Position numbers and translations under genes: made by a program. A stretch of 64,000 nt of DNA from Desulfosarcina cetonica JCM 12296. GTDB lineage: Bacteria; Desulfobacterota; Desulfobacteria; Desulfobacterales; Desulfosarcinaceae. Location of the stretch: assembly GCF_001311845.1 (NCBI RefSeq), contig NZ_BBCC01000010.1:1-64000 (forward strand), in the 5' to 3' direction. The notes below the pieces were generated by a model. That model was not told the DNA's origin and made no database searches. It was given only the letters and a program-made list of their open reading frames with translations. Below, in pieces: positions 1 through 64,000 of this stretch (position 1 is its first letter; every line of letters begins with the position of its first letter).

Positions 1-381
1 GCCCCCGCTCCACCCCCCACGACCATTTTGGATCAGAGCAAAGACGTTTGGTCGTTCGAGAACATCCGCTTTGCCTTTGACAGCGCCGTCCTGACCTCCG
101 ACTCATTTGCCATCCTGGATCAGATTGTCGATGCGCTCAACACCTATCCGAACCTGAACGTGCTTGTCGAAGGCCACACCGACAGCATCGGCACGAATGC
201 CTATAACATGAAGCTCTCCAAACGGCGCGCCCAGGCGGTGGTGGATTACCTGGTCAGCAAGGGAATCTCACCGTCGCGGCTTTCCTCCGAAGGCTTCGGG
301 GAGGAACGCCCCATTGCGAGCAACAAGACCGCAGAGGGACGGGCGCATAACCGGCGGGTTCAGTTAGACAGAGTAGAATAA
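1..381 (+). CDS. OmpA-family peptidoglycan-binding protein, C-terminal part (5' end outside window)
   Basis: The frame is open from base 1, so this is the C-terminal end of a longer protein; the TTG at 28 is probably not a real start. A proline-rich linker (APAPPP) precedes a complete OmpA/Pal-type domain. Visible family signatures are FDSAVL near the domain start, VEGHTDSIG, NMKLSKRRAQAV and GEERPIASN followed by GRAHNRRV. The Asp and Arg in these motifs bind diaminopimelate in peptidoglycan, so the protein probably anchors the outer membrane to the cell wall. It may be a Pal-like lipoprotein, a porin or another envelope protein; the missing N-terminus decides which. Two hairpins follow the stop codon. 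Confidence 0.9.
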   Translation, partial: APAPPPTTILDQSKDVWSFENIRFAFDSAVLTSDSFAILDQIVDALNTYPNLNVLVEGHTDSIGTNAYNMKLSKRRAQAVVDYLVSKGISPSRLSSEGFGEERPIASNKTAEGRAHNRRVQLDRVE

Positions 382-478
382 TTCAATTTACCGTTAAACG
401 GAGTTGAATCGATACGGCTGGTTAGGGTGGTTTGGCACTTGTCGCCGGACCACCTGATCCAGCCGTTGTGTTCTTCTT
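381..478 (+). terminator. Two hairpins after the OmpA-like gene, probable terminator
   Basis: A first hairpin (381-409) pairs ATTCAA with TTGAAT and CCGT with ACGG. A second, stronger one (415-465) pairs CGGCTGG with CCAGCCG and, inside it, GGTGGT with ACCACC. The second is followed by a T-rich stretch (TTGTGTTCTTCTT). This suits an intrinsic terminator for the upstream gene. It could also be a structured leader of the next gene, whose start is only about 24 bases away. Confidence 0.45.
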
Positions 479-488
479 GGAGAGCGTC

Positions 489-1166
489 ATGATTTCAGAC
501 AACGCATCGAAAGTCTGCCGACGATTGGCCGTGCTTCGGTGCGGTTGGTTGTTGATGGCAATGGTTCTGCTCATAACGGGTTGTCAGACCACTTATTATG
601 CGGTCTGGGAAAAATTGGGCAAAGAAAAGCGGCATCTGCTTAAAGACAATGTGGAAAAGGTCCGTGAGGAGCAGACAAAAGCGTCCGACCAGTTTGCCAC
701 TGTCGTCGAACAAATCAAAGCCATGTACGGATTCGATGGCGGTGACCTGGAGGCGGTTTACGATCAGCTGAACCAGGACTACCAAACCTGCGAACAACGT
801 GCCGAGGCTGTGCGCAACCGCATCGACAATGTTGAACAAATCGCCGATGATCTGTTCACGGAGTGGGCGGCGGAAATCCACACCATTCAAAATGTGAAGC
901 TTAAGGCACAGAGCCAGGCCTCTTTGACGGAGACACGCAACCGATTCGCCCGGATGCAACGTGCCATGGCCAAAGCCGAAGCATCAATGACACCGGTGCT
1001 TCGTAATCTGCGGGATTATGTGCTTTATCTGAAACATAATCTGAATGCACAGGCCGTGGGGGCGTTGAAGAAAGAGGTCATGGATATCGAAACCGAGGTT
1101 ACGGCCCTGATTGGCGACATGAACCGATCCATTCAAGAGGCGGATGCATTCGCGCAAAAGATTTAA
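489..1166 (+). CDS. DUF2959 family lipoprotein
   Basis: The protein is about 225 aa. The ATG at 489 is preferred over the upstream TTG at 432 because GGAG sits just before it and translation then opens with a positively charged signal sequence, a hydrophobic segment and the lipobox LITGC. The mature protein is predicted to be lipid-anchored and is rich in charged helical, probably coiled-coil, sequence (for example EQRAEAVRNRIDNVEQIADD). It resembles DUF2959 proteins, whose function is unknown. It ends 9 bases before the mscS-like gene and has a ribosome site between, so the two are probably co-transcribed. Bases 883-919 are nearly repeated at 43330-43366. Confidence 0.75.
   Translation: MISDNASKVCRRLAVLRCGWLLMAMVLLITGCQTTYYAVWEKLGKEKRHLLKDNVEKVREEQTKASDQFATVVEQIKAMYGFDGGDLEAVYDQLNQDYQTCEQRAEAVRNRIDNVEQIADDLFTEWAAEIHTIQNVKLKAQSQASLTETRNRFARMQRAMAKAEASMTPVLRNLRDYVLYLKHNLNAQAVGALKKEVMDIETEVTALIGDMNRSIQEADAFAQKI
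883..919 (+). repeat. 37-base repeat, copy 1 (inside the DUF2959 gene)
   Basis: This stretch matches 43330-43366 at 35 of 37 positions, read directly from the two sequences. Here it is coding and encodes IQNVKLKAQSQA in frame with the lipoprotein. The other copy lies between genes 42 kb away. Confidence 0.8.
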
Positions 1167-1175
1167 GGAAAGTGG

Positions 1176-2009
1176 ATGATGGAAGAAATTATACATAAAA
1201 TCTATCAGTTGTTGACGGTTTATGGTTTGAAGGTGATTGCCGCCCTGGCCATATTCATCTTCGGACGATGGGTGGCCAAGGGCGTGCGGAAGTTGGTCGT
1301 CCGCATCATGGGCAAAAGCGGGGTCGACTCCACGCTGACGACATTTACTGCCAACCTGACCTACATTGGTCTTTTGGCCTTTATCGTTATCGCGGCATTG
1401 GGACAACTGGGAATTCAAACCACTTCTTTTATCGCGGTCATCGGCGCTGCTGGCCTTGCCGTCGGCCTTGCGTTGCAAGGCTCGTTGTCCAATTTTGCCG
1501 CCGGATTCCTGCTGATCATTTTTCGTCCCTTCAAGGTCGGCGATCTCATTGAGGGCGCCGGCGTATTTGGCGTGGTTGAGGCGATTCACATTTTTACGAC
1601 CCAGTTGAAAACTGCGGATAATAAAACCGTTATTGTTCCCAATGCCAAATTGACCGATGATAATATCGTTAACTGGACGGTCAAAGGGACCCGCCGCGTC
1701 GACATGGTATTCGGCATCGGATACAGTGATGACATTGACAAGGCCCGTTCTCTCATCACCGAGGTCATGGGCCAGGACAATCGGATATTGAAAGATCCGG
1801 GGCCGCAAGTCGCCGTTTCAGAGTTGGCCGATAGCAGCGTTAATTTCGTTGTCAGGCCGTGGGTCAAGGTGGAAGATTATTGGGGGGTCTATTTTGATTT
1901 GACGGAAAAAATCAAAAAAACGTTTGATGCCAATGATATTTCCATTCCTTTTCCCCAACGGGATGTCCATCTTTATCAACATGGCGCCGCTGTCCCAATT
2001 GATGGTTAA
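1176..2009 (+). CDS. Small-conductance mechanosensitive channel, MscS family
   Basis: 277 aa, the usual length of minimal MscS (E. coli 286 aa). Membrane segments lie near residues 14-30, 58-80 and 85-115. The glycine/alanine-rich pore helix (GAAGLAVGLALQGSLSNF) is clear and is followed by the beta domain signature FRPFKVGDLIEG and by VPNAKLTDDNIVN. The channel opens under membrane tension and releases solutes on hypo-osmotic shock. Two overlapping ATG codons (1176, 1179) follow AAGGAA; the first is used. A promoter-like site and another gene follow, so this is probably the end of the operon with the lipoprotein. Confidence 0.93.
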   Translation: MMEEIIHKIYQLLTVYGLKVIAALAIFIFGRWVAKGVRKLVVRIMGKSGVDSTLTTFTANLTYIGLLAFIVIAALGQLGIQTTSFIAVIGAAGLAVGLALQGSLSNFAAGFLLIIFRPFKVGDLIEGAGVFGVVEAIHIFTTQLKTADNKTVIVPNAKLTDDNIVNWTVKGTRRVDMVFGIGYSDDIDKARSLITEVMGQDNRILKDPGPQVAVSELADSSVNFVVRPWVKVEDYWGVYFDLTEKIKKTFDANDISIPFPQRDVHLYQHGAAVPIDG

Positions 2010-2015
2010 AAAAAC

Positions 2016-2044
2016 TTGACAGCTTTGTGTTAATTTAATAAGAA
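2016..2044 (+). promoter_or_regulatory. Candidate sigma-70 promoter for the PxxKW gene
   Basis: A perfect TTGACA (2016-2021) is followed after 17 bases by TAAGAA (2039-2044), a weak -10 match. The surroundings are AT-rich and the PxxKW gene starts at 2126. Only the -35 element is strong. Confidence 0.35.
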
Positions 2045-2125
2045 TTCTCTGTTTATAAAAGAGGCTGAAGAGACCTTGCGCTTTGGCCTTTTTATTTGCA
2101 TAGACCATACTGGGAGGTAATAGCG

Positions 2126-2404
2126 ATGAAATGCACAACCATTCGTGATGGCCAGGAATGCGCTTTCATGACGGCTAAAGGTTGCGGATATAAGGGCGGT
2201 GTCTGCTATGAGATCGTGGAACAGTGTAAAGGGTGCGGGCGAACCTTGGAAATCTCTTCGGGCTGGTACTGTTCAGCCTGCCCTGAGCCGACCATCAAAT
2301 GGAAGAACGGAAATTGTAATCTGGCGACGCATGTTTCCACCAGTATTGCGGAAAACGCACAGAAGATCAACCCGTTGAAGGCATCCAAACGTTCCAGAAA
2401 ATAA
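2126..2404 (+). CDS. PxxKW family cysteine-rich protein
   Basis: 92 aa. The ATG at 2126 has a very good ribosome site (GGGAGG) upstream. There are nine or so cysteines arranged as pairs (KGCGYKGGVCYE, EQCKGCGR, WYCSACPEP), and the family-defining PTIKW lies right after the last pair. The cysteine spacing suggests zinc or iron-sulfur binding. The family is named from its motif and has no assigned function; it is typical of Desulfobacterota. A promoter-like site before it and a good terminator after it suggest it is transcribed alone. Confidence 0.85.
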   Translation: MKCTTIRDGQECAFMTAKGCGYKGGVCYEIVEQCKGCGRTLEISSGWYCSACPEPTIKWKNGNCNLATHVSTSIAENAQKINPLKASKRSRK

Positions 2405-2432
2405 ACGCCGCGGACGTCGATATACCAAGGAA

Positions 2433-2475
2433 AAAACCCTGCCAACTGACCTGGATGGCAGGGTTTTGTGTTTTT
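2433..2475 (+). terminator. Intrinsic terminator after the PxxKW gene
   Basis: AAAACCCTGCCA pairs perfectly with TGGCAGGGTTTT across a 9-base loop, and TGTGTTTTT follows. The A-run before and T-run after make it likely to work on both strands. Confidence 0.85.
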
Positions 2476-2546
2476 CCACAGCTGCCCGCGTATCCGGATT
2501 AAATTGGGATGATATGCATCCTACTGATTTTTAAAGTTCTTTTGTC

Positions 2547-2576
2547 TTGACTTTTCATGCAGCCAACACGTAAATA
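2547..2576 (+). promoter_or_regulatory. Candidate promoter for the aminotransferase gene
   Basis: TTGACT (2547-2552) and TAAATA (2571-2576) are separated by 18 bases, 38 bases before the start codon. The match is moderate and there is no further support. Confidence 0.3.
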
Positions 2577-2613
2577 GCCCAATTGGATCTTAAGATTGGA
2601 GGATAGAATACCC

Positions 2614-3929
2614 ATGAATCCTCTTGCTGAACAGCTCAATCAAACCATTAAAGCTGCAGCTCCCCATATCTATGATATGCTTTCGGATGTGGGGAAAAAC
2701 TTTATTTCCCGAAAGGCATTCTCAGTCAAAGTGCCGAGGCCAAGGAAAAGGCGCATACCATCAATGCGACGATTGGCATCGCCAAGGAGCGTGGGCGAAC
2801 CATGCGCTTTGATAGTGTCATGGCTGCCATCAACGCCATTCCACCGCGCCAATCGCTGACCTATGCACCCTCTTTCGGCATCCCGGCTCTGAGAAAGCAA
2901 TGGCAGAAAGAATTGTTTTCTAAAAATGCCTCCTTAGCCGATAAAAGGGTCAGCCTCCCGGTGGTGACCTGTGGTATTACCCACGGCATCGCCACCTTTG
3001 CGGATGTGTGGATCAATGCCGGTGACGTGATTATTCTCCCGGAGATGATGTGGGGTAATTATGGGATGATTTTTTCCGTTCGCCGGGATGCCCATATCCA
3101 CCACTACAAACTTTTCACCGAAGACGGTCACTTCAATCTGCCTGCTTTTGAACAGGTGGTTCGGCAGGAGGCCGCCGACCATCGCAAGCTGACCGTGCTG
3201 CTCAATTTCCCCCATAATCCCACCGGCTATACGATCAGCGATGCGGAGGCCGATGCCATCGTCAAGATCCTGAAAGACGTTGCTTCTTCAGGGACTTATG
3301 TCGTTGCGGTAACCGACGATGCCTATTTCGGTTTGTTTTACGAACCGGAATGTATCCAGGAATCGATTTTTGCACGCCTCTGTGGTGCACATCCCGCGAT
3401 CCTGGCCATCAAGCTCGACGGTGCCACAAAGGAAAATTACGTGTGGGGGTTGCGTGTCGGATTTATCACCTATGGCGGAACCTTCAGCGTTGATCCCACG
3501 GACTTGTTTGATGCCTTGGAGCGCAAGACCGCCGGCTGCATTCGCGGAACCATCTCCAATGCCTCGCATTTGAGTCAGACGATTTTGCTCAATTCAATGC
3601 TGGACGAGAAAAACAGCGCTGAAAGGCAAGAAAAATTTGATATTCTGATGGACCGTGCCAAACGGGTCAAAGCGGTTTGCACGGATCCGAAATATGCCCC
3701 GGCCTGGGACGTTTACCCCTTCAACTCGGGCTATTTCATGTGCATCCGGTTGAAAACCGTTGATGCGGAGACGCTCAGGGTTCACCTCTTGGACCGCTAT
3801 GGCGTGGGGTTGATTGCGTTGGGACCCGACAATTTGCGGATTGCCTTCTCGTGCATGGAGGCAGCGGATGTTGAAAAATTATTTGATATTATCTACCAGG
3901 GGATCAAAGAACTGGAAAACAGCCAATAA
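2614..3929 (+). CDS. PLP-dependent aminotransferase, class I/II (one frameshift)
   Basis: The gene starts at ATG 2614 after GGAGG and should encode about 438 aa. The reading frame breaks at the T-run 2701-2703: adding one T joins NPLAEQLNQTIKAAAPH... to FPKGILSQSAEAKEKAH..., which is the expected aminotransferase N-terminus. The rest has the fold-type I pattern: NFPHNPTGY, the aspartate of VTDDAYFG, and DGATKEN with the probable PLP lysine, followed by GLRVGFITYG. The substrate cannot be read from the sequence. It ends 3 bases before the ClC gene, so the two may be co-transcribed. The break is probably a sequencing error. Confidence 0.85.
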
Positions 3930-3932
3930 ATC

Positions 3933-5762
3933 ATGGGGCAAACCGAGCAGAACAAGGGACTGGTTCGACGTGCCAAGGCGAAACTGTCGCATTTAAACGT
4001 TGCCCAGGCCACCCGCTGGTCCGCATATTTTATCGCCATCGGATTGATTGCCGGCTTAGGATCGGTGGTCTTCCACTATTTTTGTCAGCTTGGGATTCAC
4101 TTCTTCCTGGACATGGCGGCCGGCTACCGGCCGCCTGCGCCCGCCGGCGAGCATCACCTGCTGCCGCTGACCACAACACCACCCAACCGTTGGGTACTCC
4201 TCTTTTTACCGGCATTCGGCGGTATCTTGAGTGGATGGCTGGTCTACACCTTTGCACCCGAGGCCGAGGGACACGGTACGGATGCGGCCATCCGGGCCTA
4301 TCACTACAAAGGTGGCTTTATTCGCAACCGTGTGCCGATCATCAAGACCATCGCTTCAGCGATTACCTTGACGACCGGCGGTTCCGGCGGTCGAGAGGGC
4401 CCCATCGCCCAGATCGGTGCCGGGTTCGGTTCTTTTCTGGCAACCACCTTCAAGCTCTCCGATCGTGAACGACGCATCATGATGGCGGCCGGCATCGGTG
4501 CCGGCGTGGGAAGCATCTTTCGGGCGCCGTTGGCCGGCGCGTTGTTTGCCGCCGAGGTGCTTTACCGGGATCCCGATTTCGAATCCGAGGTGATCATCCC
4601 CGCAGGCATCTCATCCGTTGTGGCCTATTGTGTTTTCTGCCTGGTGTTCGGTTGGGGGTCCCTGTTCGATTCACCGCCGTTCAAGTTTCGCAATCCATTG
4701 GAGTTGGGCCCCTATTTGGTGCTGGCACTGGTGCTTGTGGCAATGGGAATTTTTTACATCAAGGCGTTTTACGGAACGATCCACCTGTTTGAATCCGTCA
4801 AAAAAATTCCCAATCATCTGAAACCGGCGATTGGTGGTTTGCTGACCGGCATCATTGGTTTCTTTCTGCCCCATACCCTGGCTTTTGGGTACGGATTTGC
4901 CCAAATGGCCATCAACAATGAACTGGCCATTCCGTTTTTGCTGTCCCTGGCCATCGGCAAGGTCCTCACCACCTCTTTCTCCATCGGCTCGGGGGGCAGT
5001 GGCGGCGTTTTCGGACCGTCCATTGTTGTCGGCGGGGCCATGGGAGGTGTCGTCGGACAATTCTTCCATTCCATTATGCCCGGTGTGGTGACCCAGCCCG
5101 GCGCTTTTGTGGTGGTGGGCATGGCCGGCTTTTTTACTGCCGTATCCAATGCGCCGATTTCAACGATCATCTTTGTCAGCGAGATGACCAACTCCTACCA
5201 TTTGCTGCTTCCCAGCCTGTTGGTTTGCTCGGTCGCCTATATGGCATCCCGCCGCTGGACGATTTTCAGCTGCCAGGTTCAAAGCAAGGTGGACTCTCCG
5301 GCCCATTCGGGTGATTTTTTCGTGGATATCCTCCAATCGATTGCGGTTTCCGATCTGATGCCAATGATCCAGAAAGTTACCCTGATTCCACAAAGCATGC
5401 CCTTTGTCGAGTTCAAACGCTACTTTTCGGAGACCAAGCAGCACTATTTCCCAGTGGTCGATGAGGATCAGCGACTCGTGGGGATTTTCTCGGTAAACGA
5501 TATCCGCGCCGTTCTTTTCGCTCCGGAGATTGAACATCTGGTGGTGATGAAGGATGTTGGAACATCGGATATCATCGTCACCACCCCCGATGAAGATCTC
5601 AATGCCGTGCTCCGGAAGTTTACCACACGCAATATCGACAGCCTCCCTGTGGTCCGCACCGACGATCACGGAACTCTCCTGGGAATGCTCAACCGGCGCG
5701 AGGTTATCGCTGTCTATAATCGGAAGGTGGAAGAGGCGAAGTCCAAACGTCAGGTACGATAG
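3933..5762 (+). CDS. ClC-type chloride channel/antiporter with C-terminal CBS pair
   Basis: 609 aa. The membrane part (about residues 25-450) carries the ClC ion-path motifs: GHGTDAAIRAYH in place of the classic GSGIP, SGGREGPIAQIG with the gating glutamate, and GSGGSGGVFGPS. About ten hydrophobic helices are visible. Residues about 465-600 form two CBS domains (VSDLMPMIQKV and VGTSDIIVTT), which in the family bind adenine nucleotides and tune transport. It acts in the inner membrane, either as a Cl- channel or Cl-/H+ exchanger. It starts 3 bases after the aminotransferase stop and converges with truA. Confidence 0.93.
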   Translation: MGQTEQNKGLVRRAKAKLSHLNVAQATRWSAYFIAIGLIAGLGSVVFHYFCQLGIHFFLDMAAGYRPPAPAGEHHLLPLTTTPPNRWVLLFLPAFGGILSGWLVYTFAPEAEGHGTDAAIRAYHYKGGFIRNRVPIIKTIASAITLTTGGSGGREGPIAQIGAGFGSFLATTFKLSDRERRIMMAAGIGAGVGSIFRAPLAGALFAAEVLYRDPDFESEVIIPAGISSVVAYCVFCLVFGWGSLFDSPPFKFRNPLELGPYLVLALVLVAMGIFYIKAFYGTIHLFESVKKIPNHLKPAIGGLLTGIIGFFLPHTLAFGYGFAQMAINNELAIPFLLSLAIGKVLTTSFSIGSGGSGGVFGPSIVVGGAMGGVVGQFFHSIMPGVVTQPGAFVVVGMAGFFTAVSNAPISTIIFVSEMTNSYHLLLPSLLVCSVAYMASRRWTIFSCQVQSKVDSPAHSGDFFVDILQSIAVSDLMPMIQKVTLIPQSMPFVEFKRYFSETKQHYFPVVDEDQRLVGIFSVNDIRAVLFAPEIEHLVVMKDVGTSDIIVTTPDEDLNAVLRKFTTRNIDSLPVVRTDDHGTLLGMLNRREVIAVYNRKVEEAKSKRQVR

Positions 5763-5774
5763 AAGGGACTGACT

Positions 5775-6530
5775 TTAATAGATGACTTCCATGAGAAAAA
5801 GACCCTGGGGCGGAGCGGTGGCGCCGGCCAGGGACCGATCCCTGGATCGAAGGATCGTTGCGATCTGATCGGCCGGAATTTTGCTCAGACCCACCTCCAC
5901 CAGGGTGCCGACGATGTTTCGTACCATGAAGCGCAAGAAGCCATTGGCCGTGATATCAACGTGCAGTCTTCCATCGTCGGCCGTTTGAAGGGCTGCCTGG
6001 TGGACCGTCCGAATGGTGTGCGCCCGGGGGCTGCCGGCTCCCTCGAAGGACTTGAAATCATGGGTGCCGATGAGAAAACGGGCCGCCTTTGCCATTTCTG
6101 CCGTGTTCAGCGGTGCGCGAATATGCCAGACGAACTGGCGGCCGATGGCCGGAGCCAAGGGGCGATTGAGCAGGTGATAACGATAGCGTTTGCGTTTGAC
6201 ATCGAAGCGGGCGTGAAATTCGTTGGGCATTGGGTCGCAGGCACGGACGACCACATCGTCGGGTAAAAGGCTGTTCAATCCCTTGAAAAAGGTTTGGGCA
6301 TCAAGGCCTGCGGTGGTTTTGAAACTGGCTACTTGGCCGCGTGCATGTACGCCGGCGTCGGTGCGGCCCGAACCGATCACAGCCACCTTTTCCCGGGTCA
6401 TGACTGCCAGCGCCGATTCGATGGTTGCCTGCACGGTGCGGTCGCTTTTCTGTCGCTGCCAGCCGTGGAAACCGGAACCATCGTATTCAAGGATCAGACG
6501 AAAGGTCTGCTGTTTTTCTCTCCCGATCAT
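5775..6530 (-). CDS. truA: tRNA pseudouridine synthase A
   Basis: About 251 aa, normal for TruA, which converts uridines 38-40 of the tRNA anticodon arm to pseudouridine. The catalytic aspartate is in GSGRTDAGVHARGQ near residue 55, and the N-terminal LEYDGSGFHGWQ, the middle KRKRYRYHLLNRP and the late GFLRFMVRNIVG are all family hallmarks. A GTG six bases upstream (6536) is possible, but ATG 6530 is better spaced from the AGGA. It lies 18 bases after the AEC transporter on the same strand, so they are probably one transcript. Confidence 0.96.
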   Translation of the reverse strand: MIGREKQQTFRLILEYDGSGFHGWQRQKSDRTVQATIESALAVMTREKVAVIGSGRTDAGVHARGQVASFKTTAGLDAQTFFKGLNSLLPDDVVVRACDPMPNEFHARFDVKRKRYRYHLLNRPLAPAIGRQFVWHIRAPLNTAEMAKAARFLIGTHDFKSFEGAGSPRAHTIRTVHQAALQTADDGRLHVDITANGFLRFMVRNIVGTLVEVGLSKIPADQIATILRSRDRSLAGATAPPQGLFLMEVIY

Positions 6531-6548
6531 GGACACGTCCTTTTTCAG

Positions 6549-7466
6549 TTAAAACAGCATGAGCACGGCGCTCATGGAGAAGAATGAAAGTAAGGTGGAC
6601 AGTACGATGGCAGTGGCGGCGAATTGGGTATCACTGCCGAGCTGGGAAGAGAGGACAATGATGGCCGGGGAGGTGGGAAGGGCAAAAAAGAGCATGCCGA
6701 CCTGTTTGGAAAGGGGCGAGGCGTTCAGCGCGTTAAGAAAAGAATAGCCGATCAAGGGTAACAGGACGAGTTTGATCGTGCATCCCAGGAGCGATTGGCC
6801 GAGATGGGTTTTCAAGTTTTTTAGCCTCAAGGTGCCGCCGATGGAAATGAGGGCCAAAGGGAGGGTCACCATGGCAGCCAGGCGCAGGGTGTTGTCGATG
6901 AAGACAGGGAATTCACCGATAAAACGGGCGTAGGCCATGCCACTCAGGCAGCCGATAATCAGCGGGTTGGAAATCAGGGCGCGCAGGGTGATGCGAACCC
7001 TTTCGCGCATCGCGATGGCCCTTCCCGAAAACCAGATCAGGGTGGAAACCGCCAGGACATTGATGAAGGGAATGATGAACCCGATCAAAATCCCAAAGCG
7101 CGAGACCGCCGGTTCCCCAAAGGCGTTCATGATTACCGCCACGCCCACGTAGGTGTTAAAGCGGTAACAGCTCTGGGAAAAGGAACCGGCCGAAAACCGG
7201 CTGACCCGGAAAATTTTGATGCAGACCGTACTGACGATATAGATCGTGGCGATGGTGGCCATGGCGGCGACGATCAAATCGAGCGTGCCGTTGTCAACGA
7301 TCGGAGCGGCACCGATTTTCCAAAACAGCAGGAGAGGAAAAAAAATGAAGTAGACGATTCGGTCCGATGCCTTGAGAAACGGTTCCGTGGTAAAATTCAG
7401 GTGGCGCAGGAGGGCGCCGAGCCCTATGAGGGCGAAGACCGGAAAGATCGTATTGAGGATGATCAT
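6549..7466 (-). CDS. AEC family (auxin efflux carrier-like) transporter
   Basis: 305 aa with about ten hydrophobic helices in two halves. The start MIILNTIFPVFALIGLGALLR, the YVGVAVIMNAFG motif in the middle and the final segment FFALPTSPAIIVLSSQLG are typical of the AEC/PIN-like family. Members export organic acids or other small anions across the inner membrane; the substrate here is unknown. The gene starts 6 bases after the stop of the small dual-CxxC protein and is followed by truA, all on the minus strand. Confidence 0.9.
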   Translation of the reverse strand: MIILNTIFPVFALIGLGALLRHLNFTTEPFLKASDRIVYFIFFPLLLFWKIGAAPIVDNGTLDLIVAAMATIATIYIVSTVCIKIFRVSRFSAGSFSQSCYRFNTYVGVAVIMNAFGEPAVSRFGILIGFIIPFINVLAVSTLIWFSGRAIAMRERVRITLRALISNPLIIGCLSGMAYARFIGEFPVFIDNTLRLAAMVTLPLALISIGGTLRLKNLKTHLGQSLLGCTIKLVLLPLIGYSFLNALNASPLSKQVGMLFFALPTSPAIIVLSSQLGSDTQFAATAIVLSTLLSFFSMSAVLMLF

Positions 7467-7472
7467 TGCGGA

Positions 7473-7655
7473 CTAAATCCTGTCACAGCGAAAATTAGCC
7501 AGCTCGCGCTCCATGGTTTCGTCAAGCTGGTGGATGAACCGGGTCAGGGGGTATTCGGCACCGCAGCCCGTGCAGCGCAATGTTACCGCCCTTCATGTGC
7601 GCTTCAGTACCAGCGCATGGTGGCATTTTTCACAGGTGGGTTTTTCTTCAGGCAT
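7473..7655 (-). CDS. Dual-CxxC small protein with in-frame TGA, probable selenoprotein
   Basis: Sixty codons plus TAG, read straight through one TGA at codon 21 (7593-7595 on the plus strand). The product has CEKC at residues 8-11, then KRT-U-R, then CTGC near residues 29-32, and a C-terminus with DETMERELANFRCDRI. Both sides of the TGA are in the same frame and each holds a CxxC pair, so the TGA is most simply read as selenocysteine. I recall a family named 'dual CXXC motif small (seleno)protein' in Desulfobacterota that fits this layout. A stem-loop starts 14 bases after the TGA (7558-7578). AGGGA lies 8 bases before the ATG. A nonsense sequencing error from TGC or TGT cannot be ruled out. 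Function unknown; probably a small zinc or redox protein. Confidence 0.75.
7558..7578 (-). promoter_or_regulatory. Candidate bacterial SECIS stem-loop
   Basis: In the mRNA, GCGCUGCA pairs with UGCGGUGC (8 bp, two G-U) around the loop CGGGC. The loop begins 22 bases after the UGA, inside the 16-37 base window, and has a G within its first two bases, as the published bacterial SECIS rules ask. The element would recruit SelB to decode UGA as selenocysteine. The stem also encodes the second CxxC, so the base pairing could be partly chance. Confidence 0.55.
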
Positions 7656-7716
7656 TCAATGGGTTCCCTGGGTTGGCGCTGATCGAAAACCGACAGCAAG
7701 TGGCATAAACTTGAAA

Positions 7717-7779
7717 ATGGACGCTATTTATGTCATATGGCGGCGGTTTGCAAGGGGCGGCGAGAACGCGCGCGATTGA
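7717..7779 (+). CDS. Possible arginine-codon leader peptide upstream of argJ
   Basis: A 20-codon frame encodes a peptide ending WRRFARGGENARD, with four arginine codons (CGG CGG, AGG, CGC) near its end. Its TGA is 6 bases before an intrinsic terminator (7786-7814), and argJ follows. This is the layout of transcription attenuation by ribosome stalling. Against it: there is no good ribosome site and I could not find a clear antiterminator pairing. Confidence 0.25.
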   Translation: MDAIYVIWRRFARGGENARD

Positions 7780-7785
7780 CAACGG

Positions 7786-7814
7786 CCTGGCCTTTGGGCC
7801 GGGGAGACTTTTTT
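7786..7814 (+). terminator. Intrinsic terminator upstream of argJ
   Basis: CCTGGCC pairs with GGCCGGG across a 4-base loop and is followed by GAGAC and six T. It reads on the plus strand only, yet no complete plus-strand gene lies just before it, which points to a leader attenuator or a short RNA. Confidence 0.6.
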
Positions 7815-7880
7815 GCCGTATCCGCTGCCCTTCAGCCATGATATCACTCAAACGACGACCAATAAGCGAGGGAATGGACG

Positions 7881-9065
7881 ATGGCGTCAATGACCTGTAA
7901 GGGCTTTCGGGCCGGCGGTGTTGCTGCCGGTATCAAAAAAGAACGGCAACCTTGACCTGGGGTTGCTCGTATCGGATCGACCGGCCCGGGTGGCGGCGGT
8001 CTTTACCACCAACCGGGTTCAGGCAGCGCCGGTTCTTTTGGACCGCGAGCGGGTCAAATCCGGCACGGCGCGGGCCATCATCGCCAATGCGGGTAACGCA
8101 AATTGCGCCAATGGTCCGCAAGGTATGCAGGCCGCCGTGGCCACCACCGCAGCGGTGGCCAAGGCCCAATCCATTCCCGACGATCAGGTGCTGGCCGCCT
8201 CCACCGGGGTCATTGGCGTCCCCTTTCCGACGGAGAAAGCCGTGGCGGCCATTCCGGATCTTGTCGCGGGCTTGGAAGAAGATGGCATTGATTTTCTGGC
8301 CCGGGCCATCATGACCACCGATACCCGTCCCAAGGCCGGCGCGCGTGAAGTCCGGGTGGATGGGAAAAGCTGTCGGATTGTCGCCGTGGTCAAAGGCGCC
8401 GGCATGATCCGTCCGGACATGGCCACCATGCTCTGTTTTGCCTGCACCGATGCGGAAATATCCGGTCAGGACCTTCAGGCGGCCTTGAAGCGCGCGGTGG
8501 ATATCTCCTTCAACCGCATTACCATCGATGGCGATACCAGTACCAACGATACGGCGGTTCTCATGGCCAACGGTGCGTCGGGTGTTTTCATCCAATCGGA
8601 AGACGCTTTGACCGCTTTTCAGCAGCAGCTCGATGATCTGTTCATGGATTTGGCCCGGCAGATGGTCGCCGATGGCGAGGGAGTCACCAAGGTGGTCGAT
8701 CTGACGGTACGCGGGGCGCGCAGTCATGACGATGCCTGGCGCATGGTCGACACGATTGCCCATTCGCCGCTGGTCAAAACCGCTTTTTTCGGTGAAGACG
8801 CCAATTGGGGCCGCATCATCGCCGCAGCCGGACGCGCCGGCGTCGATCTCGATCCGGATCGGCTGGATCTTTATTTTGACGATGTGCAAATGGTGGAGGG
8901 CGGTACCGGATGCGGTGTGGCGGCTGAGGAAAAGGCCACCGCCGTATTGAAAAGGCGGCCTTTGCCGTCGTTCTGGACCTGAACCTGGGGGATGGCATGG
9001 CCAGCATGTTGACCTGTGATTTCTCTTTGGATTACGTCAAGATCAACGCCGATTACCGCTCCTGA
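7881..9065 (+). CDS. argJ: Bifunctional ornithine acetyltransferase / N-acetylglutamate synthase (two frameshifts)
   Basis: About 394 aa when two breaks are mended, normal for ArgJ, which moves the acetyl group from N-acetylornithine to glutamate in arginine synthesis. The N-terminus MASMTCKGFRAGGVAAGI joins KKNGNLDLGLLVSD after removing one A from the run 7935-7940. The C-terminus continues as KAAFAVVLDLNLGDGMA to the TGA at 9065 after adding one A to the run 8950-8953. The self-cleavage site with its threonine nucleophile is visible as MATML, and TIDGDTSTNDTA and FGEDANWGR are conserved. GAGGGA precedes the ATG by 7 bases. A terminator and possible Arg leader lie upstream. Confidence 0.92.
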
Positions 9066-9088
9066 AGCACGACCGGGATGAAAGCCGC

Positions 9089-9817
9089 ATGACGCAGGTG
9101 CGCTTGCAGAAATATCTTTCAGAAGCCGGCGCCTGTTCACGGCGGCAGGGCGAAGCCCACATCCTTGCCGGCAAGGTGACGGTGAATGGTCGTGTGGTCA
9201 CCACGTTGGGGACACGCATCGATCCGGCAGCGGATGTGGTGCGTCTCGATGGCGTTCCCGTGATGCGGATCCAACCGCTGATCTATGTGATGCTCAACAA
9301 ACCCAAAGGGGTCGTGACCAGTTGCAAGCATCGGGGCGAGGCAGTGGTCACGGATCTGGTAGACCTGCCCTCGCGGCTATTTCCGGTCGGTCGTTTGGAT
9401 AAGGCTTCCACCGGCTTGCTGTTGTTGACCAACGACGGGCGGATCCACCATCGTCTTTCGCATCCCTCCTTCGACCATGAAAAAGAGTATGACGTGACTG
9501 TTCAGCGCGCCATCGATGACCGATCCCTCCAGACCCTGGCCACAGGCGTTCGGCTGGAGGGCGTGATGACACGACCGGCGCGGGTAACGCGAGTTTCGGC
9601 CAGGCGCTTTCGCATGGTTTTGATGGAGGGCCGCAATCGCCAGATTCGCCGCATGGTGCAGCAGGTGGGCAACCGGGTGGTCCGCCTCCACCGCATTCGG
9701 GTGGCCGGTCTGAAACTGGCTGAACTCCAGCCGGGTGCCTGGCGGCATTTGACCCCGGCTGAACGTGAAGGGCTGCTCAACCAGCTCGGCCTGAACGAGA
9801 CTCGTGGAGATCCTTAA
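9089..9817 (+). CDS. rRNA pseudouridine synthase, RsuA/RluB/RluE family
   Basis: 242 aa. An N-terminal S4 RNA-binding domain (about residues 3-60, LQKYLSEAGACSRRQGEAHI) precedes the catalytic domain with GRLDKASTGLLLLTNDG, where D104 is the catalytic aspartate. EGRNRQIRRMVQQVG near residue 180 is also diagnostic. It isomerises a specific uridine in rRNA; RluB (23S) is the nearest guess, but RsuA cannot be excluded. It starts 23 bases after argJ and ends 2 bases before the radical SAM gene, so the three form a likely operon. Confidence 0.92.
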   Translation: MTQVRLQKYLSEAGACSRRQGEAHILAGKVTVNGRVVTTLGTRIDPAADVVRLDGVPVMRIQPLIYVMLNKPKGVVTSCKHRGEAVVTDLVDLPSRLFPVGRLDKASTGLLLLTNDGRIHHRLSHPSFDHEKEYDVTVQRAIDDRSLQTLATGVRLEGVMTRPARVTRVSARRFRMVLMEGRNRQIRRMVQQVGNRVVRLHRIRVAGLKLAELQPGAWRHLTPAEREGLLNQLGLNETRGDP

Positions 9818-9819
9818 CG

Positions 9820-10695
9820 ATGGATTACGAAGGCCCCATTTACCGGCCGCCCAGTGAAGCCGATTCACTCCTGGTTCAGGCCACCATCGGCTGCCCGCAC
9901 AATCGCTGCACCTTCTGCATGGTTTATAAAAACGGCCCCCGTTACCGGGCAAGACCGGTGGTAGATATCATCCGGGATCTGGACGAGGCGAGTGGATTGT
10001 ACGGACAGGGCGTGCGCACGCTCTTTTTCCCGGCCGGCAATACCATCGCCATGCCGACGGACGACCTTTGCCAGATTTGCCGACACGCCCGCCGGGTTTT
10101 CCCCACGCTTGAACGGATCACCGTCTACGGCTCCAGTCAATACATCCACCACAAGGGCCCGGAGGCGTTGAAGCGGCTGGCCGATGCCGGACTGAACCGC
10201 ATCCACGTGGGGCTTGAGTCCGGCGATGATGCCGTATTGCGGAAGATCCGCAAAGGCACCACGGCGGCCCAACAGATCGATGCCGGCCGCTGGACCCTGG
10301 AGGCCGGCATCCAGCTCAGCCTGTACGTGATTCTGGGAATCGCCGGGGCTGCCGGCAGCCGTTCCCATGCCATCTGCACCGCCGATGTGCTCAATCAGAT
10401 CAATCCCGATTTCATCCGTCTGCGGACCTTTGTTCCTAAAATTGGCACCCCGTTGCTGGAGATGGTCCAAGAGGGGGCGTTTGAGATGCTTGGGCCCCAC
10501 GGGATACTCACGGAAACCGCCATGCTGCTCCGGCGGCTAACCGCCTCTTCCCAGTTGACCAGCGACCATTACACCAATTACATCAATCTGCATGGGCGGC
10601 TGCCTGAATCCCGTGACCGATTGCTCGATCAGCTGAATGCAGCGCTCAAACGCCCGGAGAGCGATTTCAGGCCGTTTTTTATCGGCGACCAATAA
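9820..10695 (+). CDS. Radical SAM protein
   Basis: 291 aa. The 4Fe-4S/SAM cluster motif is GCPHNRCTFCMVYK near residue 24, with spacing C-x4-C-x2-C, a form common in an uncharacterised radical SAM family of anaerobes. NRIHVGLESGDDAVLRKIRKG is a typical SAM-barrel strand, and RLRTFVPKIGTPL marks the end of the barrel. The reaction is unknown. It sits directly behind the pseudouridine synthase (2 bases), suggesting translational coupling, although a role in RNA modification is only a guess from that position. Confidence 0.85.
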   Translation: MDYEGPIYRPPSEADSLLVQATIGCPHNRCTFCMVYKNGPRYRARPVVDIIRDLDEASGLYGQGVRTLFFPAGNTIAMPTDDLCQICRHARRVFPTLERITVYGSSQYIHHKGPEALKRLADAGLNRIHVGLESGDDAVLRKIRKGTTAAQQIDAGRWTLEAGIQLSLYVILGIAGAAGSRSHAICTADVLNQINPDFIRLRTFVPKIGTPLLEMVQEGAFEMLGPHGILTETAMLLRRLTASSQLTSDHYTNYINLHGRLPESRDRLLDQLNAALKRPESDFRPFFIGDQ

Positions 10696-10772
10696 AATAA
10701 AGACTTCGATTTCGTTAACACCAGCAAACCCAATACGGGTATGAACTGGCAACAAAAGGGAGAAAAGCGAAC

Positions 10773-12083
10773 ATGCTGACGTTCGAGGCATTCACGACAA
10801 AAAAAGAGAAGATCGCGGTCGTTGGACTGGGCTATGTGGGCCTTCCCCTGGCCGTTCACCTTTCCCGGCATTTTGCCGTGGTGGGCTATGATTACAAGGC
10901 CAGTCGCATCGATGAACTCAAGGCCGGCCGGGACCGCACCCTGGAGGTGAGCGATGCGGAAATGGCCGCCGCTAAGGTGGTTTTCACCAACGACCCCAAG
11001 GCCTTGAGCGAATGCCGGTTGATTATCGTCGCCGTGCCGACCCCCATCGACCAGTATCGCATTCCGGATCTGACGCCCCTGCGAAGCGCTTCGGAGGTCA
11101 CCGGCCGCCATCTGACCAGGGGCAGCTGTGTGGTCTTTGAATCGACGGTTTATCCCGGTGCCACCGAAGAGGTGTGCGTGCCGATCATCGAAAAGGAATC
11201 CGGGCTTGTTTGCGGAACGGATTTCACCGTCGGATATTCTCCTGAGCGAATCAACCCCGGCGACAAGGTCCACACGGTGGACAAGATCATGAAGATCGTC
11301 TCCGGCTCGGATGAAGCCACGGCCCAATTGCTGAAAGACGTCTACGGCAGCGTGGTCAAGGCCGGCATCCACGTGGCGCCGAGTCTCAAGGTGGCCGAAG
11401 CGGCCAAGGTGATCGAGAATACCCAGCGTGACCTGAATATCGCCCTGATGAACGAGCTGGCCATGATTTTCGACATCATGGGCATCGATACCATGGCGGT
11501 GCTTGCTGCCGCCGGCACCAAGTGGAATTTTTTGCCTTTCAGGCCGGGTTTGGTGGGCGGGCATTGCATCGGCGTCGATCCCTATTATTTGACCTTCAAG
11601 GCCGAGTCCATCGGCTACCATCCCGAAATGATTCTCGCCGGTCGGCGCATTAACGACGGCATGGGCAAATACGTGGCCGAACGGGTCGTTAAACTGATGA
11701 TTCAGGAGGGCAAGCAGATCAATCATACCCGGGTGGGCGTGTTGGGTATCACCTTCAAGGAAGATGTGCCCGACTTGCGCAATACCCGGGTGACCGATAT
11801 CATCGACGAGTTAAACGACTATGGGATCGAGGTGCTGGTCCACGATCCCCTGGCCGATGCCGACGAGGCGCGGTCTTATTATGGGGTCGATCTCAAGGCG
11901 CTGGACAGCCTGTCCGGTGTGGATGCCCTGGTGGTGGCGGTGGCCCACAAAACCTACCTGGAAATGGGGCTTAAAGGGCTGGCCACCTTCTGCGGTGGCG
12001 ACAGGCCTGTGGTCGTGGACGTCAAGAGCACCTTCGATCCGGAAGTGGCGCGTCAAGCCGGGATTACCTACTGGCGTCTATAA
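10773..12083 (+). CDS. Nucleotide sugar dehydrogenase (UDP-GlcNAc/GalNAc dehydrogenase type)
   Basis: 436 aa, typical for this family (TviB/WbpO/WbpA). The NAD-binding N-terminus is KIAVVGLGYVGLPLAVHLS; the catalytic cysteine is in FRPGLVGGHCIGVDPYYL near residue 262; the C-terminal domain has GVLGITFKEDVPDLRNTR. It oxidises the C6 of a UDP-sugar to the uronic acid, for surface polysaccharide synthesis. AGGGAG lies 10 bases before the ATG. It is not next to the glycan cluster at 50-63 kb, but its product could feed it. Confidence 0.92.
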   Translation: MLTFEAFTTKKEKIAVVGLGYVGLPLAVHLSRHFAVVGYDYKASRIDELKAGRDRTLEVSDAEMAAAKVVFTNDPKALSECRLIIVAVPTPIDQYRIPDLTPLRSASEVTGRHLTRGSCVVFESTVYPGATEEVCVPIIEKESGLVCGTDFTVGYSPERINPGDKVHTVDKIMKIVSGSDEATAQLLKDVYGSVVKAGIHVAPSLKVAEAAKVIENTQRDLNIALMNELAMIFDIMGIDTMAVLAAAGTKWNFLPFRPGLVGGHCIGVDPYYLTFKAESIGYHPEMILAGRRINDGMGKYVAERVVKLMIQEGKQINHTRVGVLGITFKEDVPDLRNTRVTDIIDELNDYGIEVLVHDPLADADEARSYYGVDLKALDSLSGVDALVVAVAHKTYLEMGLKGLATFCGGDRPVVVDVKSTFDPEVARQAGITYWRL

Positions 12084-12213
12084 GAGGCCAGTAAACAAGG
12101 GGCAAGTAGGCGTTTGATTCCTGAGATTCGGCGCAGTGTCCGACAAACTCGCCGCATTTGCTGTTGAAATACTCCATGGCCTCGATCATGGAAAACAAAG
12201 GAGAAAAAGAGTT

Positions 12214-12624
12214 ATGCTGAAAAAAATGTTGGTGGGGATCGTTATGTGTACGGTGGTTTGCTGGTCGATGGCCTATGCCGGCGATGAAATCGACTTGCGG
12301 GAGGGACAATGGGAAATTACGTCCAAGGTGGAAATGCAGGGGATGAGCATCCCGCCAATGACTTTTACGCAGTGCATCACCCAGGCGAATGCCGTTCCGC
12401 AAGGGGATACGTCCGGGCAGGCGGACTGCAAGGTTGTCGAAATGAAGATTGTTGACAATACGGTGAATTGGACGATGGTTTGTAACGGGCAGGGTGGTCA
12501 GATGACCAGCAAGGGGACGATTACCTACCAGGGTGACCGGTTCGAAGGGCAGATGACCACCGAAACCATGGGAATGACCACACTTGCCAAAATGAGTGGA
12601 AAACGCATTGGTGACTGCCAGTAA
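12214..12624 (+). CDS. DUF3617 family secreted protein
   Basis: 136 aa from ATG 12214, preceded by AGGAG. A Sec-type signal peptide (MLKKMLVGIVMCTVVCWSMA, cut near AYA-GD) gives a periplasmic protein. The mature part has the family pattern REGQWEITSKVEMQGM, then FTQCIT, and a second half with cysteines (QADCKVV, MVCNGQ, GDCQ) that could form disulfides. DUF3617 function is unknown. An upstream frame extension to 12136 lacks a ribosome site and would hide the signal peptide. Confidence 0.82.
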   Translation: MLKKMLVGIVMCTVVCWSMAYAGDEIDLREGQWEITSKVEMQGMSIPPMTFTQCITQANAVPQGDTSGQADCKVVEMKIVDNTVNWTMVCNGQGGQMTSKGTITYQGDRFEGQMTTETMGMTTLAKMSGKRIGDCQ

Positions 12625-12649
12625 AGCAGCCTTGGTTTTTATTTCCTCA

Positions 12650-12690
12650 GCGCCGGCCAACTTGAAAATCGTTGCGCCGGCGTTATTGTT
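12650..12690 (+). terminator. Probable terminator after the DUF3617 gene
   Basis: CGCCGGC (12650-12656) can pair with GCCGGCG (12676-12682) around a 19-base loop, followed by TTATTGTT. The long loop makes it a moderate candidate. Confidence 0.4.
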
Positions 12691-12743
12691 CTATCATTCT
12701 TATTTCTTCACCTGTAACCGTTGAGCGACAAGAAGGGGGGGCG

Positions 12744-13055
12744 ATGGAATTTTTTCTGGATAAATTTCCGCCTACCGTTGACCAGGTGGTGGAAAAACTC
12801 ATGCAAGACATGACCTTTGCGGATAAAACCCGACTGGCCAATATGAATGAATCCGCATTGGTTCAGTTTCACACGTCCTACGGTATTTTCTTGCGCACTG
12901 AATTCCGATTGCCGGGAAATGATCCATTGATGAAATCCTGTATGGCGGAGGGGGCCCTGGCCACGATTACGCCGGAACAGGCCTCCTACGTAATTTTGAA
13001 AACGCTTCAGAAAAAATTGTTGGCTGGAAACACATTGAAGGTCATTCGTTCATAA
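12744..13055 (+). CDS. DUF6794-like small protein
   Basis: 103 aa from ATG 12744, with a G-rich ribosome site just upstream. The pattern FPPTVDQVVEKLMQDMTFADKTRLANMNES followed by FHTSYGIFLRTEFRLPGNDPLMKSC agrees with what I remember of DUF6794 (a K-x-x-I/L-A-N-M core, a short helix, then N-D/E-F-x-L and a Cys). There is no signal peptide or membrane segment. Function unknown. It stands between two other small genes without an obvious operon. Confidence 0.7.
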   Translation: MEFFLDKFPPTVDQVVEKLMQDMTFADKTRLANMNESALVQFHTSYGIFLRTEFRLPGNDPLMKSCMAEGALATITPEQASYVILKTLQKKLLAGNTLKVIRS

Positions 13056-13481
13056 CGAAAATGTGAAGGTTTGGCTACTTGCGTTGCAACAGGTTTTTGT
13101 GCGAAAGCCTGCGAATATGCGGCTGTTTCAGAATGGACCGAATCTTTCACATCTGCTTGAATACCACTTGACCATTAATGAACATCACGATAGCATAGAG
13201 CCAAACAATTGGGCTTAACGTTTAATTCGATCACCTTTCTAGGATGTTTGTTGTCAGTGATCGCGCGACGCGCCACTTCCCCTACGCTTTTTATCCTGCG
13301 CTTGTGCCACCGATCGAGTTCCACCCCAATTTCAAATTCATAGCCGACGTGCCCCTTGCGGGGTGCGATTGGATGGTTAGCGATAGCTTCTGAAAGGACT
13401 TTTTCGCATACTGGCGATTGGGCTATTCAATTGGACGCGCCATATGCATTTCTACCCCTTGCGTTCAGAAAGGAGGGTACC
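13056..13481 (+). other. 426-base intergenic region with imperfect inverted repeat
   Basis: No convincing gene. ATGTGAAGG near 13061 and the reverse complement of CGAATCTTTCACAT near 13139-13152 form an imperfect inverted repeat about 90 bases long, possibly a decayed element. On the minus strand an 82-codon frame without a start (roughly 13420 down to 13170, containing GYEFEIGVELDRWHKRR) is open but not recognised. A 49-codon frame opposite it is equally unsupported. Confidence 0.35.
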
Positions 13482-13811
13482 ATGCCCCAAATCCTTGAAA
13501 AACGTCATTCTGTCCGCCATCACAGCAAAGGCCAGATCACCTTGCTTCAACCGAATGCCAAGACCCAACAAACCGAAGGGGAACTGATCAATTATAGTGA
13601 ACAGGGAATCCGTTTTTTCAGTCACCGACCGGTCCGGCCGGGAACCACGGTGATCGTGCGGGTTTCCGGCGAACACTACCGAAACCTGCCCGCCGGCAGC
13701 AATTGCCAGCTGCGATCCATGGGTTTTTGTACGGTAAAGTGGTGCCAGGAGGGGACCCATCAGGGATTGCCGATTCATGAAATGGGTGCCGTCTACGTGT
13801 TGCCCTATTGA
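13482..13811 (+). CDS. PilZ-domain-like protein
   Basis: 109 aa from ATG 13482 with an excellent ribosome site (GGAGGGTACC before ATG). The sequence has the layout of a small PilZ domain: EKRHSVRHHSKGQI at the start resembles the R-x3-R switch, and INYSEQGIRFF resembles the (D/N)-x-S-x2-G motif, followed by VRPGTTVIVRV and VKWC. PilZ domains bind c-di-GMP; the arginine spacing here is not a perfect match, so binding is uncertain. A diguanylate cyclase and pilus genes occur elsewhere in the window. Confidence 0.65.
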   Translation: MPQILEKRHSVRHHSKGQITLLQPNAKTQQTEGELINYSEQGIRFFSHRPVRPGTTVIVRVSGEHYRNLPAGSNCQLRSMGFCTVKWCQEGTHQGLPIHEMGAVYVLPY

Positions 13812-13964
13812 CCGCCGCCAAATCGAATTGACCGCTTTACCCGCCTGTCCCCAACGCTTTTTTACCGTTGCCGGTCTTTTGAAAATGGATCGATGCGTTC
13901 GGTGATCTTGCATTCTCTCCCCGGTTATCCTATTCAGAAACATCATTTAACAGGCGAGATCGAA

Positions 13965-15581
13965 ATGCAAAAAATCGTCGAATGCGTGCCCAATTTTTCC
14001 GAAGGCCGAAACCGCGAGACCATCGATGCCATTGCCGCGGCAATCCGTGAAACGCCGGGCTGTACCCTTTTGGATGTCGATCCGGGAAAATCGACCAATC
14101 GGACCGTTTATACCTTTGTGGGCGATCCGCAAGCCGTCGTCCAGGGCGCGCTGAATAGTGCCCGGGTCGCCCACACGCGGATCGATATGCGTTCCCATAA
14201 AGGGGAGCATCCCCGTATGGGGGCCATGGATGTCTGCCCGTTCATCCCGGTGGCCAATGTCAGCATGCAGGCGTGTGTCGATATCGCCAACACCTTCGGC
14301 CAACGGATCGCCGAGGCGTTGGGCGTGCCTGTTTATCTTTATGAAGCAGCGGCCCACGAGGATTATCGTCGCAAATTGCCCCAGATACGCCAGGGAGAGT
14401 ACGAGGGGCTGGCCAACCGGCTGAAGGATCCGCGTTGGAAGCCCGATTTCGGTCCGGCCGAATTCGTACCCCGCTGGGGGGCAACGGCCACGGGGGCCCG
14501 CTCGTTTCTCATCGCCTACAACGTCAACATTCTGGGCACCAGCAACCAGGCGCACCGGATTGCACTCAACCTGCGTGAGGCAGGGCGGGGCGAGGGCGCA
14601 CCCGGTCGGCTGAAGGCCGTCAAGGGCATGGGCTGGTATGTGGATGAGTATAACCTGGCCCAGGTGACGGTGAACCTGACCGATTATCAAGTGACGCCCA
14701 TGCATGTCCTGTTCGAAGCGGTCAAGGAAGAGGCCGCGAGGTTGAATCTCGGGGTTGCCGGCTCGGAGGTCGTGGGACTGGTCCCCTTGGCGGCGATTCT
14801 GCAGGCCGCCGCCTACTATATGGAAAAAGAGAACCTCTTTATCCTCGACGAGGATCAGAAGGTGCGCCTGGCCATCGACCGGTTGGGGCTCGGCAGTGTG
14901 GTCCCGTTCGATCCCAAGGAGAAGATCATCGAGTATCGGGTGGCTGAAGCGCCCCATGAACCTCTGGCTGGCATGAGCCTGCGGGCGTTCATCCAAGAGG
15001 TGGCCTCGCGGTCGTCAGCGCCGGGCGGCGGATCGGTATCGGCGGCCTTGGCAGCCCTGGGTATCGGACTGGGCGCCATGGTGGGCAAGCTCACCTATGG
15101 GGTTCGCAAGTTCGAAGCGGTGGATGCCCAGATGAGAAAAAACATTCCACCGCTGCACGACGCCGTGGCCCGTCTGATTCCCATGATCGATGCTGACACG
15201 ACCGCCTTCAACGACTTCATGGAGGCTCTGCGCCTGCCCCGAAAAACCGATGCCGAACGGGTCGCGCGGACGGCGAGCATGCAGGCCGGGCTGAAAAAGG
15301 CCGTTGACATTCCACTGACCACCATGAAATTGGGGGACGGTGCCTGGGACGCCCTTTGCGAGGTGGCCCGTTACGGCAACCCGGCCTCCCGGTCGGATAT
15401 CGAGGTCGGGGCCAGGACGTTGGAAACCGGCATTTGGGGTGCCTATAGAAATGTCATGATCAACCTGGCCCAGATAAACGATGCGGACTTCAAATCCCGT
15501 ATGACCCAAGCGGCCGAGGCCATCGTCCGTCGGGCAGCCCAAAAGTGTGCCGAGGTGTTGGCCATTCTGGAAAACCGGTAA
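13965..15581 (+). CDS. ftcD: Glutamate formimidoyltransferase / formimidoyltetrahydrofolate cyclodeaminase
   Basis: 538 aa from ATG 13965, matching the bifunctional enzyme. Residues 1-180 form the transferase N-domain (IVECVPNFSEGRN, RMGAMDVCPFIPV, LYEAAAHEDYRRKLPQIR), 180-300 the second transferase domain, and about 335-535 the cyclodeaminase (EVASRSSAPGGGSVSAALAALG). It moves the formimino group of formiminoglutamate to tetrahydrofolate and releases ammonia, the last step of one histidine-degradation route. No hut genes are nearby. terC follows after about 50 bases. Confidence 0.95.
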   Translation: MQKIVECVPNFSEGRNRETIDAIAAAIRETPGCTLLDVDPGKSTNRTVYTFVGDPQAVVQGALNSARVAHTRIDMRSHKGEHPRMGAMDVCPFIPVANVSMQACVDIANTFGQRIAEALGVPVYLYEAAAHEDYRRKLPQIRQGEYEGLANRLKDPRWKPDFGPAEFVPRWGATATGARSFLIAYNVNILGTSNQAHRIALNLREAGRGEGAPGRLKAVKGMGWYVDEYNLAQVTVNLTDYQVTPMHVLFEAVKEEAARLNLGVAGSEVVGLVPLAAILQAAAYYMEKENLFILDEDQKVRLAIDRLGLGSVVPFDPKEKIIEYRVAEAPHEPLAGMSLRAFIQEVASRSSAPGGGSVSAALAALGIGLGAMVGKLTYGVRKFEAVDAQMRKNIPPLHDAVARLIPMIDADTTAFNDFMEALRLPRKTDAERVARTASMQAGLKKAVDIPLTTMKLGDGAWDALCEVARYGNPASRSDIEVGARTLETGIWGAYRNVMINLAQINDADFKSRMTQAAEAIVRRAAQKCAEVLAILENR

Positions 15582-15633
15582 GCGCCGGTTGTGTGGCGGG
15601 TTAAACCGCCGCAAGTGAAAAATGAGGTGACGC

Positions 15634-16331
15634 GTGGCGGATGCATTGGGCCTTCTGGCCCTTTTGGTTGGGCTGGAGCTGGTTTTGGGGGTGGACAATG
15701 TCCTGGTCATTGCCATTTTGTCGGACGGTTGCCCGCGTCACAGCGCAAACGGGCGCGATTTATCGGGCTGAGCCTGGCCATGCTGGCCCGTATCCTCATG
15801 CTGGCCATTGTGGTCGCCTTGACCGGGTTGACCCAGCCCATCGTGGCCACTCTTTCCGTCAGGGATCTGATTCTCCTGGCCGGCGGCCTGTTCTTGCTTT
15901 ACAAGGCCGTGCACGAGATTCATCACACGGTTGAATTCAAGGAAGCCGAAGAACACCCGACGAACGGGGCCGGTGCCGCCTTTGCCGCCGTGATCAGCCA
16001 GATCGTGCTGCTGGATATCGTCTTTTCCATCGATTCGGTAATCACGGCCGTGGGGCTTACCCAACACCTGTGGATTATCGTCACGGCGGTGATCCTCTCC
16101 TTCGTGGGGATTCTCTTCTTCGCCGGTCCCATCGGTGAATTCATCCTGCGCCATCCGGCCCTGAAGATCTTGGCGCTCTCCTTTCTGATCACCATCGGCG
16201 TGACCATCTTCATGGAGGGGCTGCATAAGCACGTACCCAAGGCCTACATTTACTTGCCCATGGGGTTTGCCCTGATGGTGGAGATCCTGCAGATGCGGTA
16301 CGAGCACAACCGCCAGCGGCAGAAAGGCTGA
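15634..16331 (+). CDS. TerC family integral membrane protein (one frameshift)
   Basis: About 233 aa once mended. The GTG at 15634 after GAGGTG opens ADALGLLALLVGLELVLGVDN, the typical TerC start with its membrane aspartate. One C is missing near 15726; restoring it gives SDRLPASQRKRARFIGLSLA. The second conserved acidic membrane motif, LLDIVFSIDSVITAVG, is intact, and seven or so helices are visible. TerC-like proteins are linked to tellurite resistance and to metal (Mn2+) handling in the inner membrane. The FAD gene starts 5 bases after its stop. Confidence 0.88.
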
Positions 16332-16336
16332 GCCGG

Positions 16337-17900
16337 ATGCCGCAGACCGTTGACCTGGTTCTCGCCCCCCGCGAGGCGGCGGAACCGGAGGCCATCCAAA
16401 GGGCCCTGGTCCGCAAGATGGGCCGCCCCATCGCTTCGGACCGGTTCGTTCTCATCCGCCGTTCCATCGATGCGCGCAAACGTCCTGTCCGGGTCAACCT
16501 GGGAATTCGGGTCTATGCCGACGATGAACCTCTGGTGCCGGAATTCGTTCCGTTTTGCTACCAGGATGTCCGCACGGCGGAACCGGTCATTGTCGTCGGC
16601 GCCGGTCCGGCCGGGCTGTTTGCCGCTTTGCGGTTGCTCGAACTGGGCCTCCGGCCGGTGGTGATCGAACGTGGCAAGCCGGTCCGGTCCCGTCGGCGCG
16701 ACGTGGCCGCCCTGAACCGGCGCGGCATTCTGGACAGCGAATCCAATTATGCCTTTGGGGAGGGTGGCGCCGGCACTTTTTTCAGACGGCAAGCTTTATA
16801 CCCGTTCGAAAAAACGGGGCGATCATCACCGTGTACTGCACCGCTTTCACCAGCATGGCGCCGATGCCGCGATCCTCTACGAGGCCCACCCGCATATCGG
16901 TTCCAATCGCCTGCCCGACATCGTGCAGGCCATGCGCGAGACCATCCTGGCCCATGGTGGCGAGATCCTTTTTCAACAAGCGGTGGTCGGGTTGTCGCTC
17001 TCGGCCGGCTGCGTCAATGGCGTGATACTCAAGCATGGCGGACGCGTGGGCGGCCGGGCGGTGATCCTGGCGACCGGCCACAGTGCGCGCGACGTCTATC
17101 GTATGCTGTTGGGGCAGGGCATCACCATCGAAGCCAAACCCTTTGCCATGGGCGTTCGCGTGGAACACCCCCAGGGCCTCATTGACCGCATCCAGTATCA
17201 TGGCGAGCCCCGGGGGGAGTACTTGCCCGCCGCCGCTTACAATCTCGCGCAGCAGGTGGACGGGCGCGGGGTTTACAGCTTCTGCATGTGTCCCGGCGGG
17301 GTGATCGTGCCGGCATCCACCGAAGCCGATGGCCTGGTGGTCAACGGCATGTCCTTTGCCAAGCGTAATTCTCCCTTTGCCAATGCCGGCATCGTGGTGG
17401 AAATCGCCCTGGCGGACATTCCCGGAGACGCCAGAAATAACCCCCTGGTCGGCCTGGATTATCAACAAACTTTGGAACGGCTGGCGTTCACGAATGGCGG
17501 TGGTGGCGTGATTGCACCGGCCCAGCGGCTGACCGATTTCGTGGCCGGACGGCCGTCGAGTAACCTTCCGGCATGTTCGTATCCGCCGGGCGTGACCGCT
17601 TCTTCGCTTTCAGAATGGATTCCCTCAACCATTGGTCGCCGCTTGCAGTTGGGCTTCAACGCCTTCGACCGCCGCATGCGGGGATTTCTCACAAGCGACG
17701 CCCTGGTGGTGGGCGTGGAGTCGCGTACGTCTTCACCGGTGAGAATTCCCCGGGACCCGCAAACCTTGCAGCATGTGGCCGTGGCAGGGCTGTTTCCCTG
17801 CGGTGAGGGGGCCGGGTATGCCGGCGGCATCGTCTCCTGTGCCGTGGATGGCGAGCGGGCTGCCGAGGCGGTGCGGCGCCATCTTCAGAATCAATCCTGA
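16337..17900 (+). CDS. NAD(P)/FAD-dependent dehydrogenase, COG2509 type (one frameshift)
   Basis: About 520 aa when one T is removed from the run 16777-16782, which joins SNYAFGEGGAGTF to SDGKLYTRSKKRG. A small N-terminal domain (residues 1-70) precedes the FAD-binding motif VIVVGAGPAGLFAALRLLELG; ILATGHSARDVYRML and the final FPCGEGAGYAGGIVSCAVDG complete the flavoprotein signature of COG2509. The reaction is unknown. It follows terC by 5 bases and converges with the M20 peptidase gene. Confidence 0.87.
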
Positions 17901-17930
17901 TATACGCGCAGGCGCGATATCGGGCTTTTT
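17899..17930 (+). terminator. Terminator between convergent genes
   Basis: GATAT-A-CGCG pairs with CGCG-ATATC around CAGG, with one bulged A, and is followed by GGGC and five T. It sits between the FAD dehydrogenase stop and the end of the M20 peptidase gene. Confidence 0.5.
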
Positions 17931-17939
17931 ACGAATCCG
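17924..17939 (+). repeat. Half-copy of the MITE-like element end
   Basis: GCTTTTTACGAATCCG here equals the right end of the palindromic element at 19782-19905. It sits directly behind the terminator hairpin and may supply its T-run. Confidence 0.6.
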
Positions 17940-19055
17940 TCAATCCTCTCTGGCGTAACCTAACAACAGGTCCGTATACATCTGCGCGGCCAGCTTGACC
18001 TGGGATAGAGAAACCATCTCCTCGGCGGTATGGGCCTTTTCCAACTGGCCCGGTCCCAAAAGGATCGGCTTGATACCGGCGGCCCACAGGGTATTGGCAT
18101 CGCTGTGGCTGGGGAAACTGGTCGGGTTGAAAGCCATCTGGTGATGGTCGAAGACCTTTCTTAAAAGATCCACCAATGGCCCTTTCTGGGGGAGTTCGTA
18201 GCCGGCATGAATGGTGTTGAAGTGGAGCGCCGCTTCCACCTGGGGATTTTCTTTCAGATAGTTGGCGTGCAATTCCTCCAACTGGAAGGTGAGTTGACCC
18301 ATGTTGGTCAGTGCCGGCAGATGCAGATCGATCCAGGCCTCGCAGCTGTCCGGGGCGGCAAAGCCGGAGCGTGCGCTGGTCAGATCGCGCAGGTTGTAGA
18401 CGCCTTCGGAAAAATCGCGATCGAAGTGCTCGATGTACGCCAGCAGCAGGCGCAACATGGCCGTGGCGGCGTTGTTGGCCTGGGGGGCCACGCTGGCGTG
18501 AACCCGTTTGCCTTGGGTGGTCAGCTGAATTTCCAGATAACCGTGGTGGCTTAGGCACGGCAAAAGATCCGTGGGCTCACCCACGATGGCGGCGGAAAAA
18601 TCGTATTCCCGCACCAGCCGCTGGGCGCCGTCACCATAATCCTCTTCGCCCACCACCAGAGCCAGGGCCACAGGGCGGTTGGTGTGGCCGTTTTCCCAGA
18701 GGGTGAGAAAAGCCTCGATCATGGCGGCACAGCCGCCTTTCATATCAGCCGTTCCCAAACCGGTGGCCAGATCGCCGTCCAGGCCGAATTCGTAGGATTC
18801 CAAATCGTAGGCTTCCACGGTGTCGACATGGCCGACCATGACCAGCTCGGCTTCGACGTCGTCAGGCTCCACAATCAGGTTGTGGCGGTCTTCGTCCACC
18901 GTCTGGCGCACGACCGGCAGGCCGTGGCGCTTGAGATAGCTGTAGAGAAAATCCACCAGATCGTTTTCCTTGCCGGGCGGGCTGTAGATGTTGACCATTT
19001 TGCGCAGCAGTTGTTGCAGCCGCCGGGCATTGATCTTCAGGGGGTGGTCGGGCAT
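17940..19055 (-). CDS. M20 family metallopeptidase (ArgE/DapE type)
   Basis: 371 aa from ATG 19055, chosen because TGAGG lies five bases before it and it starts 7 bases after the acetyltransferase stop. Zinc ligands and catalytic residues are visible in order: GHVDTV, GTADMKGG, VGEEDYGDG, VGEPTD and FPSHSDAN. The inserted dimerisation domain (about residues 170-280) contains GKRVHASVAPQANNAA. The family removes acyl groups or cleaves peptides, using two zinc ions; acetylornithine or succinyl-diaminopimelate deacylation is likely, but the substrate is not fixed by sequence. Confidence 0.88.
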   Translation of the reverse strand: MPDHPLKINARRLQQLLRKMVNIYSPPGKENDLVDFLYSYLKRHGLPVVRQTVDEDRHNLIVEPDDVEAELVMVGHVDTVEAYDLESYEFGLDGDLATGLGTADMKGGCAAMIEAFLTLWENGHTNRPVALALVVGEEDYGDGAQRLVREYDFSAAIVGEPTDLLPCLSHHGYLEIQLTTQGKRVHASVAPQANNAATAMLRLLLAYIEHFDRDFSEGVYNLRDLTSARSGFAAPDSCEAWIDLHLPALTNMGQLTFQLEELHANYLKENPQVEAALHFNTIHAGYELPQKGPLVDLLRKVFDHHQMAFNPTSFPSHSDANTLWAAGIKPILLGPGQLEKAHTAEEMVSLSQVKLAAQMYTDLLLGYARED

Positions 19056-19062
19056 GCGCGCC

Positions 19063-19644
19063 TCATTCTTTTTCGTGGTCATCCACCGTGTAGCGGATGA
19101 TGCGCTCCTTGCGCCGTTCTTCGTGTTTGCGGCGGTCATCGTCTACGTTCAAAGTGAGGTAGACGTGCTGCCGGGAGTGGTCGAACCCCATTTTGCGGAA
19201 AAACCGCAGGGAGGCGTGGTTTTCCGCATCGGTATCGACCATGATGATCCGGGCGCCGGCATCGATCATGGCATTCTTGAAATGGCGGAACAGGCGCTGA
19301 GCAATGCCGGATTGCTGGTAATCGGCACGTACCCCCAGCCAGATCAGGTATCCATAAGTCCATGAGTGGTGTTTTTCAATGATCGTTCCCAGCGCAAACC
19401 CGATGACGCCCTTGTTTTCATCCTCGGCAACGAAACAGAACTCGCAGTCGGTCTGAAAAAAACCGACCACCTCATATTCGTCCCAGGTACGATGGGCGTT
19501 GGGGGCGATTCGGGCCGTAAACAGCACTTCACCCAAGTGGAAGATCGCGGGGATGTCATCGATGGTCATCGGGCGGATCGATACACCCGTTCCGCCGACC
19601 GTCTCCAGCGGGTGGGCGTGGGGTTGCGGGTTTTCGTCTTCCAT
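19063..19644 (-). CDS. GNAT family N-acetyltransferase
   Basis: 193 aa from ATG 19644, which follows GGAG with 8-base spacing; a longer frame to 19734 lacks support. The acetyl-CoA binding motif is LGVRADYQQSGIAQRLFRHF near residues 100-120, preceded by the strand GVIGFALG. VDTDAENHASLRFFRKMGF is the usual last helix-strand unit. The C-terminal tail is very charged (DDDRRKHEERRKERI). It acetylates an unknown amine. The M20 peptidase begins 7 bases downstream, so a paired role, such as adding and removing an acyl group, is possible but only inferred. Confidence 0.88.
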   Translation of the reverse strand: MEDENPQPHAHPLETVGGTGVSIRPMTIDDIPAIFHLGEVLFTARIAPNAHRTWDEYEVVGFFQTDCEFCFVAEDENKGVIGFALGTIIEKHHSWTYGYLIWLGVRADYQQSGIAQRLFRHFKNAMIDAGARIIMVDTDAENHASLRFFRKMGFDHSRQHVYLTLNVDDDRRKHEERRKERIIRYTVDDHEKE

Positions 19645-19781
19645 TTGGGACACTCCTTGTTGGACTTGGCGGATGCATGGCCGCCACCATGGATTATTTT
19701 TTGCAAATCTATCACAAGCCGGTGGGGCTGCCAATCGGCTTTTCCATCAACTTTGATGGACTCGTAAAAAGTCGCATTTCT

Positions 19782-19905
19782 GCCGGATTCGTAAAAAGCC
19801 CGAGATCAAGGCTTGCGAATCCTGAGTAATGAGACGTACTTAGCGTACTCCGCAGTGACGAAGGATGAAGCGTAACGCCGATCTCGAGCTTTTTACGAAT
19901 CCGGC
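19782..19905 (+). repeat. 124-bp MITE-like palindromic element
   Basis: The element has perfect 18-bp ends, GCCGGATTCGTAAAAAGC and its reverse complement, plus inner complementary parts (CGAGATC, GATCTCG). The centre contains GAGTAATGAGACGTACTT. A related end (GGACTCGTAAAAAGTC) lies just before it at about 19758-19773, and another half-copy at 17924. It has no coding capacity. Elements with these ends are familiar to me from Desulfobacteraceae intergenic regions. Confidence 0.8.
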
Positions 19906-19997
19906 GTTTTTTCGTTTTCTTTTATGGCCGCATCCTTTAGGATGAACGACCGCGTATGCGCGTATGATGGATTCACGGTTGATGAAAGGAGCCTCGC

Positions 19998-21475
19998 ATG
20001 GAAGCGGCACAATTGACCATTGGAGGTGCCCAGGGCGTATTGATCGTCCATGATGGCCGTATGTGCAACCGCCATGGTCTGGTGGCCGGTGCCACCGGTA
20101 CGGGAAAGACCGTCACGCTTCAAACGCTGGCCGAGGGCTTCTCACGCATGGGCACACCGGTCTTTGCCGTTGATGTCAAGGGCGATCTTTCCGGCATCGC
20201 CATGGCCGGATCGCCTCAGCCTAAAATCGAGGAACGACTCCGGCGGATTCCGCTGTCCGCCTACCGTCAGCAGGCCTGTCCCACACTTTTTTGGGACATC
20301 GACGGCGTCAACGGCCATCCGGTGCGCACCACGATATCGGAAATGGGACCCCTGCTGCTGGCCCATCTCCTCGAACTCAACGATACCCAAACCGGGGTGT
20401 TATACGCCGGGTTCGATATTGCCGATGACCAGGGATTGCTGCTCCTGGACCTGAAGGATTTGCGTGCCCTCTTGGCTGGATGGGCGAAAATGCCAGTGCG
20501 CTTCGATCGGAATACGGCAATATCAGCCGTGCCAGTCTGGGCGCCATCCAACGACGCCTGTTGGTGCTGGAAGAGCAGGGTGCCGAAAAATTCTTCGGTG
20601 AGCCGGCCCTGCAGCTTGGCGATCTGATGCTTACGGATTTCTCCGGCCGTGGGGTGATCAGCGTTTTTGATGCCGGACGACTGATTCACCAAGCCCCGCG
20701 TTTGTATGCGGCGTTTCTTTTGTGGTTGCTGGCCGAGTTGGTCGAACAGCTGCCCGAGGTGGGTGATCCGCAGGTTCCCAAGCTGGTCCTCTTTTTTGAT
20801 GAAGCCCATTTGCTTTTCTCCGGTGCGCCCAAGGCATTGTTAAACAAAATCGAACAAGTGGTCCGGCTGATTCGCTCCAAGGGGGTCGGCGTTTATTTCG
20901 TCACCCAAAGCCCCACCGACCTGCCCGATGCCGTCCTCGGTCAGCTGGGGCTCAAGATCCAGCATGCTTTAAGGGCCTTCACGCCCAAGGATCAAAAGAC
21001 CATCCGGGCCGTGGCGGATTCCTTCGTGCCCAACCCGGCCTTTGGCACCGCCGAGCGGGTGACAACCTTGGGAATCGGTGAGGCCCTGGTATCCACCCTG
21101 GACGATGCCGGAAGGCCCCGGCCGGTCCAACAGACCCTGATTGCCCCGCCGGAAGGGCGAATCGGACCGGTGTCCCATGCGGAGCGCGCAACCCTGATTC
21201 AGCGGTCACCGGTGCGGGGGCGGTATGACACGCCTCTCGATCGGACCTCGGCCTATGAAATGCTGAAAGAACGGGCCGCGATCGCCCAGGAAGCGGCCAA
21301 CGCGAAGCGTGAAACCATGGAAGCCCAGCGCCAAACACAGCCATCAACCGGCCGGGGTCGCCAACGTCAGGGCCTGGGCGAGGCCATGCTGAAAAGCGCG
21401 GCCCGGTCTATTGGCAGTTCCATCGGCCGGCAGATCATTCGCGGCGTGCTGGGCTCCCTTTTCGGGCGTCGTTAG
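19998..21475 (+). CDS. HerA-like/DUF853 ATPase (one frameshift)
   Basis: About 493 aa once mended. ATG 19998 follows AAGGAG. The Walker A motif is [12 protein letters not shown] near residue 33 and the Walker B motif is [13 protein letters not shown]. One G is missing in the pair 20474-20475; restoring it reads [21 protein letters not shown], as in the family. [20 protein letters not shown] is also typical. The C-terminus ([23 protein letters not shown]) is basic and low-complexity. These proteins are hexameric FtsK/HerA-type ATPases acting on DNA; the exact job is unknown. lptF follows after 44 bases. Confidence 0.87.
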
Positions 21476-21519
21476 ATCGTGTCTATCCTATTGAAACCCT
21501 CAATCGAAAAAGAAATTCT

Positions 21520-22697
21520 GTGATCCGCCCATTTTCCATTCTGTCACGCTATCTGTTTCTGGAAATGCTGCCGCCGTTTTTTATCAATCTGGCATTTTTT
21601 TCCTTTATCTTTTTAATGAAGCAGATCCTTGACATTACCGACATGATCGTCAACCACAGGGTCGGTGTCGGACCGGTCTTCCTCCTTTTGATCTACACGA
21701 TGCCTTATTTCCTGCAATATGTCATTCCCATGTCGGTGATGATGGCGGTCCTCCTGACCCTTTTACGGATGTCCAGCGATAACGAGATCATGGCGCTTAA
21801 AGCGGGCGGGGTGAGCATCTATCGCTTGTTGCCGCCCATCCTGGCGTTCAGTCTGATGGGCACGGTAGTAACCGGTTTCATGACCATTGCCGGCGTTCCG
21901 GTGGGTGCCGAACGTTTCAAGACATTGCTTTTCGATGTGGCCACGGCCAATCTGAATGTCAGTCTGAAAGAGCGGACGTTCAACGATAATTTCAAGGATG
22001 TGATGATTTACGTCAACCGGATCGATCCCAAGACGCGGGAGCTACACCAGGTCCTCATCGAGGATGGACGCACGGCGGATGTCAATAACACGGTGGTGGC
22101 GCGTGTCGGAAAACTTTTTGGCGATCCCCAAAAATGATCTACCAGTTGCGGCTTTATGACGGCATGATCAGCCAGATGGACATGCGGGACCGTTCGGCCC
22201 ATACGGTCAATTTTTCCACCTACGACATCCGCCTGGATATGAAGAGCGCTATTTCAAGAGAAAGCTTACTGCGAAAAACGCCGGATGAGATGCCGCTGGG
22301 CGAGTTGAATGCTTATTTGAAGAAAAACCAAAAAAACAAGACAGTATATTTCGGCGCACTGGGCAACTATTATAAAAAATTTTCCATTCCCGTCGCTTGT
22401 CTGGCAATGGGCCTTTTGGCCATACCGCTGGGCATCCAGAATCGTCAGGCAAAGAAAAGTTTCGGCATCGGTCTCGGCCTTTTCTTTTTTCTGCTCTACT
22501 ACATCCTTTTGTCGTTGGGATCGACCTTCGGCGAAAGCGGATATTACCCCCCCGTGCTTGGGATGTGGATGCCGGATTTGATCCTTGGCGGGGCCGGCCT
22601 GATGCTGCTGATCCGGTCAGCCAGGGAAAGACCCGTCACTTTTGCCTGGTTGGACGAATTTTTTGCAAGGCTTACCCATTGGGTACAGAATAAATGA
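21520..22697 (+). CDS. lptF: LPS export permease LptF (one frameshift)
   Basis: About 393 aa once mended, starting at GTG 21520. One A is missing in the run 22130-22134; restoring it reads GDPQKMIYQLRLYDG. The YjgP/YjgQ fold is clear: three membrane helices, a periplasmic beta-jellyroll (about 130-270), and three more helices with FSIPVACLAMGLLAIPLG. LptF pairs with LptG and the ATPase LptB to extract lipopolysaccharide from the inner membrane. lptG overlaps its stop (ATGA). The assignment of F versus G is by order. Confidence 0.9.
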
Positions 22698-23770
22698 CAA
22701 TCCTATACCGCTATGTGACCCGAGAAGTTGTCAACTGTCTGCTGATCGTTCTGGCGGCGGTCCTGAGTATCTATTTGGCCGTTGATTTTATTGAAAAAAT
22801 TGATAATTTCATGGAGGCTGGGGTTTCCGTCAAGCGTTGCGTCGTCTACCTGCTCTACAAGCTGCCCTTTATTGTCGTGCAGATTGCGCCCGTCGGGTTC
22901 TTGCTCTCCATTCTCATCGCCTTGGGCCTGATGAATAAAAACAACGAAGTGATCGCGCTGAGAAGTTGCGGCATCGGCAAATTCCACTTGCTCAAGCCGA
23001 CTGTGACGCTTGGCGCTTTGCTGTGCATCGGGCTTTTTGTGATGACCGAGGTGGTTGTTCCCCCATTTATGGCCAACGCCAACCGGATTTGGCTCCATGA
23101 GGTGCGCAAAAAGGATCTCCATGCAACCCAGACCACCGATATCTGGATGCGCAACGCCCACCAGATCGTCCATATCAAGAAATACGATTATGATTTGAAG
23201 CGGATTACGGGGGTGACGATTTATACGTTTAACGATCAATTCCATTTGGTACAGCGAATTGACGCCCTTTCCGGTTCCTTTGACGGGCAGCATTGGATCC
23301 TTTCGGATGCTATCAAACAGGTGTTCACCCCCGATGGTGGCGTGAAATCCACCGTGCCCGATGACACCGTGGAGATGACCATTGATTTGAATCCCGACGA
23401 TTTGGCCACGGTTGCCAAACGGTCCGACGAGATGGGGCTGGCCGAACTGAAGCGCTATATCAAAAGGGCCGAACAGGAGGGATATACCGCCACACGCTAT
23501 CGGGTGGATTACCAAAGCAAAATTGCCACGCCATTCGTATGTGTTTTGCTGAGTATCCTTGGCACGGCGATCGCTTTGGGGGGGAAACTGCGCGAAGGGA
23601 TGAGTGTGAGTATTACCTACGGGCTGGGAATCGCCTTCCTTTATTGGATCTTCAACAGCTTCTGTATTTCCCTGGGTTACGCCGAGATATTACCCCCGCT
23701 GATTGCCGCTTGGGTGGCCAATCTGGTTTTTTTGTGTGCATCCGGGATATTGATGCTACGGGCCGTTTGA
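22694..23770 (+). CDS. lptG: LPS export permease LptG
   Basis: 358 aa, the expected size. It starts at the ATGA overlap with lptF, so translation is coupled. N-terminal helices (LLIVLAAVLSIYLAVDFIEKIDNF, with the conserved cytoplasm-near acidic residues), a central periplasmic domain (about 130-265, HQIVHIKKYDYD) and C-terminal helices (TPFVCVLLSILGTAIALGGKLREG) are visible. It is the partner of LptF in the LptB2FG transporter in the inner membrane. Confidence 0.92.
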   Translation: MTILYRYVTREVVNCLLIVLAAVLSIYLAVDFIEKIDNFMEAGVSVKRCVVYLLYKLPFIVVQIAPVGFLLSILIALGLMNKNNEVIALRSCGIGKFHLLKPTVTLGALLCIGLFVMTEVVVPPFMANANRIWLHEVRKKDLHATQTTDIWMRNAHQIVHIKKYDYDLKRITGVTIYTFNDQFHLVQRIDALSGSFDGQHWILSDAIKQVFTPDGGVKSTVPDDTVEMTIDLNPDDLATVAKRSDEMGLAELKRYIKRAEQEGYTATRYRVDYQSKIATPFVCVLLSILGTAIALGGKLREGMSVSITYGLGIAFLYWIFNSFCISLGYAEILPPLIAAWVANLVFLCASGILMLRAV

Positions 23771-23795
23771 GCGGCAATCCCATTCAGGAGAAATC

Positions 23796-25115
23796 ATGCC
23801 TTTGCTTCTCTATAACGGCGGCCTGCTGCTTCTCATAGTTTTGTTCGCCCCTATCTGGATCCCCTGGGTCTACTTCACCGCCAAGCGTCGACATACGTTT
23901 TTTCAGCGATTCTACATGCCGTCGATTCCGCGTTTCGCGGATATGGTGAGAAATCAACGCATCATTTGGATTCACGCGCTATCCGTGGGAGAAGTTCTCT
24001 CCGCTGAGCCGCTGGTCAAGCAACTGGCCCGGCAGAAGGGGGCTGAGCGCCTGGTTTTTACGGCGTCCACCCAAACCGGCTTCGAAACCGCGCAACGCAT
24101 CATCGTGCCGTATGTTGCCGCTTTACGATATTTCCCATTCGATATCGGCTTGTCCGTGGTCCGTGCCTTAAAGGTGATCCATCCCGCACATGTGATTATC
24201 GTGGAGACGGATATCTGGCCCAACTTCCTGTTTTTGCTTTCCCGACGCGGCATTCCGGTGGATCTGGTCAATGCCAGGCTTTCGGACCGGTCTTTGCGTG
24301 GCTATCAACGGATTGCCTTTCTCATGAGACCGCTGCTTCGCAAATTTCGCCGAATTTGTGTGCAGACCGGGTTGGACTTTACCCGCTTCCGTCGGCTCGG
24401 GGTTCCCTGTGAGAAACTCGCCACGGTCGGCAACATGAAGTTCGACCAAACACCGATTGTGACTTCAGCAGAGGCCCGGCAGGCCTTGCGCGCGAGGTTC
24501 GATCTACCCGACCCATCCCTGGTTTGGCTGGCCGGCAGTACGCACGAGGGTGAAGAGGAACTGCTCGCCCAGGCTTACAAGAAGATTTGCGCCATGGGTA
24601 TCGGGGCGCTTTGCCTGATTGTCGCCCCGCGTAACCCGGAGCGGGCTGCGGAGGTCGCTTCTCTGTTCAGCACAGCCGGTATCGCCGCCGTCTGCCTGAA
24701 ACAGGTTGAGCAGGCGCAAGAGACGCCAAAGGCGGTTGTGGTGGTCGACCGGATCGGTTTGCTGCGAGATCTGTACGCCCTGGCCGACGTGGCCTTCGTG
24801 GGCGGCAGCCTGGTGGCGGCCGGTGGTCACAACCCCCTGGAACCGGCGTCGGTGGCCAAACCGGTGCTTTTCGGCCCTCATACCGAGGATTTTCGTTGGA
24901 TCTGCCAGACGCTTGAGGTGGCCGGTGGTGCCATTCGGGTTGCAACGCTTGACCAATTGACCGATCGGCTTGCTGCGCTGATTTCAGACCCGTCGCGCAG
25001 GGAAGCCATCGGGCAGCGTGCGCAGCGCGTCTTTTTTCAACACCGCGGAGCGGTTGCCCAAACCCTGGCGGAGATTGAATTTCAAGCCGAAAGGGGGAAG
25101 AGATGCGGCTGCTAA
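23796..25115 (+). CDS. waaA: 3-deoxy-D-manno-octulosonic acid (Kdo) transferase
   Basis: 439 aa, slightly longer than E. coli WaaA (425 aa). An N-terminal membrane anchor (residues 1-25) is followed by the glycosyltransferase-30 domains: IWIHALSVGEVLSAEPLVKQL with the catalytic glutamate, VETDIWPNFLF, LVNARLSDRS, and in the second domain GGSLVAAGGHNPLEPAS, which binds CMP-Kdo. It adds Kdo to lipid A precursor. The ATG at 23796 follows AGGAG, and lpxK overlaps its 3' end by 13 bases. Confidence 0.95.
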   Translation: MPLLLYNGGLLLLIVLFAPIWIPWVYFTAKRRHTFFQRFYMPSIPRFADMVRNQRIIWIHALSVGEVLSAEPLVKQLARQKGAERLVFTASTQTGFETAQRIIVPYVAALRYFPFDIGLSVVRALKVIHPAHVIIVETDIWPNFLFLLSRRGIPVDLVNARLSDRSLRGYQRIAFLMRPLLRKFRRICVQTGLDFTRFRRLGVPCEKLATVGNMKFDQTPIVTSAEARQALRARFDLPDPSLVWLAGSTHEGEEELLAQAYKKICAMGIGALCLIVAPRNPERAAEVASLFSTAGIAAVCLKQVEQAQETPKAVVVVDRIGLLRDLYALADVAFVGGSLVAAGGHNPLEPASVAKPVLFGPHTEDFRWICQTLEVAGGAIRVATLDQLTDRLAALISDPSRREAIGQRAQRVFFQHRGAVAQTLAEIEFQAERGKRCGC

Positions 25116-26225
25116 TCCAGCCTTTTGAACACCTGCGCCGGCGGATCATGGATATCTCCCGGAATGATTGGCCGTCAGCGCTGTTATCCCTTGAGACGTT
25201 GCTCAGCGTCCTGTCCACGATTTACGGTGGGATAACGGCCTTGCGTGCGTCTGGCTATGCAAAGGGATGGCTGAAATCACGCCGCTTGCCCTGCAAGGTC
25301 GTTTCCATCGGCAATCTGGTCGCCGGCGGTACCGGTAAAACGCCCATGACGATTTATGTGGCCCAACTGCTTCACGAAATGGGCTGGCGGGTGGTGGTAC
25401 TCAGCCGCGGCTATCGGGGGCGTATGGAGACCATGGGCGGCGTGGTCAGTGACGGCCACAGACTTCTGGCGACGGTCGAAGACGCCGGAGATGAGCCCTA
25501 TTTGATGGCCCGGTGCCTGAAAGGGGTGCCCGTCTTGGTAGGCCGGCAGCGCTATCAGGCCGGCCTGTTGGCCATTCGGGCCTTTGGTGCGGAGGTCATC
25601 GTTCTTGATGATGCCTTCCAGCATTTGAAACTGAAAAGAGATCTCAATCTGGTGCTTCTCGATCACCACCAGCCTTTCGGCAACGGCCATCTTCTTCCAC
25701 GGGGCCTCTTGCGGGAACCCCTATCCAGCCTGAGACGTGCTCACGCCTGGTTTTTACCCGTTGTGACGGAAAGACCGTACCGGTGGCGTCAAATGTTTGT
25801 CGGCCTGCCAATAGACCGTTTTTTATTCGATTCACCATCCCGTGATTCGGTTGTCCCATGAAACTGGGGAAACGCCTTTTTTCAGGGATCCTGCTGCGGT
25901 CACCAGCCTCCAGGGGAAGCGGGTGGTTGCTTTCGCCGGCTTGGCGGACAATGAGCAGTTCTTTGCCTCCCTTCGGCAGGTCGGATGTGAGATTATCCGC
26001 CGCGTTGAATTCAAGGATCATCACCGCTATACACCATCGGATATTCATGAATTGGTCGAAAGTGCCATACGGCTGGGCGTCGACTGCCTGGTGACCACCA
26101 CGAAGGACGATGTGAAAATTGATCGCCCAAAATCCCTGCCGATTGAATGGGTTGTCGTCGATGTGCAGATCGGCATGCCTATGGACGGGGAGCGCTTCCG
26201 GCAATTTCTCATGCAATCCTTATGA
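25103..26225 (+). CDS. lpxK: Tetraacyldisaccharide 4'-kinase (one frameshift)
   Basis: About 374 aa when one C is removed from the run 25839-25841, which joins FDSPS to VIRLSHETGETPFFRD. The P-loop is SIGNLVAGGTGKTPMTIYV; EVIVLDDAFQHLKLKRDLNLV holds the conserved metal-site and catalytic aspartates, and LLPRGLLREPLSSLRRA and TTKDDVKI are conserved. LpxK phosphorylates the 4' position of the lipid A precursor at the inner membrane. It overlaps waaA, closing the lptF-lptG-waaA-lpxK operon. Confidence 0.93.
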
Positions 26226-26245
26226 CCTATAAAAAAAATTAATAG
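26226..26245 (+). repeat. Direct repeat upstream of the pilin operon, copy 1
   Basis: CCTATAAAA followed by an A-rich stretch and TTAATAG, 20 bases, recurs at 26316-26335 with one difference (90 bases apart). The two lie in the 301-base AT-rich gap between lpxK and the pilin operon. They could be activator sites for the sigma-54-like promoter at 26475, or remains of an insertion duplication. Confidence 0.6.
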
Positions 26246-26315
26246 ATCTGGAAACCCTCCTGATCGATTGGAATGACAGGATAATCAAGCCCTATCAAAG
26301 ATGCCAACAGCCCAC

Positions 26316-26335
26316 CCTATAAAATAAATTAATAG
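26316..26335 (+). repeat. Direct repeat upstream of the pilin operon, copy 2
   Basis: This is the second copy of the 20-base AT-rich repeat, 19 of 20 bases identical to the copy at 26226-26245. Apart from the repeats and the promoter-like site at 26475, nothing else was seen in the gap. Confidence 0.6.
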
Positions 26336-26474
26336 TAGTGATACCAAAAAAATCCGAGTTTTCCTAAACACACATCACTGTCATTGTGAAAGATTTCTGA
26401 AAAGGCAAGCCAAAAATTGATAATGTATAGTTATATCAATTTTTTATAATATATAACGATGGATTATGTTATTG

Positions 26475-26491
26475 AAGGCATAAATATTGCT
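26475..26491 (+). promoter_or_regulatory. Candidate sigma-54 promoter of the pilin operon
   Basis: GAAGGCATAAATATTGCT has GG (26477-26478) and GC (26489-26490) separated by exactly 10 bases, the invariant -24/-12 geometry of sigma-54 promoters, with TTGC preserved at -12. The start of transcription would be near 26502, 25 bases before the first pilin ATG. Type IV pilin genes are often driven by PilR and sigma-54. A near-identical site is at 49843. Confidence 0.45.
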
Positions 26492-26526
26492 CATCCAGAA
26501 AGTCCATCAATACTGAGAGAGAAAGA

Positions 26527-27055
26527 ATGAATCGACAATCTGGTTTTACCCTGATCGAACTGGCTGTTACCGTGGCCATCATGGCCATTTTAAGTGCTAT
26601 CGCCATTCCCAACATGATCGGCTGGATCGCCAATGGTCGTGTGAACAGCGGCGCGCGGGATGTTGTGTCGATGCTTCAACGGGCGAAAATCGAAGCGGTC
26701 CGTGAAAACGCCTTTGTTGTTGTTCGTTTCGACACCAGCGGAAATTATACCGCTTTTCTCGACGACGGAAAGGGTACCGCCGATTCAGGACCAAAACCCG
26801 ATGGCATTCCGGACGGGGCGGGAAATTGGACAGGATGGGACCGAACGTACGCTTGTCAATGGCCAACTGCCGCCAGGTGTTTCGCTTGTCGGTAATCCAT
26901 TTAATGTGTTGGCATCAACACCGCTGGATGGGATGACCAACCGATTTAACGCGAGAGCCATGCCAAGCATATCTGGAAAGACAACATTGACCAACAGCCG
27001 GGGGCATACGGTGACGGTCAACCTCAGCCCTGGCGGTATCATCCAGACCCAATAG
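26527..27055 (+). CDS. FimT/GspH-type minor pilin (one frameshift)
   Basis: About 176 aa when one G is removed from the pair 26833-26834, joining AGNWT to DGTERTLVNGQLPPGVSL. The N-terminus is a class III (type IV) prepilin leader: RQSGFTLIELAVTVAIMAIL, with cleavage after G and the conserved E5 that drives pilin assembly. The rest matches GspH/FimT pseudopilins (SGARDVVSMLQRAKIEAVRENA). It probably belongs to the minor pilin complex that primes pilus assembly, together with the four genes behind it. AGAGAGAAAGA precedes the ATG. Confidence 0.88.
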
Positions 27056-27076
27056 CGGACGATAAGGGGGATTTCC

Positions 27077-27940
27077 ATGCCGAAACGAAACCACCAAGAT
27101 GGTTTTTCCTTGATCGAGCTGATGGTGGCCATGGCCATCACAGCCGTTGTCCTTGCCGGCATTTACGGGGCTTATCAGGATCAGTTACGAACCAGCATCA
27201 CCCAGCAGCGCATCGTCGATATGAATCAGAATCTCAGAACGGCCACCCTGATCATTGAACGGGATCTGCGCATGGGTGGGGCGAACCCGACTGGCGACGC
27301 CCCGGCCGGGATAACGACGGCGGAGGCAGACAAGCTGGTTATCGCCATGGATGATGGCGGGGATGATAACATTGCCGGCAACAGCAGCAATGCTCTTGAT
27401 GACGATAAAGACAATGATGGGGATGACGTTGTGGACGAGGGCAGCGACGCACAAGACAATGACGGGGACGGCTTGTACGATGAAGAAGATGAGGCGGAGT
27501 GGTACGACGGGGATGTGACGGATCAGGGTGAGGTTGTGATGTTCGACCTGAACGATGGAAATCTTAGACGTCGTGCCAATTCTCAAGGTTCAGATGACCC
27601 GACTGATGGAACGGGTATAACCAAATGGATTGCGACCAACATTGATGCCATCAACTTCGTTTATCTTGATGCCGATGGCGATGTGCTGCCTACACCGGTG
27701 ACCGGTGGCGATCTTAACGACATCCATAGCGTCCAGGTTACCATCATCGCCCGCTCCGGTGACACGGTTCCGGTGTTGATGCGAAAACATACCGACAACA
27801 CCGTCTATCGCGATCCGCGAGAACCGGACTCGGTCGATCCAACTGTTGGCAAGGTAATTTTGGACAAGTCTGCTGCGCCGGATCAATTCCGGCGGCAGAT
27901 GGTTACGACGACCATCAAATGCAGGAACATGGGGCTGTAG
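27077..27940 (+). CDS. pilW: PilW-like minor pilin with acidic repeat insert
   Basis: 287 aa. The prepilin leader DGFSLIELMVAMAITAVVLA is followed by the PilW-type helix (LRTATLIIERDLRMGGANPTG). Residues about 95-150 hold an unusual aspartate-rich stretch with several D-x-D/N-x-D-G loops (DDDKDNDGDDVVDEG, DNDGDGLYDEEDE), which look like calcium-binding (EF-hand-like or thrombospondin type 3) repeats. A PilW core (WIATNIDAINFVYLDADG and VQVTIIARSG) follows. It ends one base before pilV starts. Confidence 0.85.
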   Translation: MPKRNHQDGFSLIELMVAMAITAVVLAGIYGAYQDQLRTSITQQRIVDMNQNLRTATLIIERDLRMGGANPTGDAPAGITTAEADKLVIAMDDGGDDNIAGNSSNALDDDKDNDGDDVVDEGSDAQDNDGDGLYDEEDEAEWYDGDVTDQGEVVMFDLNDGNLRRRANSQGSDDPTDGTGITKWIATNIDAINFVYLDADGDVLPTPVTGGDLNDIHSVQVTIIARSGDTVPVLMRKHTDNTVYRDPREPDSVDPTVGKVILDKSAAPDQFRRQMVTTTIKCRNMGL

Positions 27941-27941
27941 A

Positions 27942-28418
27942 ATGAGAAAAAAGGTAGGTGATATGATCCATCCAGATCACATTCAACCGAATTGGACCAA
28001 TCAACGCGGTTTTACGCTCATTGAGGTTTTGATGGCCATGGCCATCTTGGCCATAGGGATCCTCGGCATGGCCACCCTGCAGATCGTTTCGGTTAAAGGC
28101 AATACGTCGGCATCGAATCTGACGGCAAATACCATTATCGGCCAAGACCGTGTGGAGACCTTGATGTCGGTGACCTATGATGAAGCGGATCTGAGCAATG
28201 GTACCCATACGCCGGCCCAGGATGCCGATGGTGTGGATAATGACGCCGACGGCACGACCGACGAAACCGGCGAGACCGGGCCGATCGTGGTCTCCTACAC
28301 CGTCAATGAGGACACGCCGGTGCTGAATACCAAAACAGTTACCTACACCGTGACGCGGCCTCATGCCTTCGGGCGGAAGACCGTTACTTTTATCCAAGTC
28401 GTACCGGAGATCATTTAA
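27942..28418 (+). CDS. pilV: PilV-like minor pilin
   Basis: 158 aa. After a 23-residue N-terminal extension the leader reads RGFTLIEVLMAMAILAIGILGMATLQ, the type IV pilus modification protein PilV pattern. A shorter acidic loop DADGVDNDADGTTDE recurs here. The ATG at 27942 follows the pilW stop by one base; ATG 27963 is an alternative with AGGTG close upstream. Part of the minor pilin operon. Confidence 0.87.
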   Translation: MRKKVGDMIHPDHIQPNWTNQRGFTLIEVLMAMAILAIGILGMATLQIVSVKGNTSASNLTANTIIGQDRVETLMSVTYDEADLSNGTHTPAQDADGVDNDADGTTDETGETGPIVVSYTVNEDTPVLNTKTVTYTVTRPHAFGRKTVTFIQVVPEII

Positions 28419-28420
28419 TT

Positions 28421-29002
28421 ATGTCGCAGAAACGAGTGAAATTAAATGTCCAGCCATGGGGAAATGAAAATGGTTCCGTGATGGTGGCTGCCCTGTGTAT
28501 TCTCGCGATGGTGACGATTCTCGGGGTCACCGCGAGCAATACCAGCACCATTGAACAACAAATCGCCGCCAACGATCAATTCATCAAGATGTCTTTTTAT
28601 AATGCGGACGGCGCCTTGTATGGAACCTCGAAGCTGATTTCCCTGGCGGTCAATGAAAGTGGTGAGGTCAATTCAGGTACTGGCAACGACGCCCCCGGCC
28701 TGACCTACCTTACTTCGGCGAGCAATTTTTATCGTCAGGTTGCCGGCTTCGACACATACGACGGTGCCGTTGATGTGGATTTCAATGCCGGTGGCATCGA
28801 TGCCCAGGCCGACGCGCGCAGGGATCGGCAGGTGCATGTGAGTGGTAGCGGTGCGGAATTCGCTTCGGGTTCGGAAGGTGTGGGGGCGAATGCCATTGCC
28901 ATCTATTACGAAATCGAATCCAGCGGGTTCAGCAACCGCAACACCACCAGCGCGCTTTCCGCGACCTATCGCAAAATGGTGGGCGTGGCTGGCGGACTAT
29001 AG
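28421..29002 (+). CDS. pilX: PilX-like minor pilin
   Basis: 193 aa. The N-terminus NENGSVMVAALCILAMVTILGV is the PilX-type segment, a prepilin-like hydrophobic helix with a less strict leader, followed by ASNTSTIEQQIAANDQFIKMSFYNADGALY, characteristic of PilX N-terminal domains. It starts 2 bases after pilV and precedes pilY1 by about 60 bases, the usual order of pilVWX-Y1 operons. Confidence 0.83.
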   Translation: MSQKRVKLNVQPWGNENGSVMVAALCILAMVTILGVTASNTSTIEQQIAANDQFIKMSFYNADGALYGTSKLISLAVNESGEVNSGTGNDAPGLTYLTSASNFYRQVAGFDTYDGAVDVDFNAGGIDAQADARRDRQVHVSGSGAEFASGSEGVGANAIAIYYEIESSGFSNRNTTSALSATYRKMVGVAGGL

Positions 29003-29063
29003 CCACTGACAGAACGTTTTTCCCATACCCCGAACCTTTCTGTGTAAATGGACAGATAATATC

Positions 29064-32000
29064 ATGAAAAAAAAGGTGATTGTTTTTATCCTGCTGGCCT
29101 GTTTCATCAGCGGCCTATTCATTGTCATTTCCAGCGGGGTCGGTCTTGCCGGTCCGCCGGACCCGGTTGCTTACGAAGCCTATCCGCCGTTTCTGGCTGC
29201 ATCCGTTCCGCCTTTGGTCATGCTAGTGATGGGCCGGGATCAAAAGCTTTATTATGAGGCCTATAACGATACGACCGATCTCGATGAAGACGAAGAACTG
29301 GATACGACCTATAAACCCGATAAGATTGATTATTATGGGTATTTTGATTCTTATAAGTACTACACTTATAGCTCGACAAACAAGCGATTCGAGCCTGTGG
29401 GCGTAACAGCCGATAAAAAACGCCCGGTGGGTACTGGAGCGGTGACTTCCTCAACTATTTGACCATGTCAAGAATCGATGTGTTGCGAAAGGTGCTGTAT
29501 GGCGGCTACCGTTCCGTGGATACGGCGACAGAGACGGTTTTGGAACGGGCCTACATTCCGAACGATGCCCATTGCTGGGGGAAAGAATACACCGATGAGG
29601 CGACCGATGGGTATAAAATCAGTGACTACACGCCTTATTCGGAACCGTACACAGGCAGGCGTCACCTGTTTGCGAATGGATCCGTCGTTGCGCCGGAATC
29701 CTCATCCTATGCTCCTTTGCTGCGCGTCAAGCTAAACAGCTCTTCGCGGATTTGGACGTGGGTGTCAGCAGAAAGTGGAAATGGCATTCTCGGGACCTCG
29801 CTGGTTGGCACACCTGACGCCGATTTCAGTGTAAGGGTTCAGGTTGGCGTTTCCACTTTTCCAGATGCGGATAGCGAAAAACGGTACGGCACCGATCCCA
29901 ATACCGTGTATAAACCCATCGGCATTCTGCAACGTTATGGGGAGTCTGACAGAATCTATTTCGGATTGATCAGTGGGTCTTATGGAAATCACCTGTCCGG
30001 CGGCGTAGTAAGAAAGAATATCAGCTCCATATCCAATGAAATCAACCCCAGTACGGGGCAGTTTAACTATAAAACCGATTCGACCATTGGCGGTATCATC
30101 AAAACCATCGACAATTTCAGGATCATTGGCTTCAACCACAGCAGCCATTACTGGGATTACACCACCTATGCGGGGCCCATTTCCGAGGGCCAGAATTATA
30201 TGTGGGGAAATCCGGTCGCCGAAATGATGTATGAATCGCTTCGTTATTTTGCGGGAGAAACGAAAACAGCGGCTTTTTCCTCATCGGTTTCGGATGGTAA
30301 CGATCGGGGGCTTGATCTGCCGATGGAAACCTGGGTCGATCCCTATACGGTCTTTCCAACTTGTTCCAAACCCATCATGCTGGTGCTTAGCGATATTAAT
30401 CCGTCCTATGACACGGATCAATTGCCAGGCAGTTACTTTGGCGGGTCCGGGAGCCTGGGTACATTAAGCGTCCAGTCTGAAGCCAGCCTCATCTCGGCCA
30501 ATGAAGGACTCAGCGCGACAAGCCATTATATCGGGCAAAGCGGAAGTTATACCGATTCGGCATGTTCGGCGAAAAGTATTTCCGGTCTGGGTGAAATTCG
30601 TGGTCTTTGCCCCGAGGAGCCCACCAAAATGGGGGGCTATTATGCGGCTTCGGTTGCCTACTACGGACTGAAAAACGACCTGAGTACCGTGTCCGGAAGC
30701 CAAACCGTTTCAACCTATTCCGTTGGTTTGGCGTCGCCTTTGCCCCAGATCGAAATCGCCATGGATGATAATCGAACGATTACCTTGGTGCCGTTTGCCA
30801 AAACGATATACTCAACGGGCGGCGGTGGGGTAACGCCGGATCGCGGCGATTTTCAACCCACCTGCGCGATTGTCGATTTTTATGTCGATTCGATTACCAG
30901 CACCAGCGGGAAATTCCGAGTGACTTACGAGCATGCCGAACAAGGCTCCGACTATGACATGGATGCTTTGATTACGTATGAATATGAAAAAACGTCGGGC
31001 AACACCATTAAGGTTACCATTTCCAGCCTAGAGGCTACACCTGGGGGCGGATCAAAACAACATTTCGGATATATCATTTCAGGAACGGATGCGGATGGGG
31101 TATATCTGGAAATCAAAAATCATACACAACCCGATTTGGAAGATCGCGATTACTACCTTGACACGCCGGGAACATGTGGTCCAAACGCTGGTGCACTGGA
31201 TACCTGTTGGGATGACAACACGTTTCTGCCGAATATAAAAATGCGAACATTTACTGTCGGTGATGTCTCAACCGCTACTTTGCTTGAGAATCCACTCTTC
31301 TATGCGGCAAAATATGGCGGTTTTAACGAGAAAAACAAAAATGACACCCCCGATCGGCAAGATGAGTGGGATAAAGACGGCGATGGGGTTCCAGATACCT
31401 ATTTTTATGTTGTCAATCCGTTGGAACTGGAAACCCAACTCAACAAGTCTTTTGCCGCTATTTTAGAAAATACGGCTTCCGGTACGGCGGCATCAGTATT
31501 GGCAAACAACAGCGAGGGAGACAGTTCTCTTATTCAGGCCTTTTTCAGACCCACGATGGACACCCCTTCCGGCAAGACATTGAGTTGGCTGGGCTACATG
31601 CAGAGTTTGTGGGTGGACGAGTGGGGCAACATCCGGGAGGATACGAACGGAAACCACAAATTGGACCTGGCAAACAGCACGGACAGTATTTCCGGTGAAA
31701 CCGGGGACGTGGATATGATTATCGAATATGCCGTGGACGACGAAGGTGATACTGTCATTCATCGGTATACCAGTCACCATCTGTACCATCCGAGCAACAG
31801 CTCCAGTGAGGATTGTGTCCTGGCGGCACTGGGCTATACCTGCCCGGACCTGGACAACAGCTATGAGACGATCGGCCTTGACGAGATCGCCCCCCTTTTT
31901 GAGGTCGGTGAAAGGTTGCATCAGCGTAGCCCGGACGACCGCAAGATTTTCACCTTCATTGATGGAAATGGTGAGGATGATGATGCTGACGGTCTGATTG

Positions 32001-34006
32001 ACGAATCCGGAGAAGAAGAGGTCTCCGGTGCGAAATGGGTGGGACAGGTGACGGATGCGGAAAATGATGACCCCTTTACCACCTCCGGGACTGACGAGGT
32101 GATTCCCTTCAATGAAGCCAATTGGTCACGGATCAGACCCTTTCTCGGTGTGCGGGACGTCACGGCCTGGTCGTATCTCGATCGGACGTCTTCCCCCAAC
32201 CATGAGACGCGAGCGAAGAATTTGATCAACTATATCCGTGGAGAGGATTCGGCCGACCTGATCGATGGACCGAATACGCGCAGTCGTACCCTGGATGACG
32301 GGGATGTGTGGAAGCTGGGGGACATCGTCAATTCGACCCCGGTGAGCATCTCTTCTCCCCCGGACAGCTATCATCTGATCTACGGTGACGTGTCCTTTCA
32401 AAATTACCTGAACCATTACAAAGACCGCGAAACGGTCATCTATGTGGGTGCCAACGATGGCATGCTGCATGCTTTCACATCCTGGCGATACGATTCCTCC
32501 ACCGAAACCTACACTCAACCGAGCTCGACCACCGAAGGGCTGGGAGACGAATTATGGGCTTATGTCCCCCAAACCCTGTTGCCGCACCTCAAATTTTTAG
32601 CCGACCCGGAGTATGCCCATTCCTATTATGTGGACCTGAAACCCAAACTGTTCGACGCCCAAATTCTTGATGACGACAGCCACTACACCGATGATGGCAC
32701 GGACGGATTGGGGAACGATCCTTTTGGTGGGCCTCAACATGGGCGGAAAACAGATCTGGGCGGAGTCCGATTTCGACGGTGATTCATCCACCGTTGAGAC
32801 GCGTTATTTCAACCCCACCTACATTTGCATGGACGTCACCGACCCGCGCAATCCGCGGCTGCTTTGGGAACGGTCCTATGAGAACCTGGCCATGACCACA
32901 TCCTCGCCGACCATTGTCGCCGTGGGGAAGACGCGATCCCTGTCCGGTACAAGTTATAGCTGGAGTGTCGGCAAGTGGCTGGCGGTTTTCGGTTCCGGGC
33001 CGACGGAATATGATGGTACCTCAAACCAGAACGGTTATATCTTCGCCATCGACCTGAAAACCGGAGAACCATACCACAGCAGTGGCGGTGATGAATGGCT
33101 TTTTGACACAGGATCGGCCGAAGCGGTGATGAATTCACCGGTCTCTTATGATCACGAACTGAGCTATAATGTCGATGGGGTTTATTTTGGCAGTGTCATC
33201 GACACGAATGGTGGCAAGGTTTACAAGGTCGATACCCGTGTGAGTGGCGAGCCTTCGGATGACCCGACCCAGTGGAGCCTGACCACCATGTTCGATGCCG
33301 AGGGTCCCATCTCGCGCCGCTTTCCTTGAGCACGGATTCAAGCGGCAATGCCTGGATGTTTTTCGGCACGGGCCGCTATTTTTCAACGGCAGACAAGATA
33401 GACACCGAACAGCGTTATTTCTTCGGCGTCAAGGATTCCTTTTACCGGACCGGTACGCCGGTCGTGAACCTGGATATGGCGGATTTGTTCGACGCCGGCC
33501 CTTACACGGTGTATACCAACCAGGCCGTTACGAACAGTGACGACGGGTCGACCAGCAACTGGAACTCCCTGATCAGCACAGCGAGCGGTAAAGCGGGGTG
33601 GTATAACGCGTTGGAAACCCTATCCGGCAGCCCTTCGGAACGCGTTATTTCCAAGGCCACGGTGCTGGGCGGCATCGTCTTTTTTCCTGCCTACACGCCC
33701 AACAGTGACGTCTGCGGGTTCGGTGGTTCCACCAACTACTATGGCCTATACTATGAAACCGGAACGGCTTACTACAAGCAGGTGCTTCCCGGAAGCACCA
33801 CAACGGACACCACCGGCGAGCAGGTGAACACCAAATACACGGCGGGTGACGGCGCCCCCCCACCGGCTGCCGGGTTCCATATCGGACGCGGAAGCGGCGG
33901 GACGGCCTTTTTGCAGATGAGTACGGGAGAAGTCGTTGAGATCGATGTCGAAACCGCATTTCCGTTAAAAAGCAACCTGACCGGCTGGCGGGATAAGAGC
34001 AAATAA
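29064..34006 (+). CDS. pilY1: PilY1/PilC-type pilus adhesin (three frameshifts)
   Basis: About 1,647 aa once three single-base breaks are mended: a missing C in 29423-29425 (joins RPGG to YWSGDFLNYLTMSRID), an extra G in 32705-32706 (joins DGTD to DWGTILLVGLNMGG), and a missing base near 33313 (joins DAEGPIS to APLSLSTDSSGNAW). It begins with a signal peptide (KVIVFILLACFISGLFIVIS). The C-terminal third is the PilY1 beta-propeller (DRETVIYVGANDGMLHAF, FFGTGRYF). Acidic calcium-type loops occur at DKDGDGVPDTYF and in GEDDDADGLIDESGEEE. PilY1 sits at the pilus tip, controls retraction through calcium and mediates adhesion. No N-terminal VWA domain was recognised. Confidence 0.92.
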
Positions 34007-34031
34007 CCCCAAACAGCGATGAACAAAAAAG

Positions 34032-34067
34032 AAGCGGCATGCGTCAATTGATGACGGTATGCCGCTT
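34032..34067. terminator. Bidirectional terminator between pilY1 and the DsrE-like gene
   Basis: AAGCGGCATG pairs with TATGCCGCTT (one G-T) around a 16-base loop containing CAATTG. An A-run lies before it and CCCTTT after it, so it can serve both converging genes. Confidence 0.65.
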
Positions 34068-34109
34068 CCCTTTACGGACGTCCCAACAGGTAGGAACCCG
34101 GATCTGCCA

Positions 34110-34460
34110 CTAAAAATTGAAAACCTTGGCCTCGGCAGCCATGTCAATCAGATGCGGCCCGCCATCGAGCTGCATGTTGGAATAAAAACGCGCTTCATCC
34201 ATGTTGCGGTTTTTTGCGCACGGCGTACAGATGCCGATTTTTACCTCATTTTCCACCAGGTAGGGGAGGTAGTCGTTGGGGCAGTCACCGGTGGTGGTCT
34301 TGATCGAAAGGTCCCTGCTCTTGTCGGCCCACATGACACCCCCATCGATGAAGAACATGTCGACATGATGGCCTTTGGTATGGGCGATCTTGGCAAACTG
34401 GCAGCAACGGGTAAAGGCTTCATTCTCATCTTTGCTCAGCACAAACAGAAAATTTCCCAT
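34110..34460 (-). CDS. DsrE/DsrF-like family protein
   Basis: 116 aa, typical for the DsrE/F/H fold. The pattern FLFVLSKDENEAFTRCCQFAKIA, then VDMFFIDGGVMWADKS, and KIGICTPCAKNRNMDE is characteristic. The Cys in GICTPCAKN is at the position of the sulfur-carrying cysteine in this family. Members relay sulfur or act in uncharacterised small complexes. AGAGG precedes the ATG by 9 bases. It lies alone, downstream of a PLP trans-sulfuration enzyme on the same strand, about 120 bases apart. Confidence 0.85.
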   Translation of the reverse strand: MGNFLFVLSKDENEAFTRCCQFAKIAHTKGHHVDMFFIDGGVMWADKSRDLSIKTTTGDCPNDYLPYLVENEVKIGICTPCAKNRNMDEARFYSNMQLDGGPHLIDMAAEAKVFNF

Positions 34461-34578
34461 TCTTTCAATCCTCTCTTTCTTTATTCAGTCCATTCGATCC
34501 GCTCGCGGGTACCGAACCCGAAGCGGTTGTCCGTGTAAAAAACCTCTTGCGGTGTAAACGCGTACAACCGCACCTTCA

Positions 34579-35805
34579 CTAATTGCTCACCAGCCCAACA
34601 CGCCGAACGGCGCGTTCAATTTGTTCGATGCGCATTTCAAGTGTTCCCGTATAGCCGATGGACATGCGGACCAAACCGGGTGAAAGCCCCATTTTGTGCT
34701 GATCGGCTTCGCTGATTTCCGATGAGGTGGTTGATCCCGAACAGGACATCAGCGTGTCGAAGTAGCCCAGGGAAACGGCAATATAACCAAAATCCTCTTT
34801 GTTCTGGAGCTCGTCGAGGAGATCATCCGCCCGTTTCCGGGTACCGCAGTCAATGGTCAGCATGCCGCCGTAGCCAAAGCCCTTGTTGATCAGCGCCGTG
34901 GCCAGCGCATGTTGACGGAACGCGGGCAGGCCCGGATAGGTCACCGGCACGCCCAGCTCATCCAGCCGGCGGCCGATGGCCAGGGCGCGCCGGGAATGTT
35001 CGCGCATCCGAATCGCAAGATGCGGCAGCCGTTGAATGATATCGTAGGCCATGCGCGGATCCATGGTCGGGCCGAAGAGCATGACCCGGCCGGTGTGCAG
35101 GTCCATGAGTTGGTGAATCATCGCCTTGGTGGCGCAGATGGCACCGGCCACCAGGTCGCTGGCGCCGTTGATGAATTTGGTCAGGGAGTAAACCACCACA
35201 TCGGCGCCCAGGCGGGCCGGCGATATCATCATGGGGGTGAAGGTGTTGTCCACCACCAGTTGCAGGTGGTTGGCCTTTGCCAGTTTGGACAAGGCGCGGA
35301 TATCGGCGAATTTCAGGGTGGGATTGCCCATGGTTTCCGTGAACAACACGCGTGTTTGGGGTGTGATGGCCTTTTTGAAATTGTCCGGGTCACGGGGATC
35401 CACAAAGGTCGTGGTGATCCCCAACTGGGCGAAAAGTTCGTTCAGCAACGCGTGGGTTCCCCCATAGATCGTATCGCTGGAAACGATGTGATCCCCGCTG
35501 CGGCAGATTTGTAGCAGGGCACAGGAAATGGCCGACATCCCGCTGGCGGTGCAGACGGCAAATTCCGTCCCTTCCATGGCCGACAGGTAGCGCGCCAGGA
35601 TATCCACCGTCGGGTTGAAATGGCGGCTATAGAGAAAACAGCCGCCTTCCTCCGGACCCCGGACCCCGCCGAAAATTTCCGGCATGGTTTCCGGGTCCAT
35701 GACCGTAAACGTGGATGATCGTGAGATGGATGGCGTCACACCGCCGTGCTCGCCAAACTCACGTCGGACTTCGCACAGATCCTGCTCCGGCCTGAAGTCG
35801 TTCAT
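34579..35805 (-). CDS. Trans-sulfuration family PLP enzyme (cystathionine gamma-synthase / methionine gamma-lyase type)
   Basis: 408 aa. Residues about 55-75 hold the phosphate-binding SRHFNPTVDIL, about 85-95 the CTASGMSAIS loop, about 175-215 VVDNTFTPM and the PLP lysine in VYSLTKFINGASD. The late SGSTTSSEISEADQHKMGLSPGLVRMSIGYTGT is diagnostic of Cys/Met metabolism enzymes. Which reaction is run (gamma-synthase, gamma-lyase, O-acetylhomoserine sulfhydrylase) cannot be fixed. Its start overlaps the flavin reductase stop (TAATG), so the two are translationally coupled. Confidence 0.9.
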   Translation of the reverse strand: MNDFRPEQDLCEVRREFGEHGGVTPSISRSSTFTVMDPETMPEIFGGVRGPEEGGCFLYSRHFNPTVDILARYLSAMEGTEFAVCTASGMSAISCALLQICRSGDHIVSSDTIYGGTHALLNELFAQLGITTTFVDPRDPDNFKKAITPQTRVLFTETMGNPTLKFADIRALSKLAKANHLQLVVDNTFTPMMISPARLGADVVVYSLTKFINGASDLVAGAICATKAMIHQLMDLHTGRVMLFGPTMDPRMAYDIIQRLPHLAIRMREHSRRALAIGRRLDELGVPVTYPGLPAFRQHALATALINKGFGYGGMLTIDCGTRKRADDLLDELQNKEDFGYIAVSLGYFDTLMSCSGSTTSSEISEADQHKMGLSPGLVRMSIGYTGTLEMRIEQIERAVRRVGLVSN

Positions 35806-36376
35806 TACGCACCCTCGTCTTTCTTTTTGCCGACGGAGAACGCTTTGGCGACGATTTCTCCAAGCGTTGATAGTTTCCGCTGCCCGGTGAGTAAACCAGC
35901 GGATCGATTTTTACGGCGTCGGGTCTGCCATCGGTCATGCAATCCTCGGTAATGTGGGTCTGGATCACTTCGCCCACCACCAGGGTATGGCCACCGAGAT
36001 CCAATGTGTGCCGCAAGCGGCATTCGAGGTTCAGCGGGCAGGCGGACACCAGTGGGGCATAGGCCAAATCTCCGCTAAAAAGCTCGAAAACCGTGGATTT
36101 ATCCACCTTGCGACCGGAATAGATGCCACAAAAATCGACTTCGGCGACCATGGCGACCGATGGCACATTAATGGAGAATTCACCGTTGGCCAGAATGCCT
36201 TTCAGGGTATGGCGTTCACCGCGAACGGCTACGGAAATGGCCGGCGGTTTGGACGAGGCGATACCACACCAAGCCGCCGTCATGAAATTTGCGCGGCCCT
36301 CGACCATCGTGCCCACAAGCACGGACGGCGTGGGAAACAGCAGCGCCTCGGGACCCAAACGCGATTTCTTAATCAT
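35805..36376 (-). CDS. Flavin reductase family protein (one frameshift)
   Basis: About 190 aa once one G is restored near 35860-35861 (reads YQRLGEIVAKAFSVGKKKDEGA). The FMN-binding split-barrel is visible: FPTPSVLVGTMVEGRANFMTAAWCG, then RHTLKGILANGEFSINVPS and the conserved DFCGIYSGRKVDK. ATG 36376 has a perfect GGAGG ribosome site. Such proteins bind FMN and reduce it or act as small flavoproteins; partner unknown. The corrected frame ends exactly at the TAATG overlap with the PLP enzyme, which supports the correction. Confidence 0.88.
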
Positions 36377-36512
36377 TATGACCTCCTGAAAAGGATGTGT
36401 GTCATTGACATATGCTCAATAATCCAACTATACCCCAGGTCTTGATGAGAGACAAGGGGTACTGTTTATCTGTTTTCCGGTCGGTTGTGAAAGGTTGTCT
36501 TCGAGGCGGGTG

Positions 36513-37982
36513 TTAGCTTGCCGAGTCGCTATCGGGAGGTGTTGCCGGCGCTTCCCAGAAAGGAATGGGGGTATCTGAACCGCTCGTTTCATCAAGATCG
36601 ATGCCGTTGAGTTCTTTCAGCGCTTCACGGATTTCACGGGAGCCCCTGTCATGAATTTCCTTGACCATCGCATACTCGCCCACGACCTGTGAGAGTGAGT
36701 AATTGCCGCGGTTGTTTTTCAGATTGACATAGACCAGGTCCCGAACCGCGGCCCAACTGTCGCGGCGCGTCTGATTGGGTAACGGGGTGAGCCCGTCGAG
36801 TTGTTCCAGCCATTTATTCAGAAAACGGGCCGAGAGATATTTTTGGACCACGGCCAGCCAGCCGATCAACAGCAGGGCACTGAGCGTTGCGGCACCGGTG
36901 AGTTGCAGCGTCGGGTGGAGACCGGCAACCGGCGTGAAGCTGATCAATCCCACCCAAGCGGCAGCTCCCCCCACCAGGGAGCCGGCAAGGGCGCTGAAAA
37001 AAGACTTGGCCCTGAAACGGCGAATCTGTTTGCGGAAGCTGATCATGCCTTCCAGAAAATGACACAATCGCTCACCATGGGTTTCCACGAATGACGCCAG
37101 ATTGTCCAATCGGTGACAGGGTGCCTGAAGCACCGCTTTTTTCAGCTCTTCGCGCTGATTCTCGATGTACTGCAGGTAAGCGGCCTTGGGTTCGTCCAAG
37201 CGTCCGCTTTTCTCTGCGGCCACAGGAGAATAGGTCAGGTGGATCATCGGAATGTCCTTGCGGCCGGTAATCTGGGACAGATTCCAGCACAAGGTGCCAT
37301 AAACGCGCAACAGATCCGTCATGGAGGCGCATTCGTCGATCCGGTTGAGCACATACAGAACCCGGTCCTCGAAGGTTTTGGCCGGCAGTGTATCACGCAG
37401 GCTGGTGTGCGCTTCACGAACCGTTCCCGCCTTGTGGGGATCAAAAAGGACCAGGACCAGATCGGCAATCTGGGCCAGATCACCGATCACATCCTGATAG
37501 TTGTAGCCCCGATCCCGTTCGGTGATGCTGTCAAGCATTCCCGGCGTATCGATGATGGCCAGATTTTTCAGAAACGGAGAATTGATTTTTTTGAGTTTGA
37601 AGTGGGAAGCGAAACGAAGCCCATGCCGTTTGAGCGTTTCGAATGGGTATTCGGGATCGTTGAGCAAAAATTTGCCGTCACGCTGATCGGTGACCCGGAT
37701 AGGCGTTCCGGGCGGTTCATTTTCATCGTAGGTGATGACGGTAAAGGAATCGTCCGTGGGCGCCTGGCCGGTGCCCTGGACGTCGATTCCCAGAAACTCG
37801 TTAATCAGCGTGGATTTGCCTGACGAGTAGTTGCCCAGCACCAGAACTTGCGGGCGCCATTTGATGTTGGTTTCCAGAGGAACTTCGCTGTAGCCATAAC
37901 GCATGGCTACCGGGGTCAACTGCTCGGAGACCATCTCCAGCAGTTCGGTGCGAAGTGCGTTGATGTAGTTTTCGCGATACAT
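36513..37982 (-). CDS. Dynamin-family GTPase with C-terminal membrane segment
   Basis: 489 aa. The P-loop GNYSSGKSTLINEFLG is near residue 50, followed by the switch threonines in QAPTDDSF, DTPGMLDS (G3) and NRIDEC (G4). Residues about 320-390 hold two hydrophobic stretches (SALAGSLVGGAAAWVGLIS and ATLSALLLIGWLAVV), consistent with a membrane hairpin. Bacterial dynamin-like proteins remodel or guard membranes. ATG 37982 follows GGAGG. It stands alone. The EHD/dynamin group is the best fit; no close relative is named. Confidence 0.88.
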   Translation of the reverse strand: MYRENYINALRTELLEMVSEQLTPVAMRYGYSEVPLETNIKWRPQVLVLGNYSSGKSTLINEFLGIDVQGTGQAPTDDSFTVITYDENEPPGTPIRVTDQRDGKFLLNDPEYPFETLKRHGLRFASHFKLKKINSPFLKNLAIIDTPGMLDSITERDRGYNYQDVIGDLAQIADLVLVLFDPHKAGTVREAHTSLRDTLPAKTFEDRVLYVLNRIDECASMTDLLRVYGTLCWNLSQITGRKDIPMIHLTYSPVAAEKSGRLDEPKAAYLQYIENQREELKKAVLQAPCHRLDNLASFVETHGERLCHFLEGMISFRKQIRRFRAKSFFSALAGSLVGGAAAWVGLISFTPVAGLHPTLQLTGAATLSALLLIGWLAVVQKYLSARFLNKWLEQLDGLTPLPNQTRRDSWAAVRDLVYVNLKNNRGNYSLSQVVGEYAMVKEIHDRGSREIREALKELNGIDLDETSGSDTPIPFWEAPATPPDSDSAS

Positions 37983-38129
37983 GAAGGCCTCCGGCCGGCC
38001 GGTACAATGCGGTTCATGGTTGATCCCTGGTATAAACGCAAGTAGGTATAAGGGGTTCCTGTAAACAAATCAAGCTTATAACGATTCTTGCGGAAAACGC
38101 AATCACAGAGCCGCCGGAGCGTCTAACGA

Positions 38130-38513
38130 TTAGTGGGCGCCGCACCCACAGCCACAGTCACCGCAGCTGCCGCCACTGGCCATGGCTTTGACCACTTCGC
38201 GGTCATCGGCTCGGGCGACATCGGTGATGGTCATCTGAAGGGATCTGGGGGCTCGGATCCCGGTCTGTTCCACAAGGGGCAGTTCCAGATGCCCCAGGAT
38301 GGCGCAGTGCTCGCTGGCGGGGATCTCCAACTCGATGCGATCGCCAATGCTTTTACCGAAAAGGGCTTTTTCGAAAGGCGTGATCCCATCGGTGCCTACT
38401 CCATAGATGAATTTGAAAGGGGTGCCTGCGGAATCACCGCCATTGGCAGCACCGGTCTTGATGGTCAGGTGAATTTTCATCAGGGCGTCGATCGTCGGGG
38501 ACGGATTTTGCAT
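38130..38513 (-). CDS. FKBP-type peptidyl-prolyl isomerase, SlyD-like
   Basis: 127 aa from ATG 38513, which follows GGAGG; an upstream in-frame TTG is rejected. The FKBP core shows FKFIYGVGTDGITPFEKALFG and GDRIELEIPASEHCAILGHLEL, the latter running into the usual inserted flap. The C-terminus is short and cysteine-rich (GGSCGDCGCGCGAH), where SlyD of enterics has a long His-rich nickel tail, so metal binding is likely. It acts in the cytosol as a folding helper and perhaps in metal delivery. Confidence 0.85.
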   Translation of the reverse strand: MQNPSPTIDALMKIHLTIKTGAANGGDSAGTPFKFIYGVGTDGITPFEKALFGKSIGDRIELEIPASEHCAILGHLELPLVEQTGIRAPRSLQMTITDVARADDREVVKAMASGGSCGDCGCGCGAH

Positions 38514-38655
38514 TGTTTCCTCCAATTCTCGGGGTTGACGATGCTGAAAGATTTGTCTGTGCCGGCTCGGGCGATATCAGGCGGAAGTTCAACCGGTTTT
38601 CTTGCAGCTAAAATAAGTGAGGATTGAAAAAAGTAAACCGTGCGTCATCCCGTGC

Positions 38656-39739
38656 TCACTCTGAAACCACCCGGTTTTTGCCTGCGGCCTTGGCCCTGTA
38701 AAGGCATTGATCAGCGCGTTCGATCAGGCGCTTTACCGAATCGTCCTTGCGAAAGCAGGCTACACCGATGCTGACGGTAACCGACAGGACATCTGGCGTA
38801 CATGTGTCGTCGGCCGCATAGCGGCTTGTGGCGATGGTTCGGCATAGCAGTTTGGCCTTTTTGGTGGCATTGCGCAGGGAGGCGCCGGGTAGCACCAGCA
38901 TGAATTCCTCGCCCCCATAGCGGGCCAAAAATCGTCGCTTCTCACCAGCTGGCGACACTTCCCGGTGAATGCCAGCAGTACCCGGTCCCCCACGGTGTGG
39001 CCATACGTGTCGTTCAACTGTTTGAAATCATCCAGGTCCATCATCAAAAGCGAGAAAGGCGTCCGCGTGATCGTATTCCGTTCTACTAAACTACCGAGAT
39101 AGTGGTCCAGGGCCTTGCGGTTATAGACGCCGGTAAGGCCATCGGTATTGGCCGAGTGACGGGCATTGTCCAGCTCTTTTTTCAGGATTTCCACCTGGCT
39201 GGAAAGGGCATCCAGGTTCTTTTGATCTTGTTGCTCCTTGCGCCGGACCATCTCCCGCAGTTTGGCGACTGCTTGGACCAGTTCGTTCTTAATGCGTTTG
39301 ATATCGTTTAACAGGGTAATCTCTTCGAAGCGTTCCCCCTGGACGCGGATGGAACCGTAAAAATCGATATTCTCCTGGTCCAGACTGGTCATGGCCGCGG
39401 TCATCAAATCGATGATTTCCCTGAATTCCGTTTCGCGTTCGCCTAAATAGCGTTTTTGCCGCTGGATGTGTTCGAGAATGCGGCTTTTCTGGCGTTCGAA
39501 TTGGACGGCAATGGCGCGGGTCTTTTCATCCGCCTGAAAACGGTCCTGCAGGGCCTTCAGTTCTTTTTTGAACGTCTCGGCGTCGATTTCGCTGATATCC
39601 AGGGTGTATTCACGCAGGAAAAGAAAAAGCGCCTGGATGCTGTCCATAAAAAATCCAGGCGTCGGCGGCGATCGTCGCCTTTCGCCTCACAATCACCCGA
39701 ATGCGTACCGATGGAATCGGATTTGCCAAACAGCTTCAT
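38656..39739 (-). CDS. GGDEF diguanylate cyclase (two frameshifts)
   Basis: About 360 aa. ATG 39739 (MKLFGKSD) has AAGGAAGG upstream; the frame joins MDSIQALFLFLREYTLDISEI after one T is restored in the run 39648-39653, and the second break (run 38927-38931) is needed to reach DDFLARYGGEEFMLVLPG. An N-terminal helical region (about 30-200, ERETEFREIIDLM, coiled-coil) precedes the GGDEF domain (DGLTGVYNRKALDHYL; active site GGEEF). It makes c-di-GMP, which could act on the PilZ protein and pili. No known sensor domain was recognised. Confidence 0.88.
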
Positions 39740-39751
39740 GGATCGCCTTCC

Positions 39752-40603
39752 TTATTTGAAGCCACCAACGATTCCCCGAATGGCCGATGGGATTTCCGCC
39801 GGCAGCATGACCACCTTGGCGTTCTGGGCGGTGGAAAGGGCCTTGAGGGATTCCACGTACTTTTCACCAATCAGATACATGACCGGCAATTCGTCATCGC
39901 CGATGGCTGCGGAAACCTTCTGGATGGCCTGCTGACTGGCTTCAGCCAGGACGACCTTGGCTTGGGCATCGCGTTTGGAAGCCTCCAAACGACCTTCGGC
40001 TTCCAGAATGGCCGCAGCTTTTTCGCCGTCGGCGCGGGTGACGGTGGCCCGCCGTTGGCGCTCGGCGGCTGCTTGTTCTTCCATGGCCGCCTGCATGGTG
40101 GCGGATGGATTGATGTCCTGGATTTCAACGGTTTTCAGGGTGATTCCCCAGTCGGCGATGTCATCGGAGATGGCGGCCTTCAATTTTGCCTTGATCTGGT
40201 CCCGAGAGGAAAGGGCATCATCCAGATCCATTTCACCGACAATGGAGCGCAGGGAGGTCTGTACCAGATTTTGGATAGCGAATTGGTAGTTCTCCACGCC
40301 GTAAACGGATTTTTCCGGTGAGATGATATTGATGTAGGCGACCGCATTCACAATAATGACCGCATTGTCCCGGGTAATTACTTCCTGGGAGGGAATGTCC
40401 AGGACGATGTCCTTGGTGGTAACCTTATAGGCCACCGTATCCATATAGGGGATGATGATGTTTAGCCCGGGGCCGAGGGTTTTATGAAACTTGCCCAGGC
40501 GCTGGACCACATGTTTGCTGCCTTGGGGAACAATGCGGACGCCCAACACCAGGGTGACGATGACCAAAACAACGAAAACGGCGACGATGATCAAGCTTTC
40601 CAT
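39752..40603 (-). CDS. SPFH/Band 7 protein, paraslipin type
   Basis: 283 aa. One N-terminal membrane helix (LIIVAVFVVLVIVTLVLGV) is followed by the SPFH domain: VPQGSKHVVQRLGKFHKTLGPGLNIIIPYMD, DIPSQEVITRDNAVI and ALSSRDQIKAKLKAAI. The C-terminal part is an Ala/Glu-rich coiled coil (AAMEEQAAAERQRRA). Paraslipins organise membrane microdomains with NfeD proteins, and the nfeD-like gene lies just upstream, the usual pairing. ATG 40603 follows GGAGG. Confidence 0.93.
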   Translation of the reverse strand: MESLIIVAVFVVLVIVTLVLGVRIVPQGSKHVVQRLGKFHKTLGPGLNIIIPYMDTVAYKVTTKDIVLDIPSQEVITRDNAVIIVNAVAYINIISPEKSVYGVENYQFAIQNLVQTSLRSIVGEMDLDDALSSRDQIKAKLKAAISDDIADWGITLKTVEIQDINPSATMQAAMEEQAAAERQRRATVTRADGEKAAAILEAEGRLEASKRDAQAKVVLAEASQQAIQKVSAAIGDDELPVMYLIGEKYVESLKALSTAQNAKVVMLPAEIPSAIRGIVGGFK

Positions 40604-40681
40604 CTTTCCTCCATGATACCGAAAAGGGTGACTGATGACGGTTCCCAGCCATTGGCGGGCAAGGATATTGCCGGTTGTGGA

Positions 40682-41133
40682 TTATAATTTGTTGACCATG
40701 AGGGTATTTCCCGAAACATCGGTGACCTTGACCCGATCCCCAACGGTCACATCCGTGCTGCAGATAAACGTCCATTCCTCTGAACCCAACAGCGGCGTTG
40801 TGAAGCGGACCATACCGCGTCGTCCCGATTCCGGACGACGAATGACTTGGCCAACCTCACCGATGGCGGCTTCGCGAGGGATTCCGGCTTTTGTGCGATC
40901 GGTCATGATGGGGCGGATGTACTTAAACCATAGAAATGTGAAAATACAGGACGCAATGGCCCAGATGAACAGTTGCCAGGAAAAACTGAGCGTATTGTCC
41001 ATCAGCATCAGGCCGGACACCACAATGGCACCCAGGCCGAACCAAAAATGGTGAAGCTGGGAATGAAGATTTCGGTCATGATCAGGATCATGCCGAACAC
41101 CAGCCAATGCCAGTAGGCGATGTGAAGGTTCAT
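40682..41133 (-). CDS. NfeD family protein (one frameshift)
   Basis: About 150 aa once one T is restored in the run 41044-41048, joining MNLHIAYWHWLVFGMILIMTEIFIPSFTIF to WFGLGAIVVSGLMLMDNTLS. Four membrane helices precede a C-terminal OB-fold domain (GEVGQVIRRPESGRRGMVRF, VGDRVKVTDVSGNTLMV). Such short NfeD proteins partner with SPFH/paraslipins, as the adjacent gene shows. No protease domain is present. Confidence 0.88.
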
Positions 41134-41391
41134 CGTGTTTTCTTTCCGTTCAGATCGGTATCGGTCATTTGGGATAGGAAATGAGATAAAAGATTCCTGT
41201 CGGTTCGGAAGATGGTCGACTTTAGCATAAATCAGCCACCGGGGGAATCGGTGCGCGGCCAATGGGCGCGACAGCCGGTTGATCAATCCGGTGGACTCGT
41301 CTATATTGCGTTTGAATTCCAAATCTAATTCTAAGTCTGTCTGCCTGCTGCTATCGTTCGTTGGACCATGGCAGGTTCCGTGGAGGCACCC

Positions 41392-42321
41392 ATGATCATC
41401 GACCGAACCGGAAAAATTGCCGAAGGCATCCATATGCTGGGACATCATGGATTCCCGATTTTTCTGGTTGACGGTGAACGGCCGGCCATCGTCGATGGCG
41501 GCCTGGCCTTTCTCGGCCCTATATACGTCCGGCAGATCCATGCGGTCTTGGGGGATCGGCAGCCCGCCTGGTGCTTTTTCACCCATGCCCACTTTGATCA
41601 TTGCAGCGCGGTCGGCTATTTCAAAAGATCTTTCCCGCGAATGCAGGTCGTGGCCTCGAAAAAAGCGGCCGATATCTTATCGCGACCCAATGCCATTCAT
41701 CTGATCGCCCAGTTGAATCAATCTGCCCTGGCACTATCCCCGCTTTTGGGGATCGACGATACCGGCGTCCGGTTTGAACCCTTTGGCGTGGATCGGATCG
41801 CCGAGGAAGGCGACTGTTTCGAGCTTTCGTCCAATCTGAGCCTGCAGGTACTGGAAACGCCCGGCCACACTTGGGATTTTCTCTCCTACTATGTGCCCGA
41901 ACGCAGGCTTTTGATCGCCTCGGAAGCTGTCGGCACCCGGGAGCAGAGAGGCCATATCATGATCGACTGCCTGGTGGATTTCGACCATTATTACCAATCG
42001 ATTCAGCGGCTCAAGAACCTTGCTGTGGATATTCTGTTTCAGGGCCACATTTATGCATTTACTGGCTCGGATGCGCAAGTGCATTTGGACACCTCACTGG
42101 ATCGGAGCCTGCGGTTCAAGGCGATGGTCAAACAATTCATGCGCGAAACCGGTAATGACATTCAGGCGGTGATGCAGCGTTTCAAAGCCATCGAGTGGGA
42201 GAGCAATCCGGGGCTGCGTCAACCCGAGCCAGCCTACCTGCTCAATCTGGAAGCCCGCATTAAAACGGTCTTGCGCGCCATTGCGGCCGATGCAGGCAAA
42301 CTTTATGAAAAGGTCCATTAA
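41392..42321 (+). CDS. MBL-fold metallo-hydrolase
   Basis: 309 aa from ATG 41392, preceded by GGAGG; the upstream ATG 41368 is less well placed. The zinc motif is FFTHAHFDHCSAVG near residue 67 and a third ligand is in ETPGHTWDFLSYYVP. A final acidic ligand is suggested by IASEAVGT and the last His by FQGHIYAFTG. The substrate is unknown; the beta-lactamase fold covers many hydrolases. A helical C-terminal part (about 230-309) resembles the extra domain of other bacterial members. It ends 5 bases before pyrD. Confidence 0.87.
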   Translation: MIIDRTGKIAEGIHMLGHHGFPIFLVDGERPAIVDGGLAFLGPIYVRQIHAVLGDRQPAWCFFTHAHFDHCSAVGYFKRSFPRMQVVASKKAADILSRPNAIHLIAQLNQSALALSPLLGIDDTGVRFEPFGVDRIAEEGDCFELSSNLSLQVLETPGHTWDFLSYYVPERRLLIASEAVGTREQRGHIMIDCLVDFDHYYQSIQRLKNLAVDILFQGHIYAFTGSDAQVHLDTSLDRSLRFKAMVKQFMRETGNDIQAVMQRFKAIEWESNPGLRQPEPAYLLNLEARIKTVLRAIAADAGKLYEKVH

Positions 42322-42326
42322 TCCCC

Positions 42327-43246
42327 ATGAACATACCTGACCTTAGGGTAGACATCGGCGGTCTCAACCTCGAAAACCCCGTGATGACCGCCTCGGGAAC
42401 CTTCGGTTACGCCCGGGAGTTCGAATCGTATATCGATCTGAACCGGCTGGGCGGGATCATTGTCAAAGGGCTCTCCTTGCTGCCGGCCAAGGGCAACCCG
42501 CCGCCGCGTATCGTGGAAACCGCATGCGGCATGCTCAATGCCATCGGCCTTGAAAACGTGGGGATTGACGCGTTTCTACGGGATAAACTGCCGTTTCTGG
42601 CGCGCCTGCGACCGCCTGTGATCGCCAACATTTATGGCAAGACCGTCGATGAATATGCCCAGCTGGCAGGTCGCCTGGAATCCGCCGATGCGGTTAAGGG
42701 GATCGAAGTCAACATCTCCTGTCCGAATGTAAAGCAGGGGGGGTGGTTTTCGGTTCGGATCCGCGGATTGCCGCCGAGGTGGTGCGCGCCGTGCGCAGGA
42801 AAACCACCAAACACCTGATGGTCAAACTCTCCCCCAATGTGACCGACATCACGGTGATTGCCCAGGCGGCCGAGGACGCCGGTGCCGATTCCCTGTCGTT
42901 GATCAACACCATCACCGGCATGGCGGTGGATCTTGCCACGCGTCGACCGAAGCTGGCCAACATCACCGGTGGTCTTTCAGGTCCGGCGATCAAGCCCATT
43001 GCCCTGCGCATGGTCTGGCAGACCGCCCGAGTGGTGAAGATCCCCATCATCGGTGTGGGCGGCATCATGACCGCCATGGATGCGCTGGCGTTTCTGATGG
43101 TGGGTGCCACGGCAGTCCAGATCGGCACCGCCAATTTTGTCAGCCCGACCAGTACCGTGGAGATCATCGATGGCATCACGGCCTGGTTGCGGCAGGAAGG
43201 CATCGATGACGTCAAGAAACTCATTGGGACCTTGAAGACGGATTAA
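42327..43246 (+). CDS. pyrD: Dihydroorotate dehydrogenase B, catalytic subunit (one frameshift)
   Basis: About 306 aa once one G is added to the run 42737-42743, joining EVNISCPNVKQGG to VVFGSDPRIAAEVV. Typical class 1B features: DIGGLNLENPVMTASGTFGYA near the start, NISCPNV with the catalytic cysteine, NTITGMAVD, and the phosphate-binding GVGGIMTAMDALAFLMVGA near the end. It oxidises dihydroorotate to orotate in pyrimidine synthesis; its electron-transfer partner pyrK is not in the window. A G-run of seven makes a sequencing slip very likely. Confidence 0.93.
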
Positions 43247-43329
43247 ATGGAAAAGCGCGCAGCTGTACGGGGGAGGAATGGCGGTTGGGGTGGTTTGCAT
43301 CCAAGGCCGAAATAGCGTATAAGCGGAGT

Positions 43330-43366
43330 CCATTCAAAATGTGAAGCTTACGGCACGGAGCCAGGC
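43330..43366 (+). repeat. 37-base repeat, copy 2 (intergenic)
   Basis: It matches 883-919 (inside the DUF2959 gene) at 35 of 37 positions and lies between pyrD and the DUF3783 gene, inside a frame that would read IQNVKLTARSQAKIQHR. It looks like a displaced fragment of DUF2959-like sequence, or a shared repeat. Confidence 0.8.
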
Positions 43367-43396
43367 GAAGATTCAACACCGGAGTGCAAACAAACC

Positions 43397-43837
43397 ATGA
43401 CCAACGGCACTTTTGAAAAGGTTCAGCATACTGACAGTCCCATGTATGGTCCGTTGAAACTCATTTTGTGTGGCTTTCCGGCGGCGGCCCAGGATAAATT
43501 CGGCCTCGTTCTGGAAATGAGCGGTCTTCGCGATGTGCCCGTGATATGGGCCAATGAAACCCATCAGGCGGCTACCTTGGCCGATCTCTTGGCGTTGCCG
43601 GCCGGCAGCGGCAAGGGCAGCGACTCGACCCTTCCACGCGCCGTCATCGTTTCCGGAATCACCGAAAATCAATTACATGTGCTGATGACCACTTGTCGTA
43701 AAACCGGTATGCAGCCGGCGCTTTGGGCGGCGCTCACGCCCACCTCCGAAACCTGGCCCCTGTCAGGGCTTTTGGGAGAACTCCAGGCAGAGCAAAAGGC
43801 GCTTGCCAAGCGTCGAAAAAACAAACCGGCCGGATAA
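43397..43837 (+). CDS. DUF3783 domain protein
   Basis: 146 aa. The C-terminal half matches DUF3783 (PRAVIVSGITENQLHVLMTTCRKTGMQP, then WAALTPTSETWPL). The N-terminal half has a pattern like a small alpha/beta fold (LKLILCGFPAAAQDKF, VPVIWANETHQ). No membrane or signal segment. The C-terminus is lysine-rich (KALAKRRKNKPAG). Function unknown. ilvN starts 47 bases later, so co-transcription is possible. Confidence 0.75.
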   Translation: MTNGTFEKVQHTDSPMYGPLKLILCGFPAAAQDKFGLVLEMSGLRDVPVIWANETHQAATLADLLALPAGSGKGSDSTLPRAVIVSGITENQLHVLMTTCRKTGMQPALWAALTPTSETWPLSGLLGELQAEQKALAKRRKNKPAG

Positions 43838-43884
43838 CCTGATTTCCAGAACGCAAATGCTTCCGGGCGCTGGAGAGCCGAATC

Positions 43885-44372
43885 ATGCAAACCGAGAAAT
43901 ACACCATCACCATGCTGGTGGAAAACGAACCCGGGGTGACCGCCAGGGTTGCCGGGCTTTTTGCCAGTCGCGGATACAATATCGAAACCATTTGCGGCGC
44001 GCCGACGGCCAACCCGGAAATGTCGCGAATTACCATCACCACCAATGCGTCACCGGATCAGGTCGAGCAGATCATGAAACAGGTGCGGCGACTGATCAAC
44101 GTGATCAAGGTCCGGGATATGACCGGAGACGACGCGGTGCGGCGGGAAATGGCCCTGATTTGCGTAAAGGCCCAGGAGGAATATCGGGCGGAAATTCAAC
44201 GCATCGTGGACAACTTCAGGGCCCGCATCGTGGACACGGGAATGAGTCACTACATTATCGAAGTGACCGGCCGGATGGAAAAAATTGCCGCGCTGCTGCA
44301 TCTGCTCGAGCCATGGGGATAAAAAAAGTGGCCCGATCGGGCATCCTTGCCCTTTATCGGGAGCCCGGCTGA
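43885..44372 (+). CDS. ilvN: Acetolactate synthase small (regulatory) subunit (one frameshift)
   Basis: 162 aa, as expected for IlvN, once one G is added to the run 44315-44318 (LLEPWG continues as IKKVARSGILALYREPG). The ACT domain is at the N-terminus: TITMLVENEPGVTARVAGLFASRGYNIETI. The second half (AEIQRIVDNFRARIVDTGMSHYIIEVTG) is the C-terminal domain. The subunit binds valine and restrains the catalytic subunit IlvB in branched-chain amino acid synthesis; ilvB is not in the window. Confidence 0.9.
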
Positions 44373-44422
44373 TGGCCCCCCTCACTAAACATTAATGGCC
44401 AAGTAAAAAAAAGACAGCATGC

Positions 44423-45660
44423 CTATGACGCAGTGGTTTCCGTTGGCGGGTGAGCGCGTGAAGCATCCTGACGAACCACCCGATCCAGTTTTTGACTGAA
44501 TTCGATAATCTCGTAAGGCTTGGTCACCCTTTCGCAAAAACCGTACTCCTCATAGCGCGCCACGACCGGACTTTCCGCATACCCACTCGAAACGATAGCC
44601 TTGACAAAGGGATCAATGGCTTTCAACTGACCGATGGTCTCCTGGCCCCCCATGCCGCCCTTGATCGTCAGATCGAGAATCACCGCATCGTACGCTTGTG
44701 AGGCATGCATGGCGGCCTGGTATTTCCGGATGGCGATTTCTCCTGCCTCGGCAAAATCAACTTCATATCCAAGGTGATTCAGAAGATTGCCGACCAATTC
44801 ACGAATCATGGCTTCATCGTCCATGACCAGGATTTTCCCTTGCCATGGACCGGCTTGCCTGGATACCGTTCGTTTCTCTGAGGCTTCTCCGGAACGATGG
44901 GCTGGGGGCCGGTATCTGCCGGCAACAAGACGTGAAAGGTAGATCCCACACCGGTCCGTGAGCAGACCGTGATCTCTCCGCCATGTTTGGTGATGATGGA
45001 GTGGGAAATGGACAATCCCAGCCCCGTGCCCTTGCTGGCGCCTCTGTTTTTCGTTGAAAAGTAAGGATCGAAGATTTTCTCGATATGTTCTGCCGGTATT
45101 CCCATCCCCTGATCGCGGATGGCGATATTCACGTAACGGCCGGCGGACAGGATGCTGTTACCACCGTTGATGGTCACGTTTTCGAAATCAATGAAGACGG
45201 TCCCGCCCTTGGGCATGGCTTCGGCCGCATTAATCATCAGATTGTGAAGGGCTTGGCCGATCTGCTGGAAATCCACCTGGGCTGGCCAGATGCCCTCATT
45301 GGCGCCGATTTGGATATTGATGTTCGATCCGCTCAAGGAGAACGCGGCGACATTTTCGACCAGATGGACAATGTCCGTGGGGCTTTTTTCCAGCTGACCG
45401 CCCTTGGAAAATGTGATCAACCGGCGGGTCAATGTTTTGGCAGATCGTGAGGCCGAAAGCGCCTGCTCAAGGAACGTGGCCAACGGCGATCCCGGCGTGA
45501 CATGCTCCATGGCCAGGGATAGGTTTCCCATGATCGCTGTTAGCAGATTATTGTAATCATGAGCAATGCCACCGGATAAAGCCGCTATCGACTCCAGTTG
45601 GCGGATTTGCCGCTTTAGATCATTGCGACCTTTGGATCGGTCGGCGGAAGGGGGCGTCAT
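44423..45660 (-). CDS. Hybrid histidine kinase with receiver domain, no sensor domain (one frameshift)
   Basis: About 413 aa once one A is restored (run 44833-44836 on the plus strand), which joins HGKGK to ILVMDDEAMIRELVGNLL. The kinase part has the phospho-acceptor in ALSGGIAHDYNNLLTAIMGN and the N-box, G1 and G2 regions (HNLMINAAEAMP, RDQGMGIP, GTGLGLSISHSII). The C-terminal receiver has the phospho-acceptor aspartate in AVILDLTIKGGMGG. No sensing domain precedes the kinase. An open frame continues upstream to a TAG near 45718, so another break and a longer N-terminus are possible. Confidence 0.85.
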
Positions 45661-45757
45661 TGTGTTGGGTTCCCGGCTTTCATCGTTGGCGGAAAAACGC
45701 GTCTGTATGTCATTTTGCTATCGACCCGAAAAAAGCAGACTTGAGCGGCGTATTGAT

Positions 45758-45778
45758 GTTTCCGTAACTAAAGTAACA
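45758..45778 (+). promoter_or_regulatory. Shared upstream motif, copy 1 (TPR gene)
   Basis: The 21-base stretch beginning GTTTCCGTAACTAAAG matches the one at 47520-47540 at 18 of 21 positions. Here GTAAC also has an inverted partner GTTAC nine bases on. It lies 122 bases before the TPR gene start. It may be an operator or enhancer shared by the two TPR genes. Confidence 0.4.
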
Positions 45779-45899
45779 GAAAAAGTTACCGATAAGCAGA
45801 CCAGATAGGTATCGCCGCCAATAATTATTTTAGCCAGCGTTCGGAACGGCGTCCGTTTCGGCGGGGCAGCATCGTTGGGATATCCCACAGGAGAAAAAA

Positions 45900-47141
45900 A
45901 TGGATGGAATCGCGACCATTCTGCAAAATTCGCTCTATCCAACGACCCAGTCGAGCATCTTTGATGAAAAAGATGGAACCGATTTACTGGCTGCATTGGT
46001 GCAGCAGCAAAACGGTTTGGAAACACTCTCCAACCAGTTCCTGCAGACCGGTATCGACCAGTATCTGAAAAAGGATTACGAGGAGGCGGTTAAATCATTC
46101 GAGGCAGCCATCGCCATTGCCCCGCAATCCAGCTACAACGGCGAGACCACCCAATACCTCTCCCAAACCTACCTGAAACTCGAAAAAACCGACAAGGCCA
46201 TCGAGACCTACGAAAAGGCCGTCGCTCGTGAGCCGAGCAACGGCGATTTACACAGTGCGCTAGCGCAGTTGCTCTATTCCGAAGACCGCTACGACGAGGC
46301 CGTGCAGCAGTACCGGGCGGCCATGGAACTTAACCCTAGTGCCACAACGCGATATGCTTATGGTGAATCCCTACTAAAGGTGAATAATTACACGGAAGCC
46401 GAAATCCAGTTCAACCAGGTCAAACGCCTGGATCCGGAAAGCTATGCCGGTGATTACGGCCTGGGTAAGATGTACGCCCAGTCGGGTGATAAAGCGAAAG
46501 CCATTGAGCATTTTGAAAAAGCCTTAAAATTGGATCCTGAATTTTACGATGCATATGCCGAGATCGGTTACGCGTATGCGGATGACGGAGAAATCGAAAG
46601 TGCCAGAGCTGTTGCTGCAGAACTCGAGGAGAAAGACGAGAATCTGGCAAGCCTTCTCGGGTATTACATCGACGAGAAAGAGCCTCCACGGATCGCCTTT
46701 GCGTTGGCGGAAAGCAGCTTTCCTTACCGAATGTCCAAGGGATATTCGGTTTCCAGCATTGACAGCTATCTCGAAAACGCCGGTGCAGAACTTAGCATGA
46801 CCATGAAATTCATATTTTCCAAAGGGATGGATCCGGCTTCCATTGAAAATCGGTTCAATTGGCAGTTATCTCGGGCCTCGAGTAGCAATATTGCCGAAAC
46901 CTACAATTTCGGAGATACCATCCCCGCCACGGAAATCAACCTGGATCCGTATCCGGATTACGTCCTCTACGACAAGGATAGCCAGGTCGCCACCGTCGGT
47001 TTCACACTCAGGCAAAACGAGACGGCGGACGGCACCATCGACCCTTCCCATATTGTCTTCAAATTCGATGGCAAAGATGTTTTTGGCGTTTCTATGGATT
47101 CTGACGGTGACGAGTACAGCGGCTTTTCTGGAACCGCGTAG
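45900..47141 (+). CDS. Tetratricopeptide repeat protein
   Basis: 413 aa. At least five TPR units lie between residues 45 and 250 (for example AVKSFEAAIAIAPQ, AIETYEKAVAREPSN, AVQQYRAAMELNPS, AIEHFEKALKLDPEF). The C-terminal 150 residues have no recognised domain but include DSDGDEYSGFSG, an acidic loop like those in the pilus genes. No signal peptide was seen. AGGAG precedes the ATG. TPRs act as protein-protein scaffolds; the partner is unknown. Confidence 0.83.
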   Translation: MDGIATILQNSLYPTTQSSIFDEKDGTDLLAALVQQQNGLETLSNQFLQTGIDQYLKKDYEEAVKSFEAAIAIAPQSSYNGETTQYLSQTYLKLEKTDKAIETYEKAVAREPSNGDLHSALAQLLYSEDRYDEAVQQYRAAMELNPSATTRYAYGESLLKVNNYTEAEIQFNQVKRLDPESYAGDYGLGKMYAQSGDKAKAIEHFEKALKLDPEFYDAYAEIGYAYADDGEIESARAVAAELEEKDENLASLLGYYIDEKEPPRIAFALAESSFPYRMSKGYSVSSIDSYLENAGAELSMTMKFIFSKGMDPASIENRFNWQLSRASSSNIAETYNFGDTIPATEINLDPYPDYVLYDKDSQVATVGFTLRQNETADGTIDPSHIVFKFDGKDVFGVSMDSDGDEYSGFSGTA

Positions 47142-47519
47142 GCTTTCAAAAACGAAAAGATTGTAGGCGTCTTCTCCTGCTATCGCTGATCTCGTATGCA
47201 CTATCCTATCGCATTGCTGCCCAAACAGCCGGGGCCTACCCAGTAAAATGTCCACCCTCATAGATCTTGGATGGTTGATCCGATCTTTTTCCTGAATTTT
47301 CTGTAAATCATCTCATTCCGGTATGTTGATTTGAAACGCGGTATACTTTCACGAATCAAACTCTTGGCCTAATTTTTGAAATTTCAAGTCGGCAAGTTGA
47401 GCGGATGTCGCCATGCCGCTATCATTTCTTCTCGAATCGCAATAAAAGGCGCTGATTTAATGTCCTATGATAAAAATGACACGTGTTCACCCCCTCGGAT
47501 AGGGTCAAAGAACTGACTG
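47142..47519 (+). other. Intergenic region without a recognised gene
   Basis: About 450 bases separate the two TPR genes. Apart from the shared motif at 47520-47540 I see no open frame with a ribosome site, no clear terminator and no known RNA. CTTGGCCTAATTTTTGAAA near 47364 resembles a sigma-54 box but has GA instead of GC at -12. Confidence 0.3.
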
Positions 47520-47540
47520 GTTTCCGTCACGAAAGTGACA
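47520..47540 (+). promoter_or_regulatory. Shared upstream motif, copy 2 (second TPR gene)
   Basis: Here the stretch contains a perfect inverted repeat, GTCAC-GAAA-GTGAC, and matches 45758-45778 at 18 of 21 positions. It lies 50 bases before the start of the second TPR gene. Confidence 0.45.
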
Positions 47541-47589
47541 ATTGCCAAACCTGCGATCGGATATCGCAAATATCATAAGGTAAACAAGA

Positions 47590-48120
47590 ATGGTCAAACA
47601 ACAGCCACACCAAAATTCAACCGACGTCAATAGCGATGAAAGAGCTCAAAAAGCGGATGTTTTGTTTTTGGAAAAGGCATACAATAATTGTCTTCGGTTG
47701 GCCCAATCAGATAAGGTCGAAGAGGCGATCGCTGGCCTCGAATCGATCCTTGCCAAGAATCCAAATTTCGCTATAGCATACAACGACTTAGGTGTGTTGT
47801 ACTATCGATTGGCGGATAAGGAGCGAAGTTTGCAAAATTATGAACAAGCGGTTTCGATTGACTCATCCAACCCGAATTTCAGGAAAAACCTTGCCGATTT
47901 TTATTTTGTCGAGCAGGGGCGTACGGAAGACGCCTTAGAAATCTATCTTTCCATTCTCAAGGACAATCCTGAAGACATCGAGGTGTTGTTGGTTGCCGGC
48001 CATATGTGTTCGGCGTTAAAAAAGAATGATTCTGCGCGAACTTTTTACGAGCGAGTGCTGGATATCGAACCCTGGAATTTCGATGCCAGCGATTGCCTGG
48101 AAAAACTCGAAACGAATTAA
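47590..48120 (+). CDS. Small tetratricopeptide repeat protein
   Basis: 176 aa. Three to four TPR units are visible between residues 25 and 165: ALKQ-type turns in EEAIAGLESILAKNPNFA, RSLQNYEQAVSIDSSNP, EDALEIYLSILKDNPED and SARTFYERVLDIEPWN. No membrane or signal segment. It is preceded by a possible operator at 47520. Role unknown. A clear ribosome site is a weak AAGG. Confidence 0.8.
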   Translation: MVKQQPHQNSTDVNSDERAQKADVLFLEKAYNNCLRLAQSDKVEEAIAGLESILAKNPNFAIAYNDLGVLYYRLADKERSLQNYEQAVSIDSSNPNFRKNLADFYFVEQGRTEDALEIYLSILKDNPEDIEVLLVAGHMCSALKKNDSARTFYERVLDIEPWNFDASDCLEKLETN

Positions 48121-48210
48121 GGATATAAGAATTTTACAACCTCAATTCTCACAATTCACCATGGTTTACAGATACTATTGATTGATCAAGTTCTGGTTTA
48201 ACCGACTATT

Positions 48211-49650
48211 ATGTCCCTGTATATTTTAGATTCCGATGTTCTGGTCCTCGGCTCTGGCCTGGCGGGATTGCGGGCGGCCTGGGCGGCGTTAGAGACCGAT
48301 CCGAGGCTGAATGTCACGGTGGTCAGCCAAACTTCCGGTCCTTCCGGTTCATCGTTTGCCAATATGAACAATCGGTTGGGGATGCAGGTCTGTATGGATG
48401 ACCGGGAACGTGAGGCTTTTGTAAAAGACGCACGTTCCATTGCGCCGCCCGGGCATATCGATGTTGGTCTCGCAAGCCTTCTTGCCGAAGAGAGCGAGGC
48501 GAGGTTCCGCGATCTGGTGGATATCGGGTTTCCATTTGATCGGGAGGCACGGGGAGCGTATTTCAGGGTCACCGGATGCTTCAGCCCTGAAGAGAAACGG
48601 GCGTTTATCTATACGGGGCTGGCCGATGCCTTTGACAAGATGAAGGGGCGTGTTCTCTCCCTTGGCGGCCGTTTTTTGGATGGATGGTTGTTACAAGACC
48701 TGGTCAAAACCGGGCCGGATAATTCATCCCGTGTGTGCGGTGCCGTGTTTCAGCGCGCCAACGGAAATGATAAAATGGCGATCATTGCATCGTCTGTAAT
48801 TGTTGCCCTGGGAGGTCCCGCCCCCCTGTTTTCCCTGAATGTTTGCGGTCCGGGGAACCATGGGGTTTCCTATGCCCTTTTGAAACGGGCCGGCGCGGAA
48901 CTGGTGAATACCCCCTATCTTCAATTTATGTGGCATCAGATTCCATTCCGTCAATTCTGGCCCATCCAGGACTTCCTGACTAATGGTACGAGAATTAGAC
49001 GCTGGGACGGTAAGGTGTTGCCAGTTCCGGAAGCGTTGTTTGAACTCGCCGGGAAACGGGCGACCCACTGCCCCGTCGGATATGATTTTGAAGATACTGC
49101 CGCAGATCTATTTTTTATCGAAAATCTCAGTTTCAGTGGCGAAGTTGACGCGCTTGTAGAACCCGACAGCCAGATTACGATCGCCCTTATGGCCCATGCT
49201 GGAAATGGCGGTGCTATCATCGACGAGAATGCCTGGACAGGGGTGCCGGGTCTTTATGCCTGCGGAGAGAGCGCCGGCGGCATGCACGGCGCCAACCGTA
49301 TCGGAGGCGCTATGGTAACAGCAACCCAGGTCTTCGGCGCCCGGGCCGGAAAAGCAGCCGCGCGGGGTGCAGACGGCCGCGGCGCCATAAACCAAAAGCA
49401 ATTTAGTAAACTTGCGGCAAACATGATCGGAAGCCAGGTAGAGGATGAAACGGAATGCCGAGAACTTCAACATTGGTTGCGAAACGGCATGCAGACGTTT
49501 GCTGTATTTGGTGGACGCCCCGGCCTGGACTCGTTCATGTGTGAATGCCGGAGAAAACTTCTCGTGGCAAGGGACTGGCGATTGCGATTGGCCCTTGAGG
49601 CAGCAATTCTTATCGGTGATGCTTCAAATGTCCGGGTATTGAATGGTTAG
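48211..49650 (+). CDS. FAD-dependent oxidoreductase of the fumarate reductase / aspartate oxidase family
   Basis: 479 aa. The FAD motif DSDVLVLGSGLAGLRAAWAA is at the N-terminus, SGPSGSSFANMNNR follows as the usual Ser/Gly loop, and PGLYACGESAGGMHGANRIGGAMVTATQVFGARAG is the typical C-terminal FAD-contact segment. It lacks the long C-terminal helical domain of full-size succinate dehydrogenase and L-aspartate oxidase, so the reaction is not fixed. It stands alone with no subunit partners beside it. Confidence 0.85.
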   Translation: MSLYILDSDVLVLGSGLAGLRAAWAALETDPRLNVTVVSQTSGPSGSSFANMNNRLGMQVCMDDREREAFVKDARSIAPPGHIDVGLASLLAEESEARFRDLVDIGFPFDREARGAYFRVTGCFSPEEKRAFIYTGLADAFDKMKGRVLSLGGRFLDGWLLQDLVKTGPDNSSRVCGAVFQRANGNDKMAIIASSVIVALGGPAPLFSLNVCGPGNHGVSYALLKRAGAELVNTPYLQFMWHQIPFRQFWPIQDFLTNGTRIRRWDGKVLPVPEALFELAGKRATHCPVGYDFEDTAADLFFIENLSFSGEVDALVEPDSQITIALMAHAGNGGAIIDENAWTGVPGLYACGESAGGMHGANRIGGAMVTATQVFGARAGKAAARGADGRGAINQKQFSKLAANMIGSQVEDETECRELQHWLRNGMQTFAVFGGRPGLDSFMCECRRKLLVARDWRLRLALEAAILIGDASNVRVLNG

Positions 49651-49842
49651 AGTGCGTCAAAATTTCAACGGCTGAAAGGGCGTCGGATAGGAAATGATTT
49701 CCGGAATCAGGATCCCGTTGCCCATGGCAAACCTTTTCAGTTCTGTCGCAATTTTATAAAAAACTCATTATTTCAATATTATATCTTGATTCGCGGTTTT
49801 CCTCAGAGCATTTGTTGTAAAACAAAAACATTTATTTTGATC
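49651..49842 (+). other. Intergenic region before the glycan cluster, first part
   Basis: No gene seen. AT-rich, with TATAAAAAACTC and ATTATATC stretches. The candidate sigma-54 promoter at 49843 and a probable long leader (49870-50056) follow. Confidence 0.4.
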
Positions 49843-49859
49843 TCGGCATAAATACTGCG
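49843..49859 (+). promoter_or_regulatory. Candidate sigma-54 promoter of the glycan cluster
   Basis: GGCATAAATACTGC, with GG at 49845 and GC at 49857 separated by 10 bases, matches 13 of 14 bases of the candidate at 26477-26490. Transcription would start near 49870, leaving an untranslated leader of about 190 bases that holds two copies of GTAACATG (49930-49937, 49968-49975). Confidence 0.4.
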
Positions 49860-50056
49860 TTAACATTCTGCAGCTTGCTAAATTGGTTGACTTTTTCCAA
49901 TGAACCGCAACAATGAAGGTGCCGAATGCGTAACATGGCGGTGGCCTCCCCCTGAGGGTGCAATATGGTAACATGTCGTTGTTAACAGGATGGTTCGCCA
50001 ATGCTAATTGTTCATTTAGTGAATGGACCGTGTTGTTGCCTAAAACAGAGAAGGTC

Positions 50057-50689
50057 ATGATCACTTTATTTAATTCCTCCTTTTTTTCTCCCAACAAGGC
50101 GCTACGCAGGCTTGCCCTGCTGTTTGCGATCCATGAGAGTCCCCAGATCAGCCAGCATGCCATCGGCCGATTGGTTCGGTTGAGCAGTTCGATGGTCAAT
50201 AATTACATCAAGATGTTCAAGCAGGAGGGGTTGGTGAATGTGCTGGGGGATACCAATCGTACCCAGAGCTATCATCTCACTGCAGAAGGGGGCATTGCCC
50301 TTCGGAATGATCTTCTTTTCTACTCCGCCGAAATTGTCCAGATGTACGGAGCGGTAAAACGCGAACTGTCCAATATCCTGAATGGTTTTTATGAGGAGGG
50401 TATTCGAACGGTGGTACTCTTTGGCGCTGCCGAAACGGCCGAGATCGTTCATGCGGCATTGAAAGCATCGGATTTAGTGGTAATCGGCGTTGTGGACTCC
50501 GATCCGAAAAAGCAGGGGGCGGGGTTTAACGGGTTCAAAATAAAAGCTCCGGAGATGATTGAAAATATTAATCCTGATGCGGTCATTATCACCTCTTTTG
50601 CGCAGCAGGAAGAGATGTTTCAATCGATACAGACATATATTCGAGGCAAGAATATCGCCATCAAAAAACTGTCTGATATTTCAGTGTGA
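50057..50689 (+). CDS. Winged-helix regulator with Rossmann-like C-terminal domain
   Basis: 210 aa from ATG 50057. An N-terminal winged helix (IHESPQISQHAIGRLVRLSSSMVNNYIKMFKQEGLV) is MarR/ArsR-like. The C-terminal half (GIRTVVLFGAAETAEIVHAALKAS, then VIGVVDSDPKKQGAGFNGFKI and PDAVIITSFAQQEEMF) resembles the NAD/nucleotide-sugar-type Rossmann domain found in PglD and Rex-like proteins. It precedes the glycan cluster in the same direction, so it may sense a sugar nucleotide and control the cluster; that role is inferred. Confidence 0.75.
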   Translation: MITLFNSSFFSPNKALRRLALLFAIHESPQISQHAIGRLVRLSSSMVNNYIKMFKQEGLVNVLGDTNRTQSYHLTAEGGIALRNDLLFYSAEIVQMYGAVKRELSNILNGFYEEGIRTVVLFGAAETAEIVHAALKASDLVVIGVVDSDPKKQGAGFNGFKIKAPEMIENINPDAVIITSFAQQEEMFQSIQTYIRGKNIAIKKLSDISV

Positions 50690-50877
50690 CATAAAAACAA
50701 TCGGTGTTGAGCCGAAATAATTTAAGCCCTCTGTGAGTTGTGACGATAATGAAACTATCCGTTCAATTGGTGGACGGTCTGGGCGACTCTGAAAAAGCTG
50801 GTTGCCGGAAGGCTGCATCCAAATTGAACATCCCGTAATTGTGTTAGTTCATTTTTCATACGACTCTATGGGGGACA

Positions 50878-52752
50878 ATGGAAAAAACATCAAATTGTAA
50901 TTTGCCAGGCGGAGCTATGCCCATTCATTTGAAACAAACGCCAACTTTTTCAATCATTGTTCCCGCTTACAACGAAGAGGCCGGCTTCTCGCCTCGGTTG
51001 GTGAAATTCACCACGTTTTTGAACAGATGGGGTATGAATTCGAAATTATTGTGGTGGATGACGGAAGCACGGATGGCACCGGCAGCCGCATGGAATTGCT
51101 GGCCAGCCGCTACCCTGAGGTTAAAACTGTCCGGCTGACCGTCAATTCGGGAAAAGGTCATGCTATCAAAAAAGGAGTGATGGTTTCCAGCGGTGAGTAC
51201 ATTGTCTTCATGGATGCCGACCTTGATATTCATCCAACTCAATTCGGAGCTATCTTCAACGCGTTGGAAAAAATGGGTGCGATGTGGCCATCGGCTCAAA
51301 GCGTCATCCCGAGAGCATTGTGGCCTATCCATGGACGCGACGGATCATCAGCACCGTATATTACTGGATCATCAAGCTGCTGCTGGGACTCAATGTACGG
51401 GATACCCAGGCGGGGTTCAAAATTTACCGACGGGAGGTTCTGACGGCCATTCTTACGCGGATTCTGGTCAAGAAATTCGCCTTTGACTTAGAGATGCTTG
51501 TGGCCGCCCACCGGCTTGGCTTTACCATCGAGGAGTTTCCCATCCGGGTCGTGTTTTCAAGGCCGTTCGGCCGGATTACGTTCAGGGATTGTTGGCGTAC
51601 CGGTATCGATACCATGGCCATTTTCTACCGGAGTCGGGTCCTCGATTTTTATGGCCAGCCGGCCTACTGGGAAAAGCCGACGGTTTCGGTAAGTATCATC
51701 ATTCCCTTTCGGCGCCGGACAAAACCCTTCGGCGATGCCTGGCGGCTTGCCTTCGCCAGGATTACGAACACTATGAAATCATCCTTTTGCCAGACGCGGA
51801 TGCACCTGAATTGGGTGAAATTGCCAGAAACCACCGGGTGTCGGTGATCCCCACAGGCCCTGTCAATCCTTCGGTAAAGCGCAACATCGGCGCGGCCCGG
51901 GCTACGGGGCGGATTCTGGCGTTTCTGGACGACGATGCCTTTCCGGAGACCGACTGGCTTGCCAGTGCGGCAAAGAATTTTGCGGATGAAACAGTGGCCG
52001 CAGTGGGCGGGCCGGCGGTTACTCCCGTGGGCAGTCCCTTGACGGAACGGGCCGGTGGAAATGTCTATGCCTCCCGGGTGGTTTCCGGCGCATACCGATA
52101 CCGCTATGTGCCCCACCGGTTCCAGGATGTGGACGATTACCCTTCCTGCAACCTTTTCGTATCCAGAAAGGTCTTTTTCCAGGTGGGTGGTTTTTCCTCC
52201 CAACACTGGCCGGGGGAAGACACCCTGCTATGCCGGGCGATCGTCCTCGATACCGGCAAACGGATCGTTTATGACCCCCATGTGGTGGTGGAACACCAAC
52301 GACGGCCCCTTTTTCAAAAGCACCTGGCCCAGGTCGCGCGGTATGCCCTCCATCGGGGGTACTTCGTAAAGCGGTGGCCGGAAAATTCCCTTCGGGTTGC
52401 CTATTTTGTCCCCTCTCTGTGGGTGCTGTTCTGTCTGTCTGGCGCTCTGGTCTGGCAGGTTCCCTATGCCAGGGAAGGGTATCTTACCGTTGTCGGGCTG
52501 TATCTGCTGCTGATTGCCATTTTTTCCGTTCACCTGCTACGCCCCCTGGAAACGCTGCTAACCATCCTGGGGAGTATTGCGACCCATGTCGTATATGGAA
52601 GCTTCTTTTTGAAGGGATTGCTGATTCCCACTCTTTCAACTCACAAGCCGATATCAGAGACTATGTTCCGTGGGGTCGCGGAAGGACAGTCGGGAGGCAG
52701 TTCCACGGTAGGTCTGGTTACAAAACGCTTTGGAAAAATGCCTGAGGAGTAA
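50878..52752 (+). CDS. Two-domain glycosyltransferase, family 2 + family 2 (three frameshifts)
   Basis: About 625 aa once three missing bases are restored near 50979, 51281 and 51707. The N-terminal half (FSIIVPAYNEEGRLLAS, EIIVVDDGSTDGTG, YIVFMDADLDIHP, RDTQAGFKIYRR) is a dolichyl-phosphate-mannose-synthase-like GT2 domain. After ERVSVSIIIPF-type sequence the second GT2 domain (IIIPFSAPDKTLRRCLAAC, FLDDDAFPETDW, GGFSSQHWPGEDTLLCR) starts, followed by two or three C-terminal membrane helices. The ATG 50878 follows GGGGG. The TAATG overlap with the next gene shows coupling. Two transferases in one chain suggest sequential sugar additions. Confidence 0.8.
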
Positions 52753-54224
52753 TGAAGGTTTCCATCTCATATCCGCCACTTGTTTCCGGCAAGGGAACGC
52801 CGCTGCTTTCCCAAAACAGGCAGTTCCAGTGGTTCTCCCAGCCGACCTATATCTATCCGGTTCTTCCGGCGTATGCCGCCACGCTGTTAAAAAAAGAGGG
52901 CCATTCGATCATCTGGGATGACGGTATCGCCGAAGGCCTTCCGTTCGAAGCTTGGCTGGCACGCCTCAAGACGATGCGTCCGGATCTCATTGCCATGGAG
53001 TCCAAGACACCGGTCATCGAAGCTCACTGGCAGATTATCCGGCAGTTGAAGAATGAGCTGGCCTGGAACCCCATTATTGCGCTGTTCGGTGACCATGTGA
53101 CGGCCCTGCCACGGGAGTCCATGGAGAACAGTCCCGTGGATTTCGTTCTGACGGGGGGGGATTATGACTTCCTGCTTTCAGAGCTTTGCCAATATCTGGA
53201 GTGTTCTGAGCCCCGGAAGGTCCCTGAAGGTCTCTGGTATCGGCGGAATGGCGAAATCTGTAATTCGGGACCGGCATCCCTGAGCCACGATCTGAATACG
53301 CTTCCGATGATTGACCGTGACCTGACCCGATGGGAGCTGTATTCCCGCAAAAACGGTAACTTCAAATACTTCCCCGGCACCTATACCATGGCCGGCCGGG
53401 ACTGCTGGTGGGGAAAATGCACTTTTTGCAGCTGGGCGGCCCTCTATCCCGGCAGCACCTACCGGACGGTGTCGGTGGCGCGGCACCTGGAAGAGGTTGG
53501 GCAGCTTATCAGCAATTACGGGATTAAGGAGATTTTTGACGACAGCGGATGTTTCCCCAAAGGCCGATGGCTAACGGATTTCTGCGAAGGGATCTTGGCG
53601 CGGGGGTATCACAAACGGGCCTTTTTCGGCTGTAATATGCGTGTGGGGGCTTTGCGTGAAAGCGAGTTTCACCTGATGAAGCGAGCCAACTTCAGGTTTA
53701 TTCTCATCGGGATCGAATCGGTGATCCAGAGTACCTTGGACCGACTCAACAAGGGGGTCGTCGTATCCCAGATCGGTGAAACTCTTGCCGCCGCCCGCCG
53801 GGCAGGGCTTTCTCCCCACATCACCCTGATGATGGGATACCCCTGGGAGACGCGGGCGGATGCCGAGGCCACTGTCTCTTATGTCAAGGAGCTGTTCCGT
53901 CGGGGATTCATCGAGACCCTCCAGGCAACCATCGTGGTGCCCTATCCAGGAACCGGACTTTTTGATTTGGCCCGGCAGAACGGGTGGCTATTGCCGCGGG
54001 TGTGGGCGGACTATGATATGCGCCAGTCGGTCTGGAAGAGCGAGGTGACTCAAATGGATGTGCTGGCGATTACCCGAAGTCTTTATAAATCCGCGCTTTC
54101 TCCGAAATTTATTATTCGGAAGATTCTCAACGTCCGAAACATTAACGATTTGCGTTTTTTAATGAATGCGGCCAAAAAGTTGATCGGCCACGTCTGGGAT
54201 TTCAGACGGCACGCGGCGTCCTGA
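52752..54224 (+). CDS. B12-binding-type radical SAM protein
   Basis: 490 aa. The N-terminal part (about 1-140) resembles the cobalamin-binding fold of the BchE/P-methylase group: PVLPAYAATLLKKEGHSIIWDDG, and ALFGDHVTALP. The cluster motif is AGRDCWWGKCTFCSWAALYP, with C-x4-C-x2-C spacing, near residue 220. KRANFRFILIGIESVIQSTLDRLNKG is the typical mid-barrel motif. The start overlaps the preceding glycosyltransferase stop (TAATG). In a glycan operon it may methylate or rearrange a sugar; the reaction is unknown. Confidence 0.85.
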   Translation: MKVSISYPPLVSGKGTPLLSQNRQFQWFSQPTYIYPVLPAYAATLLKKEGHSIIWDDGIAEGLPFEAWLARLKTMRPDLIAMESKTPVIEAHWQIIRQLKNELAWNPIIALFGDHVTALPRESMENSPVDFVLTGGDYDFLLSELCQYLECSEPRKVPEGLWYRRNGEICNSGPASLSHDLNTLPMIDRDLTRWELYSRKNGNFKYFPGTYTMAGRDCWWGKCTFCSWAALYPGSTYRTVSVARHLEEVGQLISNYGIKEIFDDSGCFPKGRWLTDFCEGILARGYHKRAFFGCNMRVGALRESEFHLMKRANFRFILIGIESVIQSTLDRLNKGVVVSQIGETLAAARRAGLSPHITLMMGYPWETRADAEATVSYVKELFRRGFIETLQATIVVPYPGTGLFDLARQNGWLLPRVWADYDMRQSVWKSEVTQMDVLAITRSLYKSALSPKFIIRKILNVRNINDLRFLMNAAKKLIGHVWDFRRHAAS

Positions 54225-54244
54225 AGAAGAAAGGAGATTCAACC

Positions 54245-54952
54245 ATGGTAGTGATAGGACAAATGATGGTAAGGGGAGAGGGGAGCACGTTGAACCGTAA
54301 AAACGTGCGCCAAATCTGCGGCAAACCCATGATCTACTGGACCCTGAAACATGCCCTGGACGCCGGCTTCATGGATGATGTCTTCGTATTTACCGAAGAT
54401 GAGGAGGTTGCTCAGGTGACGGAATCCCTGGGGTGTTCCGTTGTGGAGAGACCCAAGGAAATGCTTTACTACAATGGGGGCTTTTCGACCCCTTCGGAAT
54501 GGGGAGAACTGCTGAAATGCAAAATCGAGGAAAAGATTAAAGCGCCCGCGGATATAATTGTAGGGCTGAACTGCAATGTATGCCTCATCAAGGGGGAGAC
54601 CCTCCGGCGGATGTACGTTAAGCTGATGGAAGATGAACTTGCAGGGGCTATTTATCCTGTGGTTGAAGTTGAACCACACCTTTACATGGAAAACCCTGTT
54701 ACCAGATATTTATTTCCTGTCTGGGATGATCCCGGATTAGACAGACAAAAATTTCCGAAATTGTTCCGCAAAATAGGTGTCCCGATTTCGCACCGGCCTC
54801 GCATACGAAAGGGGCATTGTGCACGGCATCTCTATCACGAAATTCCATTTGAGGAGAGCCTTGATGTTCATTGTGAAGAAGACCTGTTTCTGGCTGAAAC
54901 CTTTTTATCACGTCAGATGGAGATAGATAAATCCGCTGGAATTGTTGTATGA
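54245..54952 (+). CDS. Cytidylyltransferase-like protein (NeuA/KdsB fold)
   Basis: 235 aa. The N-terminal half follows acylneuraminate cytidylyltransferases: LNRKNVRQICGKPMIYWTLKHALDAGFMDDVFVFTEDEEVAQV. The usual nucleotide loop (RGGSKGIPRKN) appears as RGEGSTLNRKN, so it is a changed version. The rest diverges but keeps the size of the family. It would activate an acidic sugar as its CMP-derivative; a related acid-sugar kinase is not nearby. AGGAG lies 8 bases before the ATG, and the next GT2 gene overlaps its stop. Confidence 0.72.
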   Translation: MVVIGQMMVRGEGSTLNRKNVRQICGKPMIYWTLKHALDAGFMDDVFVFTEDEEVAQVTESLGCSVVERPKEMLYYNGGFSTPSEWGELLKCKIEEKIKAPADIIVGLNCNVCLIKGETLRRMYVKLMEDELAGAIYPVVEVEPHLYMENPVTRYLFPVWDDPGLDRQKFPKLFRKIGVPISHRPRIRKGHCARHLYHEIPFEESLDVHCEEDLFLAETFLSRQMEIDKSAGIVV

Positions 54953-55872
54953 AGCCTATTGTATCCGTGGTCGTGGCTGTACGCAACGGCGAACAGTTCA
55001 TTGAGAGAACTCTTACTTCCATCGCTCTTCAGACTTATTCCCATACGGAAATCATTGTAGTGGACAACCACTCCACTGACCGAACCCGTGAAATTGCATC
55101 TCGTTTTACCGACAACATCTTTATCCGAGGCCCAGAACGTTCTGCACAACGAAATTATGGTATAATCGACGTTGCTCATGGAGAATATGCACTCTACATT
55201 GATGCGGATATGATTTTGACGCAGGATCTGCTTCAATCTTGCATATGGTGCATGGAAGCCAACGCTTATGTTGGCCTTCATATTCCGGAGATTATTCTTG
55301 CCCAAGGGTATTGGGGGGCAGTCCGACGTTTTGAACGTACGTTCTACACCGGATCGTTGATTGATGGAGCAAGGTTTTTTAAACGATCGGTATTCAAATC
55401 AATTGGCGGATTCGACGAAAAGCTCACTGGTCCTGAAGACTGGGATTTGGATAAACGACTTAGCCAAGTTGGAAAAATCGGGCTATTGAGAATCAATTCA
55501 AAGATAGATGAGGCGAATTCATCATGGCCAATCACTTCATATGTAAAACGCTTCGGAGCCAATCCTTGCTTTGAAGCGCCTGTACTGTACCACGATGAAA
55601 CTGGATTTAATATTAAAGATTATGGAAAGAAAAAAAACTACTATGCATCCGGATTGCTTAAATATCGACTAAAATGGGGAGCAGGTGATCCTGCTATAAA
55701 AAAGCAACTTGGCCCCTATTATCGATTATTCGGCGTATTTATTGAGCATGGAAAATGGAGACGGCTTTTTTTCCACCCCTTATTGATGATTGGTTTATTC
55801 ATTTTGCGGTTTTTGGTTGGCTACAATTATTTCTTGGAAAGAATTAAACGGAAGGTAAGGTTCGTTGGTTAA
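54949..55872 (+). CDS. Family 2 glycosyltransferase
   Basis: 307 aa. Starts at the ATGA overlap with the cytidylyltransferase. The GT-A core is VVVAVRNGEQFIERTLTSIALQTYSHTEIIVVDNHSTDRT, then the DxD-type YALYIDADMILT, with KSIGGFDEKLTGPEDWDLDKRLSQVG in the acceptor half. The C-terminus (MIGLFILRFLVGYNYF) is one membrane-tending helix. It adds a sugar to the growing surface glycan. The gene has clearly lower GC than those before it. Confidence 0.88.
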   Translation: MKPIVSVVVAVRNGEQFIERTLTSIALQTYSHTEIIVVDNHSTDRTREIASRFTDNIFIRGPERSAQRNYGIIDVAHGEYALYIDADMILTQDLLQSCIWCMEANAYVGLHIPEIILAQGYWGAVRRFERTFYTGSLIDGARFFKRSVFKSIGGFDEKLTGPEDWDLDKRLSQVGKIGLLRINSKIDEANSSWPITSYVKRFGANPCFEAPVLYHDETGFNIKDYGKKKNYYASGLLKYRLKWGAGDPAIKKQLGPYYRLFGVFIEHGKWRRLFFHPLLMIGLFILRFLVGYNYFLERIKRKVRFVG

Positions 55873-55876
55873 AAAA

Positions 55877-57535
55877 ATGACTAATACACTTATGGCTTTT
55901 CTATCCGGTTTAACAGGGGTTTTTTTTTCTCCTTACTGGATTGTAAAAGGCTGGACTAATTTTTTTTTCAGGATATACTCACAAGACGGAAGGATTATAA
56001 GCTTTACAAGAAAGAATTCTATCAATGACCATACTGGGATGAACACCATTCAAAACTGGATGTTAAAATACGGATACTGGGGAGTTAATTTTGAAAATAA
56101 CGGTAGGCCATTACATCTTTCATATCCACCCTTAACTTATTATTTGATTCGATTTTTAGGTTTGAGATACATGTTTATTGTCGGTCAGTTTCTTTTTGTA
56201 ATCATTGCTGGTTATATGCTAATTGCTAACCATCCTGCATTTTTGATGATACTGCCAGTAGTTTTTTGTAGCCCATTTTATAAAAACCATGTTATTGTCT
56301 GCGGTCGCTATGATTTTATAGGCTTTTGTTTTTATATGATTATGATGATATTCTTTTCAGTCCATTCAATGGTTCTGGGAAGCCTTATGGTAATCCCTAT
56401 GAGCCTTATTCATCCAACTTTGGCTTTACTTGGCTGGATCACAATAGCAATAAAACTTCTATTCGATCATGTTACCAAGGATATATTTATCGGAGTATTG
56501 TTTTTGCACGCTATCATGGTTTTTTTTTGGCTGTACCCGTTTATGCTGAGCTTTAACCTCACCGCACATCATAAACATTCATGGAGTCCTCCTGGATATT
56601 CAGATAAAACACGATCAAACTTAATCATAATAAAGAAAACTCTTCCATACTTTATTTTTGTTATATATTTTTATTTTACTTATAAAGATTTTGAATATCT
56701 TATGATGCTGTCAGTACCGATAATTTTTGAGATAAGTGAATATTTTAAGCGAAGCTTAATGAACAGGTTTTCAGTGGATTTATTAAAAGCTATTATCGGA
56801 CTATTTTGTATCTGCGCATTCCCTTCACCTACTGTCATAGGGTTATATATTTTTTTTCTATATTTCTATGCTTCTCCGAGTAGCAGGAATGGATTCGATT
56901 TAGATGTAATTTTTCTTAAAGATGCTGATCTCTTCAGGATTATTGAATTTTTCGGCCCAATATCAAACAAAAAAACATTGATTGTCTCGTTCGTAGATGA
57001 TGGCGAAAAATGGAGACAGGAAGGAAAGATTGTTGATATTTGTAATATGATAAATTCGTATCGAGACACTCCATCATTTATTAATTGGTTTCATACTTTA
57101 AATGGAAATGATGTCAAAACAGATGAAATATTGGATTATGCTAAATATATGGGTTCTGAATATTTCATTTTTACTAAAAAACCACCATTCTCCATCAATT
57201 TTGCCGATTTCGTCAGTACAATTACCCTTCCAAATATTGGTGATGTACCTTCCTGCACTTTGAAACTTTATAAAATTAAGGATTCAAAGAGCATTATTGA
57301 ACCTTCTTGCGAATATACAATAAGCAGGAATATAATTTCATTAATTGTAGAAAAAGGCGTCCAGTATACAGTTAAATTCATGGGGTGCAGAGGGTGGCGA
57401 GGCATCATAGACGATGTCCCAGTAAGGCTAAAAGGAGATAGAAACACTATACGTTTTGTTGCTCCGAAAAGTGGGAGAATTAAATTGAAATTTAGCTATT
57501 TAGGATATTTTTCTATTATATGGGGTGGGGGATAG
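55877..57535 (+). CDS. Polytopic membrane protein, possible GT-C-type glycosyltransferase
   Basis: 552 aa from ATG 55877 (a TTG four codons earlier is also in frame). About ten hydrophobic helices lie between residues 5 and 340. An early loop with NDHTGMNTIQNWMLKYG and SYPPLTYYLI recalls the first extracytoplasmic loop of GT-C transferases, where an acidic residue is catalytic. The C-terminal 200 residues form a soluble, probably periplasmic part ending in beta-rich sequence. I do not recognise a named family. AT-rich and within the glycan cluster; possibly a lipid-linked-sugar transferase. Confidence 0.6.
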   Translation: MTNTLMAFLSGLTGVFFSPYWIVKGWTNFFFRIYSQDGRIISFTRKNSINDHTGMNTIQNWMLKYGYWGVNFENNGRPLHLSYPPLTYYLIRFLGLRYMFIVGQFLFVIIAGYMLIANHPAFLMILPVVFCSPFYKNHVIVCGRYDFIGFCFYMIMMIFFSVHSMVLGSLMVIPMSLIHPTLALLGWITIAIKLLFDHVTKDIFIGVLFLHAIMVFFWLYPFMLSFNLTAHHKHSWSPPGYSDKTRSNLIIIKKTLPYFIFVIYFYFTYKDFEYLMMLSVPIIFEISEYFKRSLMNRFSVDLLKAIIGLFCICAFPSPTVIGLYIFFLYFYASPSSRNGFDLDVIFLKDADLFRIIEFFGPISNKKTLIVSFVDDGEKWRQEGKIVDICNMINSYRDTPSFINWFHTLNGNDVKTDEILDYAKYMGSEYFIFTKKPPFSINFADFVSTITLPNIGDVPSCTLKLYKIKDSKSIIEPSCEYTISRNIISLIVEKGVQYTVKFMGCRGWRGIIDDVPVRLKGDRNTIRFVAPKSGRIKLKFSYLGYFSIIWGGG

Positions 57536-57536
57536 A

Positions 57537-57662
57537 TCCATCACAAATATTGAACAAGATTCAGGATATAACTCGTCAAAGATGTTGACTCCATGCACCT
57601 TGGCAATGGTAATGGAAATAAATGAATAGATGTTGCCGATCAAATCGAGCAGTGAATTGACC
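57537..57662 (-). pseudogene. IS4-family transposase fragment
   Basis: Read on the minus strand this stretch encodes LLDLIGNIYSFISITIAKVHGVNIFDELYPE and SIFVMD, which follows the IS4-type pattern around (LLDLRGNIPTFIHITDGKVHDVN...LDEL and VMDRG). There is a stop before it and no further homology on either side, so it is a degraded internal fragment. It lies directly behind the membrane-protein gene. Confidence 0.5.
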
Positions 57663-57724
57663 TATATTCCATTTTAACATGACACTAATGATTGATAATT
57701 AAAGAAACATGATTTGTAATAGAT

Positions 57725-58882
57725 ATGGTTTTTAAAGCAAAAAGAAATAAGAAATTATTGCTGATAACTCCATTTTTTCATCCTAATGTTGGGGGGGTTG
57801 AAACTCGTCTTCTCGATTTGGTGAATACTCTGGTAAATGATCGATACAGAGTTGTTGTTATTACCTATCAGCCATTAACTACAATGGTAAAAGGACCTAT
57901 TTATGAAAAAAAGGAAAACATTGCCATTTTTAGAATTCCATGGTGGGGAAATGATCTTTTTCATCGTCTTCTTCTTCATCCTTTTTTTGAAATAATATAC
58001 ATTGTTCCGGGTCTTCTATTAGCTAGTATACTATATCTATTCTTTAAGCATCGGAGCATTGACACAGTCCATACACCAGGACTCAATGCCGCCATTGTGG
58101 GACGGGTAATTAGTTTTATATTCAGAAAACGCTGGGTGGTATCGACACATACCATTTACGAAATGGATGTCAGGAGTGTTTTTGCTCGGGCTTGTCGGTT
58201 TCTATTATCTGCCTCCCATTCTATAGTAGCACTTTCCGATCCATCCAAAGATGAACTTATCAAGATTGGATTAGAAAAAGAAAAGATTCACGTCGAACTT
58301 ACGTGGATAGATCACGAAAGATTTATTCCGCTCGATAAAGAAAATTGCAGGAAAAAACTTAGCCTGGGTAAAGGCTTTTGCCTTTTGTTTGTTGGACGCT
58401 TGCTACCAGAAAAAGGTGTAGATATATTACTTGAGCTGGCAGAGATGTTACCTCAAATGACCTTCCTTATAATTGGTGTCGGTCCAGAAGAAACAAAAGT
58501 GCGCAAGGCTGAGTCTAAATTGACTAACATACGATTTTTCGGTTTTATAGAACAAAATTTATTGCCTTTGTATTACAGCGCTTCGGATTTGTTATTGCTT
58601 CCTTCTCGGTATCGTGAAGGGCTTGGAAGAGTTGTTATAGAGGGGCTTTCATGCGGTCTTCCTGCTGTAATCAATGAAACTGCTGCGATCGCTCCATTAG
58701 TTGAGGAGGCGGTGTATCGTGTTCAAGCAACTCCAGATGCAATGGCTAAACTTATTCTAAAAGTCGCCACGTCCAATGAAGAATTAAACGAAAAGCATGC
58801 TGTAGCACCAAAGTTGGCAAGAAAGCTGTTTGGTCCCAATAATGTACATGGATTATATAAGGCTTATGGGTGGGTAAACTGA
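57725..58882 (+). CDS. Family 4 glycosyltransferase
   Basis: 385 aa. The N-terminal domain opens with KKLLLITPFFHPNVGGVETRLLDLVNTL, the classic GT4 glycine loop. The C-terminal domain shows LLFVGRLLPEKGVDILLELAEML and PSRYREGLGRVVIEGLSCGLPAVIN, the donor-binding E-x7-E motif. It is a retaining transferase using a nucleotide sugar, acting at the cytoplasmic face. It ends two bases before asnB. Confidence 0.9.
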   Translation: MVFKAKRNKKLLLITPFFHPNVGGVETRLLDLVNTLVNDRYRVVVITYQPLTTMVKGPIYEKKENIAIFRIPWWGNDLFHRLLLHPFFEIIYIVPGLLLASILYLFFKHRSIDTVHTPGLNAAIVGRVISFIFRKRWVVSTHTIYEMDVRSVFARACRFLLSASHSIVALSDPSKDELIKIGLEKEKIHVELTWIDHERFIPLDKENCRKKLSLGKGFCLLFVGRLLPEKGVDILLELAEMLPQMTFLIIGVGPEETKVRKAESKLTNIRFFGFIEQNLLPLYYSASDLLLLPSRYREGLGRVVIEGLSCGLPAVINETAAIAPLVEEAVYRVQATPDAMAKLILKVATSNEELNEKHAVAPKLARKLFGPNNVHGLYKAYGWVN

Positions 58883-58883
58883 T

Positions 58884-60674
58884 ATGTGTGGTATCGCAGG
58901 CTTTATTACAAATGAAAGTTTTAATCACACGACAGTGATTCAGCAAATGCTTGAGCGAATGCGCCATCGAGGGCCGGATGCCAGTGGAATATATTCAGAT
59001 ATTGACAACAGAGTGTATCTGGGTCACAGACGATTATCTATCCTTGATCTTTCAGATGCCGGCAATCAGCCCATACCTAACGAGAATAAAACAATATATG
59101 CTGTTGTGAATGGTGAAATATATAATTATCGAGATTTACGTTGTGAGTTGTTAAAAAAAGGACATGTTTTTAAATCAAAATCAGATTCTGAAGTGATTGT
59201 ACATGGTTATGAAGAATGGAAAGAAGAAGTATTTTTAAAACTGGAAGGAATTTTTGCACTTGCAATCTGGAATAATAGTCTAAAACAATTGATACTTTGC
59301 AGAGACCCCCTCGGGGTCAAACCACTTGTATATATCAATAATGAATCAGGAATTTACTTCAGTTCTGAATCGAAGGTCTTTCATTGTCTTCCAGAAAATG
59401 TTTTTCAAAGAAAATTCGATTTGGATTCAGTTGAGCAGCTCGTTTGTTTTCAATACATTTATGAGCCCCATAAGACGGCATATTCAGATGTAATGCGGCT
59501 ACTACCAGGAACCTTTCTTGTATTTGAACAGGGAAGGAAAACCATTAAACGGTTCTGGAACCTAAGCCCATCACAAACAATGGGAGTCAAATCTATAGAT
59601 GATGCTGTAGAACGCGTTAACGAAGTCCTTTCTAATGCTGTCCAATCGCAGCTTGTTTCTGATGTCCCTACAGGAGTTCTTTTGTCTGGGGGCCTTGATT
59701 CATCAGTAATTACGGCGATTGCTCAACGGGCGAAAACGGAACCCTTACTTACTTTTACCGCAGGTTTTGAACATGCCTTGGATGAACGACCCTTTGCCAG
59801 ACGCGTTGCTGAGTACGTCGGTACTATTCACCATGAAGTATTTATTGATCCCAGTGAGATAAATTATAAATTACCTGAGCTTGTTCCTTTACTGGATGAT
59901 CTAACCAGTCTTGATGGCGGTATGTTCACTATTCAGTTAATCTGTGAAAAAGTCCGCGAATTCGGAATTAAAGTTCTGCTTGTTGGAGAGGGTGCGGATG
60001 AAGTCTTCGGGGGATACTCATGGTTTGGTCTAAGCCAATGGCCATTTTCATGGGTAAGTAGCATCTTTCGATCTTTTCTTTTTTATTATTGTATATCTAG
60101 GATGCTGCCATGCCAGATGAACTATAAACATTATTTGGCCGTTGCAAGAACCATGAAGAATTTTAAAGAGAAAGATATTTTTAGGGCAATATCACAGTTT
60201 GAGTTAACAAGGCAACTACCTAATCACTTTCTGATGAAAGTGGACCATGGCTCAATGGCGCAGGGAATCGAAGCCAGAGTCCCTTTTTTGGACAAATCTG
60301 TGGTTGAAACAGTTTTTTCACTTCCAAGCCAAGTTAAACTCCAGGGACGCTGTTTTTCATTTTCAAAAACAAACGAAAAGTACGTTCTAAAGGAAATTGC
60401 AAAAAAGATTTTACCGAAAGATATTGTTCAAAGAAAGAAAAGGGGCTTTTCCATTCCCATGCCAGAGGTATTAAAATCAAACTTCAAGATGCTTCAGGAT
60501 ATTCTTGGCTCTAAAGATTCTATTGCGAGGAGCTTATACAGTGCAGAGGAAGTTGAAAAACTATTTAACTTCAAAAACACTATGTACTCACCAATCGACA
60601 AACATAAGGAGTTTTTGTGTTGGCGATTATTCCTTATCGAACTCTGGCGCAAACACTACGGTGTTGCTTTATGA
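58884..60674 (+). CDS. asnB: Asparagine synthase (glutamine-hydrolysing)
   Basis: 596 aa. The class II glutaminase starts with the catalytic cysteine directly after the start Met (MCGIAGF), with the usual RHRGPDASG, HRRLSILD and NGEIYNYRDLR. The synthase domain has the ATP-pyrophosphatase motif GVLLSGGLDSSVITAIAQ near residue 270. In a glycan cluster such enzymes often amidate sugar carboxyl groups or act on unusual acceptors, instead of making free asparagine. The methyltransferase overlaps its stop (ATGA). Confidence 0.9.
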   Translation: MCGIAGFITNESFNHTTVIQQMLERMRHRGPDASGIYSDIDNRVYLGHRRLSILDLSDAGNQPIPNENKTIYAVVNGEIYNYRDLRCELLKKGHVFKSKSDSEVIVHGYEEWKEEVFLKLEGIFALAIWNNSLKQLILCRDPLGVKPLVYINNESGIYFSSESKVFHCLPENVFQRKFDLDSVEQLVCFQYIYEPHKTAYSDVMRLLPGTFLVFEQGRKTIKRFWNLSPSQTMGVKSIDDAVERVNEVLSNAVQSQLVSDVPTGVLLSGGLDSSVITAIAQRAKTEPLLTFTAGFEHALDERPFARRVAEYVGTIHHEVFIDPSEINYKLPELVPLLDDLTSLDGGMFTIQLICEKVREFGIKVLLVGEGADEVFGGYSWFGLSQWPFSWVSSIFRSFLFYYCISRMLPCQMNYKHYLAVARTMKNFKEKDIFRAISQFELTRQLPNHFLMKVDHGSMAQGIEARVPFLDKSVVETVFSLPSQVKLQGRCFSFSKTNEKYVLKEIAKKILPKDIVQRKKRGFSIPMPEVLKSNFKMLQDILGSKDSIARSLYSAEEVEKLFNFKNTMYSPIDKHKEFLCWRLFLIELWRKHYGVAL

Positions 60675-61324
60675 AAAACTATTACGAGAATTATTGGCTC
60701 GGAACCCTTGACAAAGAAAACACACTATTTGCAGATCCACCGTATTGGCCGGAAAAAGAATCAAATAGAATTCTTGATGCCATGAAAGGAAGAATTGAAG
60801 GCCGAGTTTTAGACATAGGTTGTGGTGACGGTTGTTTTGGCAGAAAGCTTCTCGAAAGACAAAAAGGGCTGGAACTTCATGGCGTCGATATAGCTGAAAC
60901 AGCAATTCGAAAGGCACATAAAGTTGCGAACGCAAAGATGCGGTTGGCCGTTTGTGATGTTGTTAGCTTACCCTATCAAAACAACTCTTTTGATTGTGTT
61001 CTTATGCTCGAGGTTATTGAACATGTTTTTGATATTATTAACTTTTTGTCCGAAATTTACAGAGTTCTAAAAAAGGATGGTGTCCTTTTTATAACAACAA
61101 CCGATTTCAATTTCTTGAAAAAGGTTATAATAAGTTGCTTCTTTTTTGATCGCTATTTTTATCCAACAAACCCTCATATTCGTTTTTTTACAAGAAAAAA
61201 CTTGCGTAGTGTTCTGATTAAATGTGGATTTGAAGTTATACATCAGCAGTGGAATGGAGACTATTTTCGTTTAATGCCCATGGGGCAAATTATGGTAGGA
61301 AAAAAGATTACACATAAAATTTAA
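60671..61324 (+). CDS. Class I SAM-dependent methyltransferase
   Basis: 217 aa from ATG 60671, overlapping the asnB stop. Motif I is VLDIGCGDGCFGRKLLE near residue 48; FDCVLMLEVIEHVFD is the post-II motif of UbiE/COQ5-like methyltransferases. The later half (RYFYPTNPHIRFFTRKNLRSVL) is a typical cap. It methylates an unknown acceptor, probably a sugar or lipid in the same glycan pathway. A MITE begins 3 bases after its stop. Confidence 0.88.
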   Translation: MKNYYENYWLGTLDKENTLFADPPYWPEKESNRILDAMKGRIEGRVLDIGCGDGCFGRKLLERQKGLELHGVDIAETAIRKAHKVANAKMRLAVCDVVSLPYQNNSFDCVLMLEVIEHVFDIINFLSEIYRVLKKDGVLFITTTDFNFLKKVIISCFFFDRYFYPTNPHIRFFTRKNLRSVLIKCGFEVIHQQWNGDYFRLMPMGQIMVGKKITHKI

Positions 61325-61326
61325 AA

Positions 61327-61447
61327 GGCTCATCGCGGATTAGTGTGAAAACCAAACCCGTGATTTTAATTTTTACTGTAAAATCAATGGGAAAAAATAT
61401 CTATGACTTTGATCATGGAGAAAAATTACACTAATCCGCGATGAGCC
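61327..61447 (+). repeat. 121-bp MITE with perfect 20-bp inverted ends
   Basis: GGCTCATCGCGGATTAGTGT at the left end is exactly the reverse complement of the right end (61428-61447). The 81-base centre is AT-rich and non-coding. AATTTAAA occurs on both flanks, a possible target duplication. No intact transposase with these ends is in the window. Confidence 0.85.
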
Positions 61448-61684
61448 AATTTAAATAATAACCTATCAATCATAATGAAGATTTATTGTAAGCATTCACT
61501 GAATATCGCATCTGCTTTACTTCCTGGAATTTGAAGTAGCATAACCAATAGGTATTCATGGCTGGTTCTGACATCTTCGATACCCTATAAATGCTTTCGG
61601 TTTCAGCAGTTGTAACTGACTATTCATTAATGATCTATTTAATGCCTTCCGCTTTAGGGAGGTCTTTAACTGATAGAGTTGAAA
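61448..61684 (+). other. AT-rich spacer
   Basis: No open frame with a ribosome site, known RNA or clear promoter was found between the MITE and the next gene. Confidence 0.4.
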
Positions 61685-63201
61685 ATGGCGAAGATTTTAT
61701 TTGTACATCCAGCAGGAATATTTGAGAAGTCTGAGATAAGATTAAATCCATCATATCCACCTTTAGGCATAGCTATCTGGCTTCATTTCTTTTAGCAAAT
61801 AAGCACTCTGTTCGAATTCTTGACATACTTGGTGAAGGATATAATATAACAATACAACATGGAAAAAACTTTCGGGTTGGACTGCCTTTTAAAGATATTC
61901 AACGATATCTTGGCGGATATCAACCTGATATAATTGGCATAACAAACTCTTTTACTAAAAATAGTGAGGAAGCACATATTACGCTAAAAAAAATGCGGAG
62001 TTTGTTCCCCGAATCTTTTTTTATAATGGGAGGGGCGCATTGCTCTGTATTGCCCGGAGGAGTCATAAATGATCCTCTTCTTGATGCTGTTTGCATTGGC
62101 GAAGGAGAAATGACAATGTTGGAAATCGCTAACGCATTCGATCATAATGGCTCAAGGGCAAAAATGTATGAGAGTCTGAAATATATACCTGGTATCGCGT
62201 TCAAAAAAGATGAAACAACAATTTTTACGAAAAAACGAAAACTTTTAAAAGATGCGGACACAATTCCCTTCCCAGCCAGACAGTTGTTACCGATGGAAAA
62301 TTATTTTGTTGGTCAAGATAAGAACCCTTTCTACTATCGCCATCCAATAACGACAATTGTAACCTCGAGAGGGTGTCCAAACAATTGCATGTACTGTTCG
62401 GTAAAAAGCGTATGGGGGCGTAGTTGGAGGGGACGTTCAGCAGAATCTGTAGTTGATGAAATAGTTGAACTGCAACAGAAATACGGCGTAAGAGAAGTTG
62501 CAATATTAGATGATTCGATGTCGTGCAATCTTACAAGACTAAAAAACATTTGCCATGAGATAATTAATCGTAATATAAATATTAAATGGTGTACGCCCAA
62601 TGGCATCGCCATCTGGCTTCTTGATGAAGAAAGTATCGAACTTATGAAGAAGGCAGGGTGCTATCGTCTAACATTCGGATTAGAAAGCGGTGACAGCGAA
62701 ACCTCAAAAATCATAAAAAAGAAATATGACAAAGCAAAGGCAATACACCTAATAAAATATGCTAATAAAATAGGGATTTGGACTATTGGTACCTTTATCA
62801 TTGGGTTTCCATGGGAAAAGCGATCCTCTATTGAGAATACTTTCCGATACGCTATGAATTCTCACGTAGATCTAGCAGTATTTTATTCTGCCTATCCTTT
62901 TCCTGGGACTGAACTTCATACATATTTTCGCGATAAAGGCCTGTCCCTGCCACTGGATTCGTCTGTTACAACTGGTGGGATTGATACTTTGTACATGACA
63001 GGAGTTGAAATTGCCCGACTACGAAACTCATTTATAAGAAAAGTAGCTCGAAATCGCATACTGCATTTTTATAGGATCTTTTATAAGATACATTCTTTAG
63101 AGGATATTAAATTTGTCTGTCGAATCGCAAAAAAAGGACTGGAAATTGTTCTTAAACCGCACAAAAAAAATGAATCAACTTCGGGCGTCTTAAAGGACTA
63201 A
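61685..63201 (+). CDS. B12-binding radical SAM protein (one frameshift)
   Basis: About 506 aa once one base is restored near 61774 (LGIA continues as YLASFLLANKHSVRILD). The N-terminal cobalamin-binding domain shows MGGAHCSVLPGGVINDPLLDAVCIGEGE. The cluster motif is RGCPNNCMYCSVKSVWG (C-x3-C-x2-C) near residue 235 and LTFGLESGDSETSKIIKK follows. This is the BchE/MagB-like group, which mainly does methyl transfer or ring closure. It ends the glycan cluster. AT-rich. Confidence 0.83.
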
Positions 63202-63386
63202 GGTCCGTTTCTTAAAAAGTTATCAAAAGGTAAAAAAAAAAGCCCATCCATTCAAGATTATAAATATTTAATCCGATTTGCCATTAACAGATTTGAAATT
63301 TCAGTTGGAAAATAGTTAATTGTATCAAGGGTAAACCCCCGGCTTTGCCGGGGGACTCCCAAAGTTTGACATTTCCGGGAATGTGA

Positions 63387-63438
63387 GAAAGCCTCCCGTC
63401 GTGTGAACCGCTCAAAGTTCGGCAGACAGGAGGCTTTC
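63387..63438 (+). promoter_or_regulatory. Hairpin hiding the tnpA ribosome site
   Basis: GAAAGCCTCC (63387-63396) is the exact reverse complement of GGAGGCTTTC (63429-63438), which is the tnpA ribosome site followed directly by the ATG. A 10-bp stem with a 32-base loop would block initiation. IS200 tnpA is known to be restrained by a comparable 5' hairpin. Confidence 0.65.
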
Positions 63439-63870
63439 ATGAGTGATGTACAATCATTAAACCATTCCAAGTGGGAATGCAAATACCACATAACCTGGAT
63501 ACCCAAATGCCGGAGAAAGAGCCTTTATGGCGAACTCCGAAAGTATCTGGGCAAGGTATTCCGAGAGCTCGCCCGGCAGAAAGAATGTGAGATCCTTGAG
63601 GGGCATTTGATGGAAGACCATGTTCACATGCTCGTATCGATCCCACCCAAACACGCGGTATCGCAAGTCATTGGATACTTGAAAGGTAAAAGTGCGATCT
63701 ATATTGCCAGAGTCTACATGGGGCAAAAGAGAAACTACAAAGGGCAGCACTTCTGGGCCAGGGGATACCATGTATCAACGGTCGGCAGGGATGAGGAAAC
63801 AATCCGGAAATATATTAGAGAGCAGGAACAGGAAGACCGAAGGCTCGATCAGCTTCAGATGTTTGGTTAA
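63439..63870 (+). CDS. tnpA: IS200/IS605 family transposase TnpA
   Basis: 143 aa from ATG 63439 with GGAGG just upstream. The HUH motif is H61-V62-H63 in LMEDHVHMLVS, and the catalytic tyrosine is probably Y125 in TIRKYIREQE. It is a dimeric single-strand DNA transposase that moves the element by a Y1/HUH mechanism through flanking hairpins. It appears intact, with no frame break. Confidence 0.93.
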   Translation: MSDVQSLNHSKWECKYHITWIPKCRRKSLYGELRKYLGKVFRELARQKECEILEGHLMEDHVHMLVSIPPKHAVSQVIGYLKGKSAIYIARVYMGQKRNYKGQHFWARGYHVSTVGRDEETIRKYIREQEQEDRRLDQLQMFG

Positions 63871-64000
63871 AGCGACGCCACCTTTAGGTGGCTAATGAAC
63901 TTGACCGCTTTGAGCGGTTCACGTGTCAAGCCTCCAGCTTTGCTGGAGGTCATGACTATTGCGCCAGTTTTCGTAACATCACATCGCGATCCACCCGAAC

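Follow-up and report, generated by a model that had tools for sequence, protein, structure and literature searches.

Within the 64,000-nucleotide stretch of Desulfosarcina cetonica DNA analysed here (the window), one short minus-strand frame raises the question of whether an in-frame TGA ends a gene or is read through as selenocysteine (Sec). Translation of positions 7655–7473 gives MPEEKPTCEKCHHALVLKRTURAVTLRCTGCGAEYPLTRFIHQLDETMERELANFRCDRI*, in agreement with the layout proposed in the initial annotation: 60 codons holding a CxxC, a single TGA and a second CxxC, closed by TAG (Table 1). The frame cannot begin further upstream because an in-frame TGA immediately precedes its ATG. Under the standard code it is split into a 20-codon ORF (7655–7593) and a 35-codon ORF starting with TTG (7580–7473), and two longer ORFs, of 93 and 88 codons, overlap it on the plus strand. 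Broken and overlain in this way, the gene could well be overlooked by a gene caller, and hence by standard annotation.

Table 1. Positions in the window of the selenoprotein gene, its elements and its neighbours.
Feature	Position	Strand	Description or basis
Selenoprotein CDS	7473..7655	minus	60 codons + TAG; ATG directly behind an in-frame TGA; match to NF041197.2
In-frame TGA, codon 21, selenocysteine	7593..7595	minus	TGA at the aligned codon in 90 of 118 copies read
First CxxC, codons 8–11	7623..7634	minus	Translation and alignment
Second CxxC, codons 28–31, within the hairpin	7563..7574	minus	Translation and alignments
Cys57, fourth residue from the C terminus	7485..7487	minus	Cys here in 56 of 74 main-group Sec genes
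SECIS-like hairpin	7558..7578	minus	8-bp stem; 5-nt loop 7570–7566; loop 22 nt past the UGA
PF03547 Mem_trans transporter, downstream gene	6549..7466	minus	Starts 6 nt after the selenoprotein stop codon
argJ (PF01960), divergent upstream	7890..8982	plus	Frame lost near the start; listed ORF 7918–8982

With C in place of U, the translation matches all 53 positions of the NCBIfam profile NF041197.2 (78.2 bits, E = 3.8e-22; curated cut-off 40 bits), and the gene scores 69.4 bits when this family is searched for in its own genome. The initial annotation pointed to a family of this layout, and NF041197 is that family. None of the 11 Pfam families listed for the translation reaches its cut-off. The residues leading to the TGA (R19-T20-U21) place the gene in the RxU form of the family.

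Homologues that run across the TGA are widespread. A copy of NF041197 above the cut-off is present in 51 of 60 genomes (D. cetonica itself and 50 of its 59 relatives), each with one TGA inside, so that the reading frame spans the codon in all 51; other homologues carry Cys there, and none of 14 control genomes matched the profile. Among the 63 matches from the search of relatives, every one of the 58 copies read has TGA as its aligned codon, the other five being sub-cut-off fragments that cover the profile from position 1 to 28–30 and contain no stop. The same TGA, followed by conserved protein sequence onward to the C terminus, recurs in 30 of the 36 genera of this search, and the independent genomes that bear it include five whose assemblies consist of one or two contigs (G001, G004, G006, G008 and G039). 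A survey of the phylum, in which up to 16 candidates were scored per genome and whose counts are therefore lower bounds, found matches in at least 112 of 395 genomes, at least 88 of them above the cut-off (own genome included), together with at least 26 over-cut-off rows that cover the Sec site and have no stop. We read 60 of these survey matches, namely all 26 stop-less rows and a further 34 that were hand-picked (32 Sec and 2 Cys); the rows left unread include a partial one from G425. A single-protein scan of named genomes returned one short match, of 18 residues at 67%, to L147, a Geodermatophilaceae MAG. Among the 118 copies read in all, own gene and GxU paralogues included, the 28 without TGA at the aligned codon have TGC or TGT.

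These alignments bear directly on the explanation that had been put forward as the main rival, a sequencing or assembly error that turned a Cys codon, TGC or TGT, into TGA. Cys forms of the family do exist, and a remark that the sequence contains base errors is supported by the neighbouring argJ, in which the frame is lost after about 17 codons at a run of A. Nevertheless, because the same TGA stands in 58 of 58 copies read, from independent genomes that include one-contig assemblies, and distant relatives have Cys at this codon, a base error is excluded for the family. As the downstream hairpin, described below, also shows covariation among the TGA copies that is lacking among the Cys copies, an error is exceedingly improbable for the gene in the window.

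A changed genetic code, in which TGA would be read as some other residue such as Trp, is addressed by the same alignments. We saw no sign in its favour; all 28 non-TGA copies have Cys rather than Trp at the codon, and 23 of the 74 main-group Sec genes end with TGA as their stop codon, leaving this reading a negligible chance.

The genome itself encodes most of the apparatus for Sec insertion. Of the four sel genes that the initial annotation expected to find together, selB (369.7 bits, over its cut-off), selC (tRNA-Sec, anticodon tca) and selD are present, the last as two different genes (L049 and L050) that each carry a TGA (U) at one conserved site, which we take to be the catalytic Sec site of SelD. 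The fourth, selA, was not found in the 86.8%-complete assembly, although it is present in 12 of 12 genus mates. The gene that follows selA in one genus mate likewise has no close match in the D. cetonica assembly (best 29% identity), which fits an assembly gap without proving one.

The absence of selA from this assembly could be taken to favour a third alternative, that the locus derives from a Cys gene by decay and that translation truly stops at its TGA, as it does at TGA by default, making it a pseudogene or the source of a 20-residue peptide. Set against this are the conservation of the protein to its C terminus, behind the same TGA, across those 30 of 36 genera, the conservation of the RNA structure, and the presence of selB, tRNA-Sec and selD. 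We consider decay highly improbable.

The RNA structure was analysed in the 118 copies, which had been sorted by C-terminal pattern into sets A, B, C and D of 74, 16, 26 and 2 members (main-group Sec, GxU Sec, main-group Cys and GxU Cys genes, respectively; L009, L078 and L080 were placed by hand). Folding of the mRNA reproduces the 8-bp stem with a loop at 22 nt that had been claimed for the window gene. The position of this loop and its sequence, CGGGC, agree with the bacterial SECIS rule as given in a 2026 review, with the loop 16–37 nt after the UGA and a G as its first or second base (PMC13188914). Taken alone, the hairpin is not significantly stable (z = −0.17, −1.15, −0.69 and +0.72 in four stretches that overlap), and synonymous recoding of the gene gave a fold at least as good as the native one in 9 of 100 cases. 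We therefore used the relatives, and it is from them that the significance of the hairpin comes.

Across the 74 main-group Sec genes, 84.6% of the cells of the 8-bp helix are paired (77.5% in shuffles), 50 cells are changed on both sides (14.6 in shuffles) and the covariation score is 0.305 (0.180 in shuffles); for each of these measures none of 500 shuffles, which do not allow for the relatedness of the genes, gave a value as high. Versions of the helix slid along the alignment are paired in only 22.5–49.8% of cells. Two other, weaker measures are not clearly separated from the shuffles: both sides are changed in 4 pairs against 3.6 in shuffles (321/500), and further pair types number 18 against 15.3 (22/500). 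The outermost pair fails in 37 of the 74 genes and the innermost in 27, RNAalifold recovers the middle five pairs from their alignment, and the loop G at 7569 is invariant (74/74). The 26 main-group Cys genes, by contrast, show pairing in 53.4% of helix cells, which does not exceed the level of shuffles (111/500).

The two classes also differ in where the hairpin lies and how well it folds. The best hairpin has its loop at 21–23 nt in 64 of the 74 Sec genes and in 0 of the 26 Cys genes; in the other 10 Sec genes the best rule-abiding hairpin lies elsewhere. With the GxU genes included, the best rule-abiding hairpin has a mean energy of −8.7 kcal/mol in 90 Sec genes against −3.0 kcal/mol in 28 Cys genes, and reaches −6 kcal/mol or better in 77 of 90 and 9 of 28, respectively. 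Only 32 of the 90 Sec genes, not including that of the window, and 4 of the 28 Cys genes rank with the best 5% of their synonymous recodings. One Cys copy, L102, keeps a stem of 7 bp at an equal distance, and its loop is wider, starts TC and breaks the loop rule; this stem may be left over from an ancestor that had Sec.

The selenoprotein reading made in the initial annotation is thus upheld by a TGA common to relatives, by Cys at the same codon in distant ones and by a covarying hairpin, and we regard the decoding of codon 21 as Sec as nearly certain. The basis is comparative: the UGA is conserved, its replacements at that codon are Cys, and the hairpin usually lies 21–23 nt past the UGA and covaries across the UGA genes taken together but not across the Cys genes taken together. 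By analogy with established bacterial Sec biology, SelB carrying Sec-tRNA(Sec) would bind the hairpin so that Sec is inserted at residue 21 and translation does not terminate. The locus adds a well-supported copy of the selenoprotein, together with covariation evidence that the UGA of the family is decoded.

The history of the Sec/Cys difference was followed in a tree of 116 rows and 53 columns (L009 and L078 left out), in which 37 of the 112 inner branches are unresolved; 83 of the 118 copies are included in protein alignment A2. The Cys forms of the main group fall into groups of 11 and 14 plus the single copy L102, and the Sec/Cys label needs two changes on the tree (2–3 in bootstraps). L102 is sister to a TGA copy of the same genus, L116 (support 98/86). 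The 14-copy Cys clade ends in IYD rather than [DN]R[IL].

The fresh angle of this case is that the RNA signal overlaps the second CxxC, whose codons the hairpin covers, and that this overlap may fix an amino acid. The codon after the first Cys of that motif is of the form A-N-G in 59 of 74 main-group Sec genes and in 1 of 26 Cys genes, and it ends in G in 74 of 74 and 15 of 26, respectively; among the GxU members, 13 of 16 Sec genes and neither of the 2 Cys genes have an A-N-G codon here. Codons of this form are exactly those for Lys, Thr, Arg and Met, and in the window the codon is ACG, for Thr29. Its A pairs in the stem (A-U in 59 of 74) and its G is the invariant loop G. On balance we favour the view that the SECIS hairpin shapes the protein, pressing this codon towards A-N-G, and that Sec-to-Cys switches free the site for P, S and other residues; the constraint would leave Sec forms mostly with R, K, T or M beside a Cys that probably binds metal. 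As evidence for an effect of the RNA signal on the residue, the codon bias is suggestive but not proof, since the genes compared share ancestry and the Cys forms represent only two or three independent groups. If the effect is real, the RNA signal rather than protein function explains a conserved residue in the second CxxC.

A structure model of the protein places strands at residues 14–19 and 24–28 with Sec between them, and is weak (pLDDT 68, pTM 0.47). Its matches are mostly zinc-ribbon proteins and are also weak, with no Foldseek hit at E < 0.001 and a best VIA Z of 4.3; the best are entries for chain I of RNA polymerase II (Z ≤ 4.3), presumably the zinc-ribbon subunit Rpb9. In the predicted arrangement the four Cys of a single zinc ribbon would bind metal, while Sec, flanked by Arg19 and Arg22, would sit in the turn between the two strands that join the knuckles. 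There it might act as an exposed redox site, perhaps partnered by the C-terminal Cys, which occupies the fourth position from the end in most Sec copies of the main group (Table 1) as against 10 of 26 Cys copies. We offer this picture of a zinc ribbon with four metal-binding Cys, an exposed redox Sec and perhaps a C-terminal partner only tentatively. Given the position of the gene beside argJ, a LysW-like carrier role was considered and rejected: LysW carriers have an EDWGE-like C-terminal tail, and here the C terminus is FRCDRI and a LysW chain matches at only E = 0.077.

The Mem_trans gene that follows on the same strand is a probable operon partner of the selenoprotein gene. Upstream, at 7890–7955 on the plus strand, argJ opens MTCKGFRAGGVAAGIKK and then, at a run of A, loses its frame and runs into a stop; argJ of the one genus mate compared (L007) reads on past this run, and the frame loss is probably a homopolymer error in the assembly. 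To compare loci, the nearest long ORF on each side was picked mechanically in 100 loci. A divergent argJ lies upstream in 31 of 95, and downstream there is a Mem_trans transporter in 27 of 97 and a tRNA pseudouridine synthase in 19 of 97, all of them Sec loci. A phosphoribosyltransferase domain is matched by 12 of 95 upstream neighbours, which we take to be the same genes as a BLAST cluster of 12 found exclusively in Cys loci. In 12 loci of the Cys clade that ends in IYD (L095–L101, L105, L106 and L110–L112) the family member follows, at a distance of 5–41 nt, a gene of about 185 codons on the same strand, probably the one with the phosphoribosyltransferase domain. Neighbours differ between clades and no single partner emerges, so a conserved functional partner was rejected. 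As to mobile copies, the protein matched no phage record, and no plasmid record matched positions 5700–9100 of the window in a DNA-level search in near mode.

We conclude with very high confidence that the gene encodes a genuine dual-CXXC small selenoprotein (NF041197; OS_HP3, RxU form) whose UGA is decoded as Sec. It is not new in kind: the family is already catalogued and published, and its function only inferred. NF041197, named CxxC_Se_CxxC 'dual CXXC motif small (seleno)protein', and OS_HP3 share with the window gene the two CxxC motifs, the Sec between them and the RxU, and we found no difference of substance. In Table 1 of the 2026 review the family appears twice, as OS_HP3 (RxU), which the review credits to Zhang and Gladyshev 2007, and again under the name 'hypothetical protein DW' (GxU) (PMC13188914). 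OS_HP3 is also in a table of a 2022 paper (PMC9312934), and that of Desulfosarcina widdelii was the sole known selenoprotein missed by deep-Sep among the genomes tested there (PMC12013277). Accession SMF39960.1 is listed as OS_HP3 in the 2022 table (PMC9312934) but as 'hypothetical protein DW' in the 2026 one (PMC13188914).

Among solved structures the closest chain by sequence is 2jrp ('putative cytoplasmic protein'; E = 3.6e-5), which with 2jne (yfgJ; E = 0.0031) represents small zinc-ribbon proteins of the PDB that match the family profile, in both cases weakly and over part of it only. The D. cetonica genome carries a second family member, L003 (G000:C30:29238–29390, minus strand), of the GxU type and with its own TGA and hairpin, which scores 43.4 bits for NF041197 in the genome search and 51.7 bits with Cys for Sec, and which fits the published 'hypothetical protein DW' form (PMC13188914). 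That form has its layout in common with the window gene, but carries GRU in place of RTU, is without the C-terminal [DN]R[IL], and is divided from the main group by a branch supported at 100/100.
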